DNA from: Chryseobacterium sp. StRB126
GTDB taxonomy: Bacteria > Bacteroidota > Bacteroidia > Flavobacteriales > Weeksellaceae
Direction: 5' to 3'
Assembly: GCF_000829375.1 (NCBI RefSeq)
Contig: NZ_AP014624.1
Coordinates: 4,650,001-4,714,000, forward strand
DNA length: 64,000 nucleotides
Under the pieces are notes generated by a model that saw only the letters and a list, made by a program, of their open reading frames with translations, ran no database searches and was not told the DNA's origin. The position numbers and the translations under genes are program-made. Positions 1-64,000 of the stretch are shown here, in pieces; the stretch's first letter is position 1, and every line of letters starts with the position of its first letter.

Positions 1-259
1 GAACAACTTCATCTGCGGTAAGTATGGATCCCTTTTGCTCTATCTGAACATTTCCTACAAAATATTGGTTACCATCATATTTTGCGGGATCTTTAATAAT
101 TTTATCTGCGTTGATAAGTTTTATTTTATCTTCGGGTTTCAGGGGCTGTGGTTTTGCAGGTGAAGAAGTCTGTAAATAAGGATCTCTCTTCACAGGAGTT
201 TTATCCTGCGCAAAACTAAGCGTAGAAATAAAGATAAACAGAAAAAGGATTATTCTCAT
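1..259 (-). CDS. OstA-like (LptA/OstA_N) protein, N-terminal part
   Basis: The gene runs off the left edge; only about 86 N-terminal residues are visible. The reverse strand starts at the ATG complementary to 257-259 and reads a signal peptide (MRIILFLFIFISTLSFAQ, cleavage after SFA), a Pro/Lys linker, then LINADKIIKDPAKYDG and VGNVQIEQKGSILTADEV. That pattern is the start of the OstA/LptA beta-jellyroll fold, in which a beta strand is read as 'GNV...G..L.AD'. Family members act in lipopolysaccharide export across the periplasm; the role here is inferred from that. It starts 3 nt after the Fur-family stop codon, so the two are probably co-transcribed. Confidence 0.7.
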   Translation of the reverse strand, partial: MRIILFLFIFISTLSFAQDKTPVKRDPYLQTSSPAKPQPLKPEDKIKLINADKIIKDPAKYDGNQYFVGNVQIEQKGSILTADEVV

Positions 260-262
260 TAA

Positions 263-736
263 TTAGTCATTCTTAGTGCCATAAAAATATAGCGAATGAG
301 AATCAATTTTTACGCCAAATGCGTCTTCAATGGCTTCTTTGATTCCTTGGATTCTTGGGTCACAGAATTCAATAATTTCTTCAATTTCTTTATCTGAGTC
401 TTTTTTGTAGATCACCAGGTGGTCGTGCTGCTTGTCAAAATAAGACTTTTCATAAGATGAAGAAGTCAGAGTTTTTTCCCCGAACTGATGCTTACGGATT
501 AAGCCTGCATCAAGGAAAATTTCAATAGTGTTATAAATAGTTGCTTTAGAAACATGATATTTCTTCTGCATCATCAGAAGATACAGATCATCAACATTAA
601 AGTGATGATCCATATTATAAATTTCTTCTAATATCGTATATCTTTCAGGAGTGTTTCTAAACCCTTTTTCCAATAAGTAGTTTCTTAAAACATCCTTGAT
701 TAAAGCTATATTTTTTTCTTTTTGTATTGTATCCAT
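263..736 (-). CDS. Fur-family transcriptional regulator
   Basis: The 157-residue protein has the Fur layout. A winged helix occupies roughly residues 10-85, with recognition helix HVSKATIYNTIEIFLDAGLI (61-80), followed by a dimerisation/metal domain with HDH at 104-106. Fur proteins repress metal or peroxide-stress genes in a metal-dependent way. Unlike classical Fur, the C-terminal domain has no CxxC pairs and the protein contains a single Cys (residue 125), so a structural zinc site of the usual type is absent. A TAAATTTG -7 box lies at 752-759 on the minus strand, about 15 nt before the ATG. The OstA-like gene follows 3 nt downstream. Whether it answers to iron, zinc, manganese or peroxide cannot be read from the sequence. 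Confidence 0.85.
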   Translation of the reverse strand: MDTIQKEKNIALIKDVLRNYLLEKGFRNTPERYTILEEIYNMDHHFNVDDLYLLMMQKKYHVSKATIYNTIEIFLDAGLIRKHQFGEKTLTSSSYEKSYFDKQHDHLVIYKKDSDKEIEEIIEFCDPRIQGIKEAIEDAFGVKIDSHSLYFYGTKND

Positions 737-804
737 TAAAAAAATTATCTACAAATTTATTGATTTTTATTTAAATAGATATTATGGTTTAAATACTCCA
801 GGTA

Positions 805-2799
805 TTAAGAGTTATGACGGAAGTATCCGGACTGTTCAATTTTATTGTCATAAACAGTGAGCTCTGTAATTGGTGCAGACTCCACTTCCACGTTGTGAGA
901 AGACACTCCCCATGCCTTAAAGTCATCACTTCCGATATACTTCACAAAGTTGTAAATATTAAGGGTAATCTTCTGTTTAACAGTAAGAAGTATATCGTTG
1001 ATATAGGTGTTATCTATGATCACATACTTCAAATCCGGTGGTATGTTATGAGCTCTTAAAGAAGGATGACTACTTTTTGAAGGAATGGTTTCATCTGCCA
1101 TAAGATCTTTCAGTACCATATTGAAATAATCATTAATTCTCCTGTCAACTTTAAACCCTAAAAGGAAATTGATCTTATAAACGGTTCCAGGCAGAATTTC
1201 ATCTACCGTATATTTGAATGTATACGGATCTTCTTGATTAACAATACTAAGGATAAAGTAATGATCTGCTCTTTTCGGCTGTTTTTTGATGATAGAATAA
1301 ATAATTTTTGATTCCACTTCATCATTTCTTTTGGCTCTACTCAAATAAGCAAGATTGGTAGCATATTTCGGAATCGTTTCATCCAGCTTCATATCTTTAA
1401 GAATAGATACATATTTCTCAATTTTTACAAACTGAATAAATCTTGTTTTAATAAGTCTTCCGTTATACCATGCATACATAGAAATTCCGATAGAACCAGC
1501 TAATACAACTGTAATCCATCCTCCTTCCATGAATTTGATAATATTGGCACTAAAGAAACCTAATTCAATCGCCATATAAACCAATGCAAAAAACAATATA
1601 AGAATTTTGCTTACTCTGTGTTTCAGTAACCAGAATACCAGCAAAACAGTAGTCATCAGCATTGTGACGGTAATAGAAAGTCCATAAGCGGCTTCCATCT
1701 TTCCTGATTCTCTGAAGTGAAGTACAACAATAATACAAAGAATAAGAAGCCCCCAGTTGATTCTTGGGATATACATCTGCCCTTTCACTCCGGAAGGATA
1801 ATCAATTTTTTGATTAGGCCAAAGGTTAAGCGACATTGCTTCTGAGAATATCGTGAAAGACCCTGTAATCAATGCCTGACTGGCAATAATAGCAGCAGCT
1901 GTTGCTAAAATTACTCCCGGGATGATCATCCATTCTTCCATAATTCCAAAGAACGGGTTTACTACGGAAAAACCAGGTTTGTTATAATTGGTCAAAAGCC
2001 ATGCTCCCTGTCCAAGATAATTCAGAATAAGCATAATCTTCACAAATGCCCAACTTATTCTGATGTTTTTAGCCCCACAATGGCCTAAATCAGAATAAAG
2101 TGCTTCTGCACCGGTTGTACAAAGGAAAACAGCTCCTAAAATAACGATTGCACTTGGAGAGTTGGCAATAAGTTTATAAGCATAGTAAGGGTTGAATGAT
2201 CTTAAAATCTCAAAATTTTCGCTTAAATGCATTACTCCCAAACCTCCTAATACTAAGAACCAAACAACCATCACGGGGCCAAAAAACTTCCCGATAAAGC
2301 TGGTTCCGAATTGCTGTACCACAAAAATAGCTATCAGAATTCCAATGGTAATAGGAACAACAGGGGTATGCGGATTATAGATTTCAAGACCTTCAATGGC
2401 TGACATTACGGTAAGCGATGGGGTAATTACTCCATCTGCAATAAGCGCAGCAGCACCAATAATTGCAATGAGATATAACCATCCTTTCTTAAGATTTCTC
2501 ACCAAGGAAAACAAAGCAAGAATACCTCCTTCACCTTTATTATCTGCCCTTAAAGCAATGATTACATATTTTATTGTGGTTTGAAGAGTAAGGGTCCAGA
2601 TAATACAGGAAAGAGCACCTTCTATATATTCATTGAAAGGCATATTACTCCCTTGGGACCTTGCATTCACAATTGCTTTCATTACGTAAAGCGGAGAGGT
2701 ACCAATATCTCCAAAAACAATTCCTAGAGACACTAAAACTCCAATAAAGGATAGTTTCTTTATGTCGAAGTGGTAACCATCTTCTGTAACTTCTGCCAT
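805..2799 (-). CDS. kup: Kup-family potassium uptake permease
   Basis: The 664-residue protein matches the KUP/HAK/KT family, which imports K+ with H+ symport across the inner membrane. The family signature GDIGTSPLYV is at residues 30-39. About twelve hydrophobic segments follow up to residue ~460, including GEGGILALFSL and TGAEALYSDLGH, which are typical conserved blocks, then a ~190-residue cytoplasmic C-terminal domain. Length is normal for the family. It stands alone: a good promoter (TTG-N17-TAAATTTG) sits 25 nt upstream and the neighbours are unrelated. Confidence 0.95.
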   Translation of the reverse strand: MAEVTEDGYHFDIKKLSFIGVLVSLGIVFGDIGTSPLYVMKAIVNARSQGSNMPFNEYIEGALSCIIWTLTLQTTIKYVIIALRADNKGEGGILALFSLVRNLKKGWLYLIAIIGAAALIADGVITPSLTVMSAIEGLEIYNPHTPVVPITIGILIAIFVVQQFGTSFIGKFFGPVMVVWFLVLGGLGVMHLSENFEILRSFNPYYAYKLIANSPSAIVILGAVFLCTTGAEALYSDLGHCGAKNIRISWAFVKIMLILNYLGQGAWLLTNYNKPGFSVVNPFFGIMEEWMIIPGVILATAAAIIASQALITGSFTIFSEAMSLNLWPNQKIDYPSGVKGQMYIPRINWGLLILCIIVVLHFRESGKMEAAYGLSITVTMLMTTVLLVFWLLKHRVSKILILFFALVYMAIELGFFSANIIKFMEGGWITVVLAGSIGISMYAWYNGRLIKTRFIQFVKIEKYVSILKDMKLDETIPKYATNLAYLSRAKRNDEVESKIIYSIIKKQPKRADHYFILSIVNQEDPYTFKYTVDEILPGTVYKINFLLGFKVDRRINDYFNMVLKDLMADETIPSKSSHPSLRAHNIPPDLKYVIIDNTYINDILLTVKQKITLNIYNFVKYIGSDDFKAWGVSSHNVEVESAPITELTVYDNKIEQSGYFRHNS

Positions 2800-2824
2800 A
2801 TCAGCTTAATTTATTTTAAAGGCG

Positions 2825-2852
2825 CAAATTTATACTAATTTTATGACGTCAA
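2825..2852 (-). promoter_or_regulatory. kup promoter
   Basis: On the minus strand, TTG (2852-2850), a 17-nt spacer, then TAAATTTG (2832-2825). This fits the Bacteroidota sigma-ABfr consensus TTG-N17..23-TAnnTTTG. The box ends 25 nt before the kup ATG. Confidence 0.7.
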
Positions 2853-2881
2853 GAACTTTTCTTCATGAATATAATAAATGA

Positions 2882-2905
2882 AAAAACTTCCTTTCGGAAG
2901 TTTTT
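2882..2905 (-). terminator. Terminator after pdhB
   Basis: Perfect 10-bp stem AAAAACTTCC / GGAAGTTTTT around a 4-nt loop, just past the pdhB stop codon. It is flanked by A/T runs on both sides, so it could work in either direction. Confidence 0.8.
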
Positions 2906-2913
2906 CTCTATAA

Positions 2914-3894
2914 CTATTTTACGTACATCGCTTTTTTGATTTCCTCTTTTACTTTTTCAAGTTTAGGGAACCATTCTGCAAATAATGCTGCAGAGTACGG
3001 TGCAGGTGCATCAGGAGTAGTAATTCTCTTGATTGGAGCATCTAAATAATCGAATGCTTTTTGCTGTACCATATAAGTAATTTCAGAAGATATTGATCCA
3101 AATGGCCAAGCTTCTTCTAAGATCACTAATCTATTTGTTTTCTTTACAGATGCTAAAATAGTATCAAAATCTAAAGGACGAACTGTTCTAAGGTCAATAA
3201 CTTCAACAGAAATTCCTTCTTTCTCCATATCTTCAGCTGCCTGCATTGCCAACTTCATGATCTTCCCGAAAGAAACTAAAGTAACATCTTTACCTTCTCT
3301 CTTGATATCTGCTTTTCCGATAGGTAAATAATATTCTTCTTCAGGAATTTCCATTTTATCACCATACATCTGTTCAGATTCCATGAAGATTACAGGGTCA
3401 TTATCCTGAATAGCTGTTTTTAATAATCCTTTTGCATCATAAGGGTTGGAAGGTACTACTACTTTAAGCCCCGGACAGTTCGCGAACCAACCTTCGAAAG
3501 CCTGAGAGTGCGTAGCTCCTAATTGTCCTGCAGAAGCCGTAGGTCCACGGAAAACGATTGGGCAGTTCCACTGTCCCCCACTCATCTGACGGATTTTCGC
3601 CGCATTGTTGATAATTTGGTCAATTCCTACTAAAGAGAAATTGAATGTCATAAATTCTACGATAGGTCTGTTCCCATTCATTGCAGCCCCTACAGAGATC
3701 CCAGTAAACCCAAGTTCTGCAATCGGTGTATCGATCACTCTTTTTGGACCAAATTCATCCAGCATTCCTTTTGAAGCTTTATATGCACCATTATATTCTG
3801 CAACTTCCTCCCCCATCAGGTAAATGGATTCGTCTTTACGCATTTCCTCGCTCATTGCCTGCGCAATTACCTCACGAAAAGTATATTCTGCCAT
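2914..3894 (-). CDS. pdhB: Pyruvate dehydrogenase E1 component, beta subunit
   Basis: The 326 residues are a full-length transketolase-like E1 beta subunit. The pyrimidine-binding half contains MGEEVAEYNGAYK (26-38), the TPA.IAELGF block (TPIAELGFTGISVG) and the FRGPTASAGQLGATHSQ loop. The C-terminal transketolase domain has VIDLRTVRPLD and EEAWPFGSI. With the alpha subunit it decarboxylates pyruvate on ThDP and acylates the E2 lipoyl group, feeding acetyl-CoA to the TCA cycle. The alpha subunit is not in the window, so the complex is encoded at separate loci. A TATTTTTG box at 3918-3925 lies 23 nt upstream. A branched-chain E1 beta is the alternative, but the sequence fits the pyruvate type better. 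Confidence 0.9.
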   Translation of the reverse strand: MAEYTFREVIAQAMSEEMRKDESIYLMGEEVAEYNGAYKASKGMLDEFGPKRVIDTPIAELGFTGISVGAAMNGNRPIVEFMTFNFSLVGIDQIINNAAKIRQMSGGQWNCPIVFRGPTASAGQLGATHSQAFEGWFANCPGLKVVVPSNPYDAKGLLKTAIQDNDPVIFMESEQMYGDKMEIPEEEYYLPIGKADIKREGKDVTLVSFGKIMKLAMQAAEDMEKEGISVEVIDLRTVRPLDFDTILASVKKTNRLVILEEAWPFGSISSEITYMVQQKAFDYLDAPIKRITTPDAPAPYSAALFAEWFPKLEKVKEEIKKAMYVK

Positions 3895-4019
3895 ATTTTC
3901 TTGAAAAATTTAGACTACAAAAATAGTGTTTTTTTATTATACACATAATAAAAAGGCGTTTCATTTGAATGAGATGTCTTAATATTAATGATAATTCAAA
4001 AAGGGAGTTTTACGGTAAA

Positions 4020-4175
4020 GGGAGTTGGAAGTAGGAAGAGAGAAGTTATTAAGGACAAAAGAACTCCTGAAAATATATTTCTATTGATAGTCTTATATTT
4101 ATTTCGTTATCAAAATCTGATAAGATTTTCAAAAACAATATTTAATAATCTCTACCCTTATCTCCCCAACCTGTT
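4020..4175. repeat. GGAAG-rich dispersed element, copy 1
   Basis: This intergenic stretch starts with a purine-rich end (GGAGTTGGAAGTAGGAAGAG then AGAAGTTATTAAGGAC, 4020-4058) and ends with a pyrimidine-rich end (about 4150-4178). The reverse complement of the far end resembles the first end (GGGGAGATAAGGG.AGAGATTATTAA). Similar paired ends occur at 12994-13121 and 58949-59145. It fills the gap between pdhB and the sigma-factor operon. Confidence 0.45.
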
Positions 4176-4182
4176 CCTTACA

Positions 4183-4794
4183 TTATTTTACTTCCTGAAT
4201 ACTCAATTCTTTATAGTTCTTTCTGAGATCCTGTAAAATTCTTCCGTAGGTTCTTTTATAAATGAAATACAGAAGGTAAAAAGCAATCAGTACAAAAATA
4301 CCAAAAGCAATATAATTTCCCAGTACAGGCACTATCGTATCAGGGTTAGCAGGCAAAGCCTTTATATGATGATTGTTATTCCAACCGTCATGCCACCCTG
4401 CCATGAAATCTCTTGTATTATGATCGAAATGAATAATACTGTCTGTAACAGCCAATATTAATGATATACCTGCATATCCTAAAATAAGGGTTCGCATATT
4501 TAGAATACTTTTCATTAATGTGATACTGTCCTGCCCAGCCTTCATTTTACGAAATAAAAAGATAATTAATCCCGTAAAAACAAAAAACACAGCTATTCTT
4601 ATATAAGGAAATTCTTTATTCAGCCATCCATATAAAGCCCATAAAACCATTTCGACTAATCCGATAATCAATAAAGTTTTGGTTATGGAAACAGATTTAT
4701 GTTTTATCATATTATAAATCTCATTTTCGGAATATTCTTTAAAACAATCAGACTCCTTATTCCAGTCTTTTTTCAACAATTCTAATTCGTCCAT
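4183..4794 (-). CDS. Membrane protein co-transcribed with ECF sigma factor
   Basis: I do not recognise a named family. The 203-residue protein has an acidic/Lys-rich N-terminus (~38 residues, cytoplasmic) and four hydrophobic segments near residues 39-58, 66-85, 102-122 and 155-177. Between TM3 and TM4 is a His/Asp/Asn-rich loop (FDHNTRDF, HDGWNNNHH). Its start codon lies 1 nt after the stop of the ECF sigma gene, so translation is probably coupled. That position is the usual place for an anti-sigma factor, but no zinc-anti-sigma HxxxCxxC motif is visible; the anti-sigma role is an inference from context only. Confidence 0.75.
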   Translation of the reverse strand: MDELELLKKDWNKESDCFKEYSENEIYNMIKHKSVSITKTLLIIGLVEMVLWALYGWLNKEFPYIRIAVFFVFTGLIIFLFRKMKAGQDSITLMKSILNMRTLILGYAGISLILAVTDSIIHFDHNTRDFMAGWHDGWNNNHHIKALPANPDTIVPVLGNYIAFGIFVLIAFYLLYFIYKRTYGRILQDLRKNYKELSIQEVK

Positions 4795-4795
4795 A

Positions 4796-5293
4796 TTATT
4801 TTGTGTTTATTTTGGTTTTTAAATTATTCTTAGCCCTGTTCATCTTTACTCTTGCATTTCCTTCATTAATCCCAAGAATATCTCCAATTTCTTTATAGGA
4901 CTTATCTTCCAGATACATCATGATTAAGGCTTTTTCTACATCAGATAATGTGTAGATTGCCTTATACATTTTCTGGAGCTTATGTTCATCATCTTCATAA
5001 ACCTCATATTCCATTTTAAGGGATGAAACATCGATATCCACTGTTTGTGCATCCTTTTTCTTTGGTTTTCTGAATAAAGTAATTGCTGTATTAAGAGCTA
5101 CCCGATACATCCAGGTCGAAAACTTAGCATCTCCTTTAAAACCAGGAAAAGACTTCCATAACTGAATGGTAATTTCCTGAAAAAGGTCATCATGATCTTC
5201 AGCATTATCTGTATATATCCTGCATATTTTATGGACAAGCTTTTGATTGGGCTTAAAAAAGTCTATAAATGTTTTCTCCTGTTCGGTGCTCAT
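4796..5293 (-). CDS. ECF-type RNA polymerase sigma factor
   Basis: The 165-residue protein has the two domains of group-4 sigma-70 factors. Region 2 spans about residues 13-78 (DDLFQEITIQLWKSFPGF, then KFSTWMYRVALNTAI), binding core polymerase and the -10 element. Region 4 spans about 104-160 (LSDVEKALIMMYLEDKSYKEIGDILG, then NEGNARVKMNRAKNNLK) and forms the -35-binding helix-turn-helix. A short charged linker joins them and there is no extra C-terminal domain. The next gene, a 4-TM protein, starts 1 nt after its stop and may control it. The signal it responds to is unknown. Confidence 0.9.
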   Translation of the reverse strand: MSTEQEKTFIDFFKPNQKLVHKICRIYTDNAEDHDDLFQEITIQLWKSFPGFKGDAKFSTWMYRVALNTAITLFRKPKKKDAQTVDIDVSSLKMEYEVYEDDEHKLQKMYKAIYTLSDVEKALIMMYLEDKSYKEIGDILGINEGNARVKMNRAKNNLKTKINTK

Positions 5294-5341
5294 ATTCTAT
5301 AAGTGGAGAGATTTTATTTTCGTTACATAATTTTTCAAAAA

Positions 5342-5373
5342 AAAATGACATTTCATTTCTGAAATGTCATTTT
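5342..5373 (-). terminator. Terminator after DUF2147 gene
   Basis: Perfect 13-bp stem (AAAATGACATTTC / GAAATGTCATTTT) with a 6-nt loop. On the minus strand it is followed by a run of T. Confidence 0.85.
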
Positions 5374-5394
5374 AAAATTCTATTTAAACTTATA

Positions 5395-5814
5395 TTAATT
5401 AGCTTTCTCCCAAATCTGGGTTCTTCCTAATAATGATAATCCCAGATAACCTCTTACATTAAGCTTATCACCGCCTTTTGTAATGGTACATTTATAAGTT
5501 TTCCCTGTTTTAGGGTCTGTAATAGTACCTCCTGTAAATTCATCACCATCTTTCTTAAGTCCTCTGATGATTTCCAGCCCTACAAGCGGTTTGCCTTTTC
5601 TGTCGTCTTTACAGGTTGTACAATTAGGATCTGCCGGTTTTGTCAATAACTGAGAAATCTTCCCATAATACTTTCCATCAGTCTTTTTGAAGATTTCCAC
5701 AATAGATTTAGCCTGCTTAGTCTCATCATCTATTGTTTTCCACTTTCCTTCTATCTGCGCAAATGTCATCACACCAAATAAAGAAAGCACGAATGTTAAC
5801 ATTATTTTTTTCAT
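5395..5814 (-). CDS. DUF2147 secreted protein
   Basis: A 139-residue exported protein. Residues 1-19 (MKKIMLTFVLSLFGVMTFA) form a clear signal peptide. The mature part reads IEGKWKTIDDET..AKSIVEIFKK.DGKYYGKI, then PNCTTCKDDRKGKPLVGLEII and GGTITDPKTGKTYKC, ending RGYLGLSLLGRTQIWEK. These are the conserved blocks of DUF2147, a small lipocalin-like beta barrel found in Proteobacteria and Bacteroidota. The CTTC pair could form a disulfide in the periplasm. Function is unknown. It is monocistronic, with a strong terminator. Confidence 0.85.
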   Translation of the reverse strand: MKKIMLTFVLSLFGVMTFAQIEGKWKTIDDETKQAKSIVEIFKKTDGKYYGKISQLLTKPADPNCTTCKDDRKGKPLVGLEIIRGLKKDGDEFTGGTITDPKTGKTYKCTITKGGDKLNVRGYLGLSLLGRTQIWEKAN

Positions 5815-5937
5815 ATTTCTATAGTTTTAATTTTAATACAACATACTTTTCTATGTATTGATAAAAATATAAATTAATTCTTAACGAACAAAAATTTTTA
5901 TTATACAAAGCATAAAAGAGCCTATAAATGGATTTAC

Positions 5938-7866
5938 TTATTTAAGCTTCCTATTAATCACTCTATCCATATAATCCTGATACCAAGCCTTTGCAGTTTG
6001 TTTCCCTTGTTCTACTTCAGGAGTTTTTAGTTTGCTAATCAGATTCTTTTCAAGAGCAAGATCTGTTTTATCATATACTCCCACAATTTCCTTGCCATCA
6101 AAACGATAGATATAATTTCCGATCATAAACTGTTCATTATTTCCATCTGAATTCACCATAATTCCCGGATACTTTTTATCACTTACCAAACTTCTTCCCC
6201 AGCTTCTAATGGGTTTATTATATCCGATTAAATCTGCAAGTGTTGGATAGATATCTATTTGCTGCGCCATTTCAGTATTTTCTCCTTTCAGCTGATATAC
6301 TGGATTTGGAGAATATAAAACTAATGGAACGGCAAACCGGTTCATTGCCTTTTCATATTCCGGATAATAGATCTGATTGGTATGATCTCCTGTGAAAACA
6401 AAAATAGTATTGTGAAACCAAGGTTCTTTTTTAGCCGTTTCAAAATATTTTTTAATGGCATAATCCGTGTATTGTATTGGCTCATGCATTTCTATTTTCC
6501 CTTTTTTAAATTTCCCTTGATATTTTTCAGGAATTTTAAACGGATGGTGAGAAGACGCTGTAAACACAGTAGTCATAAAAGGTTGCTTCTTTCCTACATT
6601 TTTAGCAAAATACTGAAGGAATGGTTCATCCCAGACCGCCCACATCCCATCAAAATCCTCATCATGGTTGTATTCTGTTTTCCCGAAATAATGTTTGAAT
6701 CCTAAAATATTTCCAAATCCAAGGAATCCCATAGAGCCATTTGGAGCTCCGTGATAGAAAGAGGTATCATATCCCAAATCATTACAAACAGAAACAATGG
6801 ACTGAATCTTCTGATTGGAGTATGGAGAACCTGTAAAAGCATCTGTAAGACTAGGAATTCCTGCCAAAACACTGCTCATCCCATGGATAGATTGTCTCCC
6901 ATTGGCAAAAGTATTGGGAAAAATGAGACTCTGAGTCGCCAGACTATCCATAAACGGAGTATAGGAAACGTAATCTTTAATATTTTTATCCTTATTAAAA
7001 GCGCCAGAATACTCTCTCCCAAAAGATTCTACGATGAAAATTACAATATTGGGGCGATTTTCCACCTTTCTATCATATACTTTATAAGGCTGTACATGTT
7101 CTTCAATATATTTTTCATCTACAAAATGAACTTCCTTGAAATTATTGGTATTTAAGGTTCTGAAGAATGAAAACGTACTGTTAAGAACCAAATTTCCCTG
7201 CAATGGATTGGTTACAAAACGGGTAGCATCAACCATATTGATAGGTCTTGTGCTATGCTTGAAATCTCCTCTGATTCCTCCTACTACCAAAACTGCTGTA
7301 ATGCATAAAGTAACAATAGAAGATAAAAAATAAGGAAGCAATTGAGTTGGTTTTGCCTCATCCACCTTTACTTTTTTATAAAGGAAAACCCACAATCCCA
7401 TTAAAACAATAAACCAGATCAGCACAAAAGGATGCTGTCCAACGGAAATCATCAGCGTTTGAGAAACATTGGATTCGTGTTCTGCTACCTGAAATACTGC
7501 TGAAGTAAGCCTTGACTGGGAGAATTTATAATAAATAAAATCCCCGAAATTCATACCATAAGCCAATCCGTTCGTCAGAAAATAAATCCAGAAAAGAACC
7601 ATCTGAAACCCTTTCTTTGTATTAATCACCAACGGTAAAAGACTTAACAATATAAATAGTGCATTCACATACAAAATAGCTGTTGTATCGAAGGCTGTAC
7701 CATGGTAAGCCAGTTTAAGATACTCTGAAACAGAGTCTACCTTAATCAGGTCCTTATTAAAATACCAGAATAAAAGTCTTGCAATCTGATAAAAAGCATA
7801 GGCTAAAAAAATCCTGTAAAGCAGTGCCAGAACTTCCTGTTTTCTAAATCCTTTTAAAAATTTCAT
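5938..7866 (-). CDS. LTA synthase-family phosphoglycerol transferase-like protein
   Basis: The 642-residue protein has about five N-terminal transmembrane helices (residues 12-200) and an extracytoplasmic sulfatase/alkaline-phosphatase-fold domain (about 270-600). Metal/catalytic motifs are visible: IVIFIVESFGRE with the metal Glu at 280, the nucleophile region NGRQSIHGMS (Ser326, where Gram-positive LtaS has Thr), and TGDHT. LtaS-family enzymes move phosphoglycerol or phosphoethanolamine head groups from lipids to envelope polymers. Bacteroidota lack lipoteichoic acid, so the acceptor here is unknown; modification of a glycan or lipid A is possible. The gene is divergent from pssA, a phospholipid-synthesis gene. 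A TAAATTTG box ends only 4 nt before the ATG. Confidence 0.85.
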   Translation of the reverse strand: MKFLKGFRKQEVLALLYRIFLAYAFYQIARLLFWYFNKDLIKVDSVSEYLKLAYHGTAFDTTAILYVNALFILLSLLPLVINTKKGFQMVLFWIYFLTNGLAYGMNFGDFIYYKFSQSRLTSAVFQVAEHESNVSQTLMISVGQHPFVLIWFIVLMGLWVFLYKKVKVDEAKPTQLLPYFLSSIVTLCITAVLVVGGIRGDFKHSTRPINMVDATRFVTNPLQGNLVLNSTFSFFRTLNTNNFKEVHFVDEKYIEEHVQPYKVYDRKVENRPNIVIFIVESFGREYSGAFNKDKNIKDYVSYTPFMDSLATQSLIFPNTFANGRQSIHGMSSVLAGIPSLTDAFTGSPYSNQKIQSIVSVCNDLGYDTSFYHGAPNGSMGFLGFGNILGFKHYFGKTEYNHDEDFDGMWAVWDEPFLQYFAKNVGKKQPFMTTVFTASSHHPFKIPEKYQGKFKKGKIEMHEPIQYTDYAIKKYFETAKKEPWFHNTIFVFTGDHTNQIYYPEYEKAMNRFAVPLVLYSPNPVYQLKGENTEMAQQIDIYPTLADLIGYNKPIRSWGRSLVSDKKYPGIMVNSDGNNEQFMIGNYIYRFDGKEIVGVYDKTDLALEKNLISKLKTPEVEQGKQTAKAWYQDYMDRVINRKLK

Positions 7867-7870
7867 GGGG

Positions 7871-7878
7871 CAAATTTA
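7871..7878 (-). promoter_or_regulatory. -7 box of the LTA synthase-like gene
   Basis: TAAATTTG on the minus strand, ending 4 nt before the ATG (7866-7864). Transcription from this box would start at or next to the start codon. No clear TTG is seen at -33. Confidence 0.5.
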
Positions 7879-7917
7879 CATCAAAATCATTTTATTGCGT
7901 TTTTTAGTACATATTAT

Positions 7918-7950
7918 TTTGAGTTAGAATTTTTAAAAAATGTAATTTTG
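7918..7950 (+). promoter_or_regulatory. pssA promoter
   Basis: TTTG (7918-7921), 21-nt spacer, TAATTTTG (7943-7950). The box ends 5 nt before the pssA ATG, which predicts a leaderless or almost leaderless mRNA. Confidence 0.6.
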
Positions 7951-7955
7951 TACTT

Positions 7956-8669
7956 ATGGATTTTATAAAGAATAATCTGGCTAATGCCTTAACCCTGGCT
8001 AATCTATTTGCAGGCTGTGTGGGGGTAATACATCTTATTTTAGGAGACTATCAAACAACGGCAATATGCCTTATCCTCTCCTCTATTTTCGATTTTTTTG
8101 ACGGATTTGTAGCCAGAGCTTTAAAATCAAACTCTAATCTGGGGCTTCAGCTGGATTCTCTTGCGGATATGGTGAGTTTTGGAGTGATCCCCGGGCTTAC
8201 GATGTACAAAGCATTAGAACCATTCGGAGCTGAGCTTCTTGGACTACATTTTCCTTTTGAAATTAAGTATATTGGTTTGGTAGTAACTGTTTTCTCATGC
8301 TTAAGACTTGCCATCTTCAATCTTGATGAGGAGCAGAGGTATTATTTTAAAGGATTAAACACGCCAACCAATACGGTTCTTTTATTTGGACTATACTATG
8401 CTTTTAAGGAAACCGGAACTTTCAGTTTCCTGTTTGAAAATGCATTACTGTTGATCATCCTTTCATTCCTTACGTCATGGCTTCTCATCAGCCCAATCAA
8501 AATGATGGCAATGAAGTTTAAATCCAAAGCATTAAAAGACAATTATCCAAAAGTAGTATTATTGGTAGGCGGAATCGCTATTCTTGCAATTTTTAAGACT
8601 GTAGGAATTCCGATGCTGGTTATCTATTATATATTGGTATCGCTTATTTTTCAAAGACAATTAAAATAG
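7956..8669 (+). CDS. pssA: CDP-diacylglycerol-serine O-phosphatidyltransferase
   Basis: The 237-residue integral membrane enzyme carries the complete CDP-alcohol phosphatidyltransferase motif D-x2-DG-x2-AR-x8-G-x3-D-x3-D: D46, D49-G50, A53-R54, G63, D67 and D71. It condenses CDP-diacylglycerol with L-serine to give phosphatidylserine, the precursor of phosphatidylethanolamine. About seven hydrophobic segments are present. The chosen ATG gives the usual short N-terminus (MDFIKNNLANALTLANLF), and homologues begin the same way. The neighbouring LTA synthase-like gene also acts on phospholipid-derived groups. Confidence 0.9.
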   Translation: MDFIKNNLANALTLANLFAGCVGVIHLILGDYQTTAICLILSSIFDFFDGFVARALKSNSNLGLQLDSLADMVSFGVIPGLTMYKALEPFGAELLGLHFPFEIKYIGLVVTVFSCLRLAIFNLDEEQRYYFKGLNTPTNTVLLFGLYYAFKETGTFSFLFENALLLIILSFLTSWLLISPIKMMAMKFKSKALKDNYPKVVLLVGGIAILAIFKTVGIPMLVIYYILVSLIFQRQLK

Positions 8670-8695
8670 AAATCAAAGGTTAAAACTTTTGATTT
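8670..8695 (+). terminator. Possible terminator after pssA
   Basis: Stem AAATCAAAGG / CTTTTGATTT with one G-U pair and a 6-nt loop, starting at the pssA stop. The T run is short, so it may be weak and allow readthrough into the exonuclease gene. Confidence 0.4.
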
Positions 8696-8730
8696 TTAAT
8701 GAACATATTTTCAAATTATTATTGATTAAC

Positions 8731-9495
8731 ATGAACTTAAAACTCCATAAACCACTTTGTATTTTTGACCTGGAAACTACAGGAACCAACATCGGAAAAG
8801 ACAGAATTGTTGAAATCTGTATCTTAAAAGTAAATCCGGATGCCTCCAGAGAAAGCAAAACCTGGAAAATAAATCCTGAAATGGCCATTCCAAAAGAAAG
8901 CAGTGAAATTCACGGAATCTACGATGAGGATGTAAAAGATGCTCCTACCTTCAGAGAAATTGCTTCTAAGGTGATGGAAATGATTACCGGTACGGATCTG
9001 GGAGGTTTTAACTCCAACAGATTTGACGTTCCTCTTTTAGCTGAAGAGTTATTAAGAGTAGGAATGGATTTTGATCTTAGCAAATTCAAATTGGTAGATG
9101 CACAGACTATTTTCCATAAAAAAGAACCTAGAAATTTAGGAGCAGCTTATCAGTTTTACTGCGGAAAAACATTAGAAAACGCACACTCTGCAGAAGCTGA
9201 TGTAATGGCAACCTTCGAAGTTCTGGACGCTCAGGTAGGAAAATATGATGATATTCCGAATGAAATTGCCCAATTAAGCGAATTCACCTTCCATAATAAG
9301 AATGCTGATCTTGCCGGATTTATCGGATATAATGATAAGCAGGAAGAAGTATTCAACTTCGGAAAGTATAAAGGACAAGGTGTAAAAGCTGTTTTCCAGA
9401 AGGACCTTGGGTATTTCGGATGGCTTCAGAATGCTGATTTTCCGTTGTATACAAAAAAAGTATTTACTAAAATCCAATTGTCAAGCAAATTTTAA
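8731..9495 (+). CDS. DnaQ-like 3'-5' exonuclease (DEDDh)
   Basis: The 254-residue protein has the three exonuclease motifs. Exo I is IFDLETTGT (D13, E15), Exo II is GFNSNRFDVPLL, and Exo III is HSAEADVMAT, with the His that defines the DEDDh group. The ~70-residue C-terminal extension (EEVFNFGKYKGQGVKAVF, then GYFGWLQNADF) resembles the small domain found after many Bacteroidota exonucleases of this type. It should remove 3' nucleotides from DNA; proofreading, repair or RNA turnover cannot be told apart. I chose the ATG at 8731; an upstream in-frame TTG at 8689 would add 14 hydrophobic residues and overlap the pssA terminator. The next gene starts 2 nt after the stop. Confidence 0.85.
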   Translation: MNLKLHKPLCIFDLETTGTNIGKDRIVEICILKVNPDASRESKTWKINPEMAIPKESSEIHGIYDEDVKDAPTFREIASKVMEMITGTDLGGFNSNRFDVPLLAEELLRVGMDFDLSKFKLVDAQTIFHKKEPRNLGAAYQFYCGKTLENAHSAEADVMATFEVLDAQVGKYDDIPNEIAQLSEFTFHNKNADLAGFIGYNDKQEEVFNFGKYKGQGVKAVFQKDLGYFGWLQNADFPLYTKKVFTKIQLSSKF

Positions 9496-9497
9496 AT

Positions 9498-9899
9498 ATG
9501 TCTGATCTGGTTCGCTTTAAATTTTATGAAACAGCCCTTGAAGCTAACAGGGACAAACAGATTCTGGCTGAAAACGGAATTAATAGTTTCATTGCGAATG
9601 AACAGCTTATTCAGTCGGATTGGTTGCTTTCTCAAGCTGTAGGCGGCATTCAGCTTCAGGTTTTTGAAGAAGATCAGGAAAAAGCAACTCAGATTCTTCA
9701 GGATTATAAAGACAATGAACAGTATTCGCTAGAAGTAGAACATACTATTGAAAATCCGGAATTTGATTTTATTTGTCCAAAATGCAGTTCCAATCATATC
9801 TACAGAGATGACAGGGCTACCAGTTTTTTTGGTATTTCATTTCTGACGAGCCATAAGTTTGTGTGCTATTATTGTGGCAATGAATTTACCCACGAATAA
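9498..9899 (+). CDS. DUF2007-type protein with C-terminal zinc ribbon
   Basis: The 133-residue protein begins with a DUF2007/GlnB-like signalling-type domain (residues 3-75: FKFYETALEANRDKQILAENGI, then AVGGIQLQVFEEDQEKATQIL). It ends with a zinc ribbon made of CPKC (about 95-98) and CYYC (about 123-126). The DUF2007 domain is found in small proteins of unclear role; zinc binding is predicted from the paired CxxC motifs. It follows the exonuclease by 2 nt and is surely in the same transcript. Function unknown. Confidence 0.75.
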   Translation: MSDLVRFKFYETALEANRDKQILAENGINSFIANEQLIQSDWLLSQAVGGIQLQVFEEDQEKATQILQDYKDNEQYSLEVEHTIENPEFDFICPKCSSNHIYRDDRATSFFGISFLTSHKFVCYYCGNEFTHE

Positions 9900-9926
9900 A
9901 TACAACAAAATATTTACATCAATAAA

Positions 9927-9956
9927 AAGACGGCTTCGTTTCTCGCAATGACGAAG
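9927..9956. repeat. Dispersed 'CGTCATTGCGAG-AACGAAG' repeat
   Basis: On the minus strand this reads CTTCGTCATTGCGAGAAACG followed by AAGCCGTCTT, a short palindrome-ended repeat (CTTCGT / ACGAAG arms, 9934-9939 and 9951-9956) familiar from intergenic regions of many bacteria. It lies between the DUF2007 gene and the FAH-family gene. Confidence 0.6.
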
Positions 9957-9975
9957 TAAAAAATAAAAAAGAATT

Positions 9976-10581
9976 ATGAAAATCATCTGCATAGGAAGAA
10001 ATTACAGCGAACACGCTAAAGAATTAGGAAACGAAATTCCGGAGAACCCTGTTATTTTCATGAAGCCGGATACTGCGGTTTTAAAAGGGAATGATTTTTA
10101 TATTCCTGAATTCTCCAATGACATCCACTATGAGCTGGAAGTGGTGATAAAAGTATCTAAAGGCGGAAAATACATTCAGAAGGAAACCGCTCACAAGCAT
10201 TACGAAGAATTGAGTTTAGGAATAGATTTTACGGCCAGAGACCTTCAGAGTGAATTAAAGTCAAAAGGCCTGCCGTGGGAACTTGCTAAAGGATTTGATG
10301 GATCTGCAGTAGTAGGAAGTTTCTTCAAAAAAGAGAACTTTGACCTTAGGAATCTTTCTTTCTCTCTTCTAAAGAACAAAGAGAAAGTTCAGGATGGCAA
10401 CACGAAAGATATGTTATTTGATTTTGATGATATTATTGCTTTTGCCTCTCAATACTTCACTTTAAGAGTAGGAGACCTTATTTACACAGGTACACCAAAA
10501 GGAGTTGGAAAAGTAGAGGAAAACGATATTCTGGAAGCTTACCTTGGGGAAGAAAAAATGATTGACATCCGAATATTATAA
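9976..10581 (+). CDS. Fumarylacetoacetate hydrolase (FAH/FAHD1)-family protein
   Basis: At 201 residues this is the short FAHD1-like form, a single FAH domain. It has the opening CIGRNYSEHAKELGN (His13), the metal-binding Glu pair ELE (E53, E55), GIDFTARDLQ (D84) and the closing DLIYTGTPKGVG loop. Family members cleave C-C bonds in beta-diketo acids; examples are acylpyruvate hydrolase and oxaloacetate decarboxylase. The exact substrate cannot be assigned. It is separated from the preceding gene by 76 nt holding a dispersed repeat. Confidence 0.85.
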   Translation: MKIICIGRNYSEHAKELGNEIPENPVIFMKPDTAVLKGNDFYIPEFSNDIHYELEVVIKVSKGGKYIQKETAHKHYEELSLGIDFTARDLQSELKSKGLPWELAKGFDGSAVVGSFFKKENFDLRNLSFSLLKNKEKVQDGNTKDMLFDFDDIIAFASQYFTLRVGDLIYTGTPKGVGKVEENDILEAYLGEEKMIDIRIL

Positions 10582-10640
10582 GTATTTAACATAAAAGTTT
10601 GGTAATTTTTTTATATCTTTAGGTAACAAAATGAAAGGTT

Positions 10641-11078
10641 ATGATCAATATTGTATTACCCGTAGATTTTGGGGACAAAACAGACCAGCTGGTGGAAGGT
10701 GCCATAAAATTTGCAAAACAACTTAATGGTAAAATTTACCTAATCCATGTTGCACCATCAGATATCGGATTTGCGATTGGTGATATGGGATTTCAATATT
10801 TCCCGGAAGTGGAAGCCAATGAAATCAGGGAAGAATTGGTTCAGCTTAATAAAATTGAGCAAAGGATCATTGCCCATGATATCGATTGTGAACATCTTCT
10901 AAAACAAGGACTAGCAAAAGATATTATCCTTGAATATGCCAAGGAAAAAAATGCTGCTTATATTGTAATGGGATCACACGGAAGAAGCGGAATTTATGAT
11001 GTATTTGTAGGAAGTCTTACCAAAGGACTTACAAAGAGTTCGAATATCCCGGTTTTGGTACTTCCTATCCACGACTAA
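10641..11078 (+). CDS. Universal stress protein (UspA family)
   Basis: The 145-residue single Usp domain begins INIVLPVDFGDKT and ends PVLVLP. The ATP-binding motif G-x2-G-x9-GS is intact (G111, G114, G124-S125), so this is likely the nucleotide-binding type. Such proteins are induced by starvation and other stress and act in the cytoplasm, with no fixed biochemical role. The ATG at 10641 is preferred: an ATG at 10631 is out of frame. It is followed by a strong bidirectional terminator. Confidence 0.9.
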   Translation: MINIVLPVDFGDKTDQLVEGAIKFAKQLNGKIYLIHVAPSDIGFAIGDMGFQYFPEVEANEIREELVQLNKIEQRIIAHDIDCEHLLKQGLAKDIILEYAKEKNAAYIVMGSHGRSGIYDVFVGSLTKGLTKSSNIPVLVLPIHD

Positions 11079-11107
11079 GTAAAAGAAAATTTTAATCGTT
11101 AGTAATA

Positions 11108-11144
11108 AAAAAACCGATCAAATAAATTATTTGATCGGTTTTTT
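11108..11144. terminator. Bidirectional terminator
   Basis: Perfect 16-bp stem (AAAAAACCGATCAAAT / ATTTGATCGGTTTTTT) with a 5-nt loop. It sits between the converging universal stress gene and the 77-residue membrane protein gene and serves both. Confidence 0.9.
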
Positions 11145-11161
11145 ACTATATAACCAATTAA

Positions 11162-11395
11162 TTAACCTTCTTTTTTGTAGATGTTCGGATCGTAGTAAGG
11201 GTGCTTACCTTCCGTTGGAGAATAATAGTCTTTATCTTTGTCACCACCTAGTGTTACAACTAGCACGTAGCACCAATAAGTGAATAATACACAGCAAACT
11301 ATAAATAGAATCCAGTTTAAAACATTTCCGAAAGTATCAAAGAATGCGAAACTCGATTTGAAAACTTTGCTTAAGAATAGAAAGAAAGACGTCAT
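11162..11395 (-). CDS. Small membrane protein (DUF6341-like)
   Basis: A 77-residue protein with one amphipathic N-terminal stretch (residues 1-20) and one strong transmembrane helix (about 27-50, WILFIVCCVLFTYWCYVLVV). A charged, Tyr/Pro-rich tail follows (DKDKDYYSPTEGKHPYYDP). I believe it belongs to the flavobacterial family called DUF6341, often next to the DUF6427 gene as here, but I am recalling this rather than measuring it. It is divergent from the next gene across 42 nt. Function unknown. Confidence 0.65.
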   Translation of the reverse strand: MTSFFLFLSKVFKSSFAFFDTFGNVLNWILFIVCCVLFTYWCYVLVVTLGGDKDKDYYSPTEGKHPYYDPNIYKKEG

Positions 11396-11437
11396 TATTT
11401 TCCTTTTTTAAATTAACTTTGTACAAATTTATAAAAA

Positions 11438-12343
11438 ATGTTTAAATTACTTTCAAAAGAAAGCAATATTTTTTCAATTCCTGTTTATATTGGTTGTCTT
11501 CTTTTAGTAGTCGTAATATTTAACATACTGAATTTCAATACTTATGAAGCAATTATTGCCGGAATTACATTTTTGGGAATTGCTTTGGGATATTTTTGTT
11601 TTCATAGTATTGCCCTTAATTATCAGACCCATCTCCCATTATTTTTATATACGTTCTTTATTTTTGGACTATATCCTGGTAATTTAGATATAGGAATTGC
11701 GGTTTCACTATTAACCAACTCCTTCCTAATCTTACTCTTAACGAGTGCCGATGAAGATATCAGGAAAAAATCCTATGTATTGGTAGGTGCCATCGTAGCA
11801 TTGAATTTCATTTTCCTTCCTACGACCTGGCCCATGGCTGTTTTTGTAATCATTCATGTGATTGCTACTTCAGCCAAAGTGGGCTTAAATCTTTTCAGAT
11901 TCCTTTTAGGAATGATTCTGATTGTGTTCAGTTATTTCTCTGTGATGTATTTTGTGCAATTCACTTCATGGAATATTGATTACTTCCCGTTTGGAAAGAT
12001 GAAACCGGTGACAGATTATACGGAATTATTTCCTTTAATCCCTGTGGCATTAATGCTTATTTATGCCGTATATGACCATTTTCAAAATTATAATAAGAAA
12101 AGCCCGATAAGCAGATACAAATATACTTTTCTGCTGGTGTTTTCCCTGGCTCAGCTTGTTACCATCATTCTTTACATGAATAAAAACTATGAATACTTAT
12201 TGCTTCTGGCATTTCCGTCAAGTATTATTCTGAGCAGAATGATGAGATTCTTACCCAAATATTGGATGAAGGAGGCTGGCTTATGGCTTATTATTTTAAG
12301 TTTACTTACCTTTAAAGCAGGTACATATTTTGATTTATTTTAA
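11438..12343 (+). CDS. Multi-pass membrane protein (DUF6427-like)
   Basis: The 301-residue protein is almost entirely hydrophobic, with about nine to ten predicted transmembrane segments and a short N-terminal amphipathic start (MFKLLSKESNIFSIPVYIG). It resembles the flavobacterial DUF6427 family, whose gene often neighbours small membrane genes and uracil phosphoribosyltransferase. No catalytic motif is visible. The stop is 6 nt before the DUF3109 start, so the two are probably co-transcribed. Function unknown. Confidence 0.65.
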   Translation: MFKLLSKESNIFSIPVYIGCLLLVVVIFNILNFNTYEAIIAGITFLGIALGYFCFHSIALNYQTHLPLFLYTFFIFGLYPGNLDIGIAVSLLTNSFLILLLTSADEDIRKKSYVLVGAIVALNFIFLPTTWPMAVFVIIHVIATSAKVGLNLFRFLLGMILIVFSYFSVMYFVQFTSWNIDYFPFGKMKPVTDYTELFPLIPVALMLIYAVYDHFQNYNKKSPISRYKYTFLLVFSLAQLVTIILYMNKNYEYLLLLAFPSSIILSRMMRFLPKYWMKEAGLWLIILSLLTFKAGTYFDLF

Positions 12344-12349
12344 AAAATT

Positions 12350-12934
12350 ATGATTCAGATAGACGATAAATTGATTTCTGAGGAAATCTTTTCCGAAGAA
12401 TTTGTGTGCAACCTTACCAAATGTAAGGGGGCATGTTGTGTGGAAGGTGATGTTGGAGCTCCGCTGGACAAAAACGAGCTTGAAATACTGGACGGTATTT
12501 TTGACAAAATCAAACCTTATCTTACTCAGGAAGGCATCAAAGCCCTTGAAGAGCAAGGAACATGGACTACGGATCCACACGACGGAATGTATGTTACTCC
12601 CATGGTAGAAAACCGTGAATGTGCTTATGTAACTTTTGATGATAAAGGAATTACAAAATGTGGTATTGAAAAAGCATATGAAGATGGTGCAATAGACTGG
12701 CAGAAACCTATTTCATGCCACCTATACCCTATCCGTGTTACAGAATACTCTTCATTTACAGCTTTAAATTATCATGAATGGAATGTATGCAGCGATGCCT
12801 GTACGCTTGGAAAAGAGCTTCAGGTTCCTGTTTATAAATTCCTGAAGACCCCATTAATCAGAAAGTATGGCGAAGAATTTTACAATGTTCTGAGCGGTGC
12901 TGCCGATGAATGGAAGAAAGAATATGGTTCATAA
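12350..12934 (+). CDS. DUF3109 cysteine-rich protein
   Basis: The 194-residue protein has eight or more conserved cysteines in the order CNLTKCKGACCVEGD (20-34), ECAYV, KCGIEKA, ISCHLYPIR and NVCSDACTLG. This is the DUF3109 pattern, related to YkgJ-type putative zinc/iron-cluster proteins. The Cys arrangement suggests a bound metal or Fe-S cluster in the cytoplasm; the reaction, if any, is unknown. It lies in an operon with the DUF6427-like gene and ends at a long terminator hairpin. Confidence 0.85.
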   Translation: MIQIDDKLISEEIFSEEFVCNLTKCKGACCVEGDVGAPLDKNELEILDGIFDKIKPYLTQEGIKALEEQGTWTTDPHDGMYVTPMVENRECAYVTFDDKGITKCGIEKAYEDGAIDWQKPISCHLYPIRVTEYSSFTALNYHEWNVCSDACTLGKELQVPVYKFLKTPLIRKYGEEFYNVLSGAADEWKKEYGS

Positions 12935-12944
12935 GCAACCTTCT

Positions 12945-12990
12945 TTACATAAAAAAGCTGGAATGATTAATTTCCGGCTTTTTTATGTAA
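12945..12990 (+). terminator. Terminator after DUF3109 gene
   Basis: A 19-bp stem with one G-U pair: TTACATAAAAAAGCTGGAA (12945-12963) against its partner at 12972-12990, with an 8-nt loop. The right arm contains TTTTTT. Confidence 0.85.
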
Positions 12991-12993
12991 TCA

Positions 12994-13121
12994 GGATGGA
13001 AGCTTGGAGATGGAAGATGGAGGTACTACTGAACCTTTATCATCCGATGGTCAGTCTAATCAATACTACTAAAATTGAATGATTGTCTTCAATAACTTCC
13101 AGCTTCCAGCATCAAGCTTCC
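12994..13121. repeat. GGAAG-rich dispersed element, copy 2
   Basis: The left end reads GGATGGAAGCTTGGAGATGG then AAGATGGAGGT (12994-13024). The right end, read on the minus strand (13121-13080), is GGAAGCTTGATGCTGGAAGC, then TGGAAGTTATTGAAGACAAT. The two ends form an imperfect inverted repeat around ~70 bp of unrelated A/T-rich DNA. Its GGAAGTTATTGAAGAC segment matches copy 1 (AGAAGTTATTAAGGAC). Confidence 0.55.
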
Positions 13122-13133
13122 TTACTTTAATTA

Positions 13134-13820
13134 TTATTTAAAATCAGCATCCGATACTCCCGAATTCACTGTAATTTTAGTAGTTTTAATATTCACTTTC
13201 TGACCTGATCCTTCTGCTTCTACATCAGCCGGGAATTGTAACCCGTCTACAGTCATATAGCTTTTTACCGTTACATTTCCTTCTCCTGCAAGCGTTTTAT
13301 ATAAAAGTCCTGTTGCTACATCAAAATAAAACTTCCCTTTATCTGAAGCCAGTACATTATAGTCTTTACCATCCAGTTTCTCTACGGTAACATTTTGAAA
13401 AGTAGCTCCGTCAAATGCTAATGCATCTACAGGTCTTGCTTTTTTAAGCTCAGCAACTTTGTCTGCAGGAATGGCAGTTTTGTTTCCCATCTGGTCAAAG
13501 TATCCTTTTTCACCATCAAAAAACTGAACCATCTGCTGTCCCATCAGCGACTGTACAGACTTAAATTTGTTTCCCATTTTTCTGGTAGTCATGGTAATTT
13601 CCATTCCCTGAGCAGACATGGTATTTTCCATATAAAGAGTTTTTACGCCCTCTAGTTTTTCTTTTCCTCCTAATGCTTTAAAGTAATTATCCAATACTTC
13701 TTTAGCCGTTAACTTTGATTTTACAGCCTCCGTTGTTGCAGAAGCGGCATCTTTCTTCTGAGCTGCTGCCGGAACAGAGAAAAGTACGGCACAGAAAAAT
13801 GGAATGATGATCTTTTTCAT
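13134..13820 (-). CDS. Exported LolA-like/outer-membrane lipoprotein-sorting-like protein
   Basis: The 228-residue protein starts with a signal peptide (MKKIIIPFFCAVLFSVPAAA). The mature region has AKEVLDNYFKALGGKEKLEGVKTL, then repeated beta-strand-like stretches and TVDGLQFPADVEAEGSGQKV. This matches small periplasmic proteins, often tied to M16 peptidases, with a LolA-like fold. A lipid- or peptide-binding role is possible but not shown. I chose the ATG at 13820; an upstream open frame to 13997 would bury the signal peptide behind 59 unlikely residues. Confidence 0.7.
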   Translation of the reverse strand: MKKIIIPFFCAVLFSVPAAAQKKDAASATTEAVKSKLTAKEVLDNYFKALGGKEKLEGVKTLYMENTMSAQGMEITMTTRKMGNKFKSVQSLMGQQMVQFFDGEKGYFDQMGNKTAIPADKVAELKKARPVDALAFDGATFQNVTVEKLDGKDYNVLASDKGKFYFDVATGLLYKTLAGEGNVTVKSYMTVDGLQFPADVEAEGSGQKVNIKTTKITVNSGVSDADFK

Positions 13821-13986
13821 ATATATAATAAGTTTAAAGGGTAAATATAGGAATATTGGCGGACATGGATACATTATGACTAATAAGTAATAAGCAATTG
13901 GTAACAAGTGATGATGGATAAATAATAAATGACGGATACCATGCTGAAAATACTCAGACAAAGAGCAAAAAGGGGCAAAAATCAAA

Positions 13987-14011
13987 AAAACCGCCAAAAA
14001 TTGACGGTTTT
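13987..14011 (-). terminator. Terminator after tig
   Basis: Stem AAAACCGTCA / TGGCGGTTTT on the minus strand with one G-U pair, followed by T's, 24 nt past the tig stop. Confidence 0.75.
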
Positions 14012-14034
14012 GAAATATTTATATCTGAATATAA

Positions 14035-15369
14035 TTATTTTTTAAGCTCTTCTAAAAATTCGTCGTGAGAAATTTTAGTTTCTTTTTTGCTAGCTTTTTC
14101 AAGAATAACATCTTTTAATTTAGCCATCGCAACTTCGGAAGAAATTTGTCTTACTTGCTCCTGATCTTTTAACATTTCAACAGCATATTTCTGGATCTCC
14201 TCATCACCTAGGTGGTGGATTCCGTAGATCGCCAATTGGTTTTTCACTAACTGCTCAGCCTGTGCCAATACATCAGCATAGTCAAGGTTAATTTCGTTAT
14301 CAGTCATCAATTTACCTTCGATGATCTGGTATCTCAATTGGTTTTTCTCAGCTTCAAGGATTTCTTTAGCCTGCTCTTCAGACTGGATGTTCTGGTTAGA
14401 GAACATTAACCATTTTGTTAAGAAAGTTTCAGGAAGTGCTACTTCTTCTTTTTCAGTAACCTGCTCCAATACTTTATTCACGAAATGAACATCAGCATTT
14501 TGTTGGAAATATTCGTCTAATTCAGCTTTAACTTTATCTTTAAGTTCGTCTTCAGACTTAATGTTTCCTTCTCCGTATACTTTGTCGAATAACTCCTGGT
14601 TAAGTTCAGCTAAGTTTAATGAGTAGAAGTCTTTTACTTTTACTTCAATTTCATTGTGGTGTAGGTGCTCTACTTCTTCTTTGCTGAATCCTAATTCTTT
14701 AGCTAATTCTTCATCACCTGCAAGAGTTTCTTTAGTTACTTTTACAGATCCGTCCATTTTTAAAGCTTTTACCAATTTGAAAGCTTCTTTGTTTTCACCT
14801 GTAATAGTGATGTTTTTTGGGTGGTGGTGATGCTCTCCTTCAGCGTCTTCTTCCACAACTTGAGAAACCTCTAAAGCGATGTAAGAATCTTTAGTGATTT
14901 TATCTTGAGGAACCTGCTCAGCGAAACGCTTCTGCATGTTTTCAATACTCTTGCTGATTTCTTTTTCAGAAGCTTCTACTTTGTAGTGAGGTGCTTCATA
15001 TTTAGCTAAATCTATAGTAAATGCAGGCTCATATCCTACTTCAAAAGCAACTTCCAATTGATCAGCATTGTAATCGAATTCGTTTACTGGCTGAGGAATA
15101 GGCTGACCAACTAATCTTAACTTGTTTTCGTTAACATAGTTGTTCAAAGCATCAGAAACCTGTCTATTGATTTCTTCAAATGCAATTCCTGCTTCATATT
15201 GTTTTTTAACCATACTCAAAGGCACTTTCCCTTTTCTGAATCCAGGAACTTGCGCATTTTTAGCATAATTAATCAATTGCTTCTCTACTTTTTCTTTGTA
15301 GTCAGATTTTTCCAATGTCACTGTAAGCAATGCACTTACATCATCATGGTTTTGTGCGGTAACCTTCAT
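14035..15369 (-). CDS. tig: Trigger factor
   Basis: The 444-residue chaperone has the ribosome-docking signature VPGFRKGKVP near residues 41-50 within the N-terminal domain (1-115), a central PPIase-position domain (about 145-250) and the helical C-terminal chaperone arms. It binds ribosomal protein L23 at the tunnel exit and shields nascent chains. The central domain is diverged from the E. coli FKBP domain and carries a His cluster (EGEHHHHPKN), so isomerase activity is doubtful. A TATTTTTG box lies at 15392-15399, 22 nt upstream. Confidence 0.9.
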   Translation of the reverse strand: MKVTAQNHDDVSALLTVTLEKSDYKEKVEKQLINYAKNAQVPGFRKGKVPLSMVKKQYEAGIAFEEINRQVSDALNNYVNENKLRLVGQPIPQPVNEFDYNADQLEVAFEVGYEPAFTIDLAKYEAPHYKVEASEKEISKSIENMQKRFAEQVPQDKITKDSYIALEVSQVVEEDAEGEHHHHPKNITITGENKEAFKLVKALKMDGSVKVTKETLAGDEELAKELGFSKEEVEHLHHNEIEVKVKDFYSLNLAELNQELFDKVYGEGNIKSEDELKDKVKAELDEYFQQNADVHFVNKVLEQVTEKEEVALPETFLTKWLMFSNQNIQSEEQAKEILEAEKNQLRYQIIEGKLMTDNEINLDYADVLAQAEQLVKNQLAIYGIHHLGDEEIQKYAVEMLKDQEQVRQISSEVAMAKLKDVILEKASKKETKISHDEFLEELKK

Positions 15370-15462
15370 TATTGATTAAAATTTTAGGTTGCAAAAATAT
15401 GAATTTTTTATGAGAATCACCCATTTAAAATCAACTAATACAGCCAAATATTGTTAAATAAA

Positions 15463-15487
15463 AAACCACCGAGAGTTTCGGTGGTTT
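15463..15487 (-). terminator. Terminator after the 190-residue lipoprotein gene
   Basis: Perfect 10-bp stem AAACCACCGA / TCGGTGGTTT with a 5-nt loop, followed on the minus strand by T's. Confidence 0.8.
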
Positions 15488-15505
15488 AAACAAGATTAAT
15501 TATTC

Positions 15506-16078
15506 CTAATTACTTAGGTTATATTTCGCTTCTGCATCGGTTTCCCCTCCTGTTACGCTTCCCCAGGCAGTTCCTGATTTAGCGTCATTTACACTTTGTG
15601 GAGAGTGAATAAGAGTTAATTTTAAGAATGGTGCATCACCGTTTACAGCTTTTACAACCGTCCATTTTGTTCTTAGCCCTACTCTTTTTCCATCACCTCT
15701 TAAATCACCTCCATCTTGTCTTTCCACTGTAATATTAGACTTTGGAAAATCAAAAATCAAAAAGTGCTCATTTTTGGCTTCAATAATTTCTTTAGTAGCA
15801 TCTTCATTACCATTTCTGAATTTTGCTTCAACAGTGTAACTCTTCCCATCTTTAAGAGGAATAGTTGGTACTCCTCCGGCTCCAATACTATAGTCATACG
15901 AAATAGTATTGGTAGTTCCCTCTTCAGTTACCAACAGAACAATATTGGTAAGTTCTTCCTGAGGAAGGTCATCTTCTTCTGCAGAACCATTTCTCTGGCA
16001 GGAAATAACAGTAGTAACAGTAATAAATAAAGCCGCTAATAATTTGATAATATTTTTAGTATTGAATAGTTTGTTCAT
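15506..16078 (-). CDS. Lipoprotein encoded with a TonB-dependent receptor
   Basis: The 190-residue protein has a lipoprotein signal (residues 1-27, lipobox ending TVISC with Cys27) followed by acidic residues (GSAEEDDLPQEE). The rest reads as a beta-rich domain with LTNIVLLVTEEGTTNTISY and LKDGKSYTVEAKFRN. I do not recognise a named family. It starts 51 nt after the stop of the TonB-dependent receptor gene and is followed by a terminator, so it is the last gene of that operon. A surface lipoprotein partner of the receptor, helping metal or ligand capture, is the likely role. Confidence 0.75.
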   Translation of the reverse strand: MNKLFNTKNIIKLLAALFITVTTVISCQRNGSAEEDDLPQEELTNIVLLVTEEGTTNTISYDYSIGAGGVPTIPLKDGKSYTVEAKFRNGNEDATKEIIEAKNEHFLIFDFPKSNITVERQDGGDLRGDGKRVGLRTKWTVVKAVNGDAPFLKLTLIHSPQSVNDAKSGTAWGSVTGGETDAEAKYNLSN

Positions 16079-16129
16079 TTTTAAGAATTTTAAAATTGTA
16101 AAATTTTGATTGAATAGTTTTTAAAAACT

Positions 16130-18514
16130 TTAGAATTTGTATCTAAAGCTTAAAATAAAGTTTCTTCCGGTCTCATTCGCAAAGAATCTCAAACGGTTCA
16201 GGTACTCCCTGTATGAAGTATTGAACAGATTGTTTACAATAAGTCCTGCAGAAAAGTTTTTGCTAATATTGATTCCGGTCTGGATATTCCAAAGTGAATA
16301 TCCGTTAGGTGGAGTACTGATATCCAGTATCTTGTCAACCAGCTCACCATTTTCATAAAGTTCCAATGGTACATTTCTGATCGGGAATCTGGTTTGCTTT
16401 AAAAATGTTTGGTTTTCAACAGTGAAATAGAAGTTATTCCATTTTTGTTTTTTAAACTGCAATGCATTGGAAAAATTCGGAGGCATCATTAGAATCAACG
16501 GTTCGTTGTTCGTGTCATCCTGTCCATAAACATAGCTTCCTTTTCCCACGTAGGTCAGGTCATCCGTCAGTTTCCAGTTAACATCTAAGTCAACTCCATA
16601 CATTTTTGCATCAATCTGTTGGTATTCCCATTCCGGAAAAACACCTCTGATCGTAGCCTTAATTCCTACTGGAACTTCATTAATGAAATTTTTAGTTATG
16701 AAGAAATAAGGGTTTACAGAAACATTCAATCCTTTCAGAACATTGAATTTTGAATCAATATTCAGATTAAACTGATGTCCCTGTTCATTTTTCAAACTCA
16801 TATCTCCGGTTTCAATTACTCCTGCAGAATGATGCAGACCATCTGAAAATAATTCTGCCACATTCGGTGCTCTTCCCACTTTCGCATAATTAAATTTCAG
16901 ATCAAAGTTAGCATTGGGACGATATTCTAGCCCTGCATTGAAGGAAACATTGTTATAATTAAGCTGTGGACGAGTCAAAATCCTGTTCTGATCGGTTTTC
17001 ACATAAAACTGTGGATAAGCATCCGCGTACGATTTTTCCCAATCACTTTTATCATACCATTTAGTCACGTCATAACGGGTAAAATCATATCTGGCTCCTG
17101 CTTCGAAATTGAAATCTGGAGAAATTTTATACTTCAAAACAGAATAAGCTCCTGCTGAATATTTATCATAATTTGGGATCAGACGTCTTGCTTTTGTTGC
17201 CGGATCTGAATAATTATTCTGAAAACTAGCATCAATTCCTGTCTCCAAAGACCACTTTCCTCTTTCTATCAAGTCGTTAATATTAAACTGATGGGTCATT
17301 AATTCTAGGTCAAGAGCCGGAGTATCTTTCAATTCTCCTCTTCTGATATCATATTCCTGTCTGTGATTATACTGATAACTGTATGTTGCAGACAATTTTC
17401 CTATATTTTCAAATCTTCTGAACGCGGAAACTTTGGCAATATGATGTTCAATAACCTGTCTCGGGTTATCAATATCATAACTAAACTTCCCTGAATAAAC
17501 AGGAGGATTGGCATTCATTGCTCTTTCATAATCTCCGGTTGTAGAGACATGTGAATCTCTTAAAATCCCAATATTCTGATTGGTAAGATAATAATCGAAT
17601 GAGATTCCTCTTTCAAAGGTATTATTCTGAACAGTAAAATTGAAAGATGAAAAATCCATTCCCGTATTTTTCAGATTATAATCAGGAGCCCTTTGATCCC
17701 CAAGTTTTTTGATGCTTCCACCTGATTTAACAGCCCAGCCGTTTTTCCAGGTCTTAGCAACATCTACATCCAATCCAAGCCCCCTTCCGTTAGAAATTCC
17801 GGTAAGTCCTATTGAACCTTTAATAGTATCCTTTTTAGGAAAAACTTCAGGTTCCATCACTACTACTCCACCTACCGCATCACTTCCATATTTCAGAGCA
17901 GACGCTCCTTTAATCACATCAATATGCTGAAAATTGTTGATATCAACATTGGGAGCATGCTCTACTCCCCATTCCTGTTCTGCCAATCGCACTCCATTAT
18001 TTAAAATACTGATGCGACTTCCATACAAACCATGGATAACAGGTTTTGAGATATTATTCCCGGTTTTCAAAGCAGTCACCCCCGAAATTTTTGAAAGAAT
18101 ATTCCCAAGATTCTCCGTAGAGTTTCTTTCAAGTTCAGCTTTGTCCAGTGTTTTCATTACTACGGAACCTTTGTTTTTATGACTGCCGTGTAATGTAATG
18201 GTTTCTATATCACCCGAATGATGTTCTAAAGTAATGGTAATATGAAGATCCCGATCAACTCCTATATTTTCAGTATAATCATTGCAATCAGGATGTTTTG
18301 CAATGAGTGTATACTTCCCTGCAGGGATGTTGCTAAAGGAGAATATCCCTTTCTTATCTGTTTTCATTGTAAGATTTCCGATTTTCACCACTGCATTTTC
18401 CAGCATGGTTTTATCATGAAAATCCTGAACGGTTCCTTGTACAGTGTAAGTTTTCTGTGCACTCGTAAATACCGATCCACAAAAGATCAGCAACAGGCAA
18501 TATATCAATTTCAT
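16130..18514 (-). CDS. TonB-dependent outer-membrane receptor (metal-type, ZnuD-like)
   Basis: The 794-residue protein has a signal peptide (1-19), a carboxypeptidase-like regulatory domain (about 22-95, ending DKKGIFSFSNIPAGKYTLIAKH), a plug (about 110-225, with NLGNILSKISGVTALKTGNN, PVIHGLYGSRISILNNGVR and IKGASALKYGSDAVGG) and a 22-strand barrel ending in aromatic FILSFRYKF. The HGLYGSRISILNNGVRLAEQ block and His-rich loops (EHHSGD, DGLHHSAG) resemble ZnuD-type zinc receptors; copper or iron is possible. The neighbouring lipoprotein and a His/Cys-rich small protein support metal uptake. Two GTAC-containing inverted repeats lie upstream. Confidence 0.85.
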   Translation of the reverse strand: MKLIYCLLLIFCGSVFTSAQKTYTVQGTVQDFHDKTMLENAVVKIGNLTMKTDKKGIFSFSNIPAGKYTLIAKHPDCNDYTENIGVDRDLHITITLEHHSGDIETITLHGSHKNKGSVVMKTLDKAELERNSTENLGNILSKISGVTALKTGNNISKPVIHGLYGSRISILNNGVRLAEQEWGVEHAPNVDINNFQHIDVIKGASALKYGSDAVGGVVVMEPEVFPKKDTIKGSIGLTGISNGRGLGLDVDVAKTWKNGWAVKSGGSIKKLGDQRAPDYNLKNTGMDFSSFNFTVQNNTFERGISFDYYLTNQNIGILRDSHVSTTGDYERAMNANPPVYSGKFSYDIDNPRQVIEHHIAKVSAFRRFENIGKLSATYSYQYNHRQEYDIRRGELKDTPALDLELMTHQFNINDLIERGKWSLETGIDASFQNNYSDPATKARRLIPNYDKYSAGAYSVLKYKISPDFNFEAGARYDFTRYDVTKWYDKSDWEKSYADAYPQFYVKTDQNRILTRPQLNYNNVSFNAGLEYRPNANFDLKFNYAKVGRAPNVAELFSDGLHHSAGVIETGDMSLKNEQGHQFNLNIDSKFNVLKGLNVSVNPYFFITKNFINEVPVGIKATIRGVFPEWEYQQIDAKMYGVDLDVNWKLTDDLTYVGKGSYVYGQDDTNNEPLILMMPPNFSNALQFKKQKWNNFYFTVENQTFLKQTRFPIRNVPLELYENGELVDKILDISTPPNGYSLWNIQTGINISKNFSAGLIVNNLFNTSYREYLNRLRFFANETGRNFILSFRYKF

Positions 18515-18532
18515 TGTAAAATAGATTGATGA

Positions 18533-18556
18533 TGTACCCGTTTAATGAGGGGTACA
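18533..18556. promoter_or_regulatory. Inverted repeat upstream of the TonB receptor
   Basis: TGTACCC (18533-18539) and GGGTACA (18550-18556), 7-bp arms separated by 10 nt, 18 nt upstream of the receptor ATG. It could be an operator or an RNA hairpin in the 5' leader. Confidence 0.4.
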
Positions 18557-18591
18557 TTTTCGTTAAAATTTGTTGAATGGGTTGGGCTTCC

Positions 18592-18613
18592 TTGTACAAT
18601 GTATGATGTACAA
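18592..18613. promoter_or_regulatory. Second GTAC inverted repeat
   Basis: TTGTACA (18592-18598), 8-nt spacer, TGTACAA (18607-18613), about 78 nt upstream of the receptor start. It shares the TGTAC half-site with the repeat at 18533-18556. A dispersed-repeat origin cannot be ruled out. Confidence 0.35.
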
Positions 18614-18803
18614 TAGAAATGCATTAATGATAATAAACTTGAAGTTAAAACATTGAAATAAGTAAGCAATCGAGTATTTTAAATTTATATGATTACCCAT
18701 TACAAACTTGCTGCTGCTCTTCAGCCGCTTTGAATATTAAACTTCAAACCTTGACCATTAAACTCTAAAACATAGAGTTATAAACCCAATAAGAATGTAT
18801 TGA

Positions 18804-19157
18804 TTAGGAAATTGCGGGCGGCCCACGAAGCTGAAAGGTAAATTTGGTCTGAGACCAGATTTTTTCCTGAATAGCGATAATTTGCTTTACTTCGTGCGTG
18901 TAATGCTCAAAGCTAAAGCTGAATTCTTCAGGAGCTAAAGTATGTCCGGTTACCAAAAAGTGGCAAGCCAGACAATCGCCAGCTTTCTCTTTAGGTGTAG
19001 CTTTCGTCATTGAGTTTTCAACTTTCTTAAGGTTAAATGCCTTAAAATAGTCTACTGAATCATGATGGTGAAAACTCTGAGAAAGCAGCGCGATGAAGTA
19101 TATCCCAAACAATAGCCTGGATATAAATACTTTTAAGTTTCTGCTTTCTTTAATCAT
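18804..19157 (-). CDS. Small membrane-anchored His/Cys-rich protein
   Basis: The 117-residue protein has an N-terminal hydrophobic segment (residues 9-26, KVFISRLLFGIYFIALLS), then QSFHHHDSVDYF, GDCLACHFLVTGHT, HYTHEV and a C-terminal LRGPPA. The paired Cys with clustered His suggest metal binding in the periplasm. Small proteins of this look, ending in a PP motif, often precede TonB-dependent receptors in flavobacteria; I do not assign a named family. It lies upstream of the receptor on the same strand, 289 nt away. A TAATTTTG box (19162-19169) ends 4 nt before the ATG. Confidence 0.7.
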   Translation of the reverse strand: MIKESRNLKVFISRLLFGIYFIALLSQSFHHHDSVDYFKAFNLKKVENSMTKATPKEKAGDCLACHFLVTGHTLAPEEFSFSFEHYTHEVKQIIAIQEKIWSQTKFTFQLRGPPAIS

Positions 19158-19161
19158 AGTT

Positions 19162-19169
19162 CAAAATTA
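19162..19169 (-). promoter_or_regulatory. -7 box of the His/Cys-rich small protein gene
   Basis: TAATTTTG on the minus strand, 4 nt before the ATG. No matching TTG at -33 was found. Confidence 0.45.
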
Positions 19170-19239
19170 TGAAAATAATTTAATACTTCGTGTTAATTTT
19201 GATTAGTGTGTTAATATTATTTAATTAAAATTCAAGTTA

Positions 19240-19316
19240 AGAACGTTTGCTGAGTGTTAACGCCTCTGCGAACGAAAAATTTCACATTTGAAAATGTCTT
19301 TGCGGTCTCTGCGTCA
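19240..19316. repeat. Intergenic 'CTCTGCG/TTTGCGGTCTCTGCG' element
   Basis: A non-coding stretch with CGCCTCTGCGAACG (19261-19274) and CTTTGCGGTCTCTGCGTCAA (19299-19318). Such TTTGCG/CTCTGCG strings are common in dispersed, probably non-coding elements of Bacteroidota genomes. No coding sense was found. Confidence 0.35.
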
Positions 19317-19376
19317 AGATATAAATGGGAAATTATTGATTACAGTACTAATCTTAAACCCATCCAAACCTTAGAT

Positions 19377-19412
19377 AAAAAATTGGGACCCGTATCCCGA
19401 GTCCCAAATTTT
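19377..19412 (-). terminator. Terminator after the ABC-F gene
   Basis: Stem with core TTGGGAC / GTCCCAA flanked by A/T pairs and an 11-nt loop, 12 nt past the stop. Confidence 0.7.
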
Positions 19413-19423
19413 AGTATTTTATA

Positions 19424-21352
19424 TTAATCAAGCTGGGTTCCTAAGTATTCCCATTCCTGCAGAGCGTTCTCCAGCTCTTCTTTAGTTTTATTATATTTTT
19501 CCAAAGTTTCATCGGAAGGATTCTCTTTAGCGAAAGAAGCTTCCATTTCTTCTACTTTAGTTTCAAGCTCAGAAATTTTTTCTTCTACCTTCTTGATTTT
19601 ATTCTGAATATTTTTCTGTTCTTTAGTGATAACATTCGATACCTGACTGGTACTAACAACAGGTTTTTCTTCTACCTTTTTAGGTTCTTCCTTCACATCA
19701 CTATGAAGCTTCGCCTTTTCTGCAGAAATCTCTCTGATGCTTTCCTTTTGTCTGTATTCAAGATATTCGTTGATATCTCCCAGGAATTCTTTCATTTTCC
19801 CATCACGGAACTCATAGATTTTATCACAAAGTCCCTGAAGGAACTCCCTGTCGTGAGAAATCACGATCAATGTACCTTCAAAGTTCTGTAATGCCAACTT
19901 AATAATCTCCTTAGACTGAATATCCAAGTGGTTGGTAGGTTCATCCATAATCAACGTGTTGAAAGGACGAAGCAACAGTTTACAAAGTGCTAAACGGTTT
20001 CTTTCCCCTCCGGAAAGTACTTTTGTCTTCTTAGAAACAGCATCTCCCTGGAACAGGAAAGATCCTAATAAGTCTCTTACTCTAGGTCTGGTTTCTTCTG
20101 TAGCAGCATCTTCTGCTTCTTCAAGAACTGTTTTATTCGGTGTTAAAACCTCTTCCTGATTCTGTGCAAAATATCCGATGTTTACATTGTGGCCAAGATT
20201 CCAGGCTCCTGAATAATCTTTAATATCTCCTGCTAGAATTTTAGCTAGTGTTGTTTTTCCTTGTCCGTTTTGCCCTAAAAGTGCAATTCTGTCTCCTCTT
20301 TGAACAATAAAATCTACATCATCAAAAATTTGTTTCTGGCCGTAAGCTTTTCCAAGTTTGGCTGCTTCGAAAATCACTTTTCCAGGAACCATAGACTGTA
20401 CGAAACGGATATTGAATTTTGAAACGTCTTCGTTATCTACTTCAATACGCTCGATTTTGTCTAATTTCTTAATAAGTGACTGGGCGAAAGATGCTTTTGT
20501 AGCGCTTGCACGGAACTTATTAATGTTATCTTCCATCTGCTTGATCTCCGCATCCTGATTCTTTTTAGCCTGAATCAGTTTTTCACGGCGGTCTTCACGC
20601 ATTACAAGATATTTGGTATAATTGGCTTTATAATCGTCAACTTTCTTATTATTGATATCAAAAGTACGGTTACAAACCGCGGTCATGAACTGCTTATCGT
20701 GACTTACCAGAACAATTGCTCCCGGATAATCTTTTAAGAAATTTTCAAGCCAGATGATGGATTCCATATCCAGGTGGTTGGTTGGCTCATCGAGAAGCAT
20801 GATATCATTCTTTTGAAGAAGAAGTTTTGCCAATTCGATTCTCATTCTCCATCCTCCTGAAAATTCATCAGTGATTTTTTGAAAGTCATCGGCTTTAAAT
20901 CCTAAACCAAACAACACTTTTTCCATATCGCCTTCCAAATTGTAGGCATCATGGTTCATTAAAAGGTCATTCAGTTCGGTCATTTTATTAATCAAATCCG
21001 TGTATGAATCACTCTCGTAATCGGTTCTTACAGTCATTTGGTGATTAACCTCTTCAAGCTCATTCTTCCATGCATTAATTTGCTCAAAAGCCTGCATGGT
21101 TTCAGCCCAAACGGTTCTTCCCTTTACGAAATCAAGATCCTGCTTCAGGAAACCAATGGTAATGCTTCCTTCTGTTACGACCTCTCCTTCGTAGAAATTA
21201 ATTTCTTTGGACAGCATTTTCAATAAAGTAGATTTTCCTGCTCCATTTTTTCCTACGAGCCCTACTTTATCATCCTTTTTAATGGTGAAATTTACGTTTT
21301 GAAATAAATAATTTCCTGAATGATGTAATCCTAAACTTTGAACCGAAAGCAT
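19424..21352 (-). CDS. ABC-F family ATP-binding protein
   Basis: The 642-residue soluble protein has two ABC domains. The first has Walker A GKNGAGKSTLLK (about 36-47), signature FSGGWRMR and Walker B LLLDEPTNHLD region; the second has Walker A GQNGQGKTTLAK, signature LSGGERNR and LIMDEPTNHLD. They are joined by a charged linker of about 80 residues, and a C-terminal coiled coil rich in Lys/Glu follows. There are no membrane segments, so this is an ABC-F protein (Uup/YdiF/EttA group) that acts on the ribosome rather than a transporter. Which subfamily it is cannot be fixed by eye; the Uup-like C-terminal coiled coil favours Uup/YdiF. A TATTTTTG box lies at 21393-21400. Confidence 0.9.
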   Translation of the reverse strand: MLSVQSLGLHHSGNYLFQNVNFTIKKDDKVGLVGKNGAGKSTLLKMLSKEINFYEGEVVTEGSITIGFLKQDLDFVKGRTVWAETMQAFEQINAWKNELEEVNHQMTVRTDYESDSYTDLINKMTELNDLLMNHDAYNLEGDMEKVLFGLGFKADDFQKITDEFSGGWRMRIELAKLLLQKNDIMLLDEPTNHLDMESIIWLENFLKDYPGAIVLVSHDKQFMTAVCNRTFDINNKKVDDYKANYTKYLVMREDRREKLIQAKKNQDAEIKQMEDNINKFRASATKASFAQSLIKKLDKIERIEVDNEDVSKFNIRFVQSMVPGKVIFEAAKLGKAYGQKQIFDDVDFIVQRGDRIALLGQNGQGKTTLAKILAGDIKDYSGAWNLGHNVNIGYFAQNQEEVLTPNKTVLEEAEDAATEETRPRVRDLLGSFLFQGDAVSKKTKVLSGGERNRLALCKLLLRPFNTLIMDEPTNHLDIQSKEIIKLALQNFEGTLIVISHDREFLQGLCDKIYEFRDGKMKEFLGDINEYLEYRQKESIREISAEKAKLHSDVKEEPKKVEEKPVVSTSQVSNVITKEQKNIQNKIKKVEEKISELETKVEEMEASFAKENPSDETLEKYNKTKEELENALQEWEYLGTQLD

Positions 21353-21697
21353 TGTAATTAATAATTAGTAATGAATAATGAATTTTCGGGTGCAAAAATA
21401 CGGAAAAAGAAATGAATAGCCCAGAAATAAAAAAAACGTCCCAAAACAGGAAGCTGTTTATAGACTGATTTTCTAGCAAAATTCATTTAAAAACGTTAAG
21501 AAGCCATACCAATAATGATTCTGAAGGTACAATATCTATTAGGAATATCAAAGTACGGGAATCTGAATCTAAAGACTACGGTATACCATATCAGATTCAA
21601 TAAGTATAATTATTGGTCTAAAATACATTCCGAATAAAAGGGAACATTTGAATTAATGTTCCCTAACCTAAAATTTAAAACTAAATAAGGACTAGCA
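21353..21697. other. Gene-free interval
   Basis: 345 nt between the ABC-F gene and the DUF2235 gene. It holds the ABC-F promoter region (TATTTTTG at 21393-21400), AT-rich text with repeated TTAATAATTAGTAATGAATA-like words, and the DUF2235 terminator at 21640-21663. I see no convincing gene. Confidence 0.6.
21640..21663 (-). terminator. Terminator after DUF2235 gene
   Basis: Perfect 9-bp stem GGGAACATT / AATGTTCCC with a 6-nt loop, followed on the minus strand by TTTTATT. Confidence 0.8.
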
Positions 21698-23041
21698 TTA
21701 ATTATTGATTTCATCCAGTCTTATTGCCGGAGTTTTGATAATTGAACGAGTCCAGATATCATTATTGGGAACGCTTGTTCCGTATAGAATTTCAGCTACA
21801 AAACTATCATCAGGAAGGTGAAGCTCAGCAGAAAGCCTTGCATGGCTTTTCTGATCTACAATGGTGCTGCTTGAAACGTTTAATCCGTTGTTGAGAAGTT
21901 CAACATTCATTTCATACTCGGATCGTTTCGACAAACCCTCATGATAAAGTCCGAAATTTGCTGAAATGTGGATATAATCTGCAAGCTTACTGTAATTGTA
22001 TATTGGCTTTTGATCTATGGAAAGATCTTTTATATAGACCTGTATTTCTTCATATAAACCTTCTAATAAAGGGTGTCTGCTATAATCTGTTTCAAAATCT
22101 TTTCCCGATATAAAAACCGTTGAGATTGCATTGGTTTCCTGCAGCATTAGTTTCCCATATAGTTTTGATAGTTCGTTATATACTTTATCTCTGCAGACAT
22201 AGGCTTTAGAAAAAGCATCTTTTCTTTCCACTCCAAATTCCGAGAGTAAGGCATCCCATCCTTTATTTCCTTCAGCATCTGTTGCTCTGTTTCTTATATT
22301 TTGAATATAATTGATAAGACCATCCGTATTGGCAAAATCTGTAGAAATATAGACGGACTGCGGCCCTTCCAGATAGCCGCCACCGATATCCGCATGAGCT
22401 CCGGGAACAAAAATTTCTTTCCAAACGGAAGTATTATTTCGGAACCCGTAATCCTGCATCATTTTTGAATGCTCAAAAAAACCAGTTAATGGAAAAAAGA
22501 ATCGGCATTCGTTAAACGCACAGAGATGAAGGACATTTTCCACCTGATAAGGCACACTCAGATCATAGGTATTAAATGGTTTTGATTCTACAGTATCAAA
22601 AGCACCTAAAAATTTCACCTGAATCTTAACAAAGGAATAGTTTGAGTAAAGCCAGTGACTAAAGGTCCTCGCCAGCATTCCTCCTCTTCCGAAACCATAT
22701 AAATAAAAATGATATTCAGCATCTTCATCATGAACAATCTTCTGTACAAAATCTTCTGCTTTCTGAAGCTTATCATCTGAGGAATATCCTTTTCCATAAG
22801 GCGGATTCGCACATGTTGTCATGGCAAAATTACTATCTTCCTCACCTGAGACGGTTCCTATTCCTTCAATATATATTTTTTCATTCCCGATAAATGATTT
22901 GTACAATTTATAGATATTGGTGAATGCACCGTGATAGCTTTCATTATTATTCAGTGGCTTATCTGATGAAAGTGCATTTACTCCATTGTTTCCCGTACCG
23001 TCAAAGAAAATCCCGACGGAAATCACTCTACTAACATTCAT
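21698..23041 (-). CDS. DUF2235 (Tle1-like) alpha/beta-hydrolase fold protein lacking the catalytic Ser
   Basis: The 447 residues match DUF2235, the family of T6SS phospholipase effectors (Tle1) and relatives. It has the opening VGIFFDGTGNN (9-19), the nucleophile-elbow region YGFGRGGMLAR (115-125) and PGAHADIGGGY holding the His/Asp-type catalytic region. The usual elbow is GFSRG; here residue 118 is Gly (codon GGA, 22688-22690), so the classical Ser nucleophile is missing and lipase activity is unlikely. The protein is otherwise full length with no stop or frameshift, which argues for a retained non-catalytic role. It is downstream of a two-component system by 152 nt, past a terminator. Confidence 0.8.
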   Translation of the reverse strand: MNVSRVISVGIFFDGTGNNGVNALSSDKPLNNNESYHGAFTNIYKLYKSFIGNEKIYIEGIGTVSGEEDSNFAMTTCANPPYGKGYSSDDKLQKAEDFVQKIVHDEDAEYHFYLYGFGRGGMLARTFSHWLYSNYSFVKIQVKFLGAFDTVESKPFNTYDLSVPYQVENVLHLCAFNECRFFFPLTGFFEHSKMMQDYGFRNNTSVWKEIFVPGAHADIGGGYLEGPQSVYISTDFANTDGLINYIQNIRNRATDAEGNKGWDALLSEFGVERKDAFSKAYVCRDKVYNELSKLYGKLMLQETNAISTVFISGKDFETDYSRHPLLEGLYEEIQVYIKDLSIDQKPIYNYSKLADYIHISANFGLYHEGLSKRSEYEMNVELLNNGLNVSSSTIVDQKSHARLSAELHLPDDSFVAEILYGTSVPNNDIWTRSIIKTPAIRLDEINN

Positions 23042-23169
23042 TCTTTTGCTAATTTTTTATTACAGATATTCTCTGTGCATTTATGTTTTTATTAAAATCC
23101 CTAAAAGAGACATTTCAAAATAACGGAAGAATATGCAGCCTGGCTAGAGTGAAAAGTACCAAATAAAAA

Positions 23170-23189
23170 ATTCCGTATTTCTACGGAAT
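23170..23189 (-). terminator. Terminator after the response regulator gene
   Basis: Perfect 8-bp stem ATTCCGTA / TACGGAAT with a 4-nt loop, followed on the minus strand by TTTTTT. Confidence 0.75.
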
Positions 23190-23193
23190 CACA

Positions 23194-23871
23194 CTATATT
23201 TTATCAAGAGAATAAATATTGTTTACAATGGCATAGATGACTATTCCCACTGTGTTTTTAGCGCCTATCTTTTCAAGAATACGCTGTCTGTGGCTTTCAA
23301 CGGTTCTGGGACTAATGAATAGTTTTTCTCCTATTTCATTGTTGGTAAACTCCTGACAGATTAGTTTAACCACATCTTTTTCTCTTTCAGATAATTCATC
23401 TTCAGTTTCAAAGAGCGAGTTTTTCTTGGCAGAACTGTTCATATAAGTAAACAGCATTTGGTGGTCTTCTGCTGTAAAGAAAACTCCATTTTTATCAACC
23501 ATTGTAATGGCATCAATAAATGTTTTCCTGTCTGAATTTTTAGGAAGGAAAGCTGAAACACCCAACTTGACCATATATCCTAAAATGGATGTTTTATAAT
23601 GGGAAGACAAAATAATGATCTTAAGATCGGGATATTTTTCTTTGAGAATTTCTACCAGTTCAAAACCATTCATTGGCTTCATCTGAACGTCTACCAGTGC
23701 TATATCAGGAAATTCTTGTTCTGAAAGTTTTCCAAGATACTCTATAAAATCGGGTCCGTTATCTGCAGTAACGCATACGGATATATTTTTTTCATTGGAC
23801 AGCAGCATTTTTACCCCTTCAAGGATCAGCTGTTCATCATCAATTAGTGCTATTTTGATTTGGGAACTCAT
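23194..23871 (-). CDS. NarL/FixJ-type response regulator
   Basis: The 225-residue protein has a receiver domain (about 5-125) with acidic pocket DDE, phospho-acceptor in DIALVDVQMKPMNG (an Asp in VDV) and Lys in FLPKNS. A LuxR-type DNA-binding domain follows (about 155-215: LSEREKDVVKLICQEFTNNEIGEKLFISPRTVESHRQRI). Its start overlaps the end of the histidine-kinase gene by 32 nt, so kinase and regulator are translationally coupled partners. Targets are unknown; the downstream DUF2235 gene or the operon itself are candidates. Confidence 0.9.
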   Translation of the reverse strand: MSSQIKIALIDDEQLILEGVKMLLSNEKNISVCVTADNGPDFIEYLGKLSEQEFPDIALVDVQMKPMNGFELVEILKEKYPDLKIIILSSHYKTSILGYMVKLGVSAFLPKNSDRKTFIDAITMVDKNGVFFTAEDHQMLFTYMNSSAKKNSLFETEDELSEREKDVVKLICQEFTNNEIGEKLFISPRTVESHRQRILEKIGAKNTVGIVIYAIVNNIYSLDKI

Positions 23872-24604
23872 GATGTTTCGGAATTTTAATGATTAAACGA
23901 CTTCCTTTATTTAAAAAAGATTTTTTCCATTTATGAACAGCATTCATCGATTTGATCCTGGATTCAATGTTTTTGATTCCCATACCTTTTGCTACTTCTT
24001 CATACTCAAATCCCTGACCGTTATCTGAAATAACAACTGCCATATTTTTCTGATAATCTTTTATATAAATCCACAAATCTGTGGCATTAGAATGCTTGAT
24101 TACGTTGGTAGTAAATTCCTGAATTATACGATACAGCTGTACTTCCACGAAGATATCTTTCTTTTCATATCCGGACATCACCTGCAGGGAAATATTAATC
24201 TTATGGGAAAGGTTAGCAATAAGTTCCTCAGCATACAAAACCAGTCCCACCGATTCTAAATTCACAGGATATAATGAATGAGAAATACTTCTGGCAGCAT
24301 CAACAAGTGAAGACATCTGGCTGTGGATATTTTTTTTAATCAGCTCATCACCTTTTGTATCCAGGTTATTGAGCCACAAGGAAAGAATATTAAGTCTGTT
24401 TCCTATATCATCATGAATCATCACAGCAATTCTTCTCCGTTCTTCTTCCTGAGCTTTGATGTTTTCCAATGCCAGCTTTTTCTGATGAAGAACTTCTGCT
24501 TCATGCTGCCTATTTTTTTCCTTTATAATCCTGCTTATAAAAGCTCTGTAAGCGAGTATTATAAAAGAAACTATAATTGCTATTGTAACAATTATAAGAA
24601 TCAA
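23840..24604 (-). CDS. Membrane-anchored histidine kinase (HisKA_3 type) without sensor domain
   Basis: The 254-residue protein has one transmembrane helix (residues 1-20), a short coiled linker (about 25-60), a HisKA_3 dimerisation domain with the phospho-acceptor in RRIAVMIHDDIGNRLN and a HATPase domain with N box EFTTNVIKHSNA and G box SDNGQGF. HisKA_3 kinases pair with LuxR-type regulators, as here. No extracellular sensor domain is present, so the 7-TM protein encoded 17 nt upstream is a candidate sensor. The start is a TTG (24602-24604); no ATG fits, and a longer N-terminus from a rarer codon is possible. Confidence 0.85.
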   Translation of the reverse strand: MILIIVTIAIIVSFIILAYRAFISRIIKEKNRQHEAEVLHQKKLALENIKAQEEERRRIAVMIHDDIGNRLNILSLWLNNLDTKGDELIKKNIHSQMSSLVDAARSISHSLYPVNLESVGLVLYAEELIANLSHKINISLQVMSGYEKKDIFVEVQLYRIIQEFTTNVIKHSNATDLWIYIKDYQKNMAVVISDNGQGFEYEEVAKGMGIKNIESRIKSMNAVHKWKKSFLNKGSRLIIKIPKHHEFPNQNSTN

Positions 24605-24621
24605 AAGGTTGATATTTAAGG

Positions 24622-25245
24622 TTACTTCTTTAATCGGATGAAGGTATATAAAAGTGAACAGTACAGAATACTGGAAAAAATATTATTGGCTGTGAAAAGA
24701 ATATAATAATTGTTTTCTGAAAGGTTAACAATCTGATGCTGAATAATGAAAATGAATACTGAAACAGAATAATAGAAAAAAATACTGGCATCTACCCAAA
24801 GAAAACGGTTCTGAGCAGATGTTTTTTTGATTTCATCAATCAGCGTTACTCCGGATAAACAAATGATGATGATATTGGAAATAACTTTTGCTATATCAGC
24901 ATTAGCAGGCTCATTAAAACCGTATTTTGAGATCATAAAACCCACTGCAATTGAAGCTCCTAACCCTAAAAGATACTTAGGCCAATCCAATTTTCTGATG
25001 AACAGACCTGTCAGTAAAAAAAACTCTCCGGCAATATAGAACGGATAAATAAATGAAGTATCATCAAGTTTGAAAATATAAGGCAAAGCCAGATTCAGCA
25101 GTTCAATAAAAAACAGAAAAGCAATACAATAAAAATACGGCTTTTCTTTAGGATTTAATATGCGGTATTTAACAGCTCCTAACACTATAACGGTAAGAAG
25201 CAACCCGTAGTTTAGGAATAAAATCGTCTTATAAAGATCTGCCAT
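24622..25245 (-). CDS. Seven-transmembrane protein, candidate sensor of the two-component system
   Basis: The 207-residue protein consists of about seven hydrophobic segments (near residues 5-25, 35-57, 64-82, 88-105, 115-136, 149-170, 178-203) joined by short loops. I do not recognise a named family. Conserved-looking charged residues sit in helix caps (GEFFLLTGLF and WVDASIFFYYSV). It lies 17 nt upstream of a histidine kinase that has only one TM and no sensor, suggesting it supplies ligand or membrane sensing. This is an inference from gene order. Confidence 0.75.
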   Translation of the reverse strand: MADLYKTILFLNYGLLLTVIVLGAVKYRILNPKEKPYFYCIAFLFFIELLNLALPYIFKLDDTSFIYPFYIAGEFFLLTGLFIRKLDWPKYLLGLGASIAVGFMISKYGFNEPANADIAKVISNIIIICLSGVTLIDEIKKTSAQNRFLWVDASIFFYYSVSVFIFIIQHQIVNLSENNYYILFTANNIFSSILYCSLLYTFIRLKK

Positions 25246-25262
25246 TCCTTTTATTTATTATT

Positions 25263-26039
25263 TTAAAATTCACCATCCATCCCTGGTATGCGGCAGATAG
25301 GTGGACATGGTTTTGCCCAGTCATAGGTATTGGACATCATCTGAGCACGTTCTGCATTCTGAAGATTTTCACGGAAGGAGATAAAAATAAGGGTTACCAA
25401 CATTTTTCCGTACACATCGTTATATTTAAGTCCGAAAGAACATTTAATTTCCTTCAAACCTTCATCTAAAAGGCATAAATCTGCCGTAGGAACATAGAAT
25501 CTTTTAAAAATTCCTATCCCTTTGGATTCATTACATTCTTTGTAAAACCAATCCATCCCTGATTCTCTCCAGCTTTCAATAGCTTCTATCGCTTTATCCT
25601 GCTCAAGAATGGGCTTATTGGATATAGGAAAAGCCATATCTGTATTTTTCTCTATTTTTTCAAGTCCTTTGGAAAGAATGGTATTTTTAACAATAGTATA
25701 TTCTTGTACCTCCTGAAGTTTTACGTCACTTGCCAATTCGGAAAGAAAGCAATAAGGATATTCTCTTTGATCTATTCGGTCTCCCTTTTCATTCATAGGA
25801 TAAAAAATAAGGATCAGTTGATTTTTCCATATTCCCATTGTAGCACAGAATTCAGGATATTCCTTATAGCTTTTCATCCATTCAAGCGGGCCATCAGAAA
25901 CAGTAAAGACATACGTAGTAGGAATTAATTCTTTGATTCTTGAATAATTAGAACGACAAAGGCTCCATTCGTCTGCAGCAATTCTGCATTCTTCTACAGG
26001 AAGTAAATAGTCTACGATGTTTAACGTTGTCATAAGCAT
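25263..26039 (-). CDS. Protein of unknown function in the kinase operon
   Basis: No family recognised. From the ATG at 26037-26039 the product is about 258 residues, soluble, with no signal peptide or transmembrane helix. Visible features are an internal Cys-containing stretch (EYPEFCATMGIWKNQLILIFYPMN), an acidic linker and a Cys/Pro end (WAKPCPPICRIPGMDGEF). An alternative ATG at 26031-26033 removes two residues; an upstream frame to 26084 is less likely. It is 17 nt upstream of the 7-TM gene and 57 nt downstream of the M15-like gene, so all belong to one transcript. Confidence 0.65.
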   Translation of the reverse strand: MLMTTLNIVDYLLPVEECRIAADEWSLCRSNYSRIKELIPTTYVFTVSDGPLEWMKSYKEYPEFCATMGIWKNQLILIFYPMNEKGDRIDQREYPYCFLSELASDVKLQEVQEYTIVKNTILSKGLEKIEKNTDMAFPISNKPILEQDKAIEAIESWRESGMDWFYKECNESKGIGIFKRFYVPTADLCLLDEGLKEIKCSFGLKYNDVYGKMLVTLIFISFRENLQNAERAQMMSNTYDWAKPCPPICRIPGMDGEF

Positions 26040-26096
26040 GGTTTTTAGTTGTATAAAATTATATAAACTAAACATGCTGTGCAAGTAGGAATTTAA

Positions 26097-26717
26097 TTAA
26101 TAATTCCGCACTGTAATATGATAACAGCTCTGTTGTCTTTCTTTTATGTAATAAATTCTACCAGCATCTACATAACGCTTTAAAACCTTCTCCAAAGCCG
26201 CTTCCATTTTCGGATTATTTTTAAGAACATTATTGAATCGTACGTAAGAAATATCGAAGGAATTTCCGTAGTTGTGAGAGCTTATTCCCAAAGCTGCATT
26301 AGAATTCACTCTTCTTAACCTGCATTGATCTTCCAGTGTTCGGGTTATGGATGAAACAGTAAATGTAGCTCCTTTTGTTGCCTTACTGAATTTGGAGCCG
26401 ATATTTTCCAATGTGGTTTTCGCTTTAGAGACCATATAGGCTTTGCTGTAATCAAGTTTCTGAATCTGATATCCTTTTCCGGATTTCTTAATTTTATGAA
26501 ACTTTCCTTTATCAATATACTTTTGTACCATTTTAAAATCCTTCAGTAAGTGTACTCCAAAACTTTTAGAAGCATCCAGATGGGGTTTGTAAAGCGGAGT
26601 AGCCTCAACCTTTAAAACAGTTGTAAGATCATAGCAGGGAAGGTTTTTTTTTGCCGCCTGCGAATAATGTAAACTATACATAAAAGGTACAAAGACCACA
26701 CAAAGAAACTTTCTCAT
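26097..26717 (-). CDS. Exported M15-peptidase-like protein (DUF5715-like)
   Basis: The 206-residue protein has a signal peptide (1-20, MRKFLCVVFVPFMYSLHYSQ). The C-terminal half contains TVSSITRTLEDQCRLRR, then SSHNYGNSFDISYV and the final CYHITV. Order and spacing (SxHxxGxxxD then a later H) are those of M15/D-Ala-D-Ala-carboxypeptidase-like metallopeptidases and of DUF5715. A zinc-dependent peptidoglycan peptidase in the periplasm is the likely role. It is the first gene of the run that leads to the kinase and regulator, hinting that the system concerns the envelope. Confidence 0.75.
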   Translation of the reverse strand: MRKFLCVVFVPFMYSLHYSQAAKKNLPCYDLTTVLKVEATPLYKPHLDASKSFGVHLLKDFKMVQKYIDKGKFHKIKKSGKGYQIQKLDYSKAYMVSKAKTTLENIGSKFSKATKGATFTVSSITRTLEDQCRLRRVNSNAALGISSHNYGNSFDISYVRFNNVLKNNPKMEAALEKVLKRYVDAGRIYYIKERQQSCYHITVRNY

Positions 26718-26902
26718 TAACCACCACTTTAAATTACTACGGAAGGATAAAACAATTATGTTAGCTCATTCAACAATAACCATCATAGTATCCCAACAAA
26801 TCCCAAACAAACATCAAACCAATTTGTTTAATTTACAATTTTTGTTCCTCTAATTTTGTTGTTTTTTTTCAGTTTTAACTTTTTACTTTAAGATATAAAT
26901 TC

Positions 26903-26910
26903 TACATTTG
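26903..26910 (+). promoter_or_regulatory. aqpZ -7 box
   Basis: TACATTTG, 24 nt before the aqpZ ATG at 26935. The box overlaps an in-frame TTG at 26908, which argues against that TTG being the start. No clear TTG at -33. Confidence 0.6.
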
Positions 26911-26934
26911 AGTTACATTTTAAAAATAAACAAT

Positions 26935-27654
26935 ATGATAAAAAAACTTTTTGCTGAATTTTTCGGCACATTTTGGCTTGTTTTCGGGGGTTGCGGGAGC
27001 GCTGTTTTTGCAGCGGGTGTTCCTGATATCGGCATCGGACTTTTAGGGGTTGCTCTAGCTTTCGGTCTTACTGTTCTTACGATGGCTTATGCCGTGGGAC
27101 ATATTTCCGGTGGTCACTTCAACCCTGCAGTTTCTTTCGGGCTTTTAGCAGGGGGAAGATTTTCTGCAAAAGACCTTATCCCTTACATTGTGGCACAGTG
27201 TCTTGGAGCAATTGTTGCTGCAGGATGTCTATACACAATCCTTAACGGAGCCGGAGCTGTAGATTTCTCAGCACCGGGAGCATTTGCTACCAATTTCTAT
27301 GGAGAAGCAGTGTACAACGGAAAAGCCTTCAGTATGGGAGCAGCATTCCTTGCAGAGTTTTTATTAACAGCTTTCTTCCTTATCGTTATTATGGGCGCTA
27401 CGGATAAATGGACTAATGGTAAGTTTGCAGGGATCGCTATTGGTCTTGCCCTTACTTTGATTCACCTGATCTCAATCCCAATTACAAATACCTCTGTAAA
27501 CCCTGCAAGATCCCTTTCGCAGGCCGTTTTCACAGGCGGATTGGCTATGTCACAGCTTTGGCTGTTCTGGGTAGCTCCAATTCTTGGAGGAATTGTAGGT
27601 GGATTAATCTACAAATTCTTACTTCAGAGAGATACTGCAGAAGTAGCTGACTAA
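26935..27654 (+). CDS. aqpZ: Aquaporin Z
   Basis: The 239-residue channel has six transmembrane helices and two NPA half-helices: [11 protein letters not shown] (NPA 63-65) and [13 protein letters not shown] (near 187). The N-terminus [20 protein letters not shown] is the usual AqpZ start. The narrow-pore residues look like water-specific AqpZ rather than a glycerol facilitator, since there is no glycerol-type Asp after the second NPAR. It moves water across the inner membrane. The ATG at 26935 is chosen because the promoter box overlaps the upstream TTG at 26908. Confidence 0.93.
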
Positions 27655-27680
27655 TTAATTTTAGAATTACATATAACTAT

Positions 27681-27706
27681 AAAATCCTGTCTGATGACAG
27701 GATTTT
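27681..27706 (+). terminator. aqpZ terminator
   Basis: Perfect 11-bp stem AAAATCCTGTC / GACAGGATTTT with a 4-nt loop and T run, 26 nt past the stop. Confidence 0.85.
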
Positions 27707-27728
27707 TTGTTTTATAAGGTAGTTTTTT

Positions 27729-27812
27729 AAACGCAAAGTTTTATGATGAGGGAGTATTATTTTTAGGAGGCAAAGAAGTGCGCCTTTGTCGCTGATGAAG
27801 TAAGTGATTTAG
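27729..27812. repeat. AAACGCAAAG-type dispersed element, copy 1
   Basis: It begins AAACGCAAAGTTTTATG (27729-27745), passes through GGAGGCAAAGAAG (27767-27779) and ends GCTGATGAAGTAAGTG. The same opening 17-mer, then TAAAGA and GATGAAGC, occur in the same order on the minus strand at 63970-63891. No coding sense. Confidence 0.55.
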
Positions 27813-27840
27813 CTATGTGCTAAAAGAAGACATGATACTT

Positions 27841-28386
27841 TTACTTTTTATTTTTAAGATCAAAAGGATTTTTGAAAATAAGCTCTTCATGCTTTCCTTT
27901 GATTTCCATTTTACGTTGAAGCAGATTTAAAGCCATTTTTCTGATGAAAAGATCTTTATCATTCAGTTTCCAATAAGAATCTTCGTGAAGCCTTTTTGGG
28001 GAACGGATAAGATAGAATTCTGTGTCCCAGGTATCTGCATTATGATAAAACTCAATGATTCCGCAATGCTCCGGAATGAGATTAGAATCTACCATTCCCA
28101 TTGGCAATAGAAAACTGAAAGCATTACATACATAGTCTCCACAGGAAATTTTATCATGTTTCAGAAATTTTTCTCCTGTATCTTTATTAAAATATGATTT
28201 TTTGAAGTCGTTTTTAAAGTCACTTTTTGAAAGCTTGATCTCAATTTCATGGCTCATTCCTTCCGCATCAATAATAAGCATATCCGCTTCCCAATCAGCC
28301 TGAAAATAGTTAGTCAGTACGAGTTCTTTTTCAAAATCGCAATGGGTATGAATGTATGCGTGAACAAGTTCTTCTATTTTAAGCAT
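27841..28386 (-). CDS. Putative PD-(D/E)XK nuclease-fold protein
   Basis: The 181-residue protein carries a motif typical of PD-(D/E)XK folds in its N-terminal half: WEADMLIIDAEGMSHEIEIK, i.e. an acidic residue before a beta turn, then E-x-K on the next strand (about residues 32-51), followed by SKSDFKNDFKK. MmcB-like and similar proteins show this arrangement. Possible DNA cleavage or repair is inferred only from this motif. The rest (CGDYVCNAFSFLLP) is unfamiliar. It is transcribed alone on the minus strand. Confidence 0.55.
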   Translation of the reverse strand: MLKIEELVHAYIHTHCDFEKELVLTNYFQADWEADMLIIDAEGMSHEIEIKLSKSDFKNDFKKSYFNKDTGEKFLKHDKISCGDYVCNAFSFLLPMGMVDSNLIPEHCGIIEFYHNADTWDTEFYLIRSPKRLHEDSYWKLNDKDLFIRKMALNLLQRKMEIKGKHEELIFKNPFDLKNKK

Positions 28387-28480
28387 AATCTTAGTTTAGA
28401 TTGAAGCCATTCAGACATGAGATATGAGACACTTTTCAACAAACAAAATTCAATATTATGAATCCCGAAACTATCTTTGG

Positions 28481-29473
28481 TTAGCTCACTAACAAACTGC
28501 AGCCTCTGATATCAGAGTGGTCTATTCTTCCCAACACCTGAAATTTATCGCCTATTATTTTTCCCAAATCCTGAGTTGCAATGAAAGAGCAAGAATGAGT
28601 ATTGGCTAAATCGATGATATTAATAGCTCCTGTTCTGCCTTCTTTTTCATAAGAGAAAGGATCTTCAGCATTTCTGATCTTAATTCTCATCCAATTAGGA
28701 CACTGATATTCATTGTTTCCAAGGGAATAAGCTTGAGATAACAACTCTGTCATTGAATATTCTGAGTAAATCTTATCTGTTTTGAAGCCTTCCTGCAAAA
28801 TTTTCAACAGTTCGTCTTTTGTCATTTCTTCTTTTCGGCCTTTCATTCCACCGGTTTCAATGACGATTAGGTTTTCAAGAATACTTAGAGATTCTTTGCT
28901 ATGTTCAGAATGACAATAATCTAAGAAGTCTAATAAAGCAAAGGAAACTCCGAAAAGAATTACTTTTTTATCCTGTAGCCGGTTCAAAAGATTGAAAAGA
29001 TCAGAATGATTATAAAGGAAATACCCGTTTTCAGGTTTTGCTGATTTTTTCATCAGATAATCTACCATGTAGATCAATGATGAATTCTGTTTTTCCAGAT
29101 AACTTGGTAATAACCCAAGGAAAATAAAATCTTCAGGCTTTCCGATGAATTGTTCAAAACTTTTATAAATACTTTCTTCATATAAATCTGTATTGGCAAT
29201 GAAGTGCTTTGAAAGATTCATCTGTGTGGTTCCGGAACTTTGAAAAAAGAGGTCCGTAGTCACATTTTTATCCAGAATCTGATGGTTTTTAAACATTTCA
29301 ATCGGAAGAAAAGGAATTTCCGATAAATTGTTAACCTCATCCGGATTGATGTTCAGATAATCTACAAATTTTCTATATATCTCAACATTTTCATACTGAT
29401 AACGAAATGTTTTCAATGATACATCCAGGAAATCCTGTTCGGTTTGTATGTTGAATATATTTTTCGGTTCCAT
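28481..29473 (-). CDS. LuxE/PaaK-family acyl-protein synthetase-like enzyme
   Basis: The 330 residues match the LuxE branch of adenylate-forming enzymes: FLPIEMFKNHQI, SSGTTQMNLSKH (the ATP/AMP-binding Ser/Thr-rich loop), IETGGMKGRKEEM, YSEYSMTELLSQAY and GRTGAINIIDLAN with a terminal GRIDHSDIRGCS. Such enzymes activate an acyl group as acyl-AMP for transfer to a protein or cofactor. Around residues 190-200 it contains YCHSEHSKESLSILEN, which is the translation of a dispersed DNA repeat at 28889-28915. This appears to be an in-frame insertion in an otherwise intact gene. Substrate unknown. Confidence 0.8.
   Translation of the reverse strand: MEPKNIFNIQTEQDFLDVSLKTFRYQYENVEIYRKFVDYLNINPDEVNNLSEIPFLPIEMFKNHQILDKNVTTDLFFQSSGTTQMNLSKHFIANTDLYEESIYKSFEQFIGKPEDFIFLGLLPSYLEKQNSSLIYMVDYLMKKSAKPENGYFLYNHSDLFNLLNRLQDKKVILFGVSFALLDFLDYCHSEHSKESLSILENLIVIETGGMKGRKEEMTKDELLKILQEGFKTDKIYSEYSMTELLSQAYSLGNNEYQCPNWMRIKIRNAEDPFSYEKEGRTGAINIIDLANTHSCSFIATQDLGKIIGDKFQVLGRIDHSDIRGCSLLVS
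28889..28915. repeat. Dispersed repeat inserted in frame inside a coding region
   Basis: Plus strand AGATTCTTTGCTATGTTCAG then AATGACA. This is the familiar AGATTCTTCGCT.xGCTCAGAATGACA type intergenic repeat (minus: TGTCATTCTGAAC then AAGAATCT). Here it encodes CHSEHSKESL within the LuxE-like gene. Confidence 0.6.
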
Positions 29474-29611
29474 AATTTTTTCAATCGTCTTATTACTTCT
29501 GCTTAAAGCAATTATTTGGACAAAATATTTTTATTTAATGTTTTTTTAATATCAAAATTTGACTTTGGTAAACTTCTTGCAATTACTTAATCGGAATATG
29601 GATTAAAAACA

Positions 29612-29660
29612 GAATGAGTCCCCCACTCATTCTCAAATTACCTCTTTTTAGGGGTAATTT
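29612..29660 (-). terminator. Tandem hairpins after lpxH
   Basis: On the minus strand a hairpin AAATTACCCC / GAGGTAATTT (29660-29635, one G-U pair) is followed by a second 7-bp hairpin GAATGAG / CTCATTC (29632-29612). They lie 12 nt past the lpxH stop. Confidence 0.6.
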
Positions 29661-29671
29661 TTTTGTTTTTA

Positions 29672-30439
29672 TTACTCGAAAGCCTTCAGTTCAAAGTCTT
29701 TTTCAAAAACGCCATAGGTAAAATAGGAAATCCAGTCTCCAAGATTGATGTATTTTGAATTTCGTTCTAAATCCAATACCATAGGAAGATGACGGTGCCC
29801 GTATACGAAATAATCAATTTTCTCCGTCTTCAGCTTTTCTTTGGAATAAATAATGAGAAACTCTTTATCTTCTCCTAAGAATGCTTTGTCTTCTTCTCCT
29901 GAGATCATTTTATTCTTCTGGGAAAGATACAAAGCAACTTTCATCGCTATATCAGGGTGAAGCCACTTGAAAAACCATTGTGCTATCGGATTGGTAAAGA
30001 CTTTTTTCATTCTTTTGTATCCTTTATCACCAGGTCCCAAACCATCTCCATGGGCCAACAAGAACTGTTTTCCGCCCATTTCAAAATACTGTTTCTGGTA
30101 AAAAACGGTACAACCAATTTCTTCTTCAAGATAATCTTTCATCCAAAGGTCATGGTTTCCCACAAAAAAATAAATATGGATTCCTCGATCTTTGAGTTCT
30201 GCAATTTTCCCTAAAACACGGACATATCCTTTGGGCACTACATGTTTCCATTCATGCCAGAAGTCAAAAAGGTCACCCATTAAAAATAAAACCTGTGCAT
30301 CTTCTTTAATCTGATCCATCCATCGTATAAATCTTTCTTCACGTACCTTACTTTCTTTAGGAGTAGGTGCACCGAAATGCTGATCTGAAGCAAAGTATAC
30401 TTTTTTTCCAGGTTCTAAATTAATTGTTGTTTTTAACAC
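29672..30439 (-). CDS. lpxH: UDP-2,3-diacylglucosamine diphosphatase
   Basis: The 255-residue calcineurin-like phosphoesterase has all LpxH metal motifs: SDQHFG (D19, H21), MGDLFDFW, GNHDLW, LAHGDG and YGHRH. LpxH hydrolyses UDP-2,3-diacylglucosamine to lipid X and UMP, a step in lipid A synthesis at the inner membrane. A C-terminal LGDWISYFTY tail is also LpxH-like. Length is normal. The start is GTG (30437-30439). It is 24 nt after the queD stop and probably in one transcript with queD. Confidence 0.85.
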   Translation of the reverse strand: MLKTTINLEPGKKVYFASDQHFGAPTPKESKVREERFIRWMDQIKEDAQVLFLMGDLFDFWHEWKHVVPKGYVRVLGKIAELKDRGIHIYFFVGNHDLWMKDYLEEEIGCTVFYQKQYFEMGGKQFLLAHGDGLGPGDKGYKRMKKVFTNPIAQWFFKWLHPDIAMKVALYLSQKNKMISGEEDKAFLGEDKEFLIIYSKEKLKTEKIDYFVYGHRHLPMVLDLERNSKYINLGDWISYFTYGVFEKDFELKAFE

Positions 30440-30463
30440 CTTGTGAGCTTTATGGGATAATAA

Positions 30464-30910
30464 TTATTGATTGTCTTCTGCAAACCATTCTCCATAAGAG
30501 TTTTCAGTCTCATGAAGTTTAAGATAAGCCAGAGAAATTCCTTCCGGAAGTCTTGATTTTATTTTGGCAGCAATGGCATACAGCATATTTTCACAGGTTG
30601 GCTGGAAGCTGCAGTAGATTACCTTATGCCCTTTCTGTTCAAGATCATCACCCAACTCTTTATGAGGAGTAAGTGCATTTAAAAGCACTGCATGATCCCA
30701 AACATCTACGATCTCAGATTTTACGATACTTTTGATATCTCCGAAATCAACTACCATCCCATTTTTAGGGTTATCAATATCATTAATCGGTTTTCCTTTC
30801 ACTGTTACAAACAGTTTATAGGAATGTCCATGCATATTTTTACATTTCCCATCGTAGTTGTACAGTACGTGGGCTGTTTCGAATGTAAAAATTTTTGTAA
30901 TACGTATCAT
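30464..30910 (-). CDS. queD: 6-carboxytetrahydropterin synthase (QueD-like)
   Basis: The 148-residue PTPS-family protein has the zinc ligands H14 (FETAHVL), H27 and H29 (CKNMHGHSYKL) with the catalytic Cys23 four residues before HGH. It also has MVVDFGDIKS, WDHAVLLN, FQPTCENM and the final LHETENSYGEW. This pattern (C-x3-HGH) is that of QueD, which makes 6-carboxytetrahydropterin in the queuosine pathway. The ATG at 30908-30910 is chosen; its promoter box is only 4 nt upstream, which rules out a longer start from the TTG at 30928. Other queuosine genes are not in the window. Confidence 0.88.
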   Translation of the reverse strand: MIRITKIFTFETAHVLYNYDGKCKNMHGHSYKLFVTVKGKPINDIDNPKNGMVVDFGDIKSIVKSEIVDVWDHAVLLNALTPHKELGDDLEQKGHKVIYCSFQPTCENMLYAIAAKIKSRLPEGISLAYLKLHETENSYGEWFAEDNQ

Positions 30911-30914
30911 ACTG

Positions 30915-30942
30915 CAAAGATATGACAAAACCGCTTAACAAA
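30915..30942 (-). promoter_or_regulatory. queD promoter
   Basis: Minus strand TTTG (30942-30939), 16-nt spacer, TATCTTTG (30922-30915), then 4 nt to the ATG. The transcript is likely leaderless. Confidence 0.6.
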
Positions 30943-30970
30943 GAAAAGACGGTCTCTATTACAATGATTT

Positions 30971-31381
30971 TCAAATATAGTTCTCATCAATTTCCCCGGC
31001 TAATCCCTCCAGCCAATTGCCCTCCAGCCTTTTTATTTTCTTCGTTTCCGTATCAAACAGAATCCAAAGGGTGCTTGAATCCACAACCAGTTCATCATGA
31101 CAATAGAACTCTACTTTTCTCGGCTGCTTAGCTCCTTCCGGAGCTTGCGGATAAGTTTTCACGGTGATTACATCATCCAGATACACCTGCTTTTTGTAGC
31201 GAATATGATGATCCAGAAGCATCCAGGCATCATTTTCATATTCTGTTTTATGTTTTAAGAGATCCCAATGTTCTGCTGCTATTTCTTCCACCCAATGTAC
31301 ATACTGAACATTATTAACGTGATTATTCTGATCGATATGTTCTTCCGTTACTTTAATCTGTTTTTCATATACCAAACTCAT
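30971..31381 (-). CDS. Acyl-CoA thioesterase (4HBT hotdog family)
   Basis: The 136-residue hotdog-fold protein reads VTEEHIDQNNHVNNVQYVHWVEEIAAEHW. The Asp and Asn-His-Val-Asn-Asn segment is the active-site signature of 4-hydroxybenzoyl-CoA-type thioesterases. Such enzymes cleave acyl-CoA esters to the free acid and CoA; the natural substrate is unknown. I chose the ATG at 31379-31381, preceded by AAGGAG. A TAAATTTG box ends 18 nt upstream (31400-31407) and overlaps the alternative TTG start. Confidence 0.85.
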   Translation of the reverse strand: MSLVYEKQIKVTEEHIDQNNHVNNVQYVHWVEEIAAEHWDLLKHKTEYENDAWMLLDHHIRYKKQVYLDDVITVKTYPQAPEGAKQPRKVEFYCHDELVVDSSTLWILFDTETKKIKRLEGNWLEGLAGEIDENYI

Positions 31382-31468
31382 CTCCTTGAAATATTTACTC
31401 AAATTTAAGATTTAAAATAAAAGATTTCTCATGAATCTTCATACAAAAACTGATATTTATTGTATAAA

Positions 31469-31500
31469 AAAACGGAACCAGACTAATCTGATTCCGTTTT
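31469..31500 (-). terminator. Terminator after the Skp/OmpH-like gene
   Basis: A 14-bp stem with one G-U pair (AAAACGGAATCAGA on the minus strand and its partner) with a 4-nt loop, followed by T's. Confidence 0.85.
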
Positions 31501-31521
31501 GCAATTTTCAATAGATTGAAA

Positions 31522-32097
31522 TTATTTCTTAGCTTTTACTGCTGCTGGTTTAGAAGCGGTTGCTGAAGCTCCTAATTTTGCTTTTACCTGTGCAGTAATA
31601 TCTTCCCCTCCATCGGTATAGATAAGATTGGACCCACGTGCTGCAATATCAAATACATAGTTCAGACCTTTTTCTTTAGAAACTATAGAAATAGCATCTT
31701 TTACCTTTTGTTGTATCGGAGCAAACAAATCATTTTGTTTAGCAGAGATTTCCTTAGCTGCCTGTGCTCTTCCCTCCTCTATTTTCTTAGCCAGACTATC
31801 TAATTCTGTTTGCGCAACAACTAGTTCTTTAGTTACAGTATCTTTATTAGCATTCGTTAATGTCTTCTCTTTTTCCTGCGCTGTTTTCAACTTAGTTTGA
31901 TACTCACTGATAATTTTATCAATTTCAGTCTGTTTAGCTTTAGTTAGATTATCAATAGCTTCCCCAGCTGTTTTCACCTCAGATAAACTACTAAAAATGT
32001 CATCAGTATTTATATTCCCAATCTTTTGTTGAGCATTTACAGTATTTGCAGTTAAAGTTAATCCTGCTGCAATAAAAAATAATTTAATTAGTTTCAT
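31522..32097 (-). CDS. OmpH/Skp-like periplasmic chaperone
   Basis: The 191-residue protein has a signal peptide (1-22, ending NTVNA), then QQKIGNINTDDIFSSLSEVKTA, and a long charged coiled coil (about 45-130). This is followed by the conserved AISIVSKEKGLNYVFDIAA block and an Ala/Lys-rich tail. Skp/OmpH trimers hold unfolded outer-membrane proteins in the periplasm. It is encoded alone here, not next to bamA or lpxD. Its promoter box TATATTTG lies at 32142-32149. Confidence 0.85.
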   Translation of the reverse strand: MKLIKLFFIAAGLTLTANTVNAQQKIGNINTDDIFSSLSEVKTAGEAIDNLTKAKQTEIDKIISEYQTKLKTAQEKEKTLTNANKDTVTKELVVAQTELDSLAKKIEEGRAQAAKEISAKQNDLFAPIQQKVKDAISIVSKEKGLNYVFDIAARGSNLIYTDGGEDITAQVKAKLGASATASKPAAVKAKK

Positions 32098-32266
32098 TAT
32101 AATATATACTTTTTTTGAAAAATTTACTTTTTTTCAGTGTCCAAATATAATATAATTTTTCATTTAAGATCATTCTGATTTTTTAGACTTCCTTAAAATA
32201 CATAACCTATCAAAAACATCTTGAAACCATATAAAATATTCATTATAAAAAAGCCCTTTCAACATA

Positions 32267-32295
32267 AAGCCCTCCCCAAAAACTGAGGAGAGCTT
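32267..32295 (-). terminator. aceA terminator
   Basis: A 9-bp stem AAGCTCTCC / GGAGGGCTT on the minus strand with one G-U pair. A T-rich stretch follows after a second GGGCTTTTTT. Confidence 0.6.
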
Positions 32296-32326
32296 CGAAA
32301 ATATGTATAATGCAAAAAACTGAATT

Positions 32327-33607
32327 TTAATGGAACTGTGCTGTTTCTGTAGAATCCTTCATCGCTACGGTAGCAGAAGATCCGTTGGTAACAACATTCT
32401 GAACCTCATCAAAATATCCTGTCCCTACAAAAGACTGATGTTTTACCGCTCTGAATCCTTTTGATTGTAAAGCAAATTCACGCTCCTGAAGTTCTGAATA
32501 TCCGGCCATCCCTCTTTCTTTATACGCTAAAGCCAATTCAAACATTGCCGTATTCAAAGCATGGAATCCTGCCAAGGTAATAAACTGGAATTTATAGCCC
32601 ATTTTCGCTAACTCTTCGCGGAAGGTAGACATTTCCTCTACGCTCAGTTTAGCCGCCCAGTTGAATGAAGGGGAGCAGTTATAAGCAAGCATTTTTCCTG
32701 GAAACTGTGCATGAATTCCGTCTGCAAACCTTTTCGCCTGTTCCAAATCCGGGTTGGAAGTTTCCATCCAGATCAGGTCTGCATAAGGTGCATAAGATAA
32801 TCCTCGGTCTATTCCCTGTTCTACTCCATTTTTTACTACATAAAATCCTTCAGAAGTTCTTTCTCCTGTTACAAATTTTTTGTCTCTGTCATCAATATCT
32901 GAAGTCAGCAAGTCTGCTGCATCAGCGTCTGTTCTGGCGATGATAAGACTTGGAACACCCAATACATCTGCTGCCAAACGTGCCGCAACTAACTTATTAA
33001 TGGCTTCCTGAGTAGGAACCAATACTTTCCCTCCTAAATGTCCACATTTCTTTGCAGAAGAAAGCTGATCTTCAAAGTGTACGCCAGCAGCACCTGCCTC
33101 AATCATTTGTTTCATGAGTTCAAATGCATTCAGATTTCCTCCAAAACCTGCTTCAGCATCAGCAATAATCGGAACAAGATATTCTTTATCTCCAGCTCCG
33201 CTTACCGACTGAACCTGATCTGCTCTTAATAAAGCATTGTTAATTTTCTTTACTACAGAAGGCACTGAATTCGCCGGATACAAAGACTGATCCGGATACA
33301 TTTCTCCAGATAAATTAGCATCTGCAGCTACCTGCCATCCTGAAAGATAGATCGCCTCTAAGCCGGCATCAACTTCCTGCACAGCCTGATTACCTGTTAG
33401 AGCTCCAAGCCCTGCCACAAAATCTTGGGTATTTAATTTTTCCCAGAATTTCTTAGACATTTCTGTCGCAATGGTATAATCTATTTTGTAAGAGCCACGA
33501 AGTTTTAATACTTCTTCTGCCGTATAAGGTCTTTTTACGCCATTCCAGCGTGGATTTGTCAGCCAATCTTGCTCTAGAGCCTGGATTTGTTCTTGTCTTG
33601 TTTTCAT
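32327..33607 (-). CDS. aceA: Isocitrate lyase
   Basis: The 426-residue enzyme carries the isocitrate lyase signature KKCGH at residues 186-190 (catalytic Cys188), metal-site [22 protein letters not shown] and YNCSPSFNW. It splits isocitrate to glyoxylate and succinate, the first glyoxylate-shunt step, needed for growth on acetate or fatty acids. It lies 86 nt downstream of aceB on the same strand, and a terminator follows. Both are probably controlled by the divergent RamB/ScfR-like regulator. Confidence 0.95.
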
Positions 33608-33693
33608 AATATTTGGATTTTGTTTGTTGAATTATTGGGTTCGAGATGCGGATTTTGTGAATATTCAGTTATTTCTATTCTCTCGTTGTCGAA

Positions 33694-35268
33694 CTATATG
33701 AAAGGATATGCTTTAAGGGTTAGAAATTCTTCAAAGTTTTCTGAGAATATCAATTCATTGAAAAGCTCTTTGGCAAGGTTGAACTTTCCGTTTTTAAAAC
33801 GGGATTCTCCAACATATTTTTCAATATTGTCCATTTCTTCGGATTCCCATTGAAGAACCATATTGCGGGTTAATGTTCTGTCATCACTTAATACCGCTTC
33901 ATTTTTAAGCCATTGCCAGATCTGCGTTCTTGAAATTTCAGCAGTGGCAGCGTCTTCCATCAGATTGTAAATAGCAGCAGCTCCAATTCCCATCAGCCAG
34001 CTTTCGAGATAAAGAATTCCTACATTAATATTTTTTCTTACTCCTTTCTCTGTAATTTCTCCTTTCGGGATTTCCAGCAGATTACTTTCCTGTATGTTGT
34101 ATTCAAATTTTTTATCGATCTGGTTTTTGGAAGGCATATGCTCATCAAAAATATCCTTAGCCACTGAAACTAACGCGGGGTGCGCCACCCATGTTCCGTC
34201 ATGACCGTTTTTCACTTCTCTTTCTTTATCGCTTCTTACTTTTTCAAAAGCAATATTATTAGCTTCGTCGTCATTTTTTACAGGAATCTGTGCTGCCATC
34301 CCGCCCATAGCATGAACGTTTCTCTTATGACAGACTTCAATCACTCTTTTTGAATAGGCACTCATAAAAGGTGAAGTCATGGTTACCTGATCTCTGTCCG
34401 GAACAATAAATTCCGGAAGGTTTCTGAATTTTTTGATGTATGAGAAGATATAATCCCATCTTCCGCAATTCAGTCCTGAGCTGTGTTCTTTTAATTCATA
34501 TAAAATTTCATCAATCTGAAATGAGGCTGTAATGGTTTCTATTAAAACAGTTGCTTTAATTGTTCCCTGTGGAATTCCCAGATATTCCTGAGCAAAAACA
34601 AATACTTCATTCCACCATCCTGCTTCTTTATAATGTTCTAATTTTGGAAGATAAAAGTATGGGCCACTTCCCTTTTCCAACAGCTTTTTCACATTTCTGA
34701 AGAAGTAAATTCCAAAATCAATCAATGAGCCTGATGCTTCTTCATTATTAATCTTAATATGCTTTTCAGGAAGATGTAATCCTCTTGGCCTTACCAATAA
34801 AACTGCGGTCTTTTGATTAAGTTTATAAGCCTTTCCTGCTTCGTTGACGAAATCTATGGTTCTGTTAATTGCATCGGAAAGATTAATTTGTCCTTCCATC
34901 CCATTTTCCCATGTGGGCGAACTGCTGTCTTCAAAATCCGCCATGAAGGTAAAAGCTCCGGAATTCAGAGCATTGATAATCATTTTACGGTCAACCGGAC
35001 CTGTAATCTCTACTCTCCTATCTAATAAATCTTGCGGTAATGGTGCACATACCCAATTCCCATTCCTGATCTCCACTGTCTCCTTCAGAAATTTTGGAAG
35101 ATTACCCTGATCGAATTCTTTCTGAGTTTTTTTTCGTTCTTCTAAAAGTTTTACCCTTTTATGATTGAAATTCTGATGAAGCGCTATTAAAAAATCTATC
35201 AAATCGGGAGTGAAAATTTCTTCAAACTGCTTCTTGGCCGTAATTTTTAATTGAGTCTTGGTTTCCAT
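33694..35268 (-). CDS. aceB: Malate synthase A
   Basis: From the ATG at 35266-35268 the enzyme is 524 residues, the usual malate synthase A length. Conserved blocks include INALNSGAFTFMADFEDSSSP, LLVRPRGLHLPEKH, TVLIETITASFQIDEILYEL, LNCGRWDYIFSYIKKFRN and GTWVAHPALV. It joins glyoxylate to acetyl-CoA to form malate. An extra 17-residue N-terminus from an upstream codon would overlap the promoter. The gene is divergent from the regulator at 35395 and is followed by aceA, completing the shunt. Confidence 0.95.
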   Translation of the reverse strand: METKTQLKITAKKQFEEIFTPDLIDFLIALHQNFNHKRVKLLEERKKTQKEFDQGNLPKFLKETVEIRNGNWVCAPLPQDLLDRRVEITGPVDRKMIINALNSGAFTFMADFEDSSSPTWENGMEGQINLSDAINRTIDFVNEAGKAYKLNQKTAVLLVRPRGLHLPEKHIKINNEEASGSLIDFGIYFFRNVKKLLEKGSGPYFYLPKLEHYKEAGWWNEVFVFAQEYLGIPQGTIKATVLIETITASFQIDEILYELKEHSSGLNCGRWDYIFSYIKKFRNLPEFIVPDRDQVTMTSPFMSAYSKRVIEVCHKRNVHAMGGMAAQIPVKNDDEANNIAFEKVRSDKEREVKNGHDGTWVAHPALVSVAKDIFDEHMPSKNQIDKKFEYNIQESNLLEIPKGEITEKGVRKNINVGILYLESWLMGIGAAAIYNLMEDAATAEISRTQIWQWLKNEAVLSDDRTLTRNMVLQWESEEMDNIEKYVGESRFKNGKFNLAKELFNELIFSENFEEFLTLKAYPFI

Positions 35269-35296
35269 AACATATTGATTTTGTGACTTGATGTTA

Positions 35297-35304
35297 CAAA
35301 CATA
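35297..35304 (-). promoter_or_regulatory. aceB -7 box
   Basis: TATGTTTG on the minus strand, 28 nt before the aceB ATG. The palindrome at 35324-35337 occupies the -33 region of this promoter. Confidence 0.6.
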
Positions 35305-35323
35305 AACAAAAATTTTCACAAAC

Positions 35324-35337
35324 AGCGAACGTTCGCT
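35324..35337. promoter_or_regulatory. Palindromic operator O1 (AGCGAACGTTCGCT)
   Basis: A perfect 14-bp palindrome in the aceB-regulator intergenic region, centred about 26 nt upstream of the aceB -7 box, so it overlaps the aceB -33 position. Its GCGA...TCGC core is shared with O2. It is the likely binding site of the divergently encoded XRE-family regulator. Confidence 0.6.
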
Positions 35338-35357
35338 AATTTTTTCAAAAAATTATT

Positions 35358-35373
35358 ATGCGAATAATCGCAT
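35358..35373. promoter_or_regulatory. Palindromic operator O2 (ATGCGA-ATAA-TCGCAT)
   Basis: Six-bp arms with a 4-nt centre, sharing GCGA/TCGC with O1. It lies 10-25 nt upstream of the regulator's TATATTTG box and so covers its -33 element, which suggests autoregulation. Confidence 0.6.
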
Positions 35374-35382
35374 CTAATTATT

Positions 35383-35390
35383 TATATTTG
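35383..35390 (+). promoter_or_regulatory. -7 box of the acetate-type regulator gene
   Basis: TATATTTG, ending 4 nt before the ATG at 35395; predicts a leaderless transcript. Confidence 0.55.
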
Positions 35391-35394
35391 AGTA

Positions 35395-36867
35395 ATGAAT
35401 TCAGAAAGCGACTATATCAAAACAGTTTTCGGGCTAAAACTGAAACAGCAGAGACAAAAGAAAAATTGGTCTCTACAGGATCTTGCTGTAAAAACCGGAT
35501 TATCAAAATCTTACCTTAATGAGATTGAAAATGGAAAGAAATACCCGAAACATGATAAAATCATTCAGCTTTCTGAAGCTCTGAACTGCACTTTTGATGA
35601 CCTGGTTTCTACAAAACTGGACAAAAGCCTTGCTCCTTTTAATGAAATTCTACAATCCGATTTCTTCAAAGAAGTTCCATTGGAATTATTCGGAATCAAC
35701 AAAAATAACCTTATCAGTATTATAAGCGATGCGCCTAAAAAGGTAACAGCTTTCATCAATGCACTGATAGAAATTTCTCAGAACTATAATCTTGGAAAGG
35801 AAAGGTTCTACTTTGCGGTTTTGAGATCATTCCAGGAGTTATACGACAATTATTTCCCGGAAATTGAAGATAAGGTAAGCCAGTTTACCGAAGAAAATCA
35901 CCTTCAAATTGATAAAAATTTAAAGTCTGATATTCTTGAGCGTATTCTTACAGAAAACTTCAATTATACAATTCAATCTGAAGATTTTGAAATCTACGGA
36001 ACACTAAACAACCTACGGTCTCTGTTTATTCCGGAAAAAAAATTATTGCTTCTGAATAAAAAGCTTGAAAAGGATCAGAAAACATTTATTCTCGCTAAAG
36101 AAATAGGCTTCAACGTTCTGGATTTGAAAGTTCGGCCTACCACATACTCCTGGCTTGACTTCGGAAGTTTTGAAGAAATCCTGAATAATTTTTATGCATC
36201 TTATTTTGCGGGAGCTTTATTAATCTCAAAGGAACCTTCCATTGAAAAAACATCAGAATTTTTCCAGCAAAATACATGGAAGCCTGAGAATTTCGCCAGT
36301 CTTATCAATAGTTTCACTGATTCGCCGGAAACGTTCTATTATCGCCTGACCAATATCCTTTCTGCAGAAATGGGAATTAAGGATTTATTCTACCTATGTT
36401 TGGTTAAAAAGAAAGGATCAGAAAAAATTCAAATTTTAAAAGAACTGCATCTTAATCATCAGCAGGCTCCTCATGCCAATGCTATGAATGAACATTACTG
36501 CAGAAGATGGATTGCAGTGAAAAACCTTCATCATTTAAAGGAAAACGAAACGCTGACTGATGCTCAAATTTCACATTATAAAGACCAGGGAATAAGCTAT
36601 CTGGTTATTTCCACTTCTCAGAAAAATCCTTTTTCCGATGGCAGCAACAGAAGTTATTGTCTGGGAATTTTACTGAACTCGCAAACAATTAAAAAAATCA
36701 GTTTTATAAAGTCTCCATCATTAGAAACTATCAATGTAGGAGTAACATGCGAATCCTGCAGCATCCCGGATTGTGAGGTAAGACAGGCTCCGCCCGTGCG
36801 CTTGGAAAAAGAGCATTTTAATCTTAGCATGAAAAACGCCATTGAGAAGATAAAAAAAGATTTTTGA
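35395..36867 (+). CDS. XRE-family regulator of the RamB/ScfR type, divergent from aceBA
   Basis: The 490-residue protein has a Cro/C1 helix-turn-helix (about 11-67, LKQQRQKKNWSLQDLAVKTG, SKSYLNEIENGKKYP). A middle region follows at the place of an ImmA/IrrE domain, then a C-terminal ScfR-like domain with four Cys (CESCSIPDC and the HYCRRW segment). RamB- and ScfR-type proteins control aceA/aceB and short-chain fatty-acid genes in other phyla. The normal HExxH of the peptidase-like domain is lost here: the segment reads LAKEIGFNVL. Divergent placement with two palindromes covering both promoters strongly suggests it controls aceBA and itself. The effector (acetyl-CoA or similar) is inferred. 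Confidence 0.8.
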   Translation: MNSESDYIKTVFGLKLKQQRQKKNWSLQDLAVKTGLSKSYLNEIENGKKYPKHDKIIQLSEALNCTFDDLVSTKLDKSLAPFNEILQSDFFKEVPLELFGINKNNLISIISDAPKKVTAFINALIEISQNYNLGKERFYFAVLRSFQELYDNYFPEIEDKVSQFTEENHLQIDKNLKSDILERILTENFNYTIQSEDFEIYGTLNNLRSLFIPEKKLLLLNKKLEKDQKTFILAKEIGFNVLDLKVRPTTYSWLDFGSFEEILNNFYASYFAGALLISKEPSIEKTSEFFQQNTWKPENFASLINSFTDSPETFYYRLTNILSAEMGIKDLFYLCLVKKKGSEKIQILKELHLNHQQAPHANAMNEHYCRRWIAVKNLHHLKENETLTDAQISHYKDQGISYLVISTSQKNPFSDGSNRSYCLGILLNSQTIKKISFIKSPSLETINVGVTCESCSIPDCEVRQAPPVRLEKEHFNLSMKNAIEKIKKDF

Positions 36868-36927
36868 GTTTGAAGGATTGAGAGTAAAGATTAAAGAACT
36901 ATTTTATATCTTAGTAAAAACACACTT

Positions 36928-37581
36928 ATGATATTAGACTTACTCTTTCCCAACCGATGTCTTCACTGTAATAGAATTATTGAGGCTGATCTTCTGGTTT
37001 GCGGTCTATGCTTCGGACAGATCCATTTTACCCATTATGATTATTCCAAAAATAATCCGGTTAAAGAGCAATGCAAACTTTCGTTTCCTGTTGAGAATGC
37101 CTATGCTCTTATTCAGTTTGAAAAAGATAGTTTAAGCAGGAAAATCATTCATGAACTTAAATATAAAAGCAGAGAAATCATAGGAAAAATTCTAGCAGAA
37201 TGGACTATCGAAAGATTGGATTTCAGAGATCAGAAACCTGAGCTTCTGGTAAGCGTGCCTCTTCATCCCAAAAAACAGAGAGAAAGAGGTTATAATCAAC
37301 TTCATTTATATACGGAAGCTCTTTCAAAATACTATAAAATTCCGTTCGACCATCAATTAATCAAGAGAAATTATTATTCTAAAGCCCAAGCGCTGAAGGA
37401 CAAAAAACACAGACAGGAAACTGTTAATACATTTTCGGTTACAAAACCTATTACAGAAAAACATATTCTGCTGATTGATGATGTTTTTACAACAGGAACT
37501 ACCGTTTCTTCTATTGCCTGGGAGATTTTAAATGCCGGAGATAACAAGGTGAGTGTACTGGTGATGGCAATGGATGTATAA
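36928..37581 (+). CDS. comF: ComF-family phosphoribosyltransferase-like protein
   Basis: The 217-residue protein opens with a zinc-ribbon (CLHC at 11-14, CGLC at 25-28), then LIQFEKDSLSRKIIHELKYKSR and VPLHPKKQRERGYNQLHLYTEAL. It ends with a PRPP-binding loop LLIDDVFTTGTT (about 182-193). This is the ComF layout. ComF supports DNA uptake in competent bacteria; in others the role is unclear. It starts 60 nt after the regulator gene. Confidence 0.85.
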   Translation: MILDLLFPNRCLHCNRIIEADLLVCGLCFGQIHFTHYDYSKNNPVKEQCKLSFPVENAYALIQFEKDSLSRKIIHELKYKSREIIGKILAEWTIERLDFRDQKPELLVSVPLHPKKQRERGYNQLHLYTEALSKYYKIPFDHQLIKRNYYSKAQALKDKKHRQETVNTFSVTKPITEKHILLIDDVFTTGTTVSSIAWEILNAGDNKVSVLVMAMDV

Positions 37582-37772
37582 AAAGGTTCAAGGTTTAGGT
37601 TATCAAAATACACTCATTCACTATTCACTTGCAAAACAAAACTTACTCTTTCCTTCCAAAGTTAGGACTCGAAGTTTATTTACAAATCATTCCTTCAGCT
37701 CAAAAGTTTCAGCATAATTCTTCGTTTTTATGTTCCAATTCTTTTGCTTAATTTTCCGAAAAACAAATAATC

Positions 37773-38459
37773 ATGCCGAATTTGGTCTTATTACACGGAG
37801 CTTTAGGTCACTCTGAAATATTTAACACTTACCTTGATGGCCTTTCCACCTACTTTACCATTCATACTCCTTTATTTTCAGGACATGGAAGTAATGAACT
37901 TCCTACAGATGGAATCAGTATAGAAAAATACACTCAGGAATTAACTAAATATTGCACAGAGAATAATTTAACAGATGTATATATTCTAGGACACAGCATG
38001 GGTGGGTATGTTGCCCTTTGTTATGCTATGAAACATCCAGAAAATGTCAATTCTATTATGACTCTGGGAACAAAATTCGACTGGACTGAGGAGCAGGCTT
38101 TAAAAGAAAGTAAAATGCTTAATCCGGATATTATTCTTGAAAAAATCCCAAAATATGCTCAACTTTTAGAGAGGCAACATGGTTCAAAATGGAAGCAATT
38201 ACTGCCTGCAATAGCTGATTTAATGATTGATTTGGGTAAAAATCCACCACTGAAAGATCGTCTTGCTTCTATACATACTCCTGTTCAGATTATGGTGGGT
38301 GATAAGGATAATATGGTAACACTTGAGGAGAGTGCTCATGTTTACAGAAGCCTGCCTAATGCAAAATTGGCCGTACTTCCTGAGACAAAGCATCCCATGG
38401 ATAAAGTACGGCCCAATTTATTGTTGAGTTTAATAAAAGATTTCTGGAATCTTTCTTAA
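37773..38459 (+). CDS. Alpha/beta-hydrolase
   Basis: The 228-residue protein has the hydrolase fold: LLHGALGHSE (oxyanion region, 7-14), nucleophile elbow GHSMGGY with Ser75, acid in VGDKDNMVT and His in ETKHPM. All three catalytic residues are present. The substrate is unknown; esterase or lactonase activity is plausible. It converges on the uracil phosphoribosyltransferase gene with a 1-nt gap, and about 190 nt of non-coding DNA lies upstream. Confidence 0.82.
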   Translation: MPNLVLLHGALGHSEIFNTYLDGLSTYFTIHTPLFSGHGSNELPTDGISIEKYTQELTKYCTENNLTDVYILGHSMGGYVALCYAMKHPENVNSIMTLGTKFDWTEEQALKESKMLNPDIILEKIPKYAQLLERQHGSKWKQLLPAIADLMIDLGKNPPLKDRLASIHTPVQIMVGDKDNMVTLEESAHVYRSLPNAKLAVLPETKHPMDKVRPNLLLSLIKDFWNLS

Positions 38460-38460
38460 A

Positions 38461-39111
38461 TTATCTTTGAAGTTTTTCTCCGTAGCTTAAATCTCCGGCG
38501 TCACCTAATCCCGGTGTGATATATCCTTTTGATGTTAGGTCTTCATCAATGGCTCCTACCCAGATATGAGCATCAGGATATGCATTCTGAACAGTTTCAA
38601 CCCCTTGTCTTGAAGCAATGGCTGCTACAATGTGAAGTTGGGTTGGGTTTCCGTTAGTCAATAAATCTTTAATGGCTTCAATCAGGGAAGCTCCGGTTGC
38701 CAACATGGGATCTGCTACAATAAGAGGTCTTCCTTCAATGCTTGGACAGGTAAGATAATCTTGCTTGATTGAGAAATAGTCGTTGGCGTCGTGTTTTCTG
38801 TACGCTGCTACGAAACCACAATCTGCTCTGTCTAGATAATTAAGAATTCCTTCAAATAAAGGAACTCCTGCTCTTAAAATGGTTGTAATTACCGGCTGTA
38901 CTGCAATTTCCCTGCTTTTAATGGTATCTAAAGGAGTTTGAATTTCAACATCTCTTACTTCCAGTCCTTTACTGATTTCAAAGGCCGCAATTTCTCCGAT
39001 TCTTTCCATATTTCTTCGGAATCTCATTCGGTCATGCTGAACCTGAACGTTTCGAAGTTCATTAATCCATTCATTAACAAGGGAAAAGTTTTGCGATAAA
39101 ATAGTAAGCAT
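38461..39111 (-). CDS. upp: Uracil phosphoribosyltransferase
   Basis: The 216-residue enzyme has the PRPP-binding loop LIVADPMLATGASLIEAI, the AGVPLFEGIL and YRKHDANDYFSIKQDYL blocks and the C-terminal uracil loop GYITPGLGDAGDLSYG. It converts uracil and PRPP to UMP in pyrimidine salvage. Length is normal. A TAATTTTG box lies at 39156-39163, about 45 nt upstream. Confidence 0.93.
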   Translation of the reverse strand: MLTILSQNFSLVNEWINELRNVQVQHDRMRFRRNMERIGEIAAFEISKGLEVRDVEIQTPLDTIKSREIAVQPVITTILRAGVPLFEGILNYLDRADCGFVAAYRKHDANDYFSIKQDYLTCPSIEGRPLIVADPMLATGASLIEAIKDLLTNGNPTQLHIVAAIASRQGVETVQNAYPDAHIWVGAIDEDLTSKGYITPGLGDAGDLSYGEKLQR

Positions 39112-39216
39112 GAAGATTTTAGGTTTTAATTACAGTTAGTAAACATTAATTACTGCAAAATTACAACTAAAAAACGAAATTGAAGTTTGGCAGCGAATAG
39201 AATAAGTATATCTATA

Positions 39217-39250
39217 AAAAATCTGGTAAAGTTGCCCTCACCAGATTTTT
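39217..39250 (-). terminator. der terminator
   Basis: Perfect 11-bp stem AAAAATCTGGT / ACCAGATTTTT with a 12-nt loop, 15 nt past the der stop. Confidence 0.8.
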
Positions 39251-39264
39251 ATTAAAAAGTCATT

Positions 39265-40575
39265 TTATTTTTGTCTGAAATACACTTCAATCGGAACTCC
39301 GGTAAACCCGAATTCTTTTCTCAACTGGTTTTCAGTAAATCTCTTATATGGTTCTTTCACATACTGTGGCAGGTTACAGAAGAATACAAACTGCGGAGAT
39401 GGTGTAGGAAGCTGAACGCAATATTTAATTTTAATATATTTTCCTTTCAACGCCGGTGGTGGTGTATTTTCGAAAATAGGAAGCATTACTTCATTCAGTT
39501 TTGAAGTTTTGATCTTCTTTTTACGGTCTTCATATACCTCCATCGCTACTTCTACAGCCTTCAGGATTCTTTGTTTCGTTAAAGCTGATACAAACAGAAT
39601 CGGAATATCCTGGAACTGACCAATTTTATCCTTGATTGCTTTCTCGAAATCACGCATTGTATTGGTTTGCTTGTCTTCAACCAAATCCCATTTATTCACA
39701 AGGATTACAATTCCTTTTCTGTTTTTCTGTGCTAATCCGAAAATGTTCATATCCTGAGATTCCCATCCCTGAGTAGCATCTACCATGATGATGACAACAT
39801 CAGAATATTCGATAGAACGGATAGATCTCATTACAGAATAAAATTCTAAGTCTTCATTTACTTTAGACTTTCTTCTCATTCCAGCTGTATCTACCAATAC
39901 AAACTCGTGTCCGAATTTATTGTATAAAGTTTGGATACTGTCTCTTGTAGTTCCCGCTATATCTGTTACAATATTTCTTTCAACATCTAATAAAGCATTG
40001 GTCATTGTAGATTTTCCTACATTCGGACGACCTGCGATAGTGATCTTAGGTAATCCTTCGAAAGGATCTTTGTATTCTGTAGTTGGGAAATCTTTAACAA
40101 TATCATCCAATAAATCTCCGGTTCCAGAACCTGTAGCGGAAGAAAGTGTGTAATATTTATCGATTCCTAACTGGTAGAATTCTGTTGCAGGAAGTTCTTC
40201 TTTGGATGAATCTACTTTATTAATGACAATATAGATGGGCTTGTTGGATCTTCTAAGAAGTCTGTAAATTTCGTAATCGGTATCTGTAAGACCTTCTTCT
40301 ACGTTCATCATAAAGATAATGGAAGTAGCTTCATCTACGGCTAATTGTACCTGCTTACGGATTTCTTCTTCAAAGATATCATCTGTACCTACATCATATC
40401 CTCCGGTATCAATTACGGTAAAGTCTACACCATTCCAGTCAGATTTTCCGTAATGACGGTCTCTGGTAACACCGGCTGTAGAATCTACAATAGCTTCTCT
40501 TCTCTCTAATAAACGGTTAAAAAGCGTGGATTTTCCTACGTTGGGACGCCCAACGATTGCGACAATATTTGACAT
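39265..40575 (-). CDS. der: Ribosome-assembly GTPase Der (EngA)
   Basis: The 436-residue GTPase has two tandem G domains. Both carry GRPNVGKST (residues 8-16 and again near 182) with DTGG or DTAGMRRKS and NKVD/NKWD motifs. A C-terminal KH-like domain follows (KIKYCVQLPTPSPQFVFFCN). It matures the 50S ribosomal subunit and is usually essential. A TATCTTTG box at 40658-40665 gives an ~80-nt leader that contains two small stem-loops (e.g. CTCCAA/TTGGAG); their role is unknown. Confidence 0.95.
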   Translation of the reverse strand: MSNIVAIVGRPNVGKSTLFNRLLERREAIVDSTAGVTRDRHYGKSDWNGVDFTVIDTGGYDVGTDDIFEEEIRKQVQLAVDEATSIIFMMNVEEGLTDTDYEIYRLLRRSNKPIYIVINKVDSSKEELPATEFYQLGIDKYYTLSSATGSGTGDLLDDIVKDFPTTEYKDPFEGLPKITIAGRPNVGKSTMTNALLDVERNIVTDIAGTTRDSIQTLYNKFGHEFVLVDTAGMRRKSKVNEDLEFYSVMRSIRSIEYSDVVIIMVDATQGWESQDMNIFGLAQKNRKGIVILVNKWDLVEDKQTNTMRDFEKAIKDKIGQFQDIPILFVSALTKQRILKAVEVAMEVYEDRKKKIKTSKLNEVMLPIFENTPPPALKGKYIKIKYCVQLPTPSPQFVFFCNLPQYVKEPYKRFTENQLRKEFGFTGVPIEVYFRQK

Positions 40576-40790
40576 AAAAAATGTTTAATAATCCTTTTTG
40601 CTGCGCTAAGGATAAGTTATTAATGGGTTACTCCAACTTTTGGAGCCCAATTTTTTGCAAAGATAAGATTTTATTATTTAGTATTAAAAAACGTCTTTAT
40701 TTTGATTTTTTTTATGAAAAATAATTCTTTGGATATCAACAGATAAGCCCATTAACACGCATTTATGTTAATAATTTTTTAATTTTCGTT

Positions 40791-40820
40791 TTTGTAGTTC
40801 AAATAATTTTTCTAATTTTG
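40791..40820 (+). promoter_or_regulatory. tRNA-Gln promoter
   Basis: TTTG (40791-40794), 18-nt spacer, TAATTTTG (40813-40820), 12 nt upstream of the mature tRNA. A near-ideal Bacteroidota promoter. Confidence 0.75.
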
Positions 40821-40832
40821 CAACATCAAAAC

Positions 40833-40903
40833 AGACCTATAGTGTAACGGTAGCACTCCGGTTTTTGGTACCGTCAGTCGGGGTTCGAATCCCTGTGGGT
40901 CTA
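40833..40903 (+). tRNA. tRNA-Gln (TTG anticodon)
   Basis: A 71-nt cloverleaf. The acceptor AGACCTA pairs with TGGGTCT (40896-40902), with discriminator A40903. The D arm contains AGTGTAACGGTAGCAC, the anticodon loop TTTTGGT gives TTG, and the T arm is CGGGGTTCGAATCCC-like. CCA is not encoded. The top pair of the anticodon stem is C-T. It is transcribed alone between a promoter and a terminator, next to the accessory region. Confidence 0.93.
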
Positions 40904-40904
40904 C

Positions 40905-40930
40905 AAACCATCCTTTTTTAAGGATGGTTT
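40905..40930 (+). terminator. tRNA-Gln terminator
   Basis: Perfect 11-bp stem AAACCATCCTT / AAGGATGGTTT with a 4-nt loop and T run directly after the tRNA. Confidence 0.85.
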
Positions 40931-40989
40931 TTTGTTTTTTATATGATTAACAGAAACAGAGTATATTCTTAATTTTATAAAAATACTCC

Positions 40990-41584
40990 CATGGAGATAC
41001 TAAAGTAGTTAGTTGACAAACTGGAGCTTCAAATATTATTAAAGACGGAGAATCTATTATTAGAGGTTATACTCATAGAGGAAAAGATGTAGGATGGGGA
41101 ACTATAACAACTGAATATTTTGGAGGAAGTGAGTCTATTTAATGATTCTAATGATGGACCTTTTGCTCCTCTAGATAAGCCATCGTCTCCATATTCTTCT
41201 TTAGCAAGACAGAAAGCACTAAATTCAAAAAATTCAAAAGGAGTTGTCAAAATGGATTATCTTCAAGCTAACCCCATCACAGCAAATTTTGATTTTTATG
41301 AGCAAATGTGGGGAAGATCAAATGTGTCTTGGTTTAAATTAGGAGATGAAACATTTTTTTTTAATGACTGATTCTAAGTCACAAGAGTCATTGTTTTATA
41401 GATTACCAGTAAATAATTTTGAAAGAACCGATGGAAAGGTAAATAGCTTTGGAAATACATATCATACTTATATATGGACTGAAAACAATTCCGAAGTTCA
41501 ACAAAAAGTAATTAACCCAACCTTAAAGAACGTTTTTAAACAAGCTATAACACCACCATCTATACTAACAAGACCTAGATTTTA
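40990..41584 (+). pseudogene. Decayed gene with nonsense and frameshift lesions
   Basis: The 600 nt after the tRNA terminator read as one protein broken several times. A first piece is KYSHGDTKVVS, then a TGA where TGG (Trp) would fit, then QTGASNIIKDGESIIRGYTH and RGKDVGWGTITTEYFGGSE. A frame change near 41142 leads to LFNDSNDGPFAPLDKPSS and on to WGRSNVSWFKLGDETFFFND. A second shift at the T9 run (41353-41361) continues as SKSQESLFYRLPVNNFE to TRPRF (stop 41583-41585). There is no start codon. I do not know the family; position just before a lipoprotein gene and similarity of layout to the RHS-immunity pair downstream suggest the C-terminal end of a toxin. Confidence 0.55.
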
Positions 41585-41610
41585 AATCGAACAACTTAAA
41601 TTTAATAAAT

Positions 41611-42000
41611 ATGAAAAAAAGTATAAGTTTAATTTTATTACCTTTTTTATTTTCGTGCCAAAATATTAGTAATGAAGATATATATGGAAAATATTCACCC
41701 ATATCATACAAGAATACATACGACACTTTAACGATTAACAAGGATGGGGTTTATAACAGAGTAATTTACAATATAAAAGGGAAGAAATTGTTGAATTACA
41801 ATTCGAAATACAAATTAGAAGGTAACACAATAGAGTTTAATGATTTTTATTTAAATTTTGATAAAGATTTAATTGCCTTTCCAGAAGATGTGAATGATAC
41901 TGATATGACCTATACTACTTTTTTTGAGAAAAAAGATAAGAATATTGTACTTTGCTTTGGCTACCATGATGGGGAGAATTGTTATAAAAAGGTAAAATAA
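41611..42000 (+). CDS. Small lipoprotein, possible immunity protein
   Basis: The 129-residue product has a lipoprotein signal (MKKSISLILLPFLFSC, Cys16) then NISNEDIYGKYSPISYK, TLTINKDGVYNRVIYN and a beta-rich body ending GYHDGENCYKKVK. No known domain. It is very A/T-rich compared with core genes, directly follows a decayed coding region and is followed by a sequence tail that recurs after the lipoprotein of the RHS operon. That layout suggests it was an immunity or accessory protein of the decayed cassette. Confidence 0.55.
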   Translation: MKKSISLILLPFLFSCQNISNEDIYGKYSPISYKNTYDTLTINKDGVYNRVIYNIKGKKLLNYNSKYKLEGNTIEFNDFYLNFDKDLIAFPEDVNDTDMTYTTFFEKKDKNIVLCFGYHDGENCYKKVK

Positions 42001-42029
42001 AAGCCCACGCTCGTGCTGGTAAATAAAAC

Positions 42030-42059
42030 AAAACGCTAACTTTTGTGGGTTAGCGTTTT
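42030..42059 (+). terminator. Terminator after the small lipoprotein gene
   Basis: Perfect 11-bp stem AAAACGCTAAC / GTTAGCGTTTT with an 8-nt loop and T run. Confidence 0.8.
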
Positions 42060-42127
42060 TTGTTATAAAGCGGTTACATTTAAATAAATAACAAAATATC
42101 TTCCACTAACTTTTAAAGTCATTAACA

Positions 42128-42162
42128 AAAAACCCCTGAAATATGATATTCCAGGGGTTTTT
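42128..42162 (-). terminator. Terminator after the large T9SS protein gene
   Basis: Perfect 11-bp stem AAAAACCCCTG / CAGGGGTTTTT with an AT-rich 13-nt loop, just past the stop at 42181. Confidence 0.8.
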
Positions 42163-42180
42163 CTTTATCTAAAATTAAAA

Positions 42181-44925
42181 TTACTTTTTAATGATCTTAA
42201 ATGTTTTTACCGTATCTCTGTTTGAAACTCTTACCAAATAATTTCCAGGAACTAAATTCACTAAATCAATTTGAGCTGAATTTGTATTGACTGTCTGATT
42301 TAAAACTTTCTGCCCTACCAGATTAAATACTTCTACTTTACCTATTGGAGCATCATTTTCTATATTTAATATTGATTTTACCGGATTAGGATAAATACGG
42401 AGTTTTGCAGATGCTCTAACATCGTCCGTTCCTAAATTGTCTACAATAATTTCATCAGCACCAATAGTTGGATTTACAGTTTTCCTTATCTCACCATCAA
42501 TATCTGTTGTTACTGTAGGAATTGGAGTTCCGGCAGCCGCTATTAATGGATTATTATTGATATCTAAATGTAAATCTGTAGCAGATACAAATACAGGTGC
42601 TACTCCCACAGAATTTGCATCTTTGGTTGTAAGAGTTCGCCATGCTGCTAATGTTGCATGATCTGTTCCTGCATTTAATTTAAGACTTCCTGTTCTAAAA
42701 CCGCCAGATTGAACACCTCCACTGTAAAAAGCATTATAATCTGAAATCAAATTATCAAAAGTTGTACTTGCCGTTCCAAAAGCATAAGTTTTAACTAACC
42801 CTCCACCTGTAGCAATCTGGGTTGTAGACATAATATTATTTTTCATTTCTAATGAAGGGTCAAGGCCAGATAGTGCTATACAGTAACTGGGATACTGCAA
42901 CGACTGTGATCCTCTGTTACCTGATAGGGAAATAGTATTGTTATATAATTTTGTCACGGAAGCTACAGCACCCACAACAAATATACCTGCAACTATAGAA
43001 GGATTTTTTGCCTGCCCCCTAACATTGTTGATCATATTATTCTGCAGGGTATTGGGAAGACCTGTATAAGTTCCTGAAATAGCAATTCCTACTGCGGAAT
43101 ACCCATCAGTATTTGTACTGACAACCCCGTCTATAATATTATTATTAACCATGGCCCCACTAATTCCACCACTACCTATGGCATCAAATTCTGCACTTGC
43201 CCGACCAATTCCTAATCCTGCTACATCTGTAGAAAGAGGACTTTCAACATATACTTTATTATAACTTACAATAGGGTTCATGTCATTATATAAAACTATT
43301 CCAGCCCGTAATATCTTATCAGTTCCTGTTGCAGATAAATCGTTCTGCTTTATAGTCGTTCCAATATTTTGATTATCCACGTTTTCACCTCTTGAAATGA
43401 TGCCGGTACTAACTTTTTTAACAGAACAGTTTTCAACTTTGTTTCCATCATTATCTTTTCCATTAAAACCAATTCCTGTATTACTGATACCGCCAGTAAT
43501 ATTTACATTTTTTACAGTATTATTTTTAGCACCGTTAGTACCTGATAAAAATCCAATCACTGCCTCATTATCACTAGTATTTCCTAAAATTGATAGCTCA
43601 CGCAGGGATGAATCACCACCAATCAGCTTACCGCCTACTGTAGCACCTGTTGCTGAACCGTTAATAGTAATATTATCAGTCCCTAGGAATTTAAGTAAAG
43701 AACCATAACCAGAACTATTTCCTGTGATTGATCTTGCTCCTCCAAATGGCTGAATCAATACAGCATGATCACCAATAATTTCGTTTAAGCCATTTTTACC
43801 TGTCTCCCCAGTTAAATCGGATATAATATTAATGGTGACAGGTCCTGATACCCCGTCAACGCTCTGGTTAAGTGCTTGAAAAATTCCACCGTCATTTGTT
43901 AATGAAGGATAATTCCCCCCTGCCCCAACAGTGTAAGTTCCTGCCATAGGTGGCAAAACATTTTTTATCGTTACTGTACTTGTACTGTTACCATTAATAG
44001 TTGTACCTGTAGGATTCGATAGTGTGATAGAAAATGTTTCATTATCATCTGCTGCGAGATCCGGTAAAGTAGTTACTGTAAAAGATTTAGGCTGCATATC
44101 ACCATCTGCCCAAGACAAAGTCCCGGATGCGGCATTGTAATCAGTGCCGGCAATTGCAGTCCCGTCACTGGTTGCATAGTCTACAGAAACAGCCCCTGTA
44201 GATCCGCCATTACGATTTACAGTAATTACCTGGTTTCTGTTTTCCAGCATAGTAGTAGCAGAATAATCTAATGATAAGGTCCCTGTAGCTCCCGGTGTAT
44301 CATATAAAATCTGAATATTAGGTTTTGTATTCATAATGATTCCGTTACCATTAAAAATAGGGTCAGTATTACTCTTCCAAACCTGTGTTTGAGCTGTAGC
44401 ATTATGCCATCTAAGAATTTTGTCTGTAGTACCTTTGCCAGGGGCATCACCTAAACTGGTTCCAACCAATACATGTAAATGATCTCCAGTATATGTAAAA
44501 GGAGCAGAAAAAGGCAGTGTAATCCATTTACCTGCTGCTACACTGGTACCAACAATAGTTCCGTTATAGACAAAGGTTAAACTTAATGGTAATGGATTAT
44601 AAATTTCTGCAGTTAAAGTTGAACTACCACTATTTTTTATCCCGATAAATACAGGAACATTTACGGGTGTATATGCAGTCTGAACAAAATACCGCAGCCC
44701 TGTTATTTTTGAGCCTGTAGGGATGTTCATTTCATTTTTTTGATAAACAGAAAGTACACGGTCATGCCCATACATTGCACTCAAAGGTCTGTTTTCAGTT
44801 GTTGTAAAAGTATTTCCTGATGGAATCGTTAATTGAGCGGAACTATTTGCACTGCAAAACAGAAGTGCAATAATAGCATACAAGGATTTACAGGAGTAAT
44901 CCTTTTTGATTTCTGATGTTTCCAA
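42181..44925 (-). CDS. Large secreted protein: Calx-beta, beta-helix and T9SS type A sorting domain
   Basis: About 914 residues if the TTG at 44923-44925 is the start; an ATG at 44982 gives 933. From the TTG the N-terminus is a reasonable signal peptide (SLYAIIALLFCSANSSA), and a TAATTTTG box at 44958-44965 lies inside the longer version, so I prefer the shorter. Domains in order: an N-terminal beta domain, Calx-beta (about 215-325, SVDYATSDGTAIAGTDYNAA), a long beta-helix region rich in NNIIDG/NNTI-like turns, and a T9SS sorting tail (LRIYPNPVKSILNIE to the C-terminal KTFKIIKK). It is exported by Sec and T9SS to the surface or medium. Possible adhesin or glycan-binding protein; the target is unknown. 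Confidence 0.8.
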   Translation of the reverse strand: METSEIKKDYSCKSLYAIIALLFCSANSSAQLTIPSGNTFTTTENRPLSAMYGHDRVLSVYQKNEMNIPTGSKITGLRYFVQTAYTPVNVPVFIGIKNSGSSTLTAEIYNPLPLSLTFVYNGTIVGTSVAAGKWITLPFSAPFTYTGDHLHVLVGTSLGDAPGKGTTDKILRWHNATAQTQVWKSNTDPIFNGNGIIMNTKPNIQILYDTPGATGTLSLDYSATTMLENRNQVITVNRNGGSTGAVSVDYATSDGTAIAGTDYNAASGTLSWADGDMQPKSFTVTTLPDLAADDNETFSITLSNPTGTTINGNSTSTVTIKNVLPPMAGTYTVGAGGNYPSLTNDGGIFQALNQSVDGVSGPVTINIISDLTGETGKNGLNEIIGDHAVLIQPFGGARSITGNSSGYGSLLKFLGTDNITINGSATGATVGGKLIGGDSSLRELSILGNTSDNEAVIGFLSGTNGAKNNTVKNVNITGGISNTGIGFNGKDNDGNKVENCSVKKVSTGIISRGENVDNQNIGTTIKQNDLSATGTDKILRAGIVLYNDMNPIVSYNKVYVESPLSTDVAGLGIGRASAEFDAIGSGGISGAMVNNNIIDGVVSTNTDGYSAVGIAISGTYTGLPNTLQNNMINNVRGQAKNPSIVAGIFVVGAVASVTKLYNNTISLSGNRGSQSLQYPSYCIALSGLDPSLEMKNNIMSTTQIATGGGLVKTYAFGTASTTFDNLISDYNAFYSGGVQSGGFRTGSLKLNAGTDHATLAAWRTLTTKDANSVGVAPVFVSATDLHLDINNNPLIAAAGTPIPTVTTDIDGEIRKTVNPTIGADEIIVDNLGTDDVRASAKLRIYPNPVKSILNIENDAPIGKVEVFNLVGQKVLNQTVNTNSAQIDLVNLVPGNYLVRVSNRDTVKTFKIIKK

Positions 44926-45333
44926 AGTTATTAGTTTGTTATTGTTTATAATACGTGCAAAATTACATAAAATTGCCAACATGCATGACTCAATTTTTTT
45001 TACTTGTATTAACTTCTTGCTGAAACTAAAAGCAAAGTAATATTATAGTCATCATTATAATATATAGATCATCTTCGTACAGACTACAACAAGATCATTA
45101 ATAAATCTTCTATATAAATCTACAATTCTTCCACTACTCTTACTGACTAACTGGAAAATTTTAACACAATATAATTTGATATTCGTCATCTTTTTTGTAT
45201 TACAATAATTGAATTTTAATTCTCCTTAATTGTGATAAAACTCATATTAATTCACCTTAAGATGAGCGTTAATAAATGTTAAAAAGCCCTATTTTCGCGT
45301 GATTCTAAAATAACTATTAATCAACAAAAGGGA
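44926..45333. other. Divergent intergenic region
   Basis: About 400 nt between the divergent T9SS genes. It contains the TAATTTTG box for the left gene (44958-44965) and, for the right operon, GTTAATAAATGTTAAAAAGC followed by TATTTTCG near 45293. The latter is an imperfect TAnnTTTG box about 35 nt before the ATG. It is otherwise A/T-rich with no gene or repeat seen. Confidence 0.45.
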
Positions 45334-46944
45334 ATGAAAAAACTTTATCTCAGTGCATGGGCTTTCTGCACCGTTTTAGGGGTATCTGCACAGGAAGTTG
45401 TTTGGCAAAAAAACATCAAATCCTCTACTCAGGATTTTTTAAGTCAAATTACCACGACCATCGATCAGCAATATCTTATTACAGGAAGCTCAATTCAAAT
45501 TAACAATCAATCACAGACCTCTAACAGCCAAAAACAAAACAATGGCTACGATTTTCATCTGATAAAACTCAATCAGCAAGGAAATGAAGCCTGGGAAAAA
45601 TATTTTTCGGGAAACAATCACGATTATTTATCTGCAACAATAACCACCCAGGACGGAGGTTTTCTTGTAGCCGGAACATCTTATTCAGGAAAGGGATTGG
45701 ATAAAAAAGATGACTCTAAAGGTGGATCTGATATCTGGCTGATCAGAATCAACGAATTCGGAGATGAATTATGGCAAAAAACGCTGGGAACTTCCTCCGA
45801 TGAGGAAGCCAGAGCAGTGATTCAAAGTACAGACTTGGGCTTTTTTGTTGCCGGAAATGTACAAAATTCTTCCAATGGTTATGGATCCAAAGATGTTTGG
45901 ATCACCAGACTGGATAAAGACGGAAAGGAACTCTCTCAACTGATATTAGGAGGAAAGGGCTTAGATGAAGTGGAGAAAATGATTCCAACAAAAGATGGTG
46001 GAGCCTTATTGGGAGTTTATTCAAGGAGCTCCGAGGTTAGAACCCGAGAAGAGAAGTCTTCTAGTGAAAGATCTGTTAGTTCAACAGCCATTAGCCAAAT
46101 GCCAAAAGCCAGCAGCAATTTCGGTGAAGGCGACTATTGGATAATCAAATTAGACAAAACAGGAAAAGTAGAATGGGAAAAGAACTTTGGAGGTAAAGGA
46201 GACGATCATATCAGAACGCTGGCATTAACCTCAAATGGCTATATCATTGGTGGAGAATCCAGATCCGAGAGATCCGGAAACAAAACGGTTGGTATTGAAG
46301 AAGGAACAGACCTTTGGATTATTGCTCTTAACGAAAGAGGCGATGAACGGTGGCAGAAGTCCTACAATTTCAAAAACCGTGATATTCTGATGGGAATGAG
46401 CGTTATTCATTCCGCAGATGACAAATCCTCAAAAGGAATTCTATTAGGTGGTTACACTCAGGCCGAAGGAAGAATAGAAAAAGACGATGAGACCTTCTGG
46501 ATGTTGTATCTGGATGGCAATGGAAATGAGCAATGGAGAAAACATATAACAGGAGAATCCAGGCAAAAAGAAGAAAGACTTTCAGACCTAAAGCTAAACA
46601 GGGATGGCTCAATTATCCTTGCTGGAACCAGTGCCAAAGAATTAGGAAAAGAGAACTGGAAGATTGTCAAGCTGGGTGACAAACAGGTGAATGATTTGAT
46701 TGAAAAATATGATATTAAAATCTATCCGAATCCGGTATCAGATTATGCTTATGTAGAAATTGGTTTTGATTTCAAAGAGGCTGATATTATACTGTATGAT
46801 ATGAGCGGAAGGCAGCTTCAGAACCTTAAAACGAAAAACAAGGTGACTAAGATGAATACCCAGAATTTAATTCAGGGAGCTTATTTAATGACCATAAAAA
46901 CTGATAATAACAAGACGGCGAATGCCAAACTGATTAAAAAATAA
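45334..46944 (+). CDS. Beta-propeller-like T9SS-sorted protein, first gene of the RHS operon
   Basis: The 536-residue protein has a signal peptide (MKKLYLSAWAFCTVLGVSAQ) and about seven repeats of the form GsDxWLIrlnexGdexWqk...DGGfLvAG (e.g. GGSDIWLIRINEFGDELWQK, TKDGGALLGVYSRS, GTDLWIIALNERGDERWQK). This suggests a beta propeller. The C-terminus is a T9SS type A sorting domain (IKIYPNPVSDYAYVEI to ANAKLIKK). Its stop is 5 nt before the first RHS-type gene, so it belongs to that operon and may anchor or present the RHS proteins at the surface; this is an inference. Confidence 0.8.
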   Translation: MKKLYLSAWAFCTVLGVSAQEVVWQKNIKSSTQDFLSQITTTIDQQYLITGSSIQINNQSQTSNSQKQNNGYDFHLIKLNQQGNEAWEKYFSGNNHDYLSATITTQDGGFLVAGTSYSGKGLDKKDDSKGGSDIWLIRINEFGDELWQKTLGTSSDEEARAVIQSTDLGFFVAGNVQNSSNGYGSKDVWITRLDKDGKELSQLILGGKGLDEVEKMIPTKDGGALLGVYSRSSEVRTREEKSSSERSVSSTAISQMPKASSNFGEGDYWIIKLDKTGKVEWEKNFGGKGDDHIRTLALTSNGYIIGGESRSERSGNKTVGIEEGTDLWIIALNERGDERWQKSYNFKNRDILMGMSVIHSADDKSSKGILLGGYTQAEGRIEKDDETFWMLYLDGNGNEQWRKHITGESRQKEERLSDLKLNRDGSIILAGTSAKELGKENWKIVKLGDKQVNDLIEKYDIKIYPNPVSDYAYVEIGFDFKEADIILYDMSGRQLQNLKTKNKVTKMNTQNLIQGAYLMTIKTDNNKTANAKLIKK

Positions 46945-46949
46945 GTACA

Positions 46950-49900
46950 ATGAAAAAAAATATAATATCAGTCACTATATTACTTTTCTCTTTATATAAT
47001 GCTCAAAGCTTAAACATTAAGTCCCCACAGAGTTATGAAATGGAAAGATATGGGAATGTTCCTGTTAATTTAAATGTTGGAGGAATTGATTTAAGTATTC
47101 CATTATTTGAGCAAAAATTTAACTCCATCGGAGATTTTAAACTGTCATTAAATTATAATTCTGCTGGATTCATACCCAACAAGAAATCAAATTATGTTGG
47201 ACAGGACTGGTTTTTAAATTTTGGCGGAGTTATTTCGAGAACCATCAATGGAATTGCTGATGACTCAGATGTCTCAGAAAATACATTTTCTTCAAAAGGA
47301 TTTCTTGTAGGAACCCGATTAGGTCCTAAATCAAATTTGGACGTCTATAATGGTGCTTATAGCACTTCTTATTGGAAAGATCATGTGTCAATAAATGGGT
47401 ACCAATATGAGCTTAGACCAGATAAGTTCAGCTTCAACTTCATGGGAATTTCAGGATATTTCTATATTGGAAATGATGGAATTCCAATTGCTGTTTCAGA
47501 AGATATGAATTTAAAGATAGATGTTTCTAATTTAGCCAATCAACAAAACTATGAGTGCGCTCCGCAAGATTCTGAAATCGTCATAACTGATGGAAAAGGT
47601 ATCAAATATTATTTTGGAGGTAATCATAACAACCTAGAGGTCTCCTATCAAATGGGAAACTCTAAGGATCCAGCACAATTTCTTCCAAATGGCCAAGGAA
47701 TATTTTCAATTACTAGCTGGTATTTGAGGAAGGTTGAATATCCCAATAACCATCTATTGGAAATAGAATATCTGAAATATAAGAAATTTGATTCTGATTG
47801 GGAAATGCCTGGCCTGGGAAACTTTTGTACTATAACCCAACCTCCTCAACAGTCATCATTTGATTTTGTAGAAGAATTCTTTGACTTTAATAAATATGTC
47901 AATCAGCGAAATCAACGTTTTAGCTATAATTATGATACCAGTATGGGAGGGTATCATGTTTGGGGTGATGGAAGTGGCTTCTCTTATCAGGCTCCATACT
48001 TTCAATATACACTTACCAAGAAGGCATTTCCATCAAAAATAATATTAGATGGAAAGCAACTTGTGGGTTTTAATTATACACGTTTTCCATCGAATGATAA
48101 TAATTATCAGTCTCTTAAATTAAATAGTGTAGAAATTAAGAATCAGGATGTTCTTATCAAAAAAATAGATTTTTCTTATTACAGAAATAAAGATACTTTT
48201 TTTCTTACCGCCATTACCTTTCCCAATAATACAAAATATACATTTGATTATTACAACAAAGAAAGCTTACCTAAATCAACGACGTTAGGAATTGATTTTT
48301 GGGGATTCTGGAATGGACAAGATGAAAATAGTAATTATTTGATTCCAAAATATTCATTTAATGCAGATACAGGGGATTATCAAGTAACAGGTACATCACG
48401 AAATTCTAATTCAAGTTTGGTAAATACCGGCTTGTTAAAGATTGTTAATTATCCAACTGGAGGAAATTCAACTTTTATCTATGAACCTCATACTTATTCA
48501 AAAAAACTTGAAAGAGATTTTTCTTCAGACTTTTTACCATACATAAAAAGCGAATCTGGAGCAGTTGGAGGAGCTAGAATTAGTAAAATTATAAACTTTG
48601 ATGGTGTAAATACGGTTGCAAGAGATTTTAAATATATTCGAAATTATGGCTCTGGATCAACCGAATCAAGTGGTGTTGCGACTCAAATCCTGAGATATAT
48701 GGATTATATTGATTATAAGAATGCGGGGGCTGGAAGAACCCAGGTTTTAACTGAAACAGCACAGAATATCTCAGAGAACTCCCTAAGTTCATCACCAATA
48801 AATTATAGTGAAGTTGCTGAATTAGCAAATAATGTATTTCAGAAAAAATATTATTTTAGTGATTATTCAACGAATCCGGATGCACTGGTGGAATATAGTA
48901 ATGTATCTGGATTAGATGATGTTAAACCATATAAATTGACAAAAAACTTTTTTATTAGACACAATTCCAATGATAATCAACGTGGAAAATTATTGAAGAC
49001 ACAAATCTTCAAAGACGGAAATGTAATACAGGAAGAAGAAAATACCTATACAACATTAGAAGCTCATCCATTATTAAAAAACAGTTTTTTTAGTAGAGTT
49101 CAACAATTATTACCTTGGGTACATTATCAAAAAGAATATCTATATCCATATTTATTAAACTCAGCCACAACACGTGACTATCTTAATGGAAATATAATAT
49201 CTATAAAAACGGATTATTTTTATGAAGGTAAAGAGCATTTAAATTTAACCAAAACAAAGACAAGCTATCCTACAAACGAAAATATTGAAAACGACTATCA
49301 ATATGCAACAGATGTAAGACTTGGATACTTTCCTTATGCTCAATATCCCGGGTTTGCTTTTATATATAATATGTTGTCTAAAAATGCAACTGGAATTCCT
49401 GTAGTCACAACAGCTTATAAAAATGGAGTTCTAAAAAAGAGGGAACTCATTCGCTATAATTCAGCTATATCACCAAGTGATAGGTTATCTTATTCAGAAG
49501 ATAAGACAATTCCCTCTACTCCAAATGTTCCTGATGTAAACTTTGCAACATTAGAAATATCATATAACCAATATGATGACAAAGGAAATCTTCAGCAGTA
49601 CACTACCAAAGATGGCCTTTCAACAGTAATCATCTGGGGTTATAACCAAACCCAGCCTATTGCCAAAATAGAAGGCGCGAAATTAACAGATATTCAGCAG
49701 TCGTTGATAGATTCGATTGTCAATGCTTCCAATGCTGATGCTTTATCGACTCCTAATGCTGATGAAACCATATTATTATCTGCTTTGAATGCATTCAGAA
49801 ATAATTTAGCTGCATATCAGGTCTCTACTTATACCTACGATCCTTTAATTGGAGTAAGAAGTATCACACCACCATCCGGAATCAGAGAAAGCTATCTCTA

Positions 49901-49982
49901 CGATTCAGCTAATAGACTAGAAAAAGTAGTCGATGCTAACGGTAAGGTGTTGAAGGAAATGAAATATAACTATAAACAATGA
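46950..49982 (+). CDS. Exported RHS-type protein, N-terminal half (no toxin end)
   Basis: The 1010-residue protein has a signal peptide (MKKNIISVTILLFSLYNAQS). Next come NVPVNLNVGGIDLSIPLFEQ and VGQDWFLNFGGVISRTINGI, the Bacteroidota RHS opening that resembles the 'VGLGWSLNAGGVI.R' block related to SpvB/TcdB starts. YD-type repeats follow, and the end is YTYDPLIGVRSITPPSGIRE and YLYDSANRLEKVVDANGKV. It lacks the RHS core motif and any C-terminal toxin; those are on the next gene. Together the two look like one RHS shell split in two polypeptides, as TcB and TcC are in Tc toxins. It starts 5 nt after the propeller gene. Confidence 0.75.
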   Translation: MKKNIISVTILLFSLYNAQSLNIKSPQSYEMERYGNVPVNLNVGGIDLSIPLFEQKFNSIGDFKLSLNYNSAGFIPNKKSNYVGQDWFLNFGGVISRTINGIADDSDVSENTFSSKGFLVGTRLGPKSNLDVYNGAYSTSYWKDHVSINGYQYELRPDKFSFNFMGISGYFYIGNDGIPIAVSEDMNLKIDVSNLANQQNYECAPQDSEIVITDGKGIKYYFGGNHNNLEVSYQMGNSKDPAQFLPNGQGIFSITSWYLRKVEYPNNHLLEIEYLKYKKFDSDWEMPGLGNFCTITQPPQQSSFDFVEEFFDFNKYVNQRNQRFSYNYDTSMGGYHVWGDGSGFSYQAPYFQYTLTKKAFPSKIILDGKQLVGFNYTRFPSNDNNYQSLKLNSVEIKNQDVLIKKIDFSYYRNKDTFFLTAITFPNNTKYTFDYYNKESLPKSTTLGIDFWGFWNGQDENSNYLIPKYSFNADTGDYQVTGTSRNSNSSLVNTGLLKIVNYPTGGNSTFIYEPHTYSKKLERDFSSDFLPYIKSESGAVGGARISKIINFDGVNTVARDFKYIRNYGSGSTESSGVATQILRYMDYIDYKNAGAGRTQVLTETAQNISENSLSSSPINYSEVAELANNVFQKKYYFSDYSTNPDALVEYSNVSGLDDVKPYKLTKNFFIRHNSNDNQRGKLLKTQIFKDGNVIQEEENTYTTLEAHPLLKNSFFSRVQQLLPWVHYQKEYLYPYLLNSATTRDYLNGNIISIKTDYFYEGKEHLNLTKTKTSYPTNENIENDYQYATDVRLGYFPYAQYPGFAFIYNMLSKNATGIPVVTTAYKNGVLKKRELIRYNSAISPSDRLSYSEDKTIPSTPNVPDVNFATLEISYNQYDDKGNLQQYTTKDGLSTVIIWGYNQTQPIAKIEGAKLTDIQQSLIDSIVNASNADALSTPNADETILLSALNAFRNNLAAYQVSTYTYDPLIGVRSITPPSGIRESYLYDSANRLEKVVDANGKVLKEMKYNYKQ

Positions 49983-50118
49983 TCACTCAAATTATGGAAA
50001 AAGTAATATTAACTACAGAAATGTTAGCAGTTCAATTATATATATCCACAGATGTTGTCAGTCCAACATCTGCATCAGCTCATTTCTATTCACAAAACTA
50101 ATCTACCAACATAAAATA

Positions 50119-53100
50119 ATGTATAAAAAAACATATATAAGCATTGGACTGTTATGGAGCCTTCATCATTTTGGGCAAATAGTCTTAACTGCTCCTCCCG
50201 CTCCTAATACTGAAGTGGCAGATCCCGTGAGTATACGCATGCTTCCGGGATTCAACTTCAATTCTGCTAATGGAACTTTTCGTGCGTACATCGGCGGAGG
50301 AACCTCTGGTAATGGTGATACCTACACTCCTATCATAGTAGATTATTCATCCAATAATATTCCTGGTACCGAAAATTATATTTATACCAGACAGTATTTA
50401 GTACCCACTGCAGTTTCAGACGGATCTCTTCAACAAATACAAAATGTTCAGTTTTTTGATGGATTGGGAAGGCCTAAACAGGCAATCAGTATAAAATCTA
50501 CCTCTACAGGAAAAGATCTGGTAACCCATATTCCTTATGACGGATTTGGAAGACAGGTTGATAGCTGGCTCCCGGTTCCTATGGCCTCATTGAACGGCAA
50601 TATCCAAACCGGAGTAGAAATCAGTGCTAATAGCTATTATCAGGCTAATGGCATTAATGATTCCTATCCCTTTACTCATAAAACCCTGGAAAACTCTCCG
50701 CTTGATAGAGTTTTAAGTCAGAAAAATCCTGGTAGTGACTGGCAGAACAAACCTGTTATTTTTGGGTATGAAACCAATGTACAAGGTGAAGTAAAAAAAT
50801 ATACTACTGTCACTACATGGGCAGACGGAGCAACTTCCTCTGAACTAAGCATATCTGGTACCTATGGAGAAGCACAGTTGTATAAAAACACGATAACAGA
50901 TGAAGACAATAATAAAACCATAGAATTTAAAAATGGTAAAGGGCAGACTCTGTTGGTAAGAAAAGTCATCAGTTCCTCAGAAAATGCAGATACTTATTAC
51001 GTCTATAATGAATACGATCAATTGGCATTTGTTATTCCACCTTTAGCTTCTACTGCGTCAGTCGTTTCTGCTACAATGAAAGAAGATCTTTGTTATCAAT
51101 ACAGATATGATAGTAAAAGCAGGCTTGTAGAAAAGAAACTTCCTGGTAAAGGTTGGGAAAAGATGGTATATGATAAATCAGACAGACTGATTCTCACTCA
51201 GGATGCGAATCTGAAGTCTGCCAATAAATGGATCATTACCAAGTATGATAAGTTGGGAAGAGTGGCCTATACAGGATTTTTAACAGGCGGTGAAAGAGCA
51301 GGTCGTCAGAATGAAATCAAGGATCTGGTAATTACTGAAGATAGAAATACAACAGGATTTACCCGAAATGGTATCACTGCATACTATACAGATAATTACT
51401 TTATTGGAGAAATACCAACCATTCTGAATGTTAATTATTATGATACTTATCCTCAGGAAGCACCCTCAGTGACTACGGTTTTAAATCAGGACGTATTACC
51501 ACAGGCGCAGAATTCGGATGTAAGTACTAAAAGCCTTCCTACGGCCAGCTATACTAAAAATATCGAAAATGATAGCTGGACAAAAGTATACACTTATTAT
51601 GATAAGAGAGGGCGAGCAATCGCTATCCATTCTTTAAATCATTTGGGCGGATATACCAAGACTGAAAGTTCTCTGAAATTTTCAGGAGTACCGGAATACA
51701 CCCTTATTGAGCATAAAAGAACAGCCAATGACCCGAAGATCAACATTAAAGAAACCTTTGAATACGATCATCAGGAAAGATTGGTAAGACATTGGAATCA
51801 GGTAAATGGTGGAGCTCAGGAACTTCTTGCTGAAAACCTTTATAATGATCTGGGGCAATTGCAGACTAAAAACGTAGGAAATACTACAGGCAGCCCATTG
51901 CAGCGTGTCAAATATGCTTACAATATAAGAGGTTGGATGACTAAACTTAATGATCCTTCAAATTTGCAGAATAAACTGTTTGCCTTTGAGCTGCGTTATA
52001 GTAACCCCAACAATCAGTATTCAGGTTCTGCAAGGTATAATGGAAACATTTCCCAGATGTCATGGATTACTCAAAACGATGCCGTACTGAGAAATTATTC
52101 TTATGAATACGATGCTCTTAACCGACTTAAAGAAGGTCGCTTCTGGGATGCCATGAATCTGGATAGAGGAGAATACCATGAACAGCTTACCTATGATTTT
52201 AACGGAAATATTAAAACGCTTTTAAGAAGAGGAAAGCAGCTTCCAGGATATACAGCACCAGAAGTAATGGATCATTTGGAATACCATTATGAGAATGGAG
52301 AACAAAGCAATAAGTTGTCTTATCTTAAAGAAATCGGAACAGGAAATGCCCTAAGTGGCTATCCATTAGCGTCAGGAAGTACCGGAAGTACTATTACCTA
52401 CGATGCAAATGGAAATATGACCACCCAGTTGGATAAAGGAATTTCCTCCATTCAGTATAATTATCTAAATTTACCTGGAAAGATTACCCAAAACTCCAAA
52501 GTAACCGATTATCTTTACAGAGCAGATGGAGTGAAGGTAAGAAAGGTTTTCGGAACAGAAACAACCGATTATCTGGATGGCTTTCAGTATACCAATTCAA
52601 TATTAAAATTCTTCCCAACAGCAGAAGGTTATTTTAATGTTGAAACCGGAAAATATGTTTACAATTATACAGATCACCTTGGAAATACCCGATTGAGCTA
52701 TTCTAAAAATGGATTAGGAGCAGAAATTATTGAGGAAAATAATTATTATCCATTTGGATTAAAGCATGAGGGGTATAATACTTTATTGGGGAATTCTACC
52801 TATCAGTATAAGTACCAAGGACAAGAATTACAAGAGACAGGTTTTTACTCATTTAAGTGGCGGAATTACATGCCTGATGTAGGAAGGTTCTTTAATATAG
52901 ATCCTCTTTCTGAAAAATATTCTTATCAATCACATTACAATTTCTCGGAAAATGCCGTAGTTGCACATAGAGAATTAGAAGGTCTTGAAAAAGTATTTTT
53001 CCAAAATGTTTTATTTAAAGATGAAAGATTTCAAAAAGCTTATCAGGCAGAAAGACAGACTTCTGGCGGAAAAGAATTTTCAAAGGCATTAAGTTCACAA

Positions 53101-53535
53101 AATAAAATCAACGTTCTCTATACTAATTTTTCTACTAAATATGCCACAGGTATTGCTCCATTAATAGATAGTAAGAAAAATTTCTCTGAAATTTCTAAAA
53201 CTTATAAGATTGGGGTAAGCGCAAAAGAATATGATAAAATTTCAGAAAATGGAACAAAAAAAATACAGCTTATAGGCATTAGTTATGGAGATAAAAGTAC
53301 ACCTGCTTTCGATGTTGCAGCAACTATAAATCATGAAGAAGTAGCACATGGTACAGAAGCAATTAAAAAGAATGAAGAACAGTCTAATGCTTCAGGACAT
53401 AAAAGTTATTATGGTGAAAACAGAGAAGCATCTCCAGAGGACAAAGAGGTTTTAACAGATAAAAAATATGAGGGAACAAAAGCAAATACTAATCTAAAAG
53501 AATTGGAACAGATTCTTGAGAAACCTAAAAAATAA
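50119..53535 (+). CDS. DUF6443/RHS core protein with variable C-terminal tip
   Basis: The 1138-residue protein has a signal peptide (1-19), a DUF6443-like N-terminal domain (about 75-160, YTRQYLVPT, FFDGLGRPKQAISIKSTSTG, YDGFGRQVDSWLPVP), many YD repeats and the RHS core end (NNYYPFGLKHEGYN, KYQGQELQETGFYSFKWRNY, DVGRFFNIDPLSEKYSYQS). After ELEGLEK (about residue 955) a ~180-residue unique tip begins, the usual position of a polymorphic toxin. The tip contains INHEEVAHG (His1072-Glu1073...His1077), an HExxxH arrangement. A lipoprotein gene follows 5 nt after the stop and is the natural immunity candidate. Confidence 0.8.
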   Translation: MYKKTYISIGLLWSLHHFGQIVLTAPPAPNTEVADPVSIRMLPGFNFNSANGTFRAYIGGGTSGNGDTYTPIIVDYSSNNIPGTENYIYTRQYLVPTAVSDGSLQQIQNVQFFDGLGRPKQAISIKSTSTGKDLVTHIPYDGFGRQVDSWLPVPMASLNGNIQTGVEISANSYYQANGINDSYPFTHKTLENSPLDRVLSQKNPGSDWQNKPVIFGYETNVQGEVKKYTTVTTWADGATSSELSISGTYGEAQLYKNTITDEDNNKTIEFKNGKGQTLLVRKVISSSENADTYYVYNEYDQLAFVIPPLASTASVVSATMKEDLCYQYRYDSKSRLVEKKLPGKGWEKMVYDKSDRLILTQDANLKSANKWIITKYDKLGRVAYTGFLTGGERAGRQNEIKDLVITEDRNTTGFTRNGITAYYTDNYFIGEIPTILNVNYYDTYPQEAPSVTTVLNQDVLPQAQNSDVSTKSLPTASYTKNIENDSWTKVYTYYDKRGRAIAIHSLNHLGGYTKTESSLKFSGVPEYTLIEHKRTANDPKINIKETFEYDHQERLVRHWNQVNGGAQELLAENLYNDLGQLQTKNVGNTTGSPLQRVKYAYNIRGWMTKLNDPSNLQNKLFAFELRYSNPNNQYSGSARYNGNISQMSWITQNDAVLRNYSYEYDALNRLKEGRFWDAMNLDRGEYHEQLTYDFNGNIKTLLRRGKQLPGYTAPEVMDHLEYHYENGEQSNKLSYLKEIGTGNALSGYPLASGSTGSTITYDANGNMTTQLDKGISSIQYNYLNLPGKITQNSKVTDYLYRADGVKVRKVFGTETTDYLDGFQYTNSILKFFPTAEGYFNVETGKYVYNYTDHLGNTRLSYSKNGLGAEIIEENNYYPFGLKHEGYNTLLGNSTYQYKYQGQELQETGFYSFKWRNYMPDVGRFFNIDPLSEKYSYQSHYNFSENAVVAHRELEGLEKVFFQNVLFKDERFQKAYQAERQTSGGKEFSKALSSQNKINVLYTNFSTKYATGIAPLIDSKKNFSEISKTYKIGVSAKEYDKISENGTKKIQLIGISYGDKSTPAFDVAATINHEEVAHGTEAIKKNEEQSNASGHKSYYGENREASPEDKEVLTDKKYEGTKANTNLKELEQILEKPKK

Positions 53536-53540
53536 AAACT

Positions 53541-54101
53541 ATGAAAGTGAAAATAATAATTTTATGTAATTTTTGGTTATTTTTCTTAAATTGTAAAGGA
53601 AAACACGATATAATAGATAATTCTTTTTCTAAAAAATTTAACGTTGACAAAACAAGTCTCGTAATTAATTCCAATAATGAGGAAAACCAGACCTTTATTA
53701 CGGGAAAGTTCAAATATTTTTCCAATAATTATTCTATTAAAAATCCAATTTACATTAAGGATAGTATTTATTATTATGATAAAAATAATATCTTATTTGA
53801 TTTTAGTTCTAAAAAAGAACCAGGTTCCTTTATTATAAATGATTCATTACATTTAAAAGTTTCATTTTTTAACGATATAATTTCAGATCAAAATAAATTT
53901 CGACTGTTTAAAATTGACAACGTGGAAAATTATTACACATTAAACTTAACAAAAGTTTATATTGCAAATTATAAGTACGGCATAGTGGGTGAATTTATAG
54001 TTACAAAAGAAAATAATGAATGGTTAATAACCAATATTATTGGTTATTTTCCTAATGATAATTTGTTTCTTTCAAAATTTAAAAAAGTTAAATTAGAATG
54101 A
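53541..54101 (+). CDS. Lipoprotein, candidate immunity protein of the RHS tip
   Basis: The 186-residue protein has a lipoprotein signal (MKVKIIILCNFWLFFLNC, Cys18) and a Lys/Asp/Asn-rich, beta-strand-rich body (TFITGKFKYFSNNYSIKN, YYTLNLTKVYIANYKYG). No known family. It begins 5 nt after the RHS stop and is clearly A/T-richer than the RHS gene, as is common for exchangeable immunity genes. A periplasm- or outer-membrane-facing lipoprotein immunity protein would fit a toxin that acts in the periplasm or on envelope proteins. Inferred from position only. Confidence 0.6.
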   Translation: MKVKIIILCNFWLFFLNCKGKHDIIDNSFSKKFNVDKTSLVINSNNEENQTFITGKFKYFSNNYSIKNPIYIKDSIYYYDKNNILFDFSSKKEPGSFIINDSLHLKVSFFNDIISDQNKFRLFKIDNVENYYTLNLTKVYIANYKYGIVGEFIVTKENNEWLITNIIGYFPNDNLFLSKFKKVKLE

Positions 54102-54202
54102 CGTGATTAAATTTATTATAAGAATTAGGAGACTAGAATAAGTTCTGGTGTGCATTATATGATAAAAAGCAAGTAAAAGTATTGAAATTTAAAATCCCAG
54201 CT

Positions 54203-54226
54203 GCGCAAAGTCTCCCGCCTTTGCGC
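54203..54226. other. 8-bp perfect inverted repeat in cassette tail
   Basis: GCGCAAAG / CTTTGCGC with an 8-nt loop, between the immunity candidate and the IS. It is not followed by a T run, so it is not an obvious terminator. Confidence 0.4.
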
Positions 54227-54274
54227 TAACAAAAAATGCTGATTCAAGCCCTTTCGCTTGTATTAGATAAAACA

Positions 54275-55843
54275 AAAGAGGCTGTCTCAAAAGACAGTCT
54301 CTTTTTTATTGCAATTTTTTGTGAGGGACTTAGTTTTGTATTTTAATTATTTAGGATTTAGTTTTTTGATGAGTTGTGGATGTATTTTTTTTAAAAAAGA
54401 GCAGATTTTACCCTGCAAGCGCTAATTTTCTTAGATTGTGAGCAATAGCAACCAGGCCGATTTCTATTTCGACTTTATTTTGTCCTCTAAGCATAAATCT
54501 TTTAAATCCTTTGTTATGTTTGATCTGAGCAAAAACAGGTTCTACATCGTGGCATCTTTGTTTTCTAAGCTTTACTCCACGTTTGGTATTAAGAAGCTTA
54601 TGAGCCTTATGCCGGAGCTTTGAAAGTTTTGGATTAGAAGGTGAAGAAGTTATGGTTTTAGTTTTCTGGTCTTTATCAAAGTAATTATACTTGATATAGG
54701 CTTTGACTTTTCTCTTTTGAAGAAAAATATAATTCTCTTCTGATCCATATCCTGCATCAGTCACTATCTCCTTGGGAGTTTTACGATAAAGATGTTCAAA
54801 ATTATCAATATGAGGGAGCAGTGTTTTAGTGTCCCCAGGATTAGGATGCAGCGTATAGTTAAGGATAAACTGATTCTCGGTACTGAGCTGAAGATTGTAA
54901 GCGGCTTTAAGCTGTCCGTTACCCATATGATCCTCTTTCATACGCATGAAAGAAGCATCAGAATCTGTTTTTGAATAGCTGTTCCTGCCCCGGAGAATTT
55001 CCTGCTGTTTCTCATATTTTTCAAGGTTATCCGGCCAGTTTTTTTTTGCATAATTAATCTTCTGACGGACTTTAGGACAGATTTTCTTCTTTCTCAAAGT
55101 AGAGTCTATCGTTTCTATAGCAGATTTTATTTTTTCTTTATCCATAGACTTAAAGGTTACCTCAGAAGTATCTTTCATTTCTTCCCCAGCTATTTCCTGA
55201 GTGTAATTCCACAAATCTTCAAGCTGGGACTCTATACGTTCTTTATTCTTTTTGATCGCCTTTCCCCATACAAATGTATAACGATTGGCATTGGCTTCTA
55301 TTTTGGTACCATCGGTAAAAATAGTCTGAAGGCTTACCAGCCCTTCTTTCTCTAAATACACTACAATTTGTGCGAAGATCTCTTTGAGTTCTCCTTTTAA
55401 TCTTTCACTTCTAAAACGGTTCAAAGTATTATGATCAGGACGATTCATGGCACTGAGCCACATAAAATGAACATTTTCTTTGAGAGCCTGTTCCAGCTTT
55501 CTGCTAGAATAAATATTACACAAATAGCCATACACCAATACTTTCAAAAGCATTTTCGGGTGATACACCGATGTGCCCCCTGGTTTATAATTACGGATTA
55601 AATTACTGATATCCAGACCGTCTATAACTTCTGAAACAATTCGTACAGGATGATTAGCTTCTATTAACTCCGATAAATTCGGAGGAAATAGAAAATTTTG
55701 CTTGGGATTGTAATCTTTAAAGACTACCTTTGAATTACTTAACACACAGCAAATTAATCAATTTGCAAATATTAGGAAAGCAAAAGCTTTCCTTTTTTTA
55801 TGCTTGCAAAAAAAGACTGCCTCACTTTTGAGACAGCCTCTTT
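54275..55843 (-). mobile_element. IS1182-family insertion sequence
   Basis: 1569 bp with perfect 19-bp terminal inverted repeats AAAGAGGCTGTCTCAAAAG at 54275-54293 and its complement at 55825-55843. It carries one intact transposase gene. No clear target-site duplication is visible (left flank ends AAACA, right flank begins CTATA). The left end also forms a hairpin with TTTTTT (54274-54305) that can act as a terminator. The insertion lies in the shared tail of the toxin cassette. Confidence 0.9.
54408..55745 (-). CDS. IS1182-family transposase
   Basis: The 445-residue protein has the IS1182/IS5-like layout. An N-terminal DUF772-type domain (VYHPKMLLKVLVYGYLCNIYSSRKLEQ) is followed by a DDE catalytic domain with FTDGTKIEANANRYTFVWGK, VTDAGYGSEENYIF and HDVEPVFAQIKHNKGFKRF (the DDE residues). 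The frame is complete and within normal length, so it may be active. It lies inside the terminal repeats at 54275-55843. Confidence 0.93.
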   Translation of the reverse strand: MLSNSKVVFKDYNPKQNFLFPPNLSELIEANHPVRIVSEVIDGLDISNLIRNYKPGGTSVYHPKMLLKVLVYGYLCNIYSSRKLEQALKENVHFMWLSAMNRPDHNTLNRFRSERLKGELKEIFAQIVVYLEKEGLVSLQTIFTDGTKIEANANRYTFVWGKAIKKNKERIESQLEDLWNYTQEIAGEEMKDTSEVTFKSMDKEKIKSAIETIDSTLRKKKICPKVRQKINYAKKNWPDNLEKYEKQQEILRGRNSYSKTDSDASFMRMKEDHMGNGQLKAAYNLQLSTENQFILNYTLHPNPGDTKTLLPHIDNFEHLYRKTPKEIVTDAGYGSEENYIFLQKRKVKAYIKYNYFDKDQKTKTITSSPSNPKLSKLRHKAHKLLNTKRGVKLRKQRCHDVEPVFAQIKHNKGFKRFMLRGQNKVEIEIGLVAIAHNLRKLALAG

Positions 55844-55992
55844 CTATATTTATTCCTTCTATCCAGATTTTATCTAAACATGTAGTTTATTTACAAACTA
55901 TTATAAAATTGAATATATTAGATATAATTCTAGAAATAAGTGTAGTCCCACTATTAGTAGATGAAACTATTAAATTAAAAGGAGCTCAATAA
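55844..55992 (+). pseudogene. Truncated 3' end of a coding region, cut by the IS
   Basis: Open frame immediately right of the IS, ending LDIILEISVVPLLVDETIKL then KGAQ and a stop. It has no start of its own. It may be the tail of a toxin or RHS tip lost to the insertion or to a deletion, followed by the decayed gene at 56043. Weak evidence. Confidence 0.3.
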
Positions 55993-56042
55993 AATAAAGC
56001 CTATATTAACATTTCAAAATCATTTTATATTACAGATTGAAC

Positions 56043-56363
56043 ATGCCAAAATTAATAATTGTCCCCAAAGACAAAGAAGCCGAAACTGCATTAGATTATG
56101 ATTTGGCAACTCCGGAACAAGTTATAGAACTCAATTTAACCAATGAAGCATTTGAAAAATTATGAAATGAAGGAGTTTTTGCTTTAATCAATAAAATATC
56201 CAATAGTAATATAGATCAATTCGAAGACGAACATATTACTGATTTAAATTATATTTCTAATTCTTTCATTGAATTAAAGAAAATTCCTGATGACATAGAA
56301 GATATCATTAAAATGTTTGAGCTCGCTATAACCTATAATACGAGTATTTATTTTTATTTTTGA
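56043..56363 (+). pseudogene. Decayed small gene with an in-frame stop
   Basis: ATG at 56043, 40 codons reading MPKLIIVPKDKEAETALDYD then LATPEQVIELNLTNEAFEKL, a TGA at 56163-56165 (probably from TGG), then continuing NEGVFALINKISNSNIDQFE to a normal stop at 56361-56363. The total is 107 codons in one frame, an acidic, soluble, probably helical protein. The size, position after the IS and acidic nature fit an immunity protein of a lost toxin. Family unknown. Confidence 0.5.
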
Positions 56364-56380
56364 ATTTATTTAAAAACAAA

Positions 56381-56412
56381 AAACCGGCGGCCTTTTCCAA
56401 GACAACCGGTTT
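56381..56412 (-). terminator. Possible katG terminator
   Basis: A 7-bp stem AAACCGG / CCGGTTT enclosing an 18-nt loop with a small inner helix, followed on the minus strand by TTTTTTG, 20 nt past the katG stop. Confidence 0.6.
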
Positions 56413-56431
56413 ATTATATAATTAAAAAAGA

Positions 56432-58714
<2,283 letters not shown>

Positions 58715-58774
58715 TTATTTATTTTTTATATTGATTACTACAGTTTAAGAAATTCCTATGTGGTAAGAACATGA

Positions 58775-58805
58775 CAAACTTACAACGTTCATTTAATAAA
58801 TACAA
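58775..58805 (-). promoter_or_regulatory. katG promoter
   Basis: Minus strand TTG (58805-58803), 20-nt spacer, TAAGTTTG (58782-58775). It gives a leader of about 60 nt. Confidence 0.6.
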
Positions 58806-58948
58806 TCTATTAATAATTATTTCAATGATAGTTAAAAACTATAACAAAACATTTCCGACAGCATCAAAACTCAAGACACTATTGTGGTATTAAGTTAGTC
58901 ATTTTTTAAATCCATTTGGCACCCTCCACTCTATTTAGAATAACTCAA

Positions 58949-59145
58949 GGGAAGGTAGAGGGAGACTGGAAGTTATGATAGACGAGAAATACCTCTAGGA
59001 CAATTATTTTAATGAATAAAAAAAAGAAATTTCCACTTCATCTTCAAGTCTATATCAGTTCATAGAAGGCCTTTTATACACTATAAAAAAGAATATTCTT
59101 ACTCCAACTTCAAGCACCTCCGTCTTCCCTCTCCCAGCTTCCAGC
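58949..59145. repeat. GGAAG-rich dispersed element, copy 3
   Basis: Left end GGGAAGGTAGAGGGAGACTG then GAAGTTATGATAGACGAG (58949-58986). Right end, read on the minus strand, GGCTGGAAGCTGGGAGAGGG then AAGACGGAGGTGCTTGAAG. Its left end shares GGAAGTTAT.A.AGAC with copies 1 and 2; its right end shares GGAGGTxCTxxxGAA with copy 2. Confidence 0.5.
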
Positions 59146-59194
59146 CACATCATAAAAATTAACTATCTTTATCATTCACAAACATGAATTCGAT

Positions 59195-59662
59195 ATGAAA
59201 AAAGTAATAGTTATTATCCTTGTAGCCTTTATTATCATTCAATTTTTTCCTATTGATAAAACCAACCCGCGCCCTACGCCCGGCATGGATTTTTTGAAAA
59301 TAAAAAATACCCCTGAAAAAGTAACAAAGATCATCAGAACATCTTGCTATGATTGTCATTCCAATGAAACTAAATATCCATGGTATACCAATATTTCACC
59401 CGTTTCGTGGTATGTGAAAAATCATATTAATGAAGGCAGAAAGCATCTTAATTTTTCTACCTTTGCAGTATATGAGCCTCAAAGACAACTTCGTAAACTG
59501 GAAGAATGTATGGAGATGATAGAGAAAAAAGAAATGCCGCTTGAATCATATTATGTAGGACATCAGAATGCAAAACTGACTGATGAGCAGCGTGCAGATC
59601 TTGTTCAATATTTCAAGCAAGCCAAAGAAGATACAGAAAGAAGGATCATGTTTAATAAATAG
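59195..59662 (+). CDS. Haem-binding domain protein
   Basis: The 155-residue protein has an N-terminal membrane anchor or signal (MKKVIVIILVAFIIIQFFP) and TSCYDCHSNETKYPWYTN, with a CxxCH haem-attachment motif at residues 51-55. It then has PVSWYVKNHINEGRKHLNFS, and ends VLYF-like RADLVQYFKQAKED. This is the Haem_bd family. Covalent haem c binding in the periplasm and electron transfer are predicted. It is followed 5 nt later by the DCC-family gene and probably shares a transcript. Confidence 0.85.
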   Translation: MKKVIVIILVAFIIIQFFPIDKTNPRPTPGMDFLKIKNTPEKVTKIIRTSCYDCHSNETKYPWYTNISPVSWYVKNHINEGRKHLNFSTFAVYEPQRQLRKLEECMEMIEKKEMPLESYYVGHQNAKLTDEQRADLVQYFKQAKEDTERRIMFNK

Positions 59663-59667
59663 AAAAC

Positions 59668-60078
59668 GTGGAAAACTGGGAAAACAAACATATCGTATTT
59701 TTTGACGGAGATTGTGGGGTCTGCAATTTCTGGGTTCAATGGATCCTGGAAAGAGATACAAAAGATCAATTCATGTTTGCTTCATTACAATCTGAATTCG
59801 GACAGCAGTTTTTATCGGAAAGAGGTTTAGAAACCAAAGTTTTCAATACTTTATACCTTTGGAAACCGAAACAGTATTATTTCATAAAATCAAGAGCAGT
59901 ATTGCAAATTGCCAATATCTTGGGCGGAATTTATAAACTTTCTGCTATTGGTAAAATTATGCCTGCTTTTCTGAGTGATAAAGCTTATGATCTTATTTCA
60001 AGAAACAGAATGAAACTGGCCAACCAAAAATGTTTTCTTCCGGATCAGCATCAGAAAAAAAAGTTTATTCAGGTGTAA
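59668..60078 (+). CDS. DCC-family thiol-disulfide oxidoreductase-like protein
   Basis: The 136-residue protein opens with the DCC motif VFFDGDCGVCNFWVQW (about 10-25), the hallmark of DUF393/DCC proteins, then FASLQSEFGQQFLSERGL and the terminal KAYDLISRNRMKL. The CxxC suggests a redox role; activity in this family is poorly shown. The start is GTG at 59668-59670; no suitable ATG exists. It directly follows the haem-binding gene. Confidence 0.8.
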   Translation: MENWENKHIVFFDGDCGVCNFWVQWILERDTKDQFMFASLQSEFGQQFLSERGLETKVFNTLYLWKPKQYYFIKSRAVLQIANILGGIYKLSAIGKIMPAFLSDKAYDLISRNRMKLANQKCFLPDQHQKKKFIQV

Positions 60079-60086
60079 TTTAAATT

Positions 60087-60165
60087 CCCACAGATCTCAC
60101 AGATCTGCACAGATGTTTATGCTTATAGATAAAAAATCTGCGCTATCAGCAAAATCTGCGAGAAA
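60087..60165. repeat. 'CACAGATCT..ATCTGCG' dispersed element
   Basis: Contains CACAGATCTCACAGATCTGC then ACAGATG (60089-60115) and AAATCTGCG (60133-60141) and AAATCTGCGAG (60152-60162). The repeated CAGATCT/ATCTGCG words mark a non-coding repeat type common in flavobacterial intergenic regions. It fills the gap between the DCC gene and the amylase gene. Confidence 0.5.
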
Positions 60166-60209
60166 TTATATTATTCATTATTTTTTGGAGCTCAAAACTG
60201 TCACATTAC

Positions 60210-61649
60210 TCATAAGTTAAGCGACCACACAGAATAACTATTCGGTGGACACTGAATTTTCACCCGCTTATCCCCCTGTGTCGTCGGATACCAGCTCGAA
60301 TGTCCTGTAAAATCTTTGATCTGCTGACTCGTCCAATTGGTATCAATCCATCTTTCCTGCCAGTTTGAGGAGGTATTGATATACACTACCAGCCCCGGAT
60401 TTCCGTTGTACCCGTTACGCCTTGCAATGTATTCATCATTATCCGTATATAAAATGGAAGTGGTTCCTGTAGCTTTATTATTGTGAATCCAGATCAGATT
60501 GTTGAGCCTTTCTTTGTTTAACCATTCTTCATAGTCTCTGTAAAAAATAGTGGGATAACCTTCATGTGTTAAAATATAAGCATAGGCAGGCATTTTGTTG
60601 TAGATAACATCCGTATCATGATTGGCAACGAAGGTGACTGCTTTGTATGGATTTCTTTTCCACATCATATCATCATTCAACACATTCAGGTTTCCGTTGT
60701 CAAAAGCTTCATCCATTTTATAATATGCGGCAAAATCAAATACGGAACTGTTGGCATTATTAGCCCACCATTCCAGCGTATTGACATTCGAATCCCATAA
60801 TTCACCTACAGAAAAGCCTCCTACCTTAGAATTCCAGGTATTCACGACCCAAGGTCCAAATCCTTTTACATAATCGAATCTCCAGCCATCAAATTTCATT
60901 ACATTTTTATAATATTTCGCCACTGAATCGTCTCTTTCCCACAACCAGTCCTGTACATGAGGGTTAGCATGACATAGATCCGGGAATCCACCAAAGGCAC
61001 CCTCATCATTGTTTCCGTAGGCATTTTTATAAAAGTCATTGTAGTTTCTTTGAAATTTTCCGGAAGCGACCCCTGAAAAATTGGTCCAGGTGTTTGTTCC
61101 GGTAAATGGATTCGCTTCAGATTGGCCACCACTATTATGGTTGATAACAATATCAGCATAGACCTGCATATTTTCTGCATGGGCTTTTGTAATCAATGCT
61201 TCCAGCTCTGCTCTTGATCCAAATCTGGTTTCTGTACTTCCATTCTGATTAAAATTTCCAAAATCGTAATAATCAGTAGGGTCATATCCCATGGAATATG
61301 CTCCATTTTGAGCTTTTGAAGCCGGTGGGAGCCATACAGCACCAATCCCTGCATTGGACCACGCTGTTAATTTATCTTTAACAGTATTCCACCAGTTGCC
61401 CCCATCAGGAACATCCCAGTAAAACCCCTGCATCAAAACACTACCACCTGGGCCTGCAACAAATTTCCCTTTCACGGATCCGGATTCACTTCCTGTACTG
61501 AAAGGTCTTCCGTCATGTTGGGTTACATTTACTATTTTATCGTGTACTTCTTCCTTCTTCACAGATTCCGTACTCAATTCATCATGATTTTGGCATGAGC
61601 TAACAAGTGCTAAAGCCAGTAGGGAAAGAATAAAATGTGTTTTTTTCAT
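60210..61649 (-). CDS. Secreted lipoprotein alpha-amylase (GH13)
   Basis: The 479-residue protein has a lipoprotein signal (MKKTHFILSLLALALVSSC, Cys19) and a GH13 catalytic barrel with the four conserved regions: DIVINHNSGG, GWRFDYVKGFG (nucleophile Asp), VGELWD (acid Glu) and FVANHDTD. LPPASKAQNGAYSMGYDPTDYYD is typical of the bacterial liquefying-type subgroup (GH13_5-like). It cleaves alpha-1,4-glucans outside the cell and is anchored by a lipid. No susC/susD genes are nearby, so it works alone or with a distant locus. Confidence 0.88.
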   Translation of the reverse strand: MKKTHFILSLLALALVSSCQNHDELSTESVKKEEVHDKIVNVTQHDGRPFSTGSESGSVKGKFVAGPGGSVLMQGFYWDVPDGGNWWNTVKDKLTAWSNAGIGAVWLPPASKAQNGAYSMGYDPTDYYDFGNFNQNGSTETRFGSRAELEALITKAHAENMQVYADIVINHNSGGQSEANPFTGTNTWTNFSGVASGKFQRNYNDFYKNAYGNNDEGAFGGFPDLCHANPHVQDWLWERDDSVAKYYKNVMKFDGWRFDYVKGFGPWVVNTWNSKVGGFSVGELWDSNVNTLEWWANNANSSVFDFAAYYKMDEAFDNGNLNVLNDDMMWKRNPYKAVTFVANHDTDVIYNKMPAYAYILTHEGYPTIFYRDYEEWLNKERLNNLIWIHNNKATGTTSILYTDNDEYIARRNGYNGNPGLVVYINTSSNWQERWIDTNWTSQQIKDFTGHSSWYPTTQGDKRVKIQCPPNSYSVWSLNL

Positions 61650-61822
61650 TGGAATAACTAATTATTAAACTACCAACTAATTTACATTTTTATTAAAAAC
61701 AAATTCAAAATAAGGAGAAATATTTTGAATATAAATAATATTTATATCAGAATCACATCAGAAATTTTCATTAAAAAATCATAAATTTTAAAGTTTCTCG
61801 AAACAATTTTTCTTTTAATCCA

Positions 61823-61830
61823 TATATTTG
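61823..61830 (+). promoter_or_regulatory. DUF4290-murA -7 box
   Basis: TATATTTG, ending 6 nt before the ATG at 61837; an in-frame TTG at 61828 lies inside the box. Predicts a very short or absent leader. Confidence 0.55.
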
Positions 61831-61836
61831 CATACT

Positions 61837-62514
61837 ATGGAATACAATACCCAAAAAACTCAGCTTCATATGCCCGAATACGGCAGAATTATACAACAGT
61901 TGGTTGAGCGCTGCAAAGAACTTCCTATCAAAGAGGAAAGGAATGAAATGGCTATGGCAATCATCGATTTTATGGGTCAGAGAAACCCACAACTTCGCGA
62001 CGAAGAAAATTATAAACATAAACTTTGGGATCATCTTTTTATTCTGGCAAACTATGATTTGGATGTAGACTCTCCTTATCCGTTTCCAACCATGGAACAA
62101 TTGGCAGAAAAACCTAAAAGAATGGAATATCCAAAACTTCAAGGAGACTTTAAATTTTACGGAAAAAGTATTCTTCAATTAATAGAGAAAGCAATTGAAC
62201 TGGAAGCAGGTGACGAAAAAGAAGCCCTTATCGAAGTTATTGCCAACAATATGAAGAAGTCCTATAATGTTTACAATAAAGAACACGTGACGGATGATGT
62301 TATTTTCAGACATTTGAAAGAATTGTCTGAAAACAGGTTGGATCTTACAGGAATTGAATCTCTTGAAAAGAGTAAGATTTATTATACAAGTAATAACAGC
62401 CGAAATAACAACAATAATAATAACAACCGGAATAGCGGTAATAACAACAACAATAATAATAAGAACCAACCCAACAAAAGAAGGCATAACAACAATCATA
62501 AAAACAGAAAATAA
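61837..62514 (+). CDS. DUF4290 protein with Asn-rich tail
   Basis: 225 residues from the ATG at 61837. It has the DUF4290 body (about 1-180): MPEYGRIIQQLVERCKEL, DFMGQRNPQLRDEENYKHKL, YPFPTMEQLAEKPKRMEYPK and SYNVYNKEHVTDDVIFRHL. A ~40-residue low-complexity tail rich in Asn with Arg/Lys follows, encoded by AAT/AAC repeats (62391-62470). DUF4290 is a flavobacterial family of unknown function, regularly just upstream of murA. The murA ATG overlaps its stop by 1 nt, so the two are coupled and a link to peptidoglycan synthesis or envelope assembly is plausible. The tail may bind RNA or be disordered. Confidence 0.85.
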   Translation: MEYNTQKTQLHMPEYGRIIQQLVERCKELPIKEERNEMAMAIIDFMGQRNPQLRDEENYKHKLWDHLFILANYDLDVDSPYPFPTMEQLAEKPKRMEYPKLQGDFKFYGKSILQLIEKAIELEAGDEKEALIEVIANNMKKSYNVYNKEHVTDDVIFRHLKELSENRLDLTGIESLEKSKIYYTSNNSRNNNNNNNNRNSGNNNNNNNKNQPNKRRHNNNHKNRK

Positions 62515-63821
62515 TGAGTGGAACATTTCAAATAAGAGGAGGAAAAAGACTGCAGGGGGAAATAACTCCACAAGGAGCCAAAAATGAAGCTCTACAAATT
62601 TTGTGTGCGGTTCTTTTAACGGACGAGGAAGTAAGAATTAAAAATATCCCGGACATTCATGACGTAAACAGGCTGATTGAAATTCTTGGGGATTTCGGAG
62701 TGAATGTTACTAAGAATGGCCATGGAGACTACACTTTCAAGGCAGACAAAGTAAACTTCGATTATGTAAAATCCAATGAATTTAAAAAGGATGGTGCCAA
62801 ACTTCGTGGATCAATTATGTTGATGGGACCTATGCTGGCTCGTTATGGTGAAGCTTATATGCCCACTCCGGGTGGTGACAAGATCGGAAGAAGAAGATTG
62901 GACACCCACTTCCAGGGATTGGTGGAACTTGGTGCTGAATTCCACTATGACGAGGAGGAATACTTCTATTCTTTAAAAGCGAAAGAGCTTAGAGGAAAAT
63001 TCATTCTATTGGAAGAAGCTTCTGTAACCGGAACAGCTAATATCGTGATGGCTGCAGCTCTTGCAAAAGGGAAAACCAGAATTTACAACGCTGCTTGTGA
63101 ACCTTACCTTCAGCAACTATGTAAAATGCTGAACAGAATGGGAGCTAATATTTCTGGTATCGGATCTAACCTTCTTACGATTGAAGGGGTAGAACATCTG
63201 AACGGTACGGAACATACAATGCTTCCCGATATGGTAGAAATCGGATCATGGATTGGGCTTGCTGCCATGACAAAATCTGAAATTACCATCAAAAATGTAA
63301 ACTGGAACCAATTGGGAGTGATTCCTAATACCTTCAGAAAACTGGGAATTCAGCTTGAGCAAAGTGGTGATGATATTTACATCCCTGCTCAGGAACATTA
63401 TAAAATTCAAAAATTTATTGACGGGTCTATCCTTACCATTTCTGATGCTCCATGGCCTGGATTTACTCCGGATTTATTATCTATTATCTTAGTAGTGGCT
63501 ACTCAGGCTAAAGGAAGTATCCTGGTTCACCAAAAAATGTTTGAATCCAGATTATTCTTCGTAGATAAATTAATTGATATGGGAGCTCAGATTATTTTAT
63601 GTGACCCACACAGAGCAACAGTAATCGGATTAAATCAGGAATCTCCGTTAAGAGGAACTACAATGGTTTCCCCGGATATCAGAGCCGGAAATGCCCTTCT
63701 TATTGCAGCTCTTTCTGCTGAAGGGAAATCGATTATCCACAACATCGAACAAATCGACAGAGGATACGAAAATATTGATGGAAGACTGAAAGCCATTGGT
63801 GCTGACATCGAAAGAATCTAA
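62514..63821 (+). CDS. murA: UDP-N-acetylglucosamine 1-carboxyvinyltransferase
   Basis: The 435-residue enzyme adds enolpyruvate to UDP-GlcNAc, the first committed peptidoglycan step. Motifs are GAKNEAL (Lys23/Asn24), RGSIMLMGPMLARYG and the active-site loop PGGDKIGRRRLDTH. In most MurA the loop reads PGGCxIG; here residue 122 is Asp (codon GAC, 62877-62879). A Cys-to-Asp change keeps activity in known natural variants and blocks the covalent bond with fosfomycin, so intrinsic resistance is predicted. Its start overlaps the DUF4290 stop (TAATG). A terminator follows. Confidence 0.95.
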   Translation: MSGTFQIRGGKRLQGEITPQGAKNEALQILCAVLLTDEEVRIKNIPDIHDVNRLIEILGDFGVNVTKNGHGDYTFKADKVNFDYVKSNEFKKDGAKLRGSIMLMGPMLARYGEAYMPTPGGDKIGRRRLDTHFQGLVELGAEFHYDEEEYFYSLKAKELRGKFILLEEASVTGTANIVMAAALAKGKTRIYNAACEPYLQQLCKMLNRMGANISGIGSNLLTIEGVEHLNGTEHTMLPDMVEIGSWIGLAAMTKSEITIKNVNWNQLGVIPNTFRKLGIQLEQSGDDIYIPAQEHYKIQKFIDGSILTISDAPWPGFTPDLLSIILVVATQAKGSILVHQKMFESRLFFVDKLIDMGAQIILCDPHRATVIGLNQESPLRGTTMVSPDIRAGNALLIAALSAEGKSIIHNIEQIDRGYENIDGRLKAIGADIERI

Positions 63822-63841
63822 ACTTATTTTTATTACCATAG

Positions 63842-63865
63842 AGCGTTCAGAGAGATCTGAGCGCT
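63842..63865 (+). terminator. murA terminator
   Basis: A 10-bp stem AGCGTTCAGA / TCTGAGCGCT with one G-U pair, a GAGA loop and a T run. Confidence 0.85.
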
Positions 63866-63890
63866 TTTTTATTGTCCATCATTTTTACAT

Positions 63891-63970
63891 AAGCTTCATC
63901 AAATCAATTTTAAATGATTCTCTCTTTACATCCTTACCATATAAAATCTTGCCCATAAAACTTTGCGTTT
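63891..63970. repeat. AAACGCAAAG-type dispersed element, copy 2
   Basis: On the minus strand it begins AAACGCAAAGTTTTATG (63970-63954), passes GGATGTAAAGAGAGAATC and ends TTGATGAAGCTTATG. The opening 17-mer is identical to copy 1 at 27729-27745. Confidence 0.55.
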
Positions 63971-64000
63971 ACAAAAATAATAAAGGTTCTTTTTATGACC

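What the first reader, a model, noticed from the sequence alone, without database searches (positions are those of the whole stretch)
45334..54101. Split, exported RHS system in one operon: propeller, two RHS halves, lipoprotein immunity
Four same-strand genes with 5-nt gaps (one gap of 136 nt) encode a T9SS-sorted propeller, an exported RHS protein with only the N-terminal part of the fold, an exported DUF6443/RHS core protein with a variable tip, and a lipoprotein. Classical RHS or Tc toxins need one large shell, or TcB plus TcC. Here the shell looks divided between two Sec-exported proteins that would have to assemble outside the cytoplasm, perhaps on the T9SS propeller. This would be a contact-dependent toxin delivered without T6SS.
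Basis: partly seen in the sequence, partly recalled or inferred. Interest (0 to 1): 0.7.

Follow-up and report, generated by a model that had tools for sequence, protein, structure and literature searches.

The report
Two-piece exported Rhs toxin system
This Chryseobacterium-type bacterium carries a gene set for what looks like an interbacterial toxin whose Rhs body is split between two exported proteins, with a swappable tip and a matching protection protein; some relatives encode the two body parts as one protein.

Summary
In detail: four co-directional genes encode a T9SS-sorted propeller-like protein (P), an exported 1010-aa protein (A), an exported 1138-aa DUF6443/Rhs-core protein with a variable tip (B), and a lipoprotein (I). 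The operon recurs seven times in this genome. Among A genes in 80 named loci, P (or a P piece) is the upstream neighbour in 67 of 73 testable cases and B the downstream one in 59 of 70.

The split is real: of 63 strong A-head hits in 247 phylum genomes, 12 (seven genomes, one family) share one ORF with DUF6443 and 49 have it in a separate downstream ORF. Tip plus I behaves as a toxin–immunity cassette: the window tip occurs in 4 of 173 congeners, each time followed by I, and at a relative's orthologous site it sits displaced behind a different resident tip. A is variable too: 44 head clusters in 74 proteins, tails essentially one.

It probably works like an exported TcB/TcC-style Rhs toxin. 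T9SS carriage is inferred: all 48 A-positive genomes have SprA; 42 lack the T6SS-iii sheath gene (this genome has it). Structure prediction never ran, so whether A and B close one cocoon is untested. New variant of a known kind.

The parts
45334..46944 (+). P: Sec-exported, T9SS type A sorted propeller-like protein (536 aa)
   Evidence: PF18962 and TIGR04183; 78-98% identical across the seven operons; full-length copies in this genome only at the seven operons
46950..49982 (+). A: exported N-terminal half of the Rhs body (1010 aa)
   Evidence: N-terminal hydrophobic signal-like stretch; RHS_repeat at 969-999; profile match to YenB E 0.005; head found in one ORF with B-like sequence in relatives
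47013..49289 (+). variable head of A (about residues 22-780), SpvB-like in its first half
   Evidence: 44 clusters at >45% identity among 74 A proteins; unlinked to B across 43 loci
49500..49979 (+). conserved tail of A (residues 851-1010), possible docking seam to B
   Evidence: mean identity 0.60-0.64 against 0.22-0.28 in the head; 73 of 74 in one cluster
49994..50101 (+). 35-codon remnant of an exported ~375-aa gene that lies between A and B in sister operons
   Evidence: 0 of 500 shuffles reach the score; coordinates
50119..53535 (+). B: exported C-terminal half of the Rhs body plus tip (1138 aa)
   Evidence: DUF6443 and TIGR03696; profile match to TccC3/YenC2 and mosquito SGS1
52984..53532 (+). 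variable tip of B (about residues 956-1138), probable metallopeptidase-like toxin
   Evidence: identity falls to 0.11-0.17 after residue ~955 across the seven operons; singleton among 100 tips
53332..53349 (+). HEEVAH (HExxxH) motif of the tip
   Evidence: H126, E127, E128, A130, H131 of the aligned fragment kept in both homologues; coordinates
53541..54101 (+). I: lipoprotein, probable immunity protein of the tip
   Evidence: homologue directly after the tip homologue in all 4 genomes that hold the tip; lipobox-like Cys18 conserved

Best explanation
An exported, surface-acting polymorphic Rhs toxin of Bacteroidota with a two-gene body. Steps: (1) P, A and B are made from one operon and carry Sec-type signals (inferred from sequence). 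(2) A (SpvB-like variable head plus conserved YD-repeat tail) and B (DUF6443, Rhs repeats, Rhs core) associate in the periplasm or outside, probably at the A tail / B N-terminus, into one Rhs particle with the B tip, as TcB and TcC do (inferred from fused homologues; not shown physically). (3) The particle is carried to or held at the cell surface with the T9SS-sorted P (inference from operon order and SprA co-occurrence; the weakest step). (4) On contact the tip enters or acts on a neighbour; in this operon it is probably a zinc peptidase acting in the periplasm, because its cognate immunity protein is a lipoprotein (inferred). (5) Kin and self are protected by I. Tips with their immunity genes, and A heads, are exchanged by recombination (supported by the sequence comparisons).
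For: Operon conserved: 110 of 118 congeners have A; 30 of 30 congeneric loci have P directly upstream of A and 26 of 30 B within the 1.5-kb flank; named loci 67/73 P upstream and 59/70 B downstream. Fusion: of 63 A-head hits of at least 150 bits, 12 share one ORF with DUF6443 (7 genomes, family f23), 49 have it in a separate downstream ORF (22 genomes), 2 have none within 9 kb; six of the fused ORFs were read and hold the A head (299-319 bits) followed by B middle and core. Length budget: fused span 1786-2153 aa, A+B 1858. Tip-I pairing 4 of 4; I also in 4 tip-less congeners. Displacement at the orthologous site of G038: B 89% identical over 1-956, then a different tip; the window tip displaced with ~150 aa of core at 94%. 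100 tips form 52 clusters, 88 with a small downstream ORF, with weak-to-clear matches to M91, Tox-MPTase2, JAB-like toxin, lipase and amidase_3 families. 14 of 100 tips hold HExxH against 0.4 expected from shuffles. Exported: A 71/74, B 49/50, P 16/16 by a crude signal rule. SprA in 48 of 48 A-head-positive genomes (190 of 247 overall) and TssC in 6 of 48.
Against: No structure or complex was predicted (28 attempts, queue full). A and B lack T9SS tails, so how they cross the outer membrane is unexplained. Most relatives outside Weeksellaceae/Flavobacterium that were read have no P, and none of ten neighbouring genes scanned gave a T9SS tail. T9SS co-occurrence is confounded by phylogeny: SprA-negative genomes fall largely in one family. 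This genome and 116 of 118 congeners have a T6SS-iii TssC match. A-B co-variation across 43 loci is weak (A tail against B N-terminus r 0.23, Mantel p 0.004; A head r about 0), although r was 0.76-0.83 among six operons here. The window B lacks the usual DPxG end of the Rhs core (has ELEGLE). The window tip has HExxxH, not HExxH. Toxicity is untested.
Confidence: 0.6

Rival explanations
1. B alone is a complete Rhs cocoon with its tip; A is a separate SpvB-like exported partner (targeting head, cap or adaptor) that binds it but adds no wall.
For: B has ~870 aa of Rhs sequence, not far below single-chain T6SS Rhs shells (size recalled); A has a single recognised RHS repeat, at its end; A heads reassort freely against B and A can be tandemly duplicated before B (L126, L139).
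Against: In six read ORFs the A head, then B middle and core, are one chain, as SpvB and Rhs parts are in the 3384-aa protein of L154; A's YD-repeat tail is its most conserved part.
Confidence: 0.25
2. A and B are independent T9SS- or vesicle-released exoproteins or adhesins; operon linkage is regulatory, and the tips are adhesive or enzymatic variants, not toxins.
For: Signal peptides; T9SS neighbour; no toxicity data.
Against: Unrelated tips with paired small genes, displaced tip cassettes, immunity genes kept without the tip, and toxin-family matches in tips.
Confidence: 0.08
3. Delivery is by the genome's T6SS-iii, with the Sec-like N-termini misread.
For: TssC match in this genome and 116 of 118 congeners.
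Against: 49 of 50 B and 71 of 74 A have signal-like N-termini; 42 of 48 A-head-positive genomes lack TssC; G071 has A but no TssC match; no PAAR domain was reported in A or B.
Confidence: 0.05

Closest known systems
Tc toxin TcB-TcC pair (e.g. YenB-YenC2; TcdB2-TccC3)
   Same: Two proteins share one Rhs body; first has an SpvB-like N-terminus, second the Rhs core and variable C-terminus; profile matches A to YenB (E 0.005) and B to TccC3 and YenC2.
   Different: A has no FG-GAP or TcdB_midN match; no large TcA-like gene in the seven operons; both halves carry Sec-like signals; dedicated T9SS-sorted neighbour; paired immunity genes.
T6SS and other single-chain Rhs polymorphic toxins
   Same: Rhs core, variable tip, downstream immunity gene, displaced orphan tips.
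   Different: No PAAR or T6SS-type N-terminus found; exported; body split over two genes.
Apibacter Rhs proteins with SpvB/TcdB N-termini next to T9SS type A sorting-domain genes (PMC8125069, passages seen)
   Same: Flavobacterial Rhs genes next to T9SS-sorted genes, proposed there to be T9SS-associated; that paper is prior art for the T9SS link.
   Different: The passages describe no split of the body between two exported proteins, no P-A-B operon and no variable head. A single-chain SpvB/FG-GAP/TcdB/RHS giant also occurs in this genus (L154).
TANFOR polymorphic toxins of Bacteroidetes (PMC7073777, sections 6 and 9 read)
   Same: Sec-signal polymorphic toxins next to genes with T9SS tails; immunity genes; T9SS export proposed; some tips encoded by the next gene.
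   Different: Defined by an N-terminal TANFOR domain; no model of that name came up for A or B; sections read describe no Rhs body.
Large rhs gene with SpvB/TcdB signatures and displaced tips in 'Candidatus Ornithobacterium hominis' (PMC6421346, passages seen)
   Same: Flavobacterial Rhs gene with dissociated tips and unique downstream genes.
   Different: One gene of more than 9 kb, not split.

Membership tests
Rhs polymorphic toxin | Rhs repeat-associated core domain | tested here: met
   TIGR03696 39.1 bits, cut-off 32.5
Rhs polymorphic toxin | C-terminus variable past the core | tested here: met
   identity 0.50-0.69 in core blocks, 0.11-0.17 after ~955; 52 clusters in 100 tips
Rhs polymorphic toxin | cognate immunity gene directly downstream | tested here: met
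   genetic linkage only: 4 of 4 genomes with the tip
Rhs polymorphic toxin | orphan tips by C-terminal displacement | tested here: met
   G038 orthologous site; 44 of 100 tips in ORFs of at most 900 aa, 32 by a strict rule
Rhs polymorphic toxin | beta-cocoon enclosing the tip | not testable with these tools
Rhs polymorphic toxin | toxicity of the tip neutralised by immunity protein | not testable with these tools
   needs an experiment
T6SS Rhs effector | PAAR or other T6SS N-terminal domain | tested here: not met
   no such match in A or B
Tc toxin (TcB/TcC) | SpvB domain in the first protein | tested here: inconclusive
   no Pfam SpvB in window A; profile E 0.005 to YenB; SpvB 19.5 bits, under its cut-off 22, in the L164 A; A head matches the SpvB part of L154
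Tc toxin (TcB/TcC) | FG-GAP propeller and TcdB middle domains in TcB | tested here: not met
   no match in A at E up to 1
Tc toxin (TcB/TcC) | TcA translocation subunit encoded nearby | tested here: not met
   no TcA-sized gene among the seven operons' members (genes judged by size, not by a TcA profile)
Tc toxin (TcB/TcC) | TcC-like Rhs core in the second protein | tested here: met
   profile matches TcdB2-TccC3 (E 4.5e-17) and YenC2 (E 1.6e-15)
T9SS type A cargo | C-terminal sorting domain | tested here: met
   P only: PF18962 43.5 bits, TIGR04183 40.6 bits; A and B: no match
TANFOR polymorphic toxin | N-terminal TANFOR domain | tested here: inconclusive
   no such name among matches, but I did not verify that the libraries hold the model

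The most novel reading that the evidence does not exclude
A two-ended combinatorial weapon: a constant seam (A tail plus B core) joins interchangeable heads on A, which choose the target or receptor, to interchangeable toxin-immunity tips on B; the halves cross the inner membrane separately, meet outside the cytoplasm and are displayed on the T9SS-sorted propeller. Splitting the Rhs body into two genes lets heads and tips be swapped independently.
Probability: 0.33. Interest if true: 0.8.

Novelty: new variant of a known kind. Interest (0 to 1): 0.6.

Why it matters
If the reading holds, Bacteroidota have an abundant, multi-copy contact toxin system (A matched in 110 of 118 congeners) whose Rhs body is assembled outside the cytoplasm from two exported proteins. 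It would give T9SS-bearing bacteria a route to interbacterial antagonism, a question that PMC7073777 and PMC8125069 leave open, and a natural split Rhs body in which head, body and tip are recombined. The natural fused and split forms make assembly directly testable.

Tried and rejected

P-A fusion in L038/L040, suspected from ~1527-aa open frames, was rejected: the frame is A with a ~510-aa C-terminal extension, P being a separate ORF.

HExxH in the window tip, my first impression, was rejected: the letters are HEEVAH, i.e. HExxxH. That DPP III (M49) peptidases have such a spacing is recalled, not tested.

Strong A-tail/B co-variation: r 0.76-0.83 over 15 pairs of six own operons (the operon with an interrupted A, c21, was left out) did not hold up over 43 loci (r 0.10-0.23; 0.11-0.16 against the B N-terminus in 41 Chryseobacterium-like loci), and neighbouring DNA may simply travel together; I do not use it as proof of contact.

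Absence of T6SS as an argument for T9SS delivery was weakened (116 of 118 congeners have a TssC match, one of them, G066, only a fragment) and partly restored.

Rows dropped or set aside: of 20 distant loci fetched, L154 to L159 gave only partial or no A/B profile matches (L157 has a weak A-head piece with B pieces in one 2175-aa ORF) and are not counted as fused or split. In one search only A-head hits of at least 150 bits were counted; 12 fused calls rest on equal open-frame lengths, only six being read, and one (G290:C12, 1368 aa) has a DUF6443 match below the cut-off. Searches scored at most 6 candidates per genome, so copy numbers are lower bounds. In one search the best 80 of at least 498 confirmed stretches were kept.

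Full report
WHAT IS THERE. The four ORFs are as stated. P (45334-46944) ends in a T9SS type A tail; A (46950-49982) has one recognised RHS repeat at its end; B (50119-53535) has DUF6443, an RHS repeat and the Rhs core; I (53541-54101) looks like a lipoprotein. A and B have N-terminal signal-like stretches and no T9SS tail. By a crude rule (basic N-terminus plus hydrophobic stretch, not SignalP) 71 of 74 A, 49 of 50 B and 16 of 16 P have such a stretch.

SEVEN OPERONS IN ONE GENOME. The 5.5-Mb single-contig genome holds seven full-length B homologues and seven full-length P, each in a P-A-B-small-gene operon. P is 78-98% identical between operons, A 22-78%, B 41-84%; past B residue ~955 identity falls to 0.11-0.17. 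One operon (c21) has an interrupted A; another (c23) has A, a truncated B start, a P remnant, a second A in two frames, then B.

CONSERVATION. A is matched in 110 of 118 congeneric genomes. Of 30 loci fetched there (one of them the window's own), 30 have P directly upstream of A and 26 have B within the 1.5-kb flank. In 80 named loci chosen by A similarity only (best 80 of at least 498), 78 A ORFs of at least 900 aa were judged. Upstream: P or a P piece 67, another A 4, other 2, contig end 5. Downstream: B 59, another A 5, an extra 281-408-aa gene 5, a 134-aa gene 1, contig end 8. The extra gene also lies between A and B in L085 and L131, whose A is broken. The window's 136-nt gap encodes a 35-codon remnant of it: its peptide aligns to the start of that gene above all 500 shuffles in each of three comparisons; relatives L076, L127 and G038 carry similar remnants (for G038 two of three comparisons were met by 1 and 8 of 500 shuffles).

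THE SPLIT. DUF6443 is matched in 43 of 247 phylum genomes and the A head in 48 of 247. Of 63 A-head hits of at least 150 bits, 12 lie in the same ORF as a downstream DUF6443 (seven genomes, all of one unnamed family, f23), 49 have it in a separate downstream ORF (22 genomes of other families), and 2 have none within 9 kb. Six fused ORFs of 2069-2433 aa were read: each has the A head at 299-319 bits, then B middle and B core profiles in that order. Eight further loci show A and B as separate neighbouring ORFs (L160-L167, nine pairs). The fused span is 1786-2153 aa; window A plus B is 1858 aa. This is the classical fusion argument that A and B work together and make one functional unit; it does not show the geometry.

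RELATION TO Tc TOXINS. With an alignment profile, A matches the TcB protein YenB weakly (E 0.005) and B matches TccC3, YenC2, mosquito SGS1 and a teneurin-like protein (E 1e-22 to 4e-6 among 18 sequences up to E 0.01). A 3384-aa single-chain SpvB/FG-GAP/TcdB/RHS protein of the same genus (L154) aligns with the A head at its SpvB part and with B segments at its end. A itself has no FG-GAP or TcdB middle domain match. So A/B resembles TcB/TcC in plan but is not a Tc toxin by the features tested.

TIP AND IMMUNITY. The window tip is found in 4 of 173 congeners; in each the I homologue follows directly, at 79% and 46% identity in G105 and G413 and in broken pieces in G038. In the three other genomes the tip is an orphan. 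I is found in 8 of 173: these four plus G028 (full length, 75%, upstream of a P gene) and fragments in G114, G043 and G370. At the G038 site that is syntenic with the window (katG side), B is 89% identical over residues 1-956 and then has another tip, while the window's tip, with ~150 residues of core, lies displaced downstream (residues 805-1048 at 94%). This is C-terminal displacement seen between orthologous sites. From own and named loci 100 distinct tips were taken: 52 clusters, the window's a singleton. 44 are in ORFs of at most 900 aa; 32 by a strict rule that leaves out edge and long ORFs. 88 of 100 have a small downstream ORF: 38 lipoprotein-like, 19 signal/TM, 8 other TM, 23 soluble by a crude rule. 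Pfam at E 0.01 (not gathering cut-offs) gives M91 4, Toxin-JAB1 3, Lipase_3 3, Tox-MPTase2 2 and single matches such as Amidase_3, Ntox24 and phospholipases; the window tip has none. 14 of 100 hold HExxH against 0.4 per 100 in shuffles; their neighbours look exported in 11 of 12 cases against 46 of 76 for other tips (one-sided Fisher p 0.03). The window tip's conserved HEEVAH is HExxxH, so its class as a metallopeptidase is inference.

VARIABLE HEAD. In 74 A proteins residues 22-750 form 44 clusters at >45% identity, residues 851-1010 essentially one (73 of 74). Across 43 loci the head is one linked block (r 0.85-0.88) that is unlinked to the tail and to B (r about 0); the last 80 residues of A are weakly linked to the start of B (r 0.23, Mantel p 0.004). 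In a 25-row tree of the head the window groups with a Marinilabiliales and a Flavobacterium sequence with full support, other Chryseobacterium heads fall elsewhere, and fused and split forms intermix (several long branches). Tandem A genes occur (L126 two, L139 four). Heads therefore seem to be exchanged as tips are.

SECRETION ROUTE. SprA is found in 190 of 247 genomes and in all 48 A-head-positive ones, but SprA-negative genomes fall largely in one family, so this is weak. TssC of T6SS-iii is found in 12 of 247 and in 6 of the 48 (23 of the 29 genomes with strong heads lack it); other T6SS types were not searched. In the genus 116 of 118 have a TssC match, this genome included; G071 has A and no TssC match. 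P is restricted in what I read to Weeksellaceae and Flavobacterium-like loci; elsewhere A-B stands without it, and ten neighbours scanned showed no T9SS tail. How A and B cross the outer membrane is open.

LITERATURE. PMC8125069 (passages) already notes Apibacter Rhs proteins with SpvB/TcdB N-termini adjacent to T9SS sorting-domain genes and proposes a T9SS link; PMC7073777 (sections 6 and 9) proposes T9SS export of TANFOR toxins; [quoted passage not shown] PMC5524665, PMC11205867, PMC10202324 and PMC12419801 (passages) add no split body. Hence new variant of a known kind.

VERDICT. Polymorphic toxin-immunity system: about 0.85. A and B acting as one particle: about 0.7. P/T9SS display: about 0.45. 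Overall mechanism as stated: 0.6.

Noticed in passing
window 49994-50101: 35-codon remnant of an exported ~375-aa gene that sits between A and B in seven sister operons; its role is unknown.
   Followed up: partly
L023/L027, genome 2832899-2844964: Rearranged operon: P, A, truncated B start, P remnant, second A in two frames, B.
   Followed up: partly
L021, genome 382072-385801: A of operon c21 is interrupted; a separate 127-aa ORF downstream resembles the C-terminal extensions of longer A proteins (L037, L038, L040, L072).
   Followed up: partly
L139 and L126: Tandem A genes: four after one P in L139, two before B in L126.
   Followed up: no
L186 (G028): Full-length homologue of the immunity protein without the tip, directly upstream of a P gene.
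   Followed up: partly
L154, 6651-16802: 3384-aa single-chain SpvB/FG-GAP/TcdB/RHS protein in the same genus, next to a 461-aa protein with a sub-threshold T9SS tail.
   Followed up: partly
window 54408-55745: IS1182-family transposase directly downstream of the operon on the other strand.
   Followed up: no
window 42181-44982: 933-aa T9SS-sorted protein with a Calx-beta domain upstream of the operon, opposite strand.
   Followed up: no
window B residues ~948-955: The Rhs core of the window B ends in ELEGLE instead of the usual DPxG; 12 of 100 tips show an ExEGL end. Whether this affects self-cleavage is unknown.
   Followed up: no
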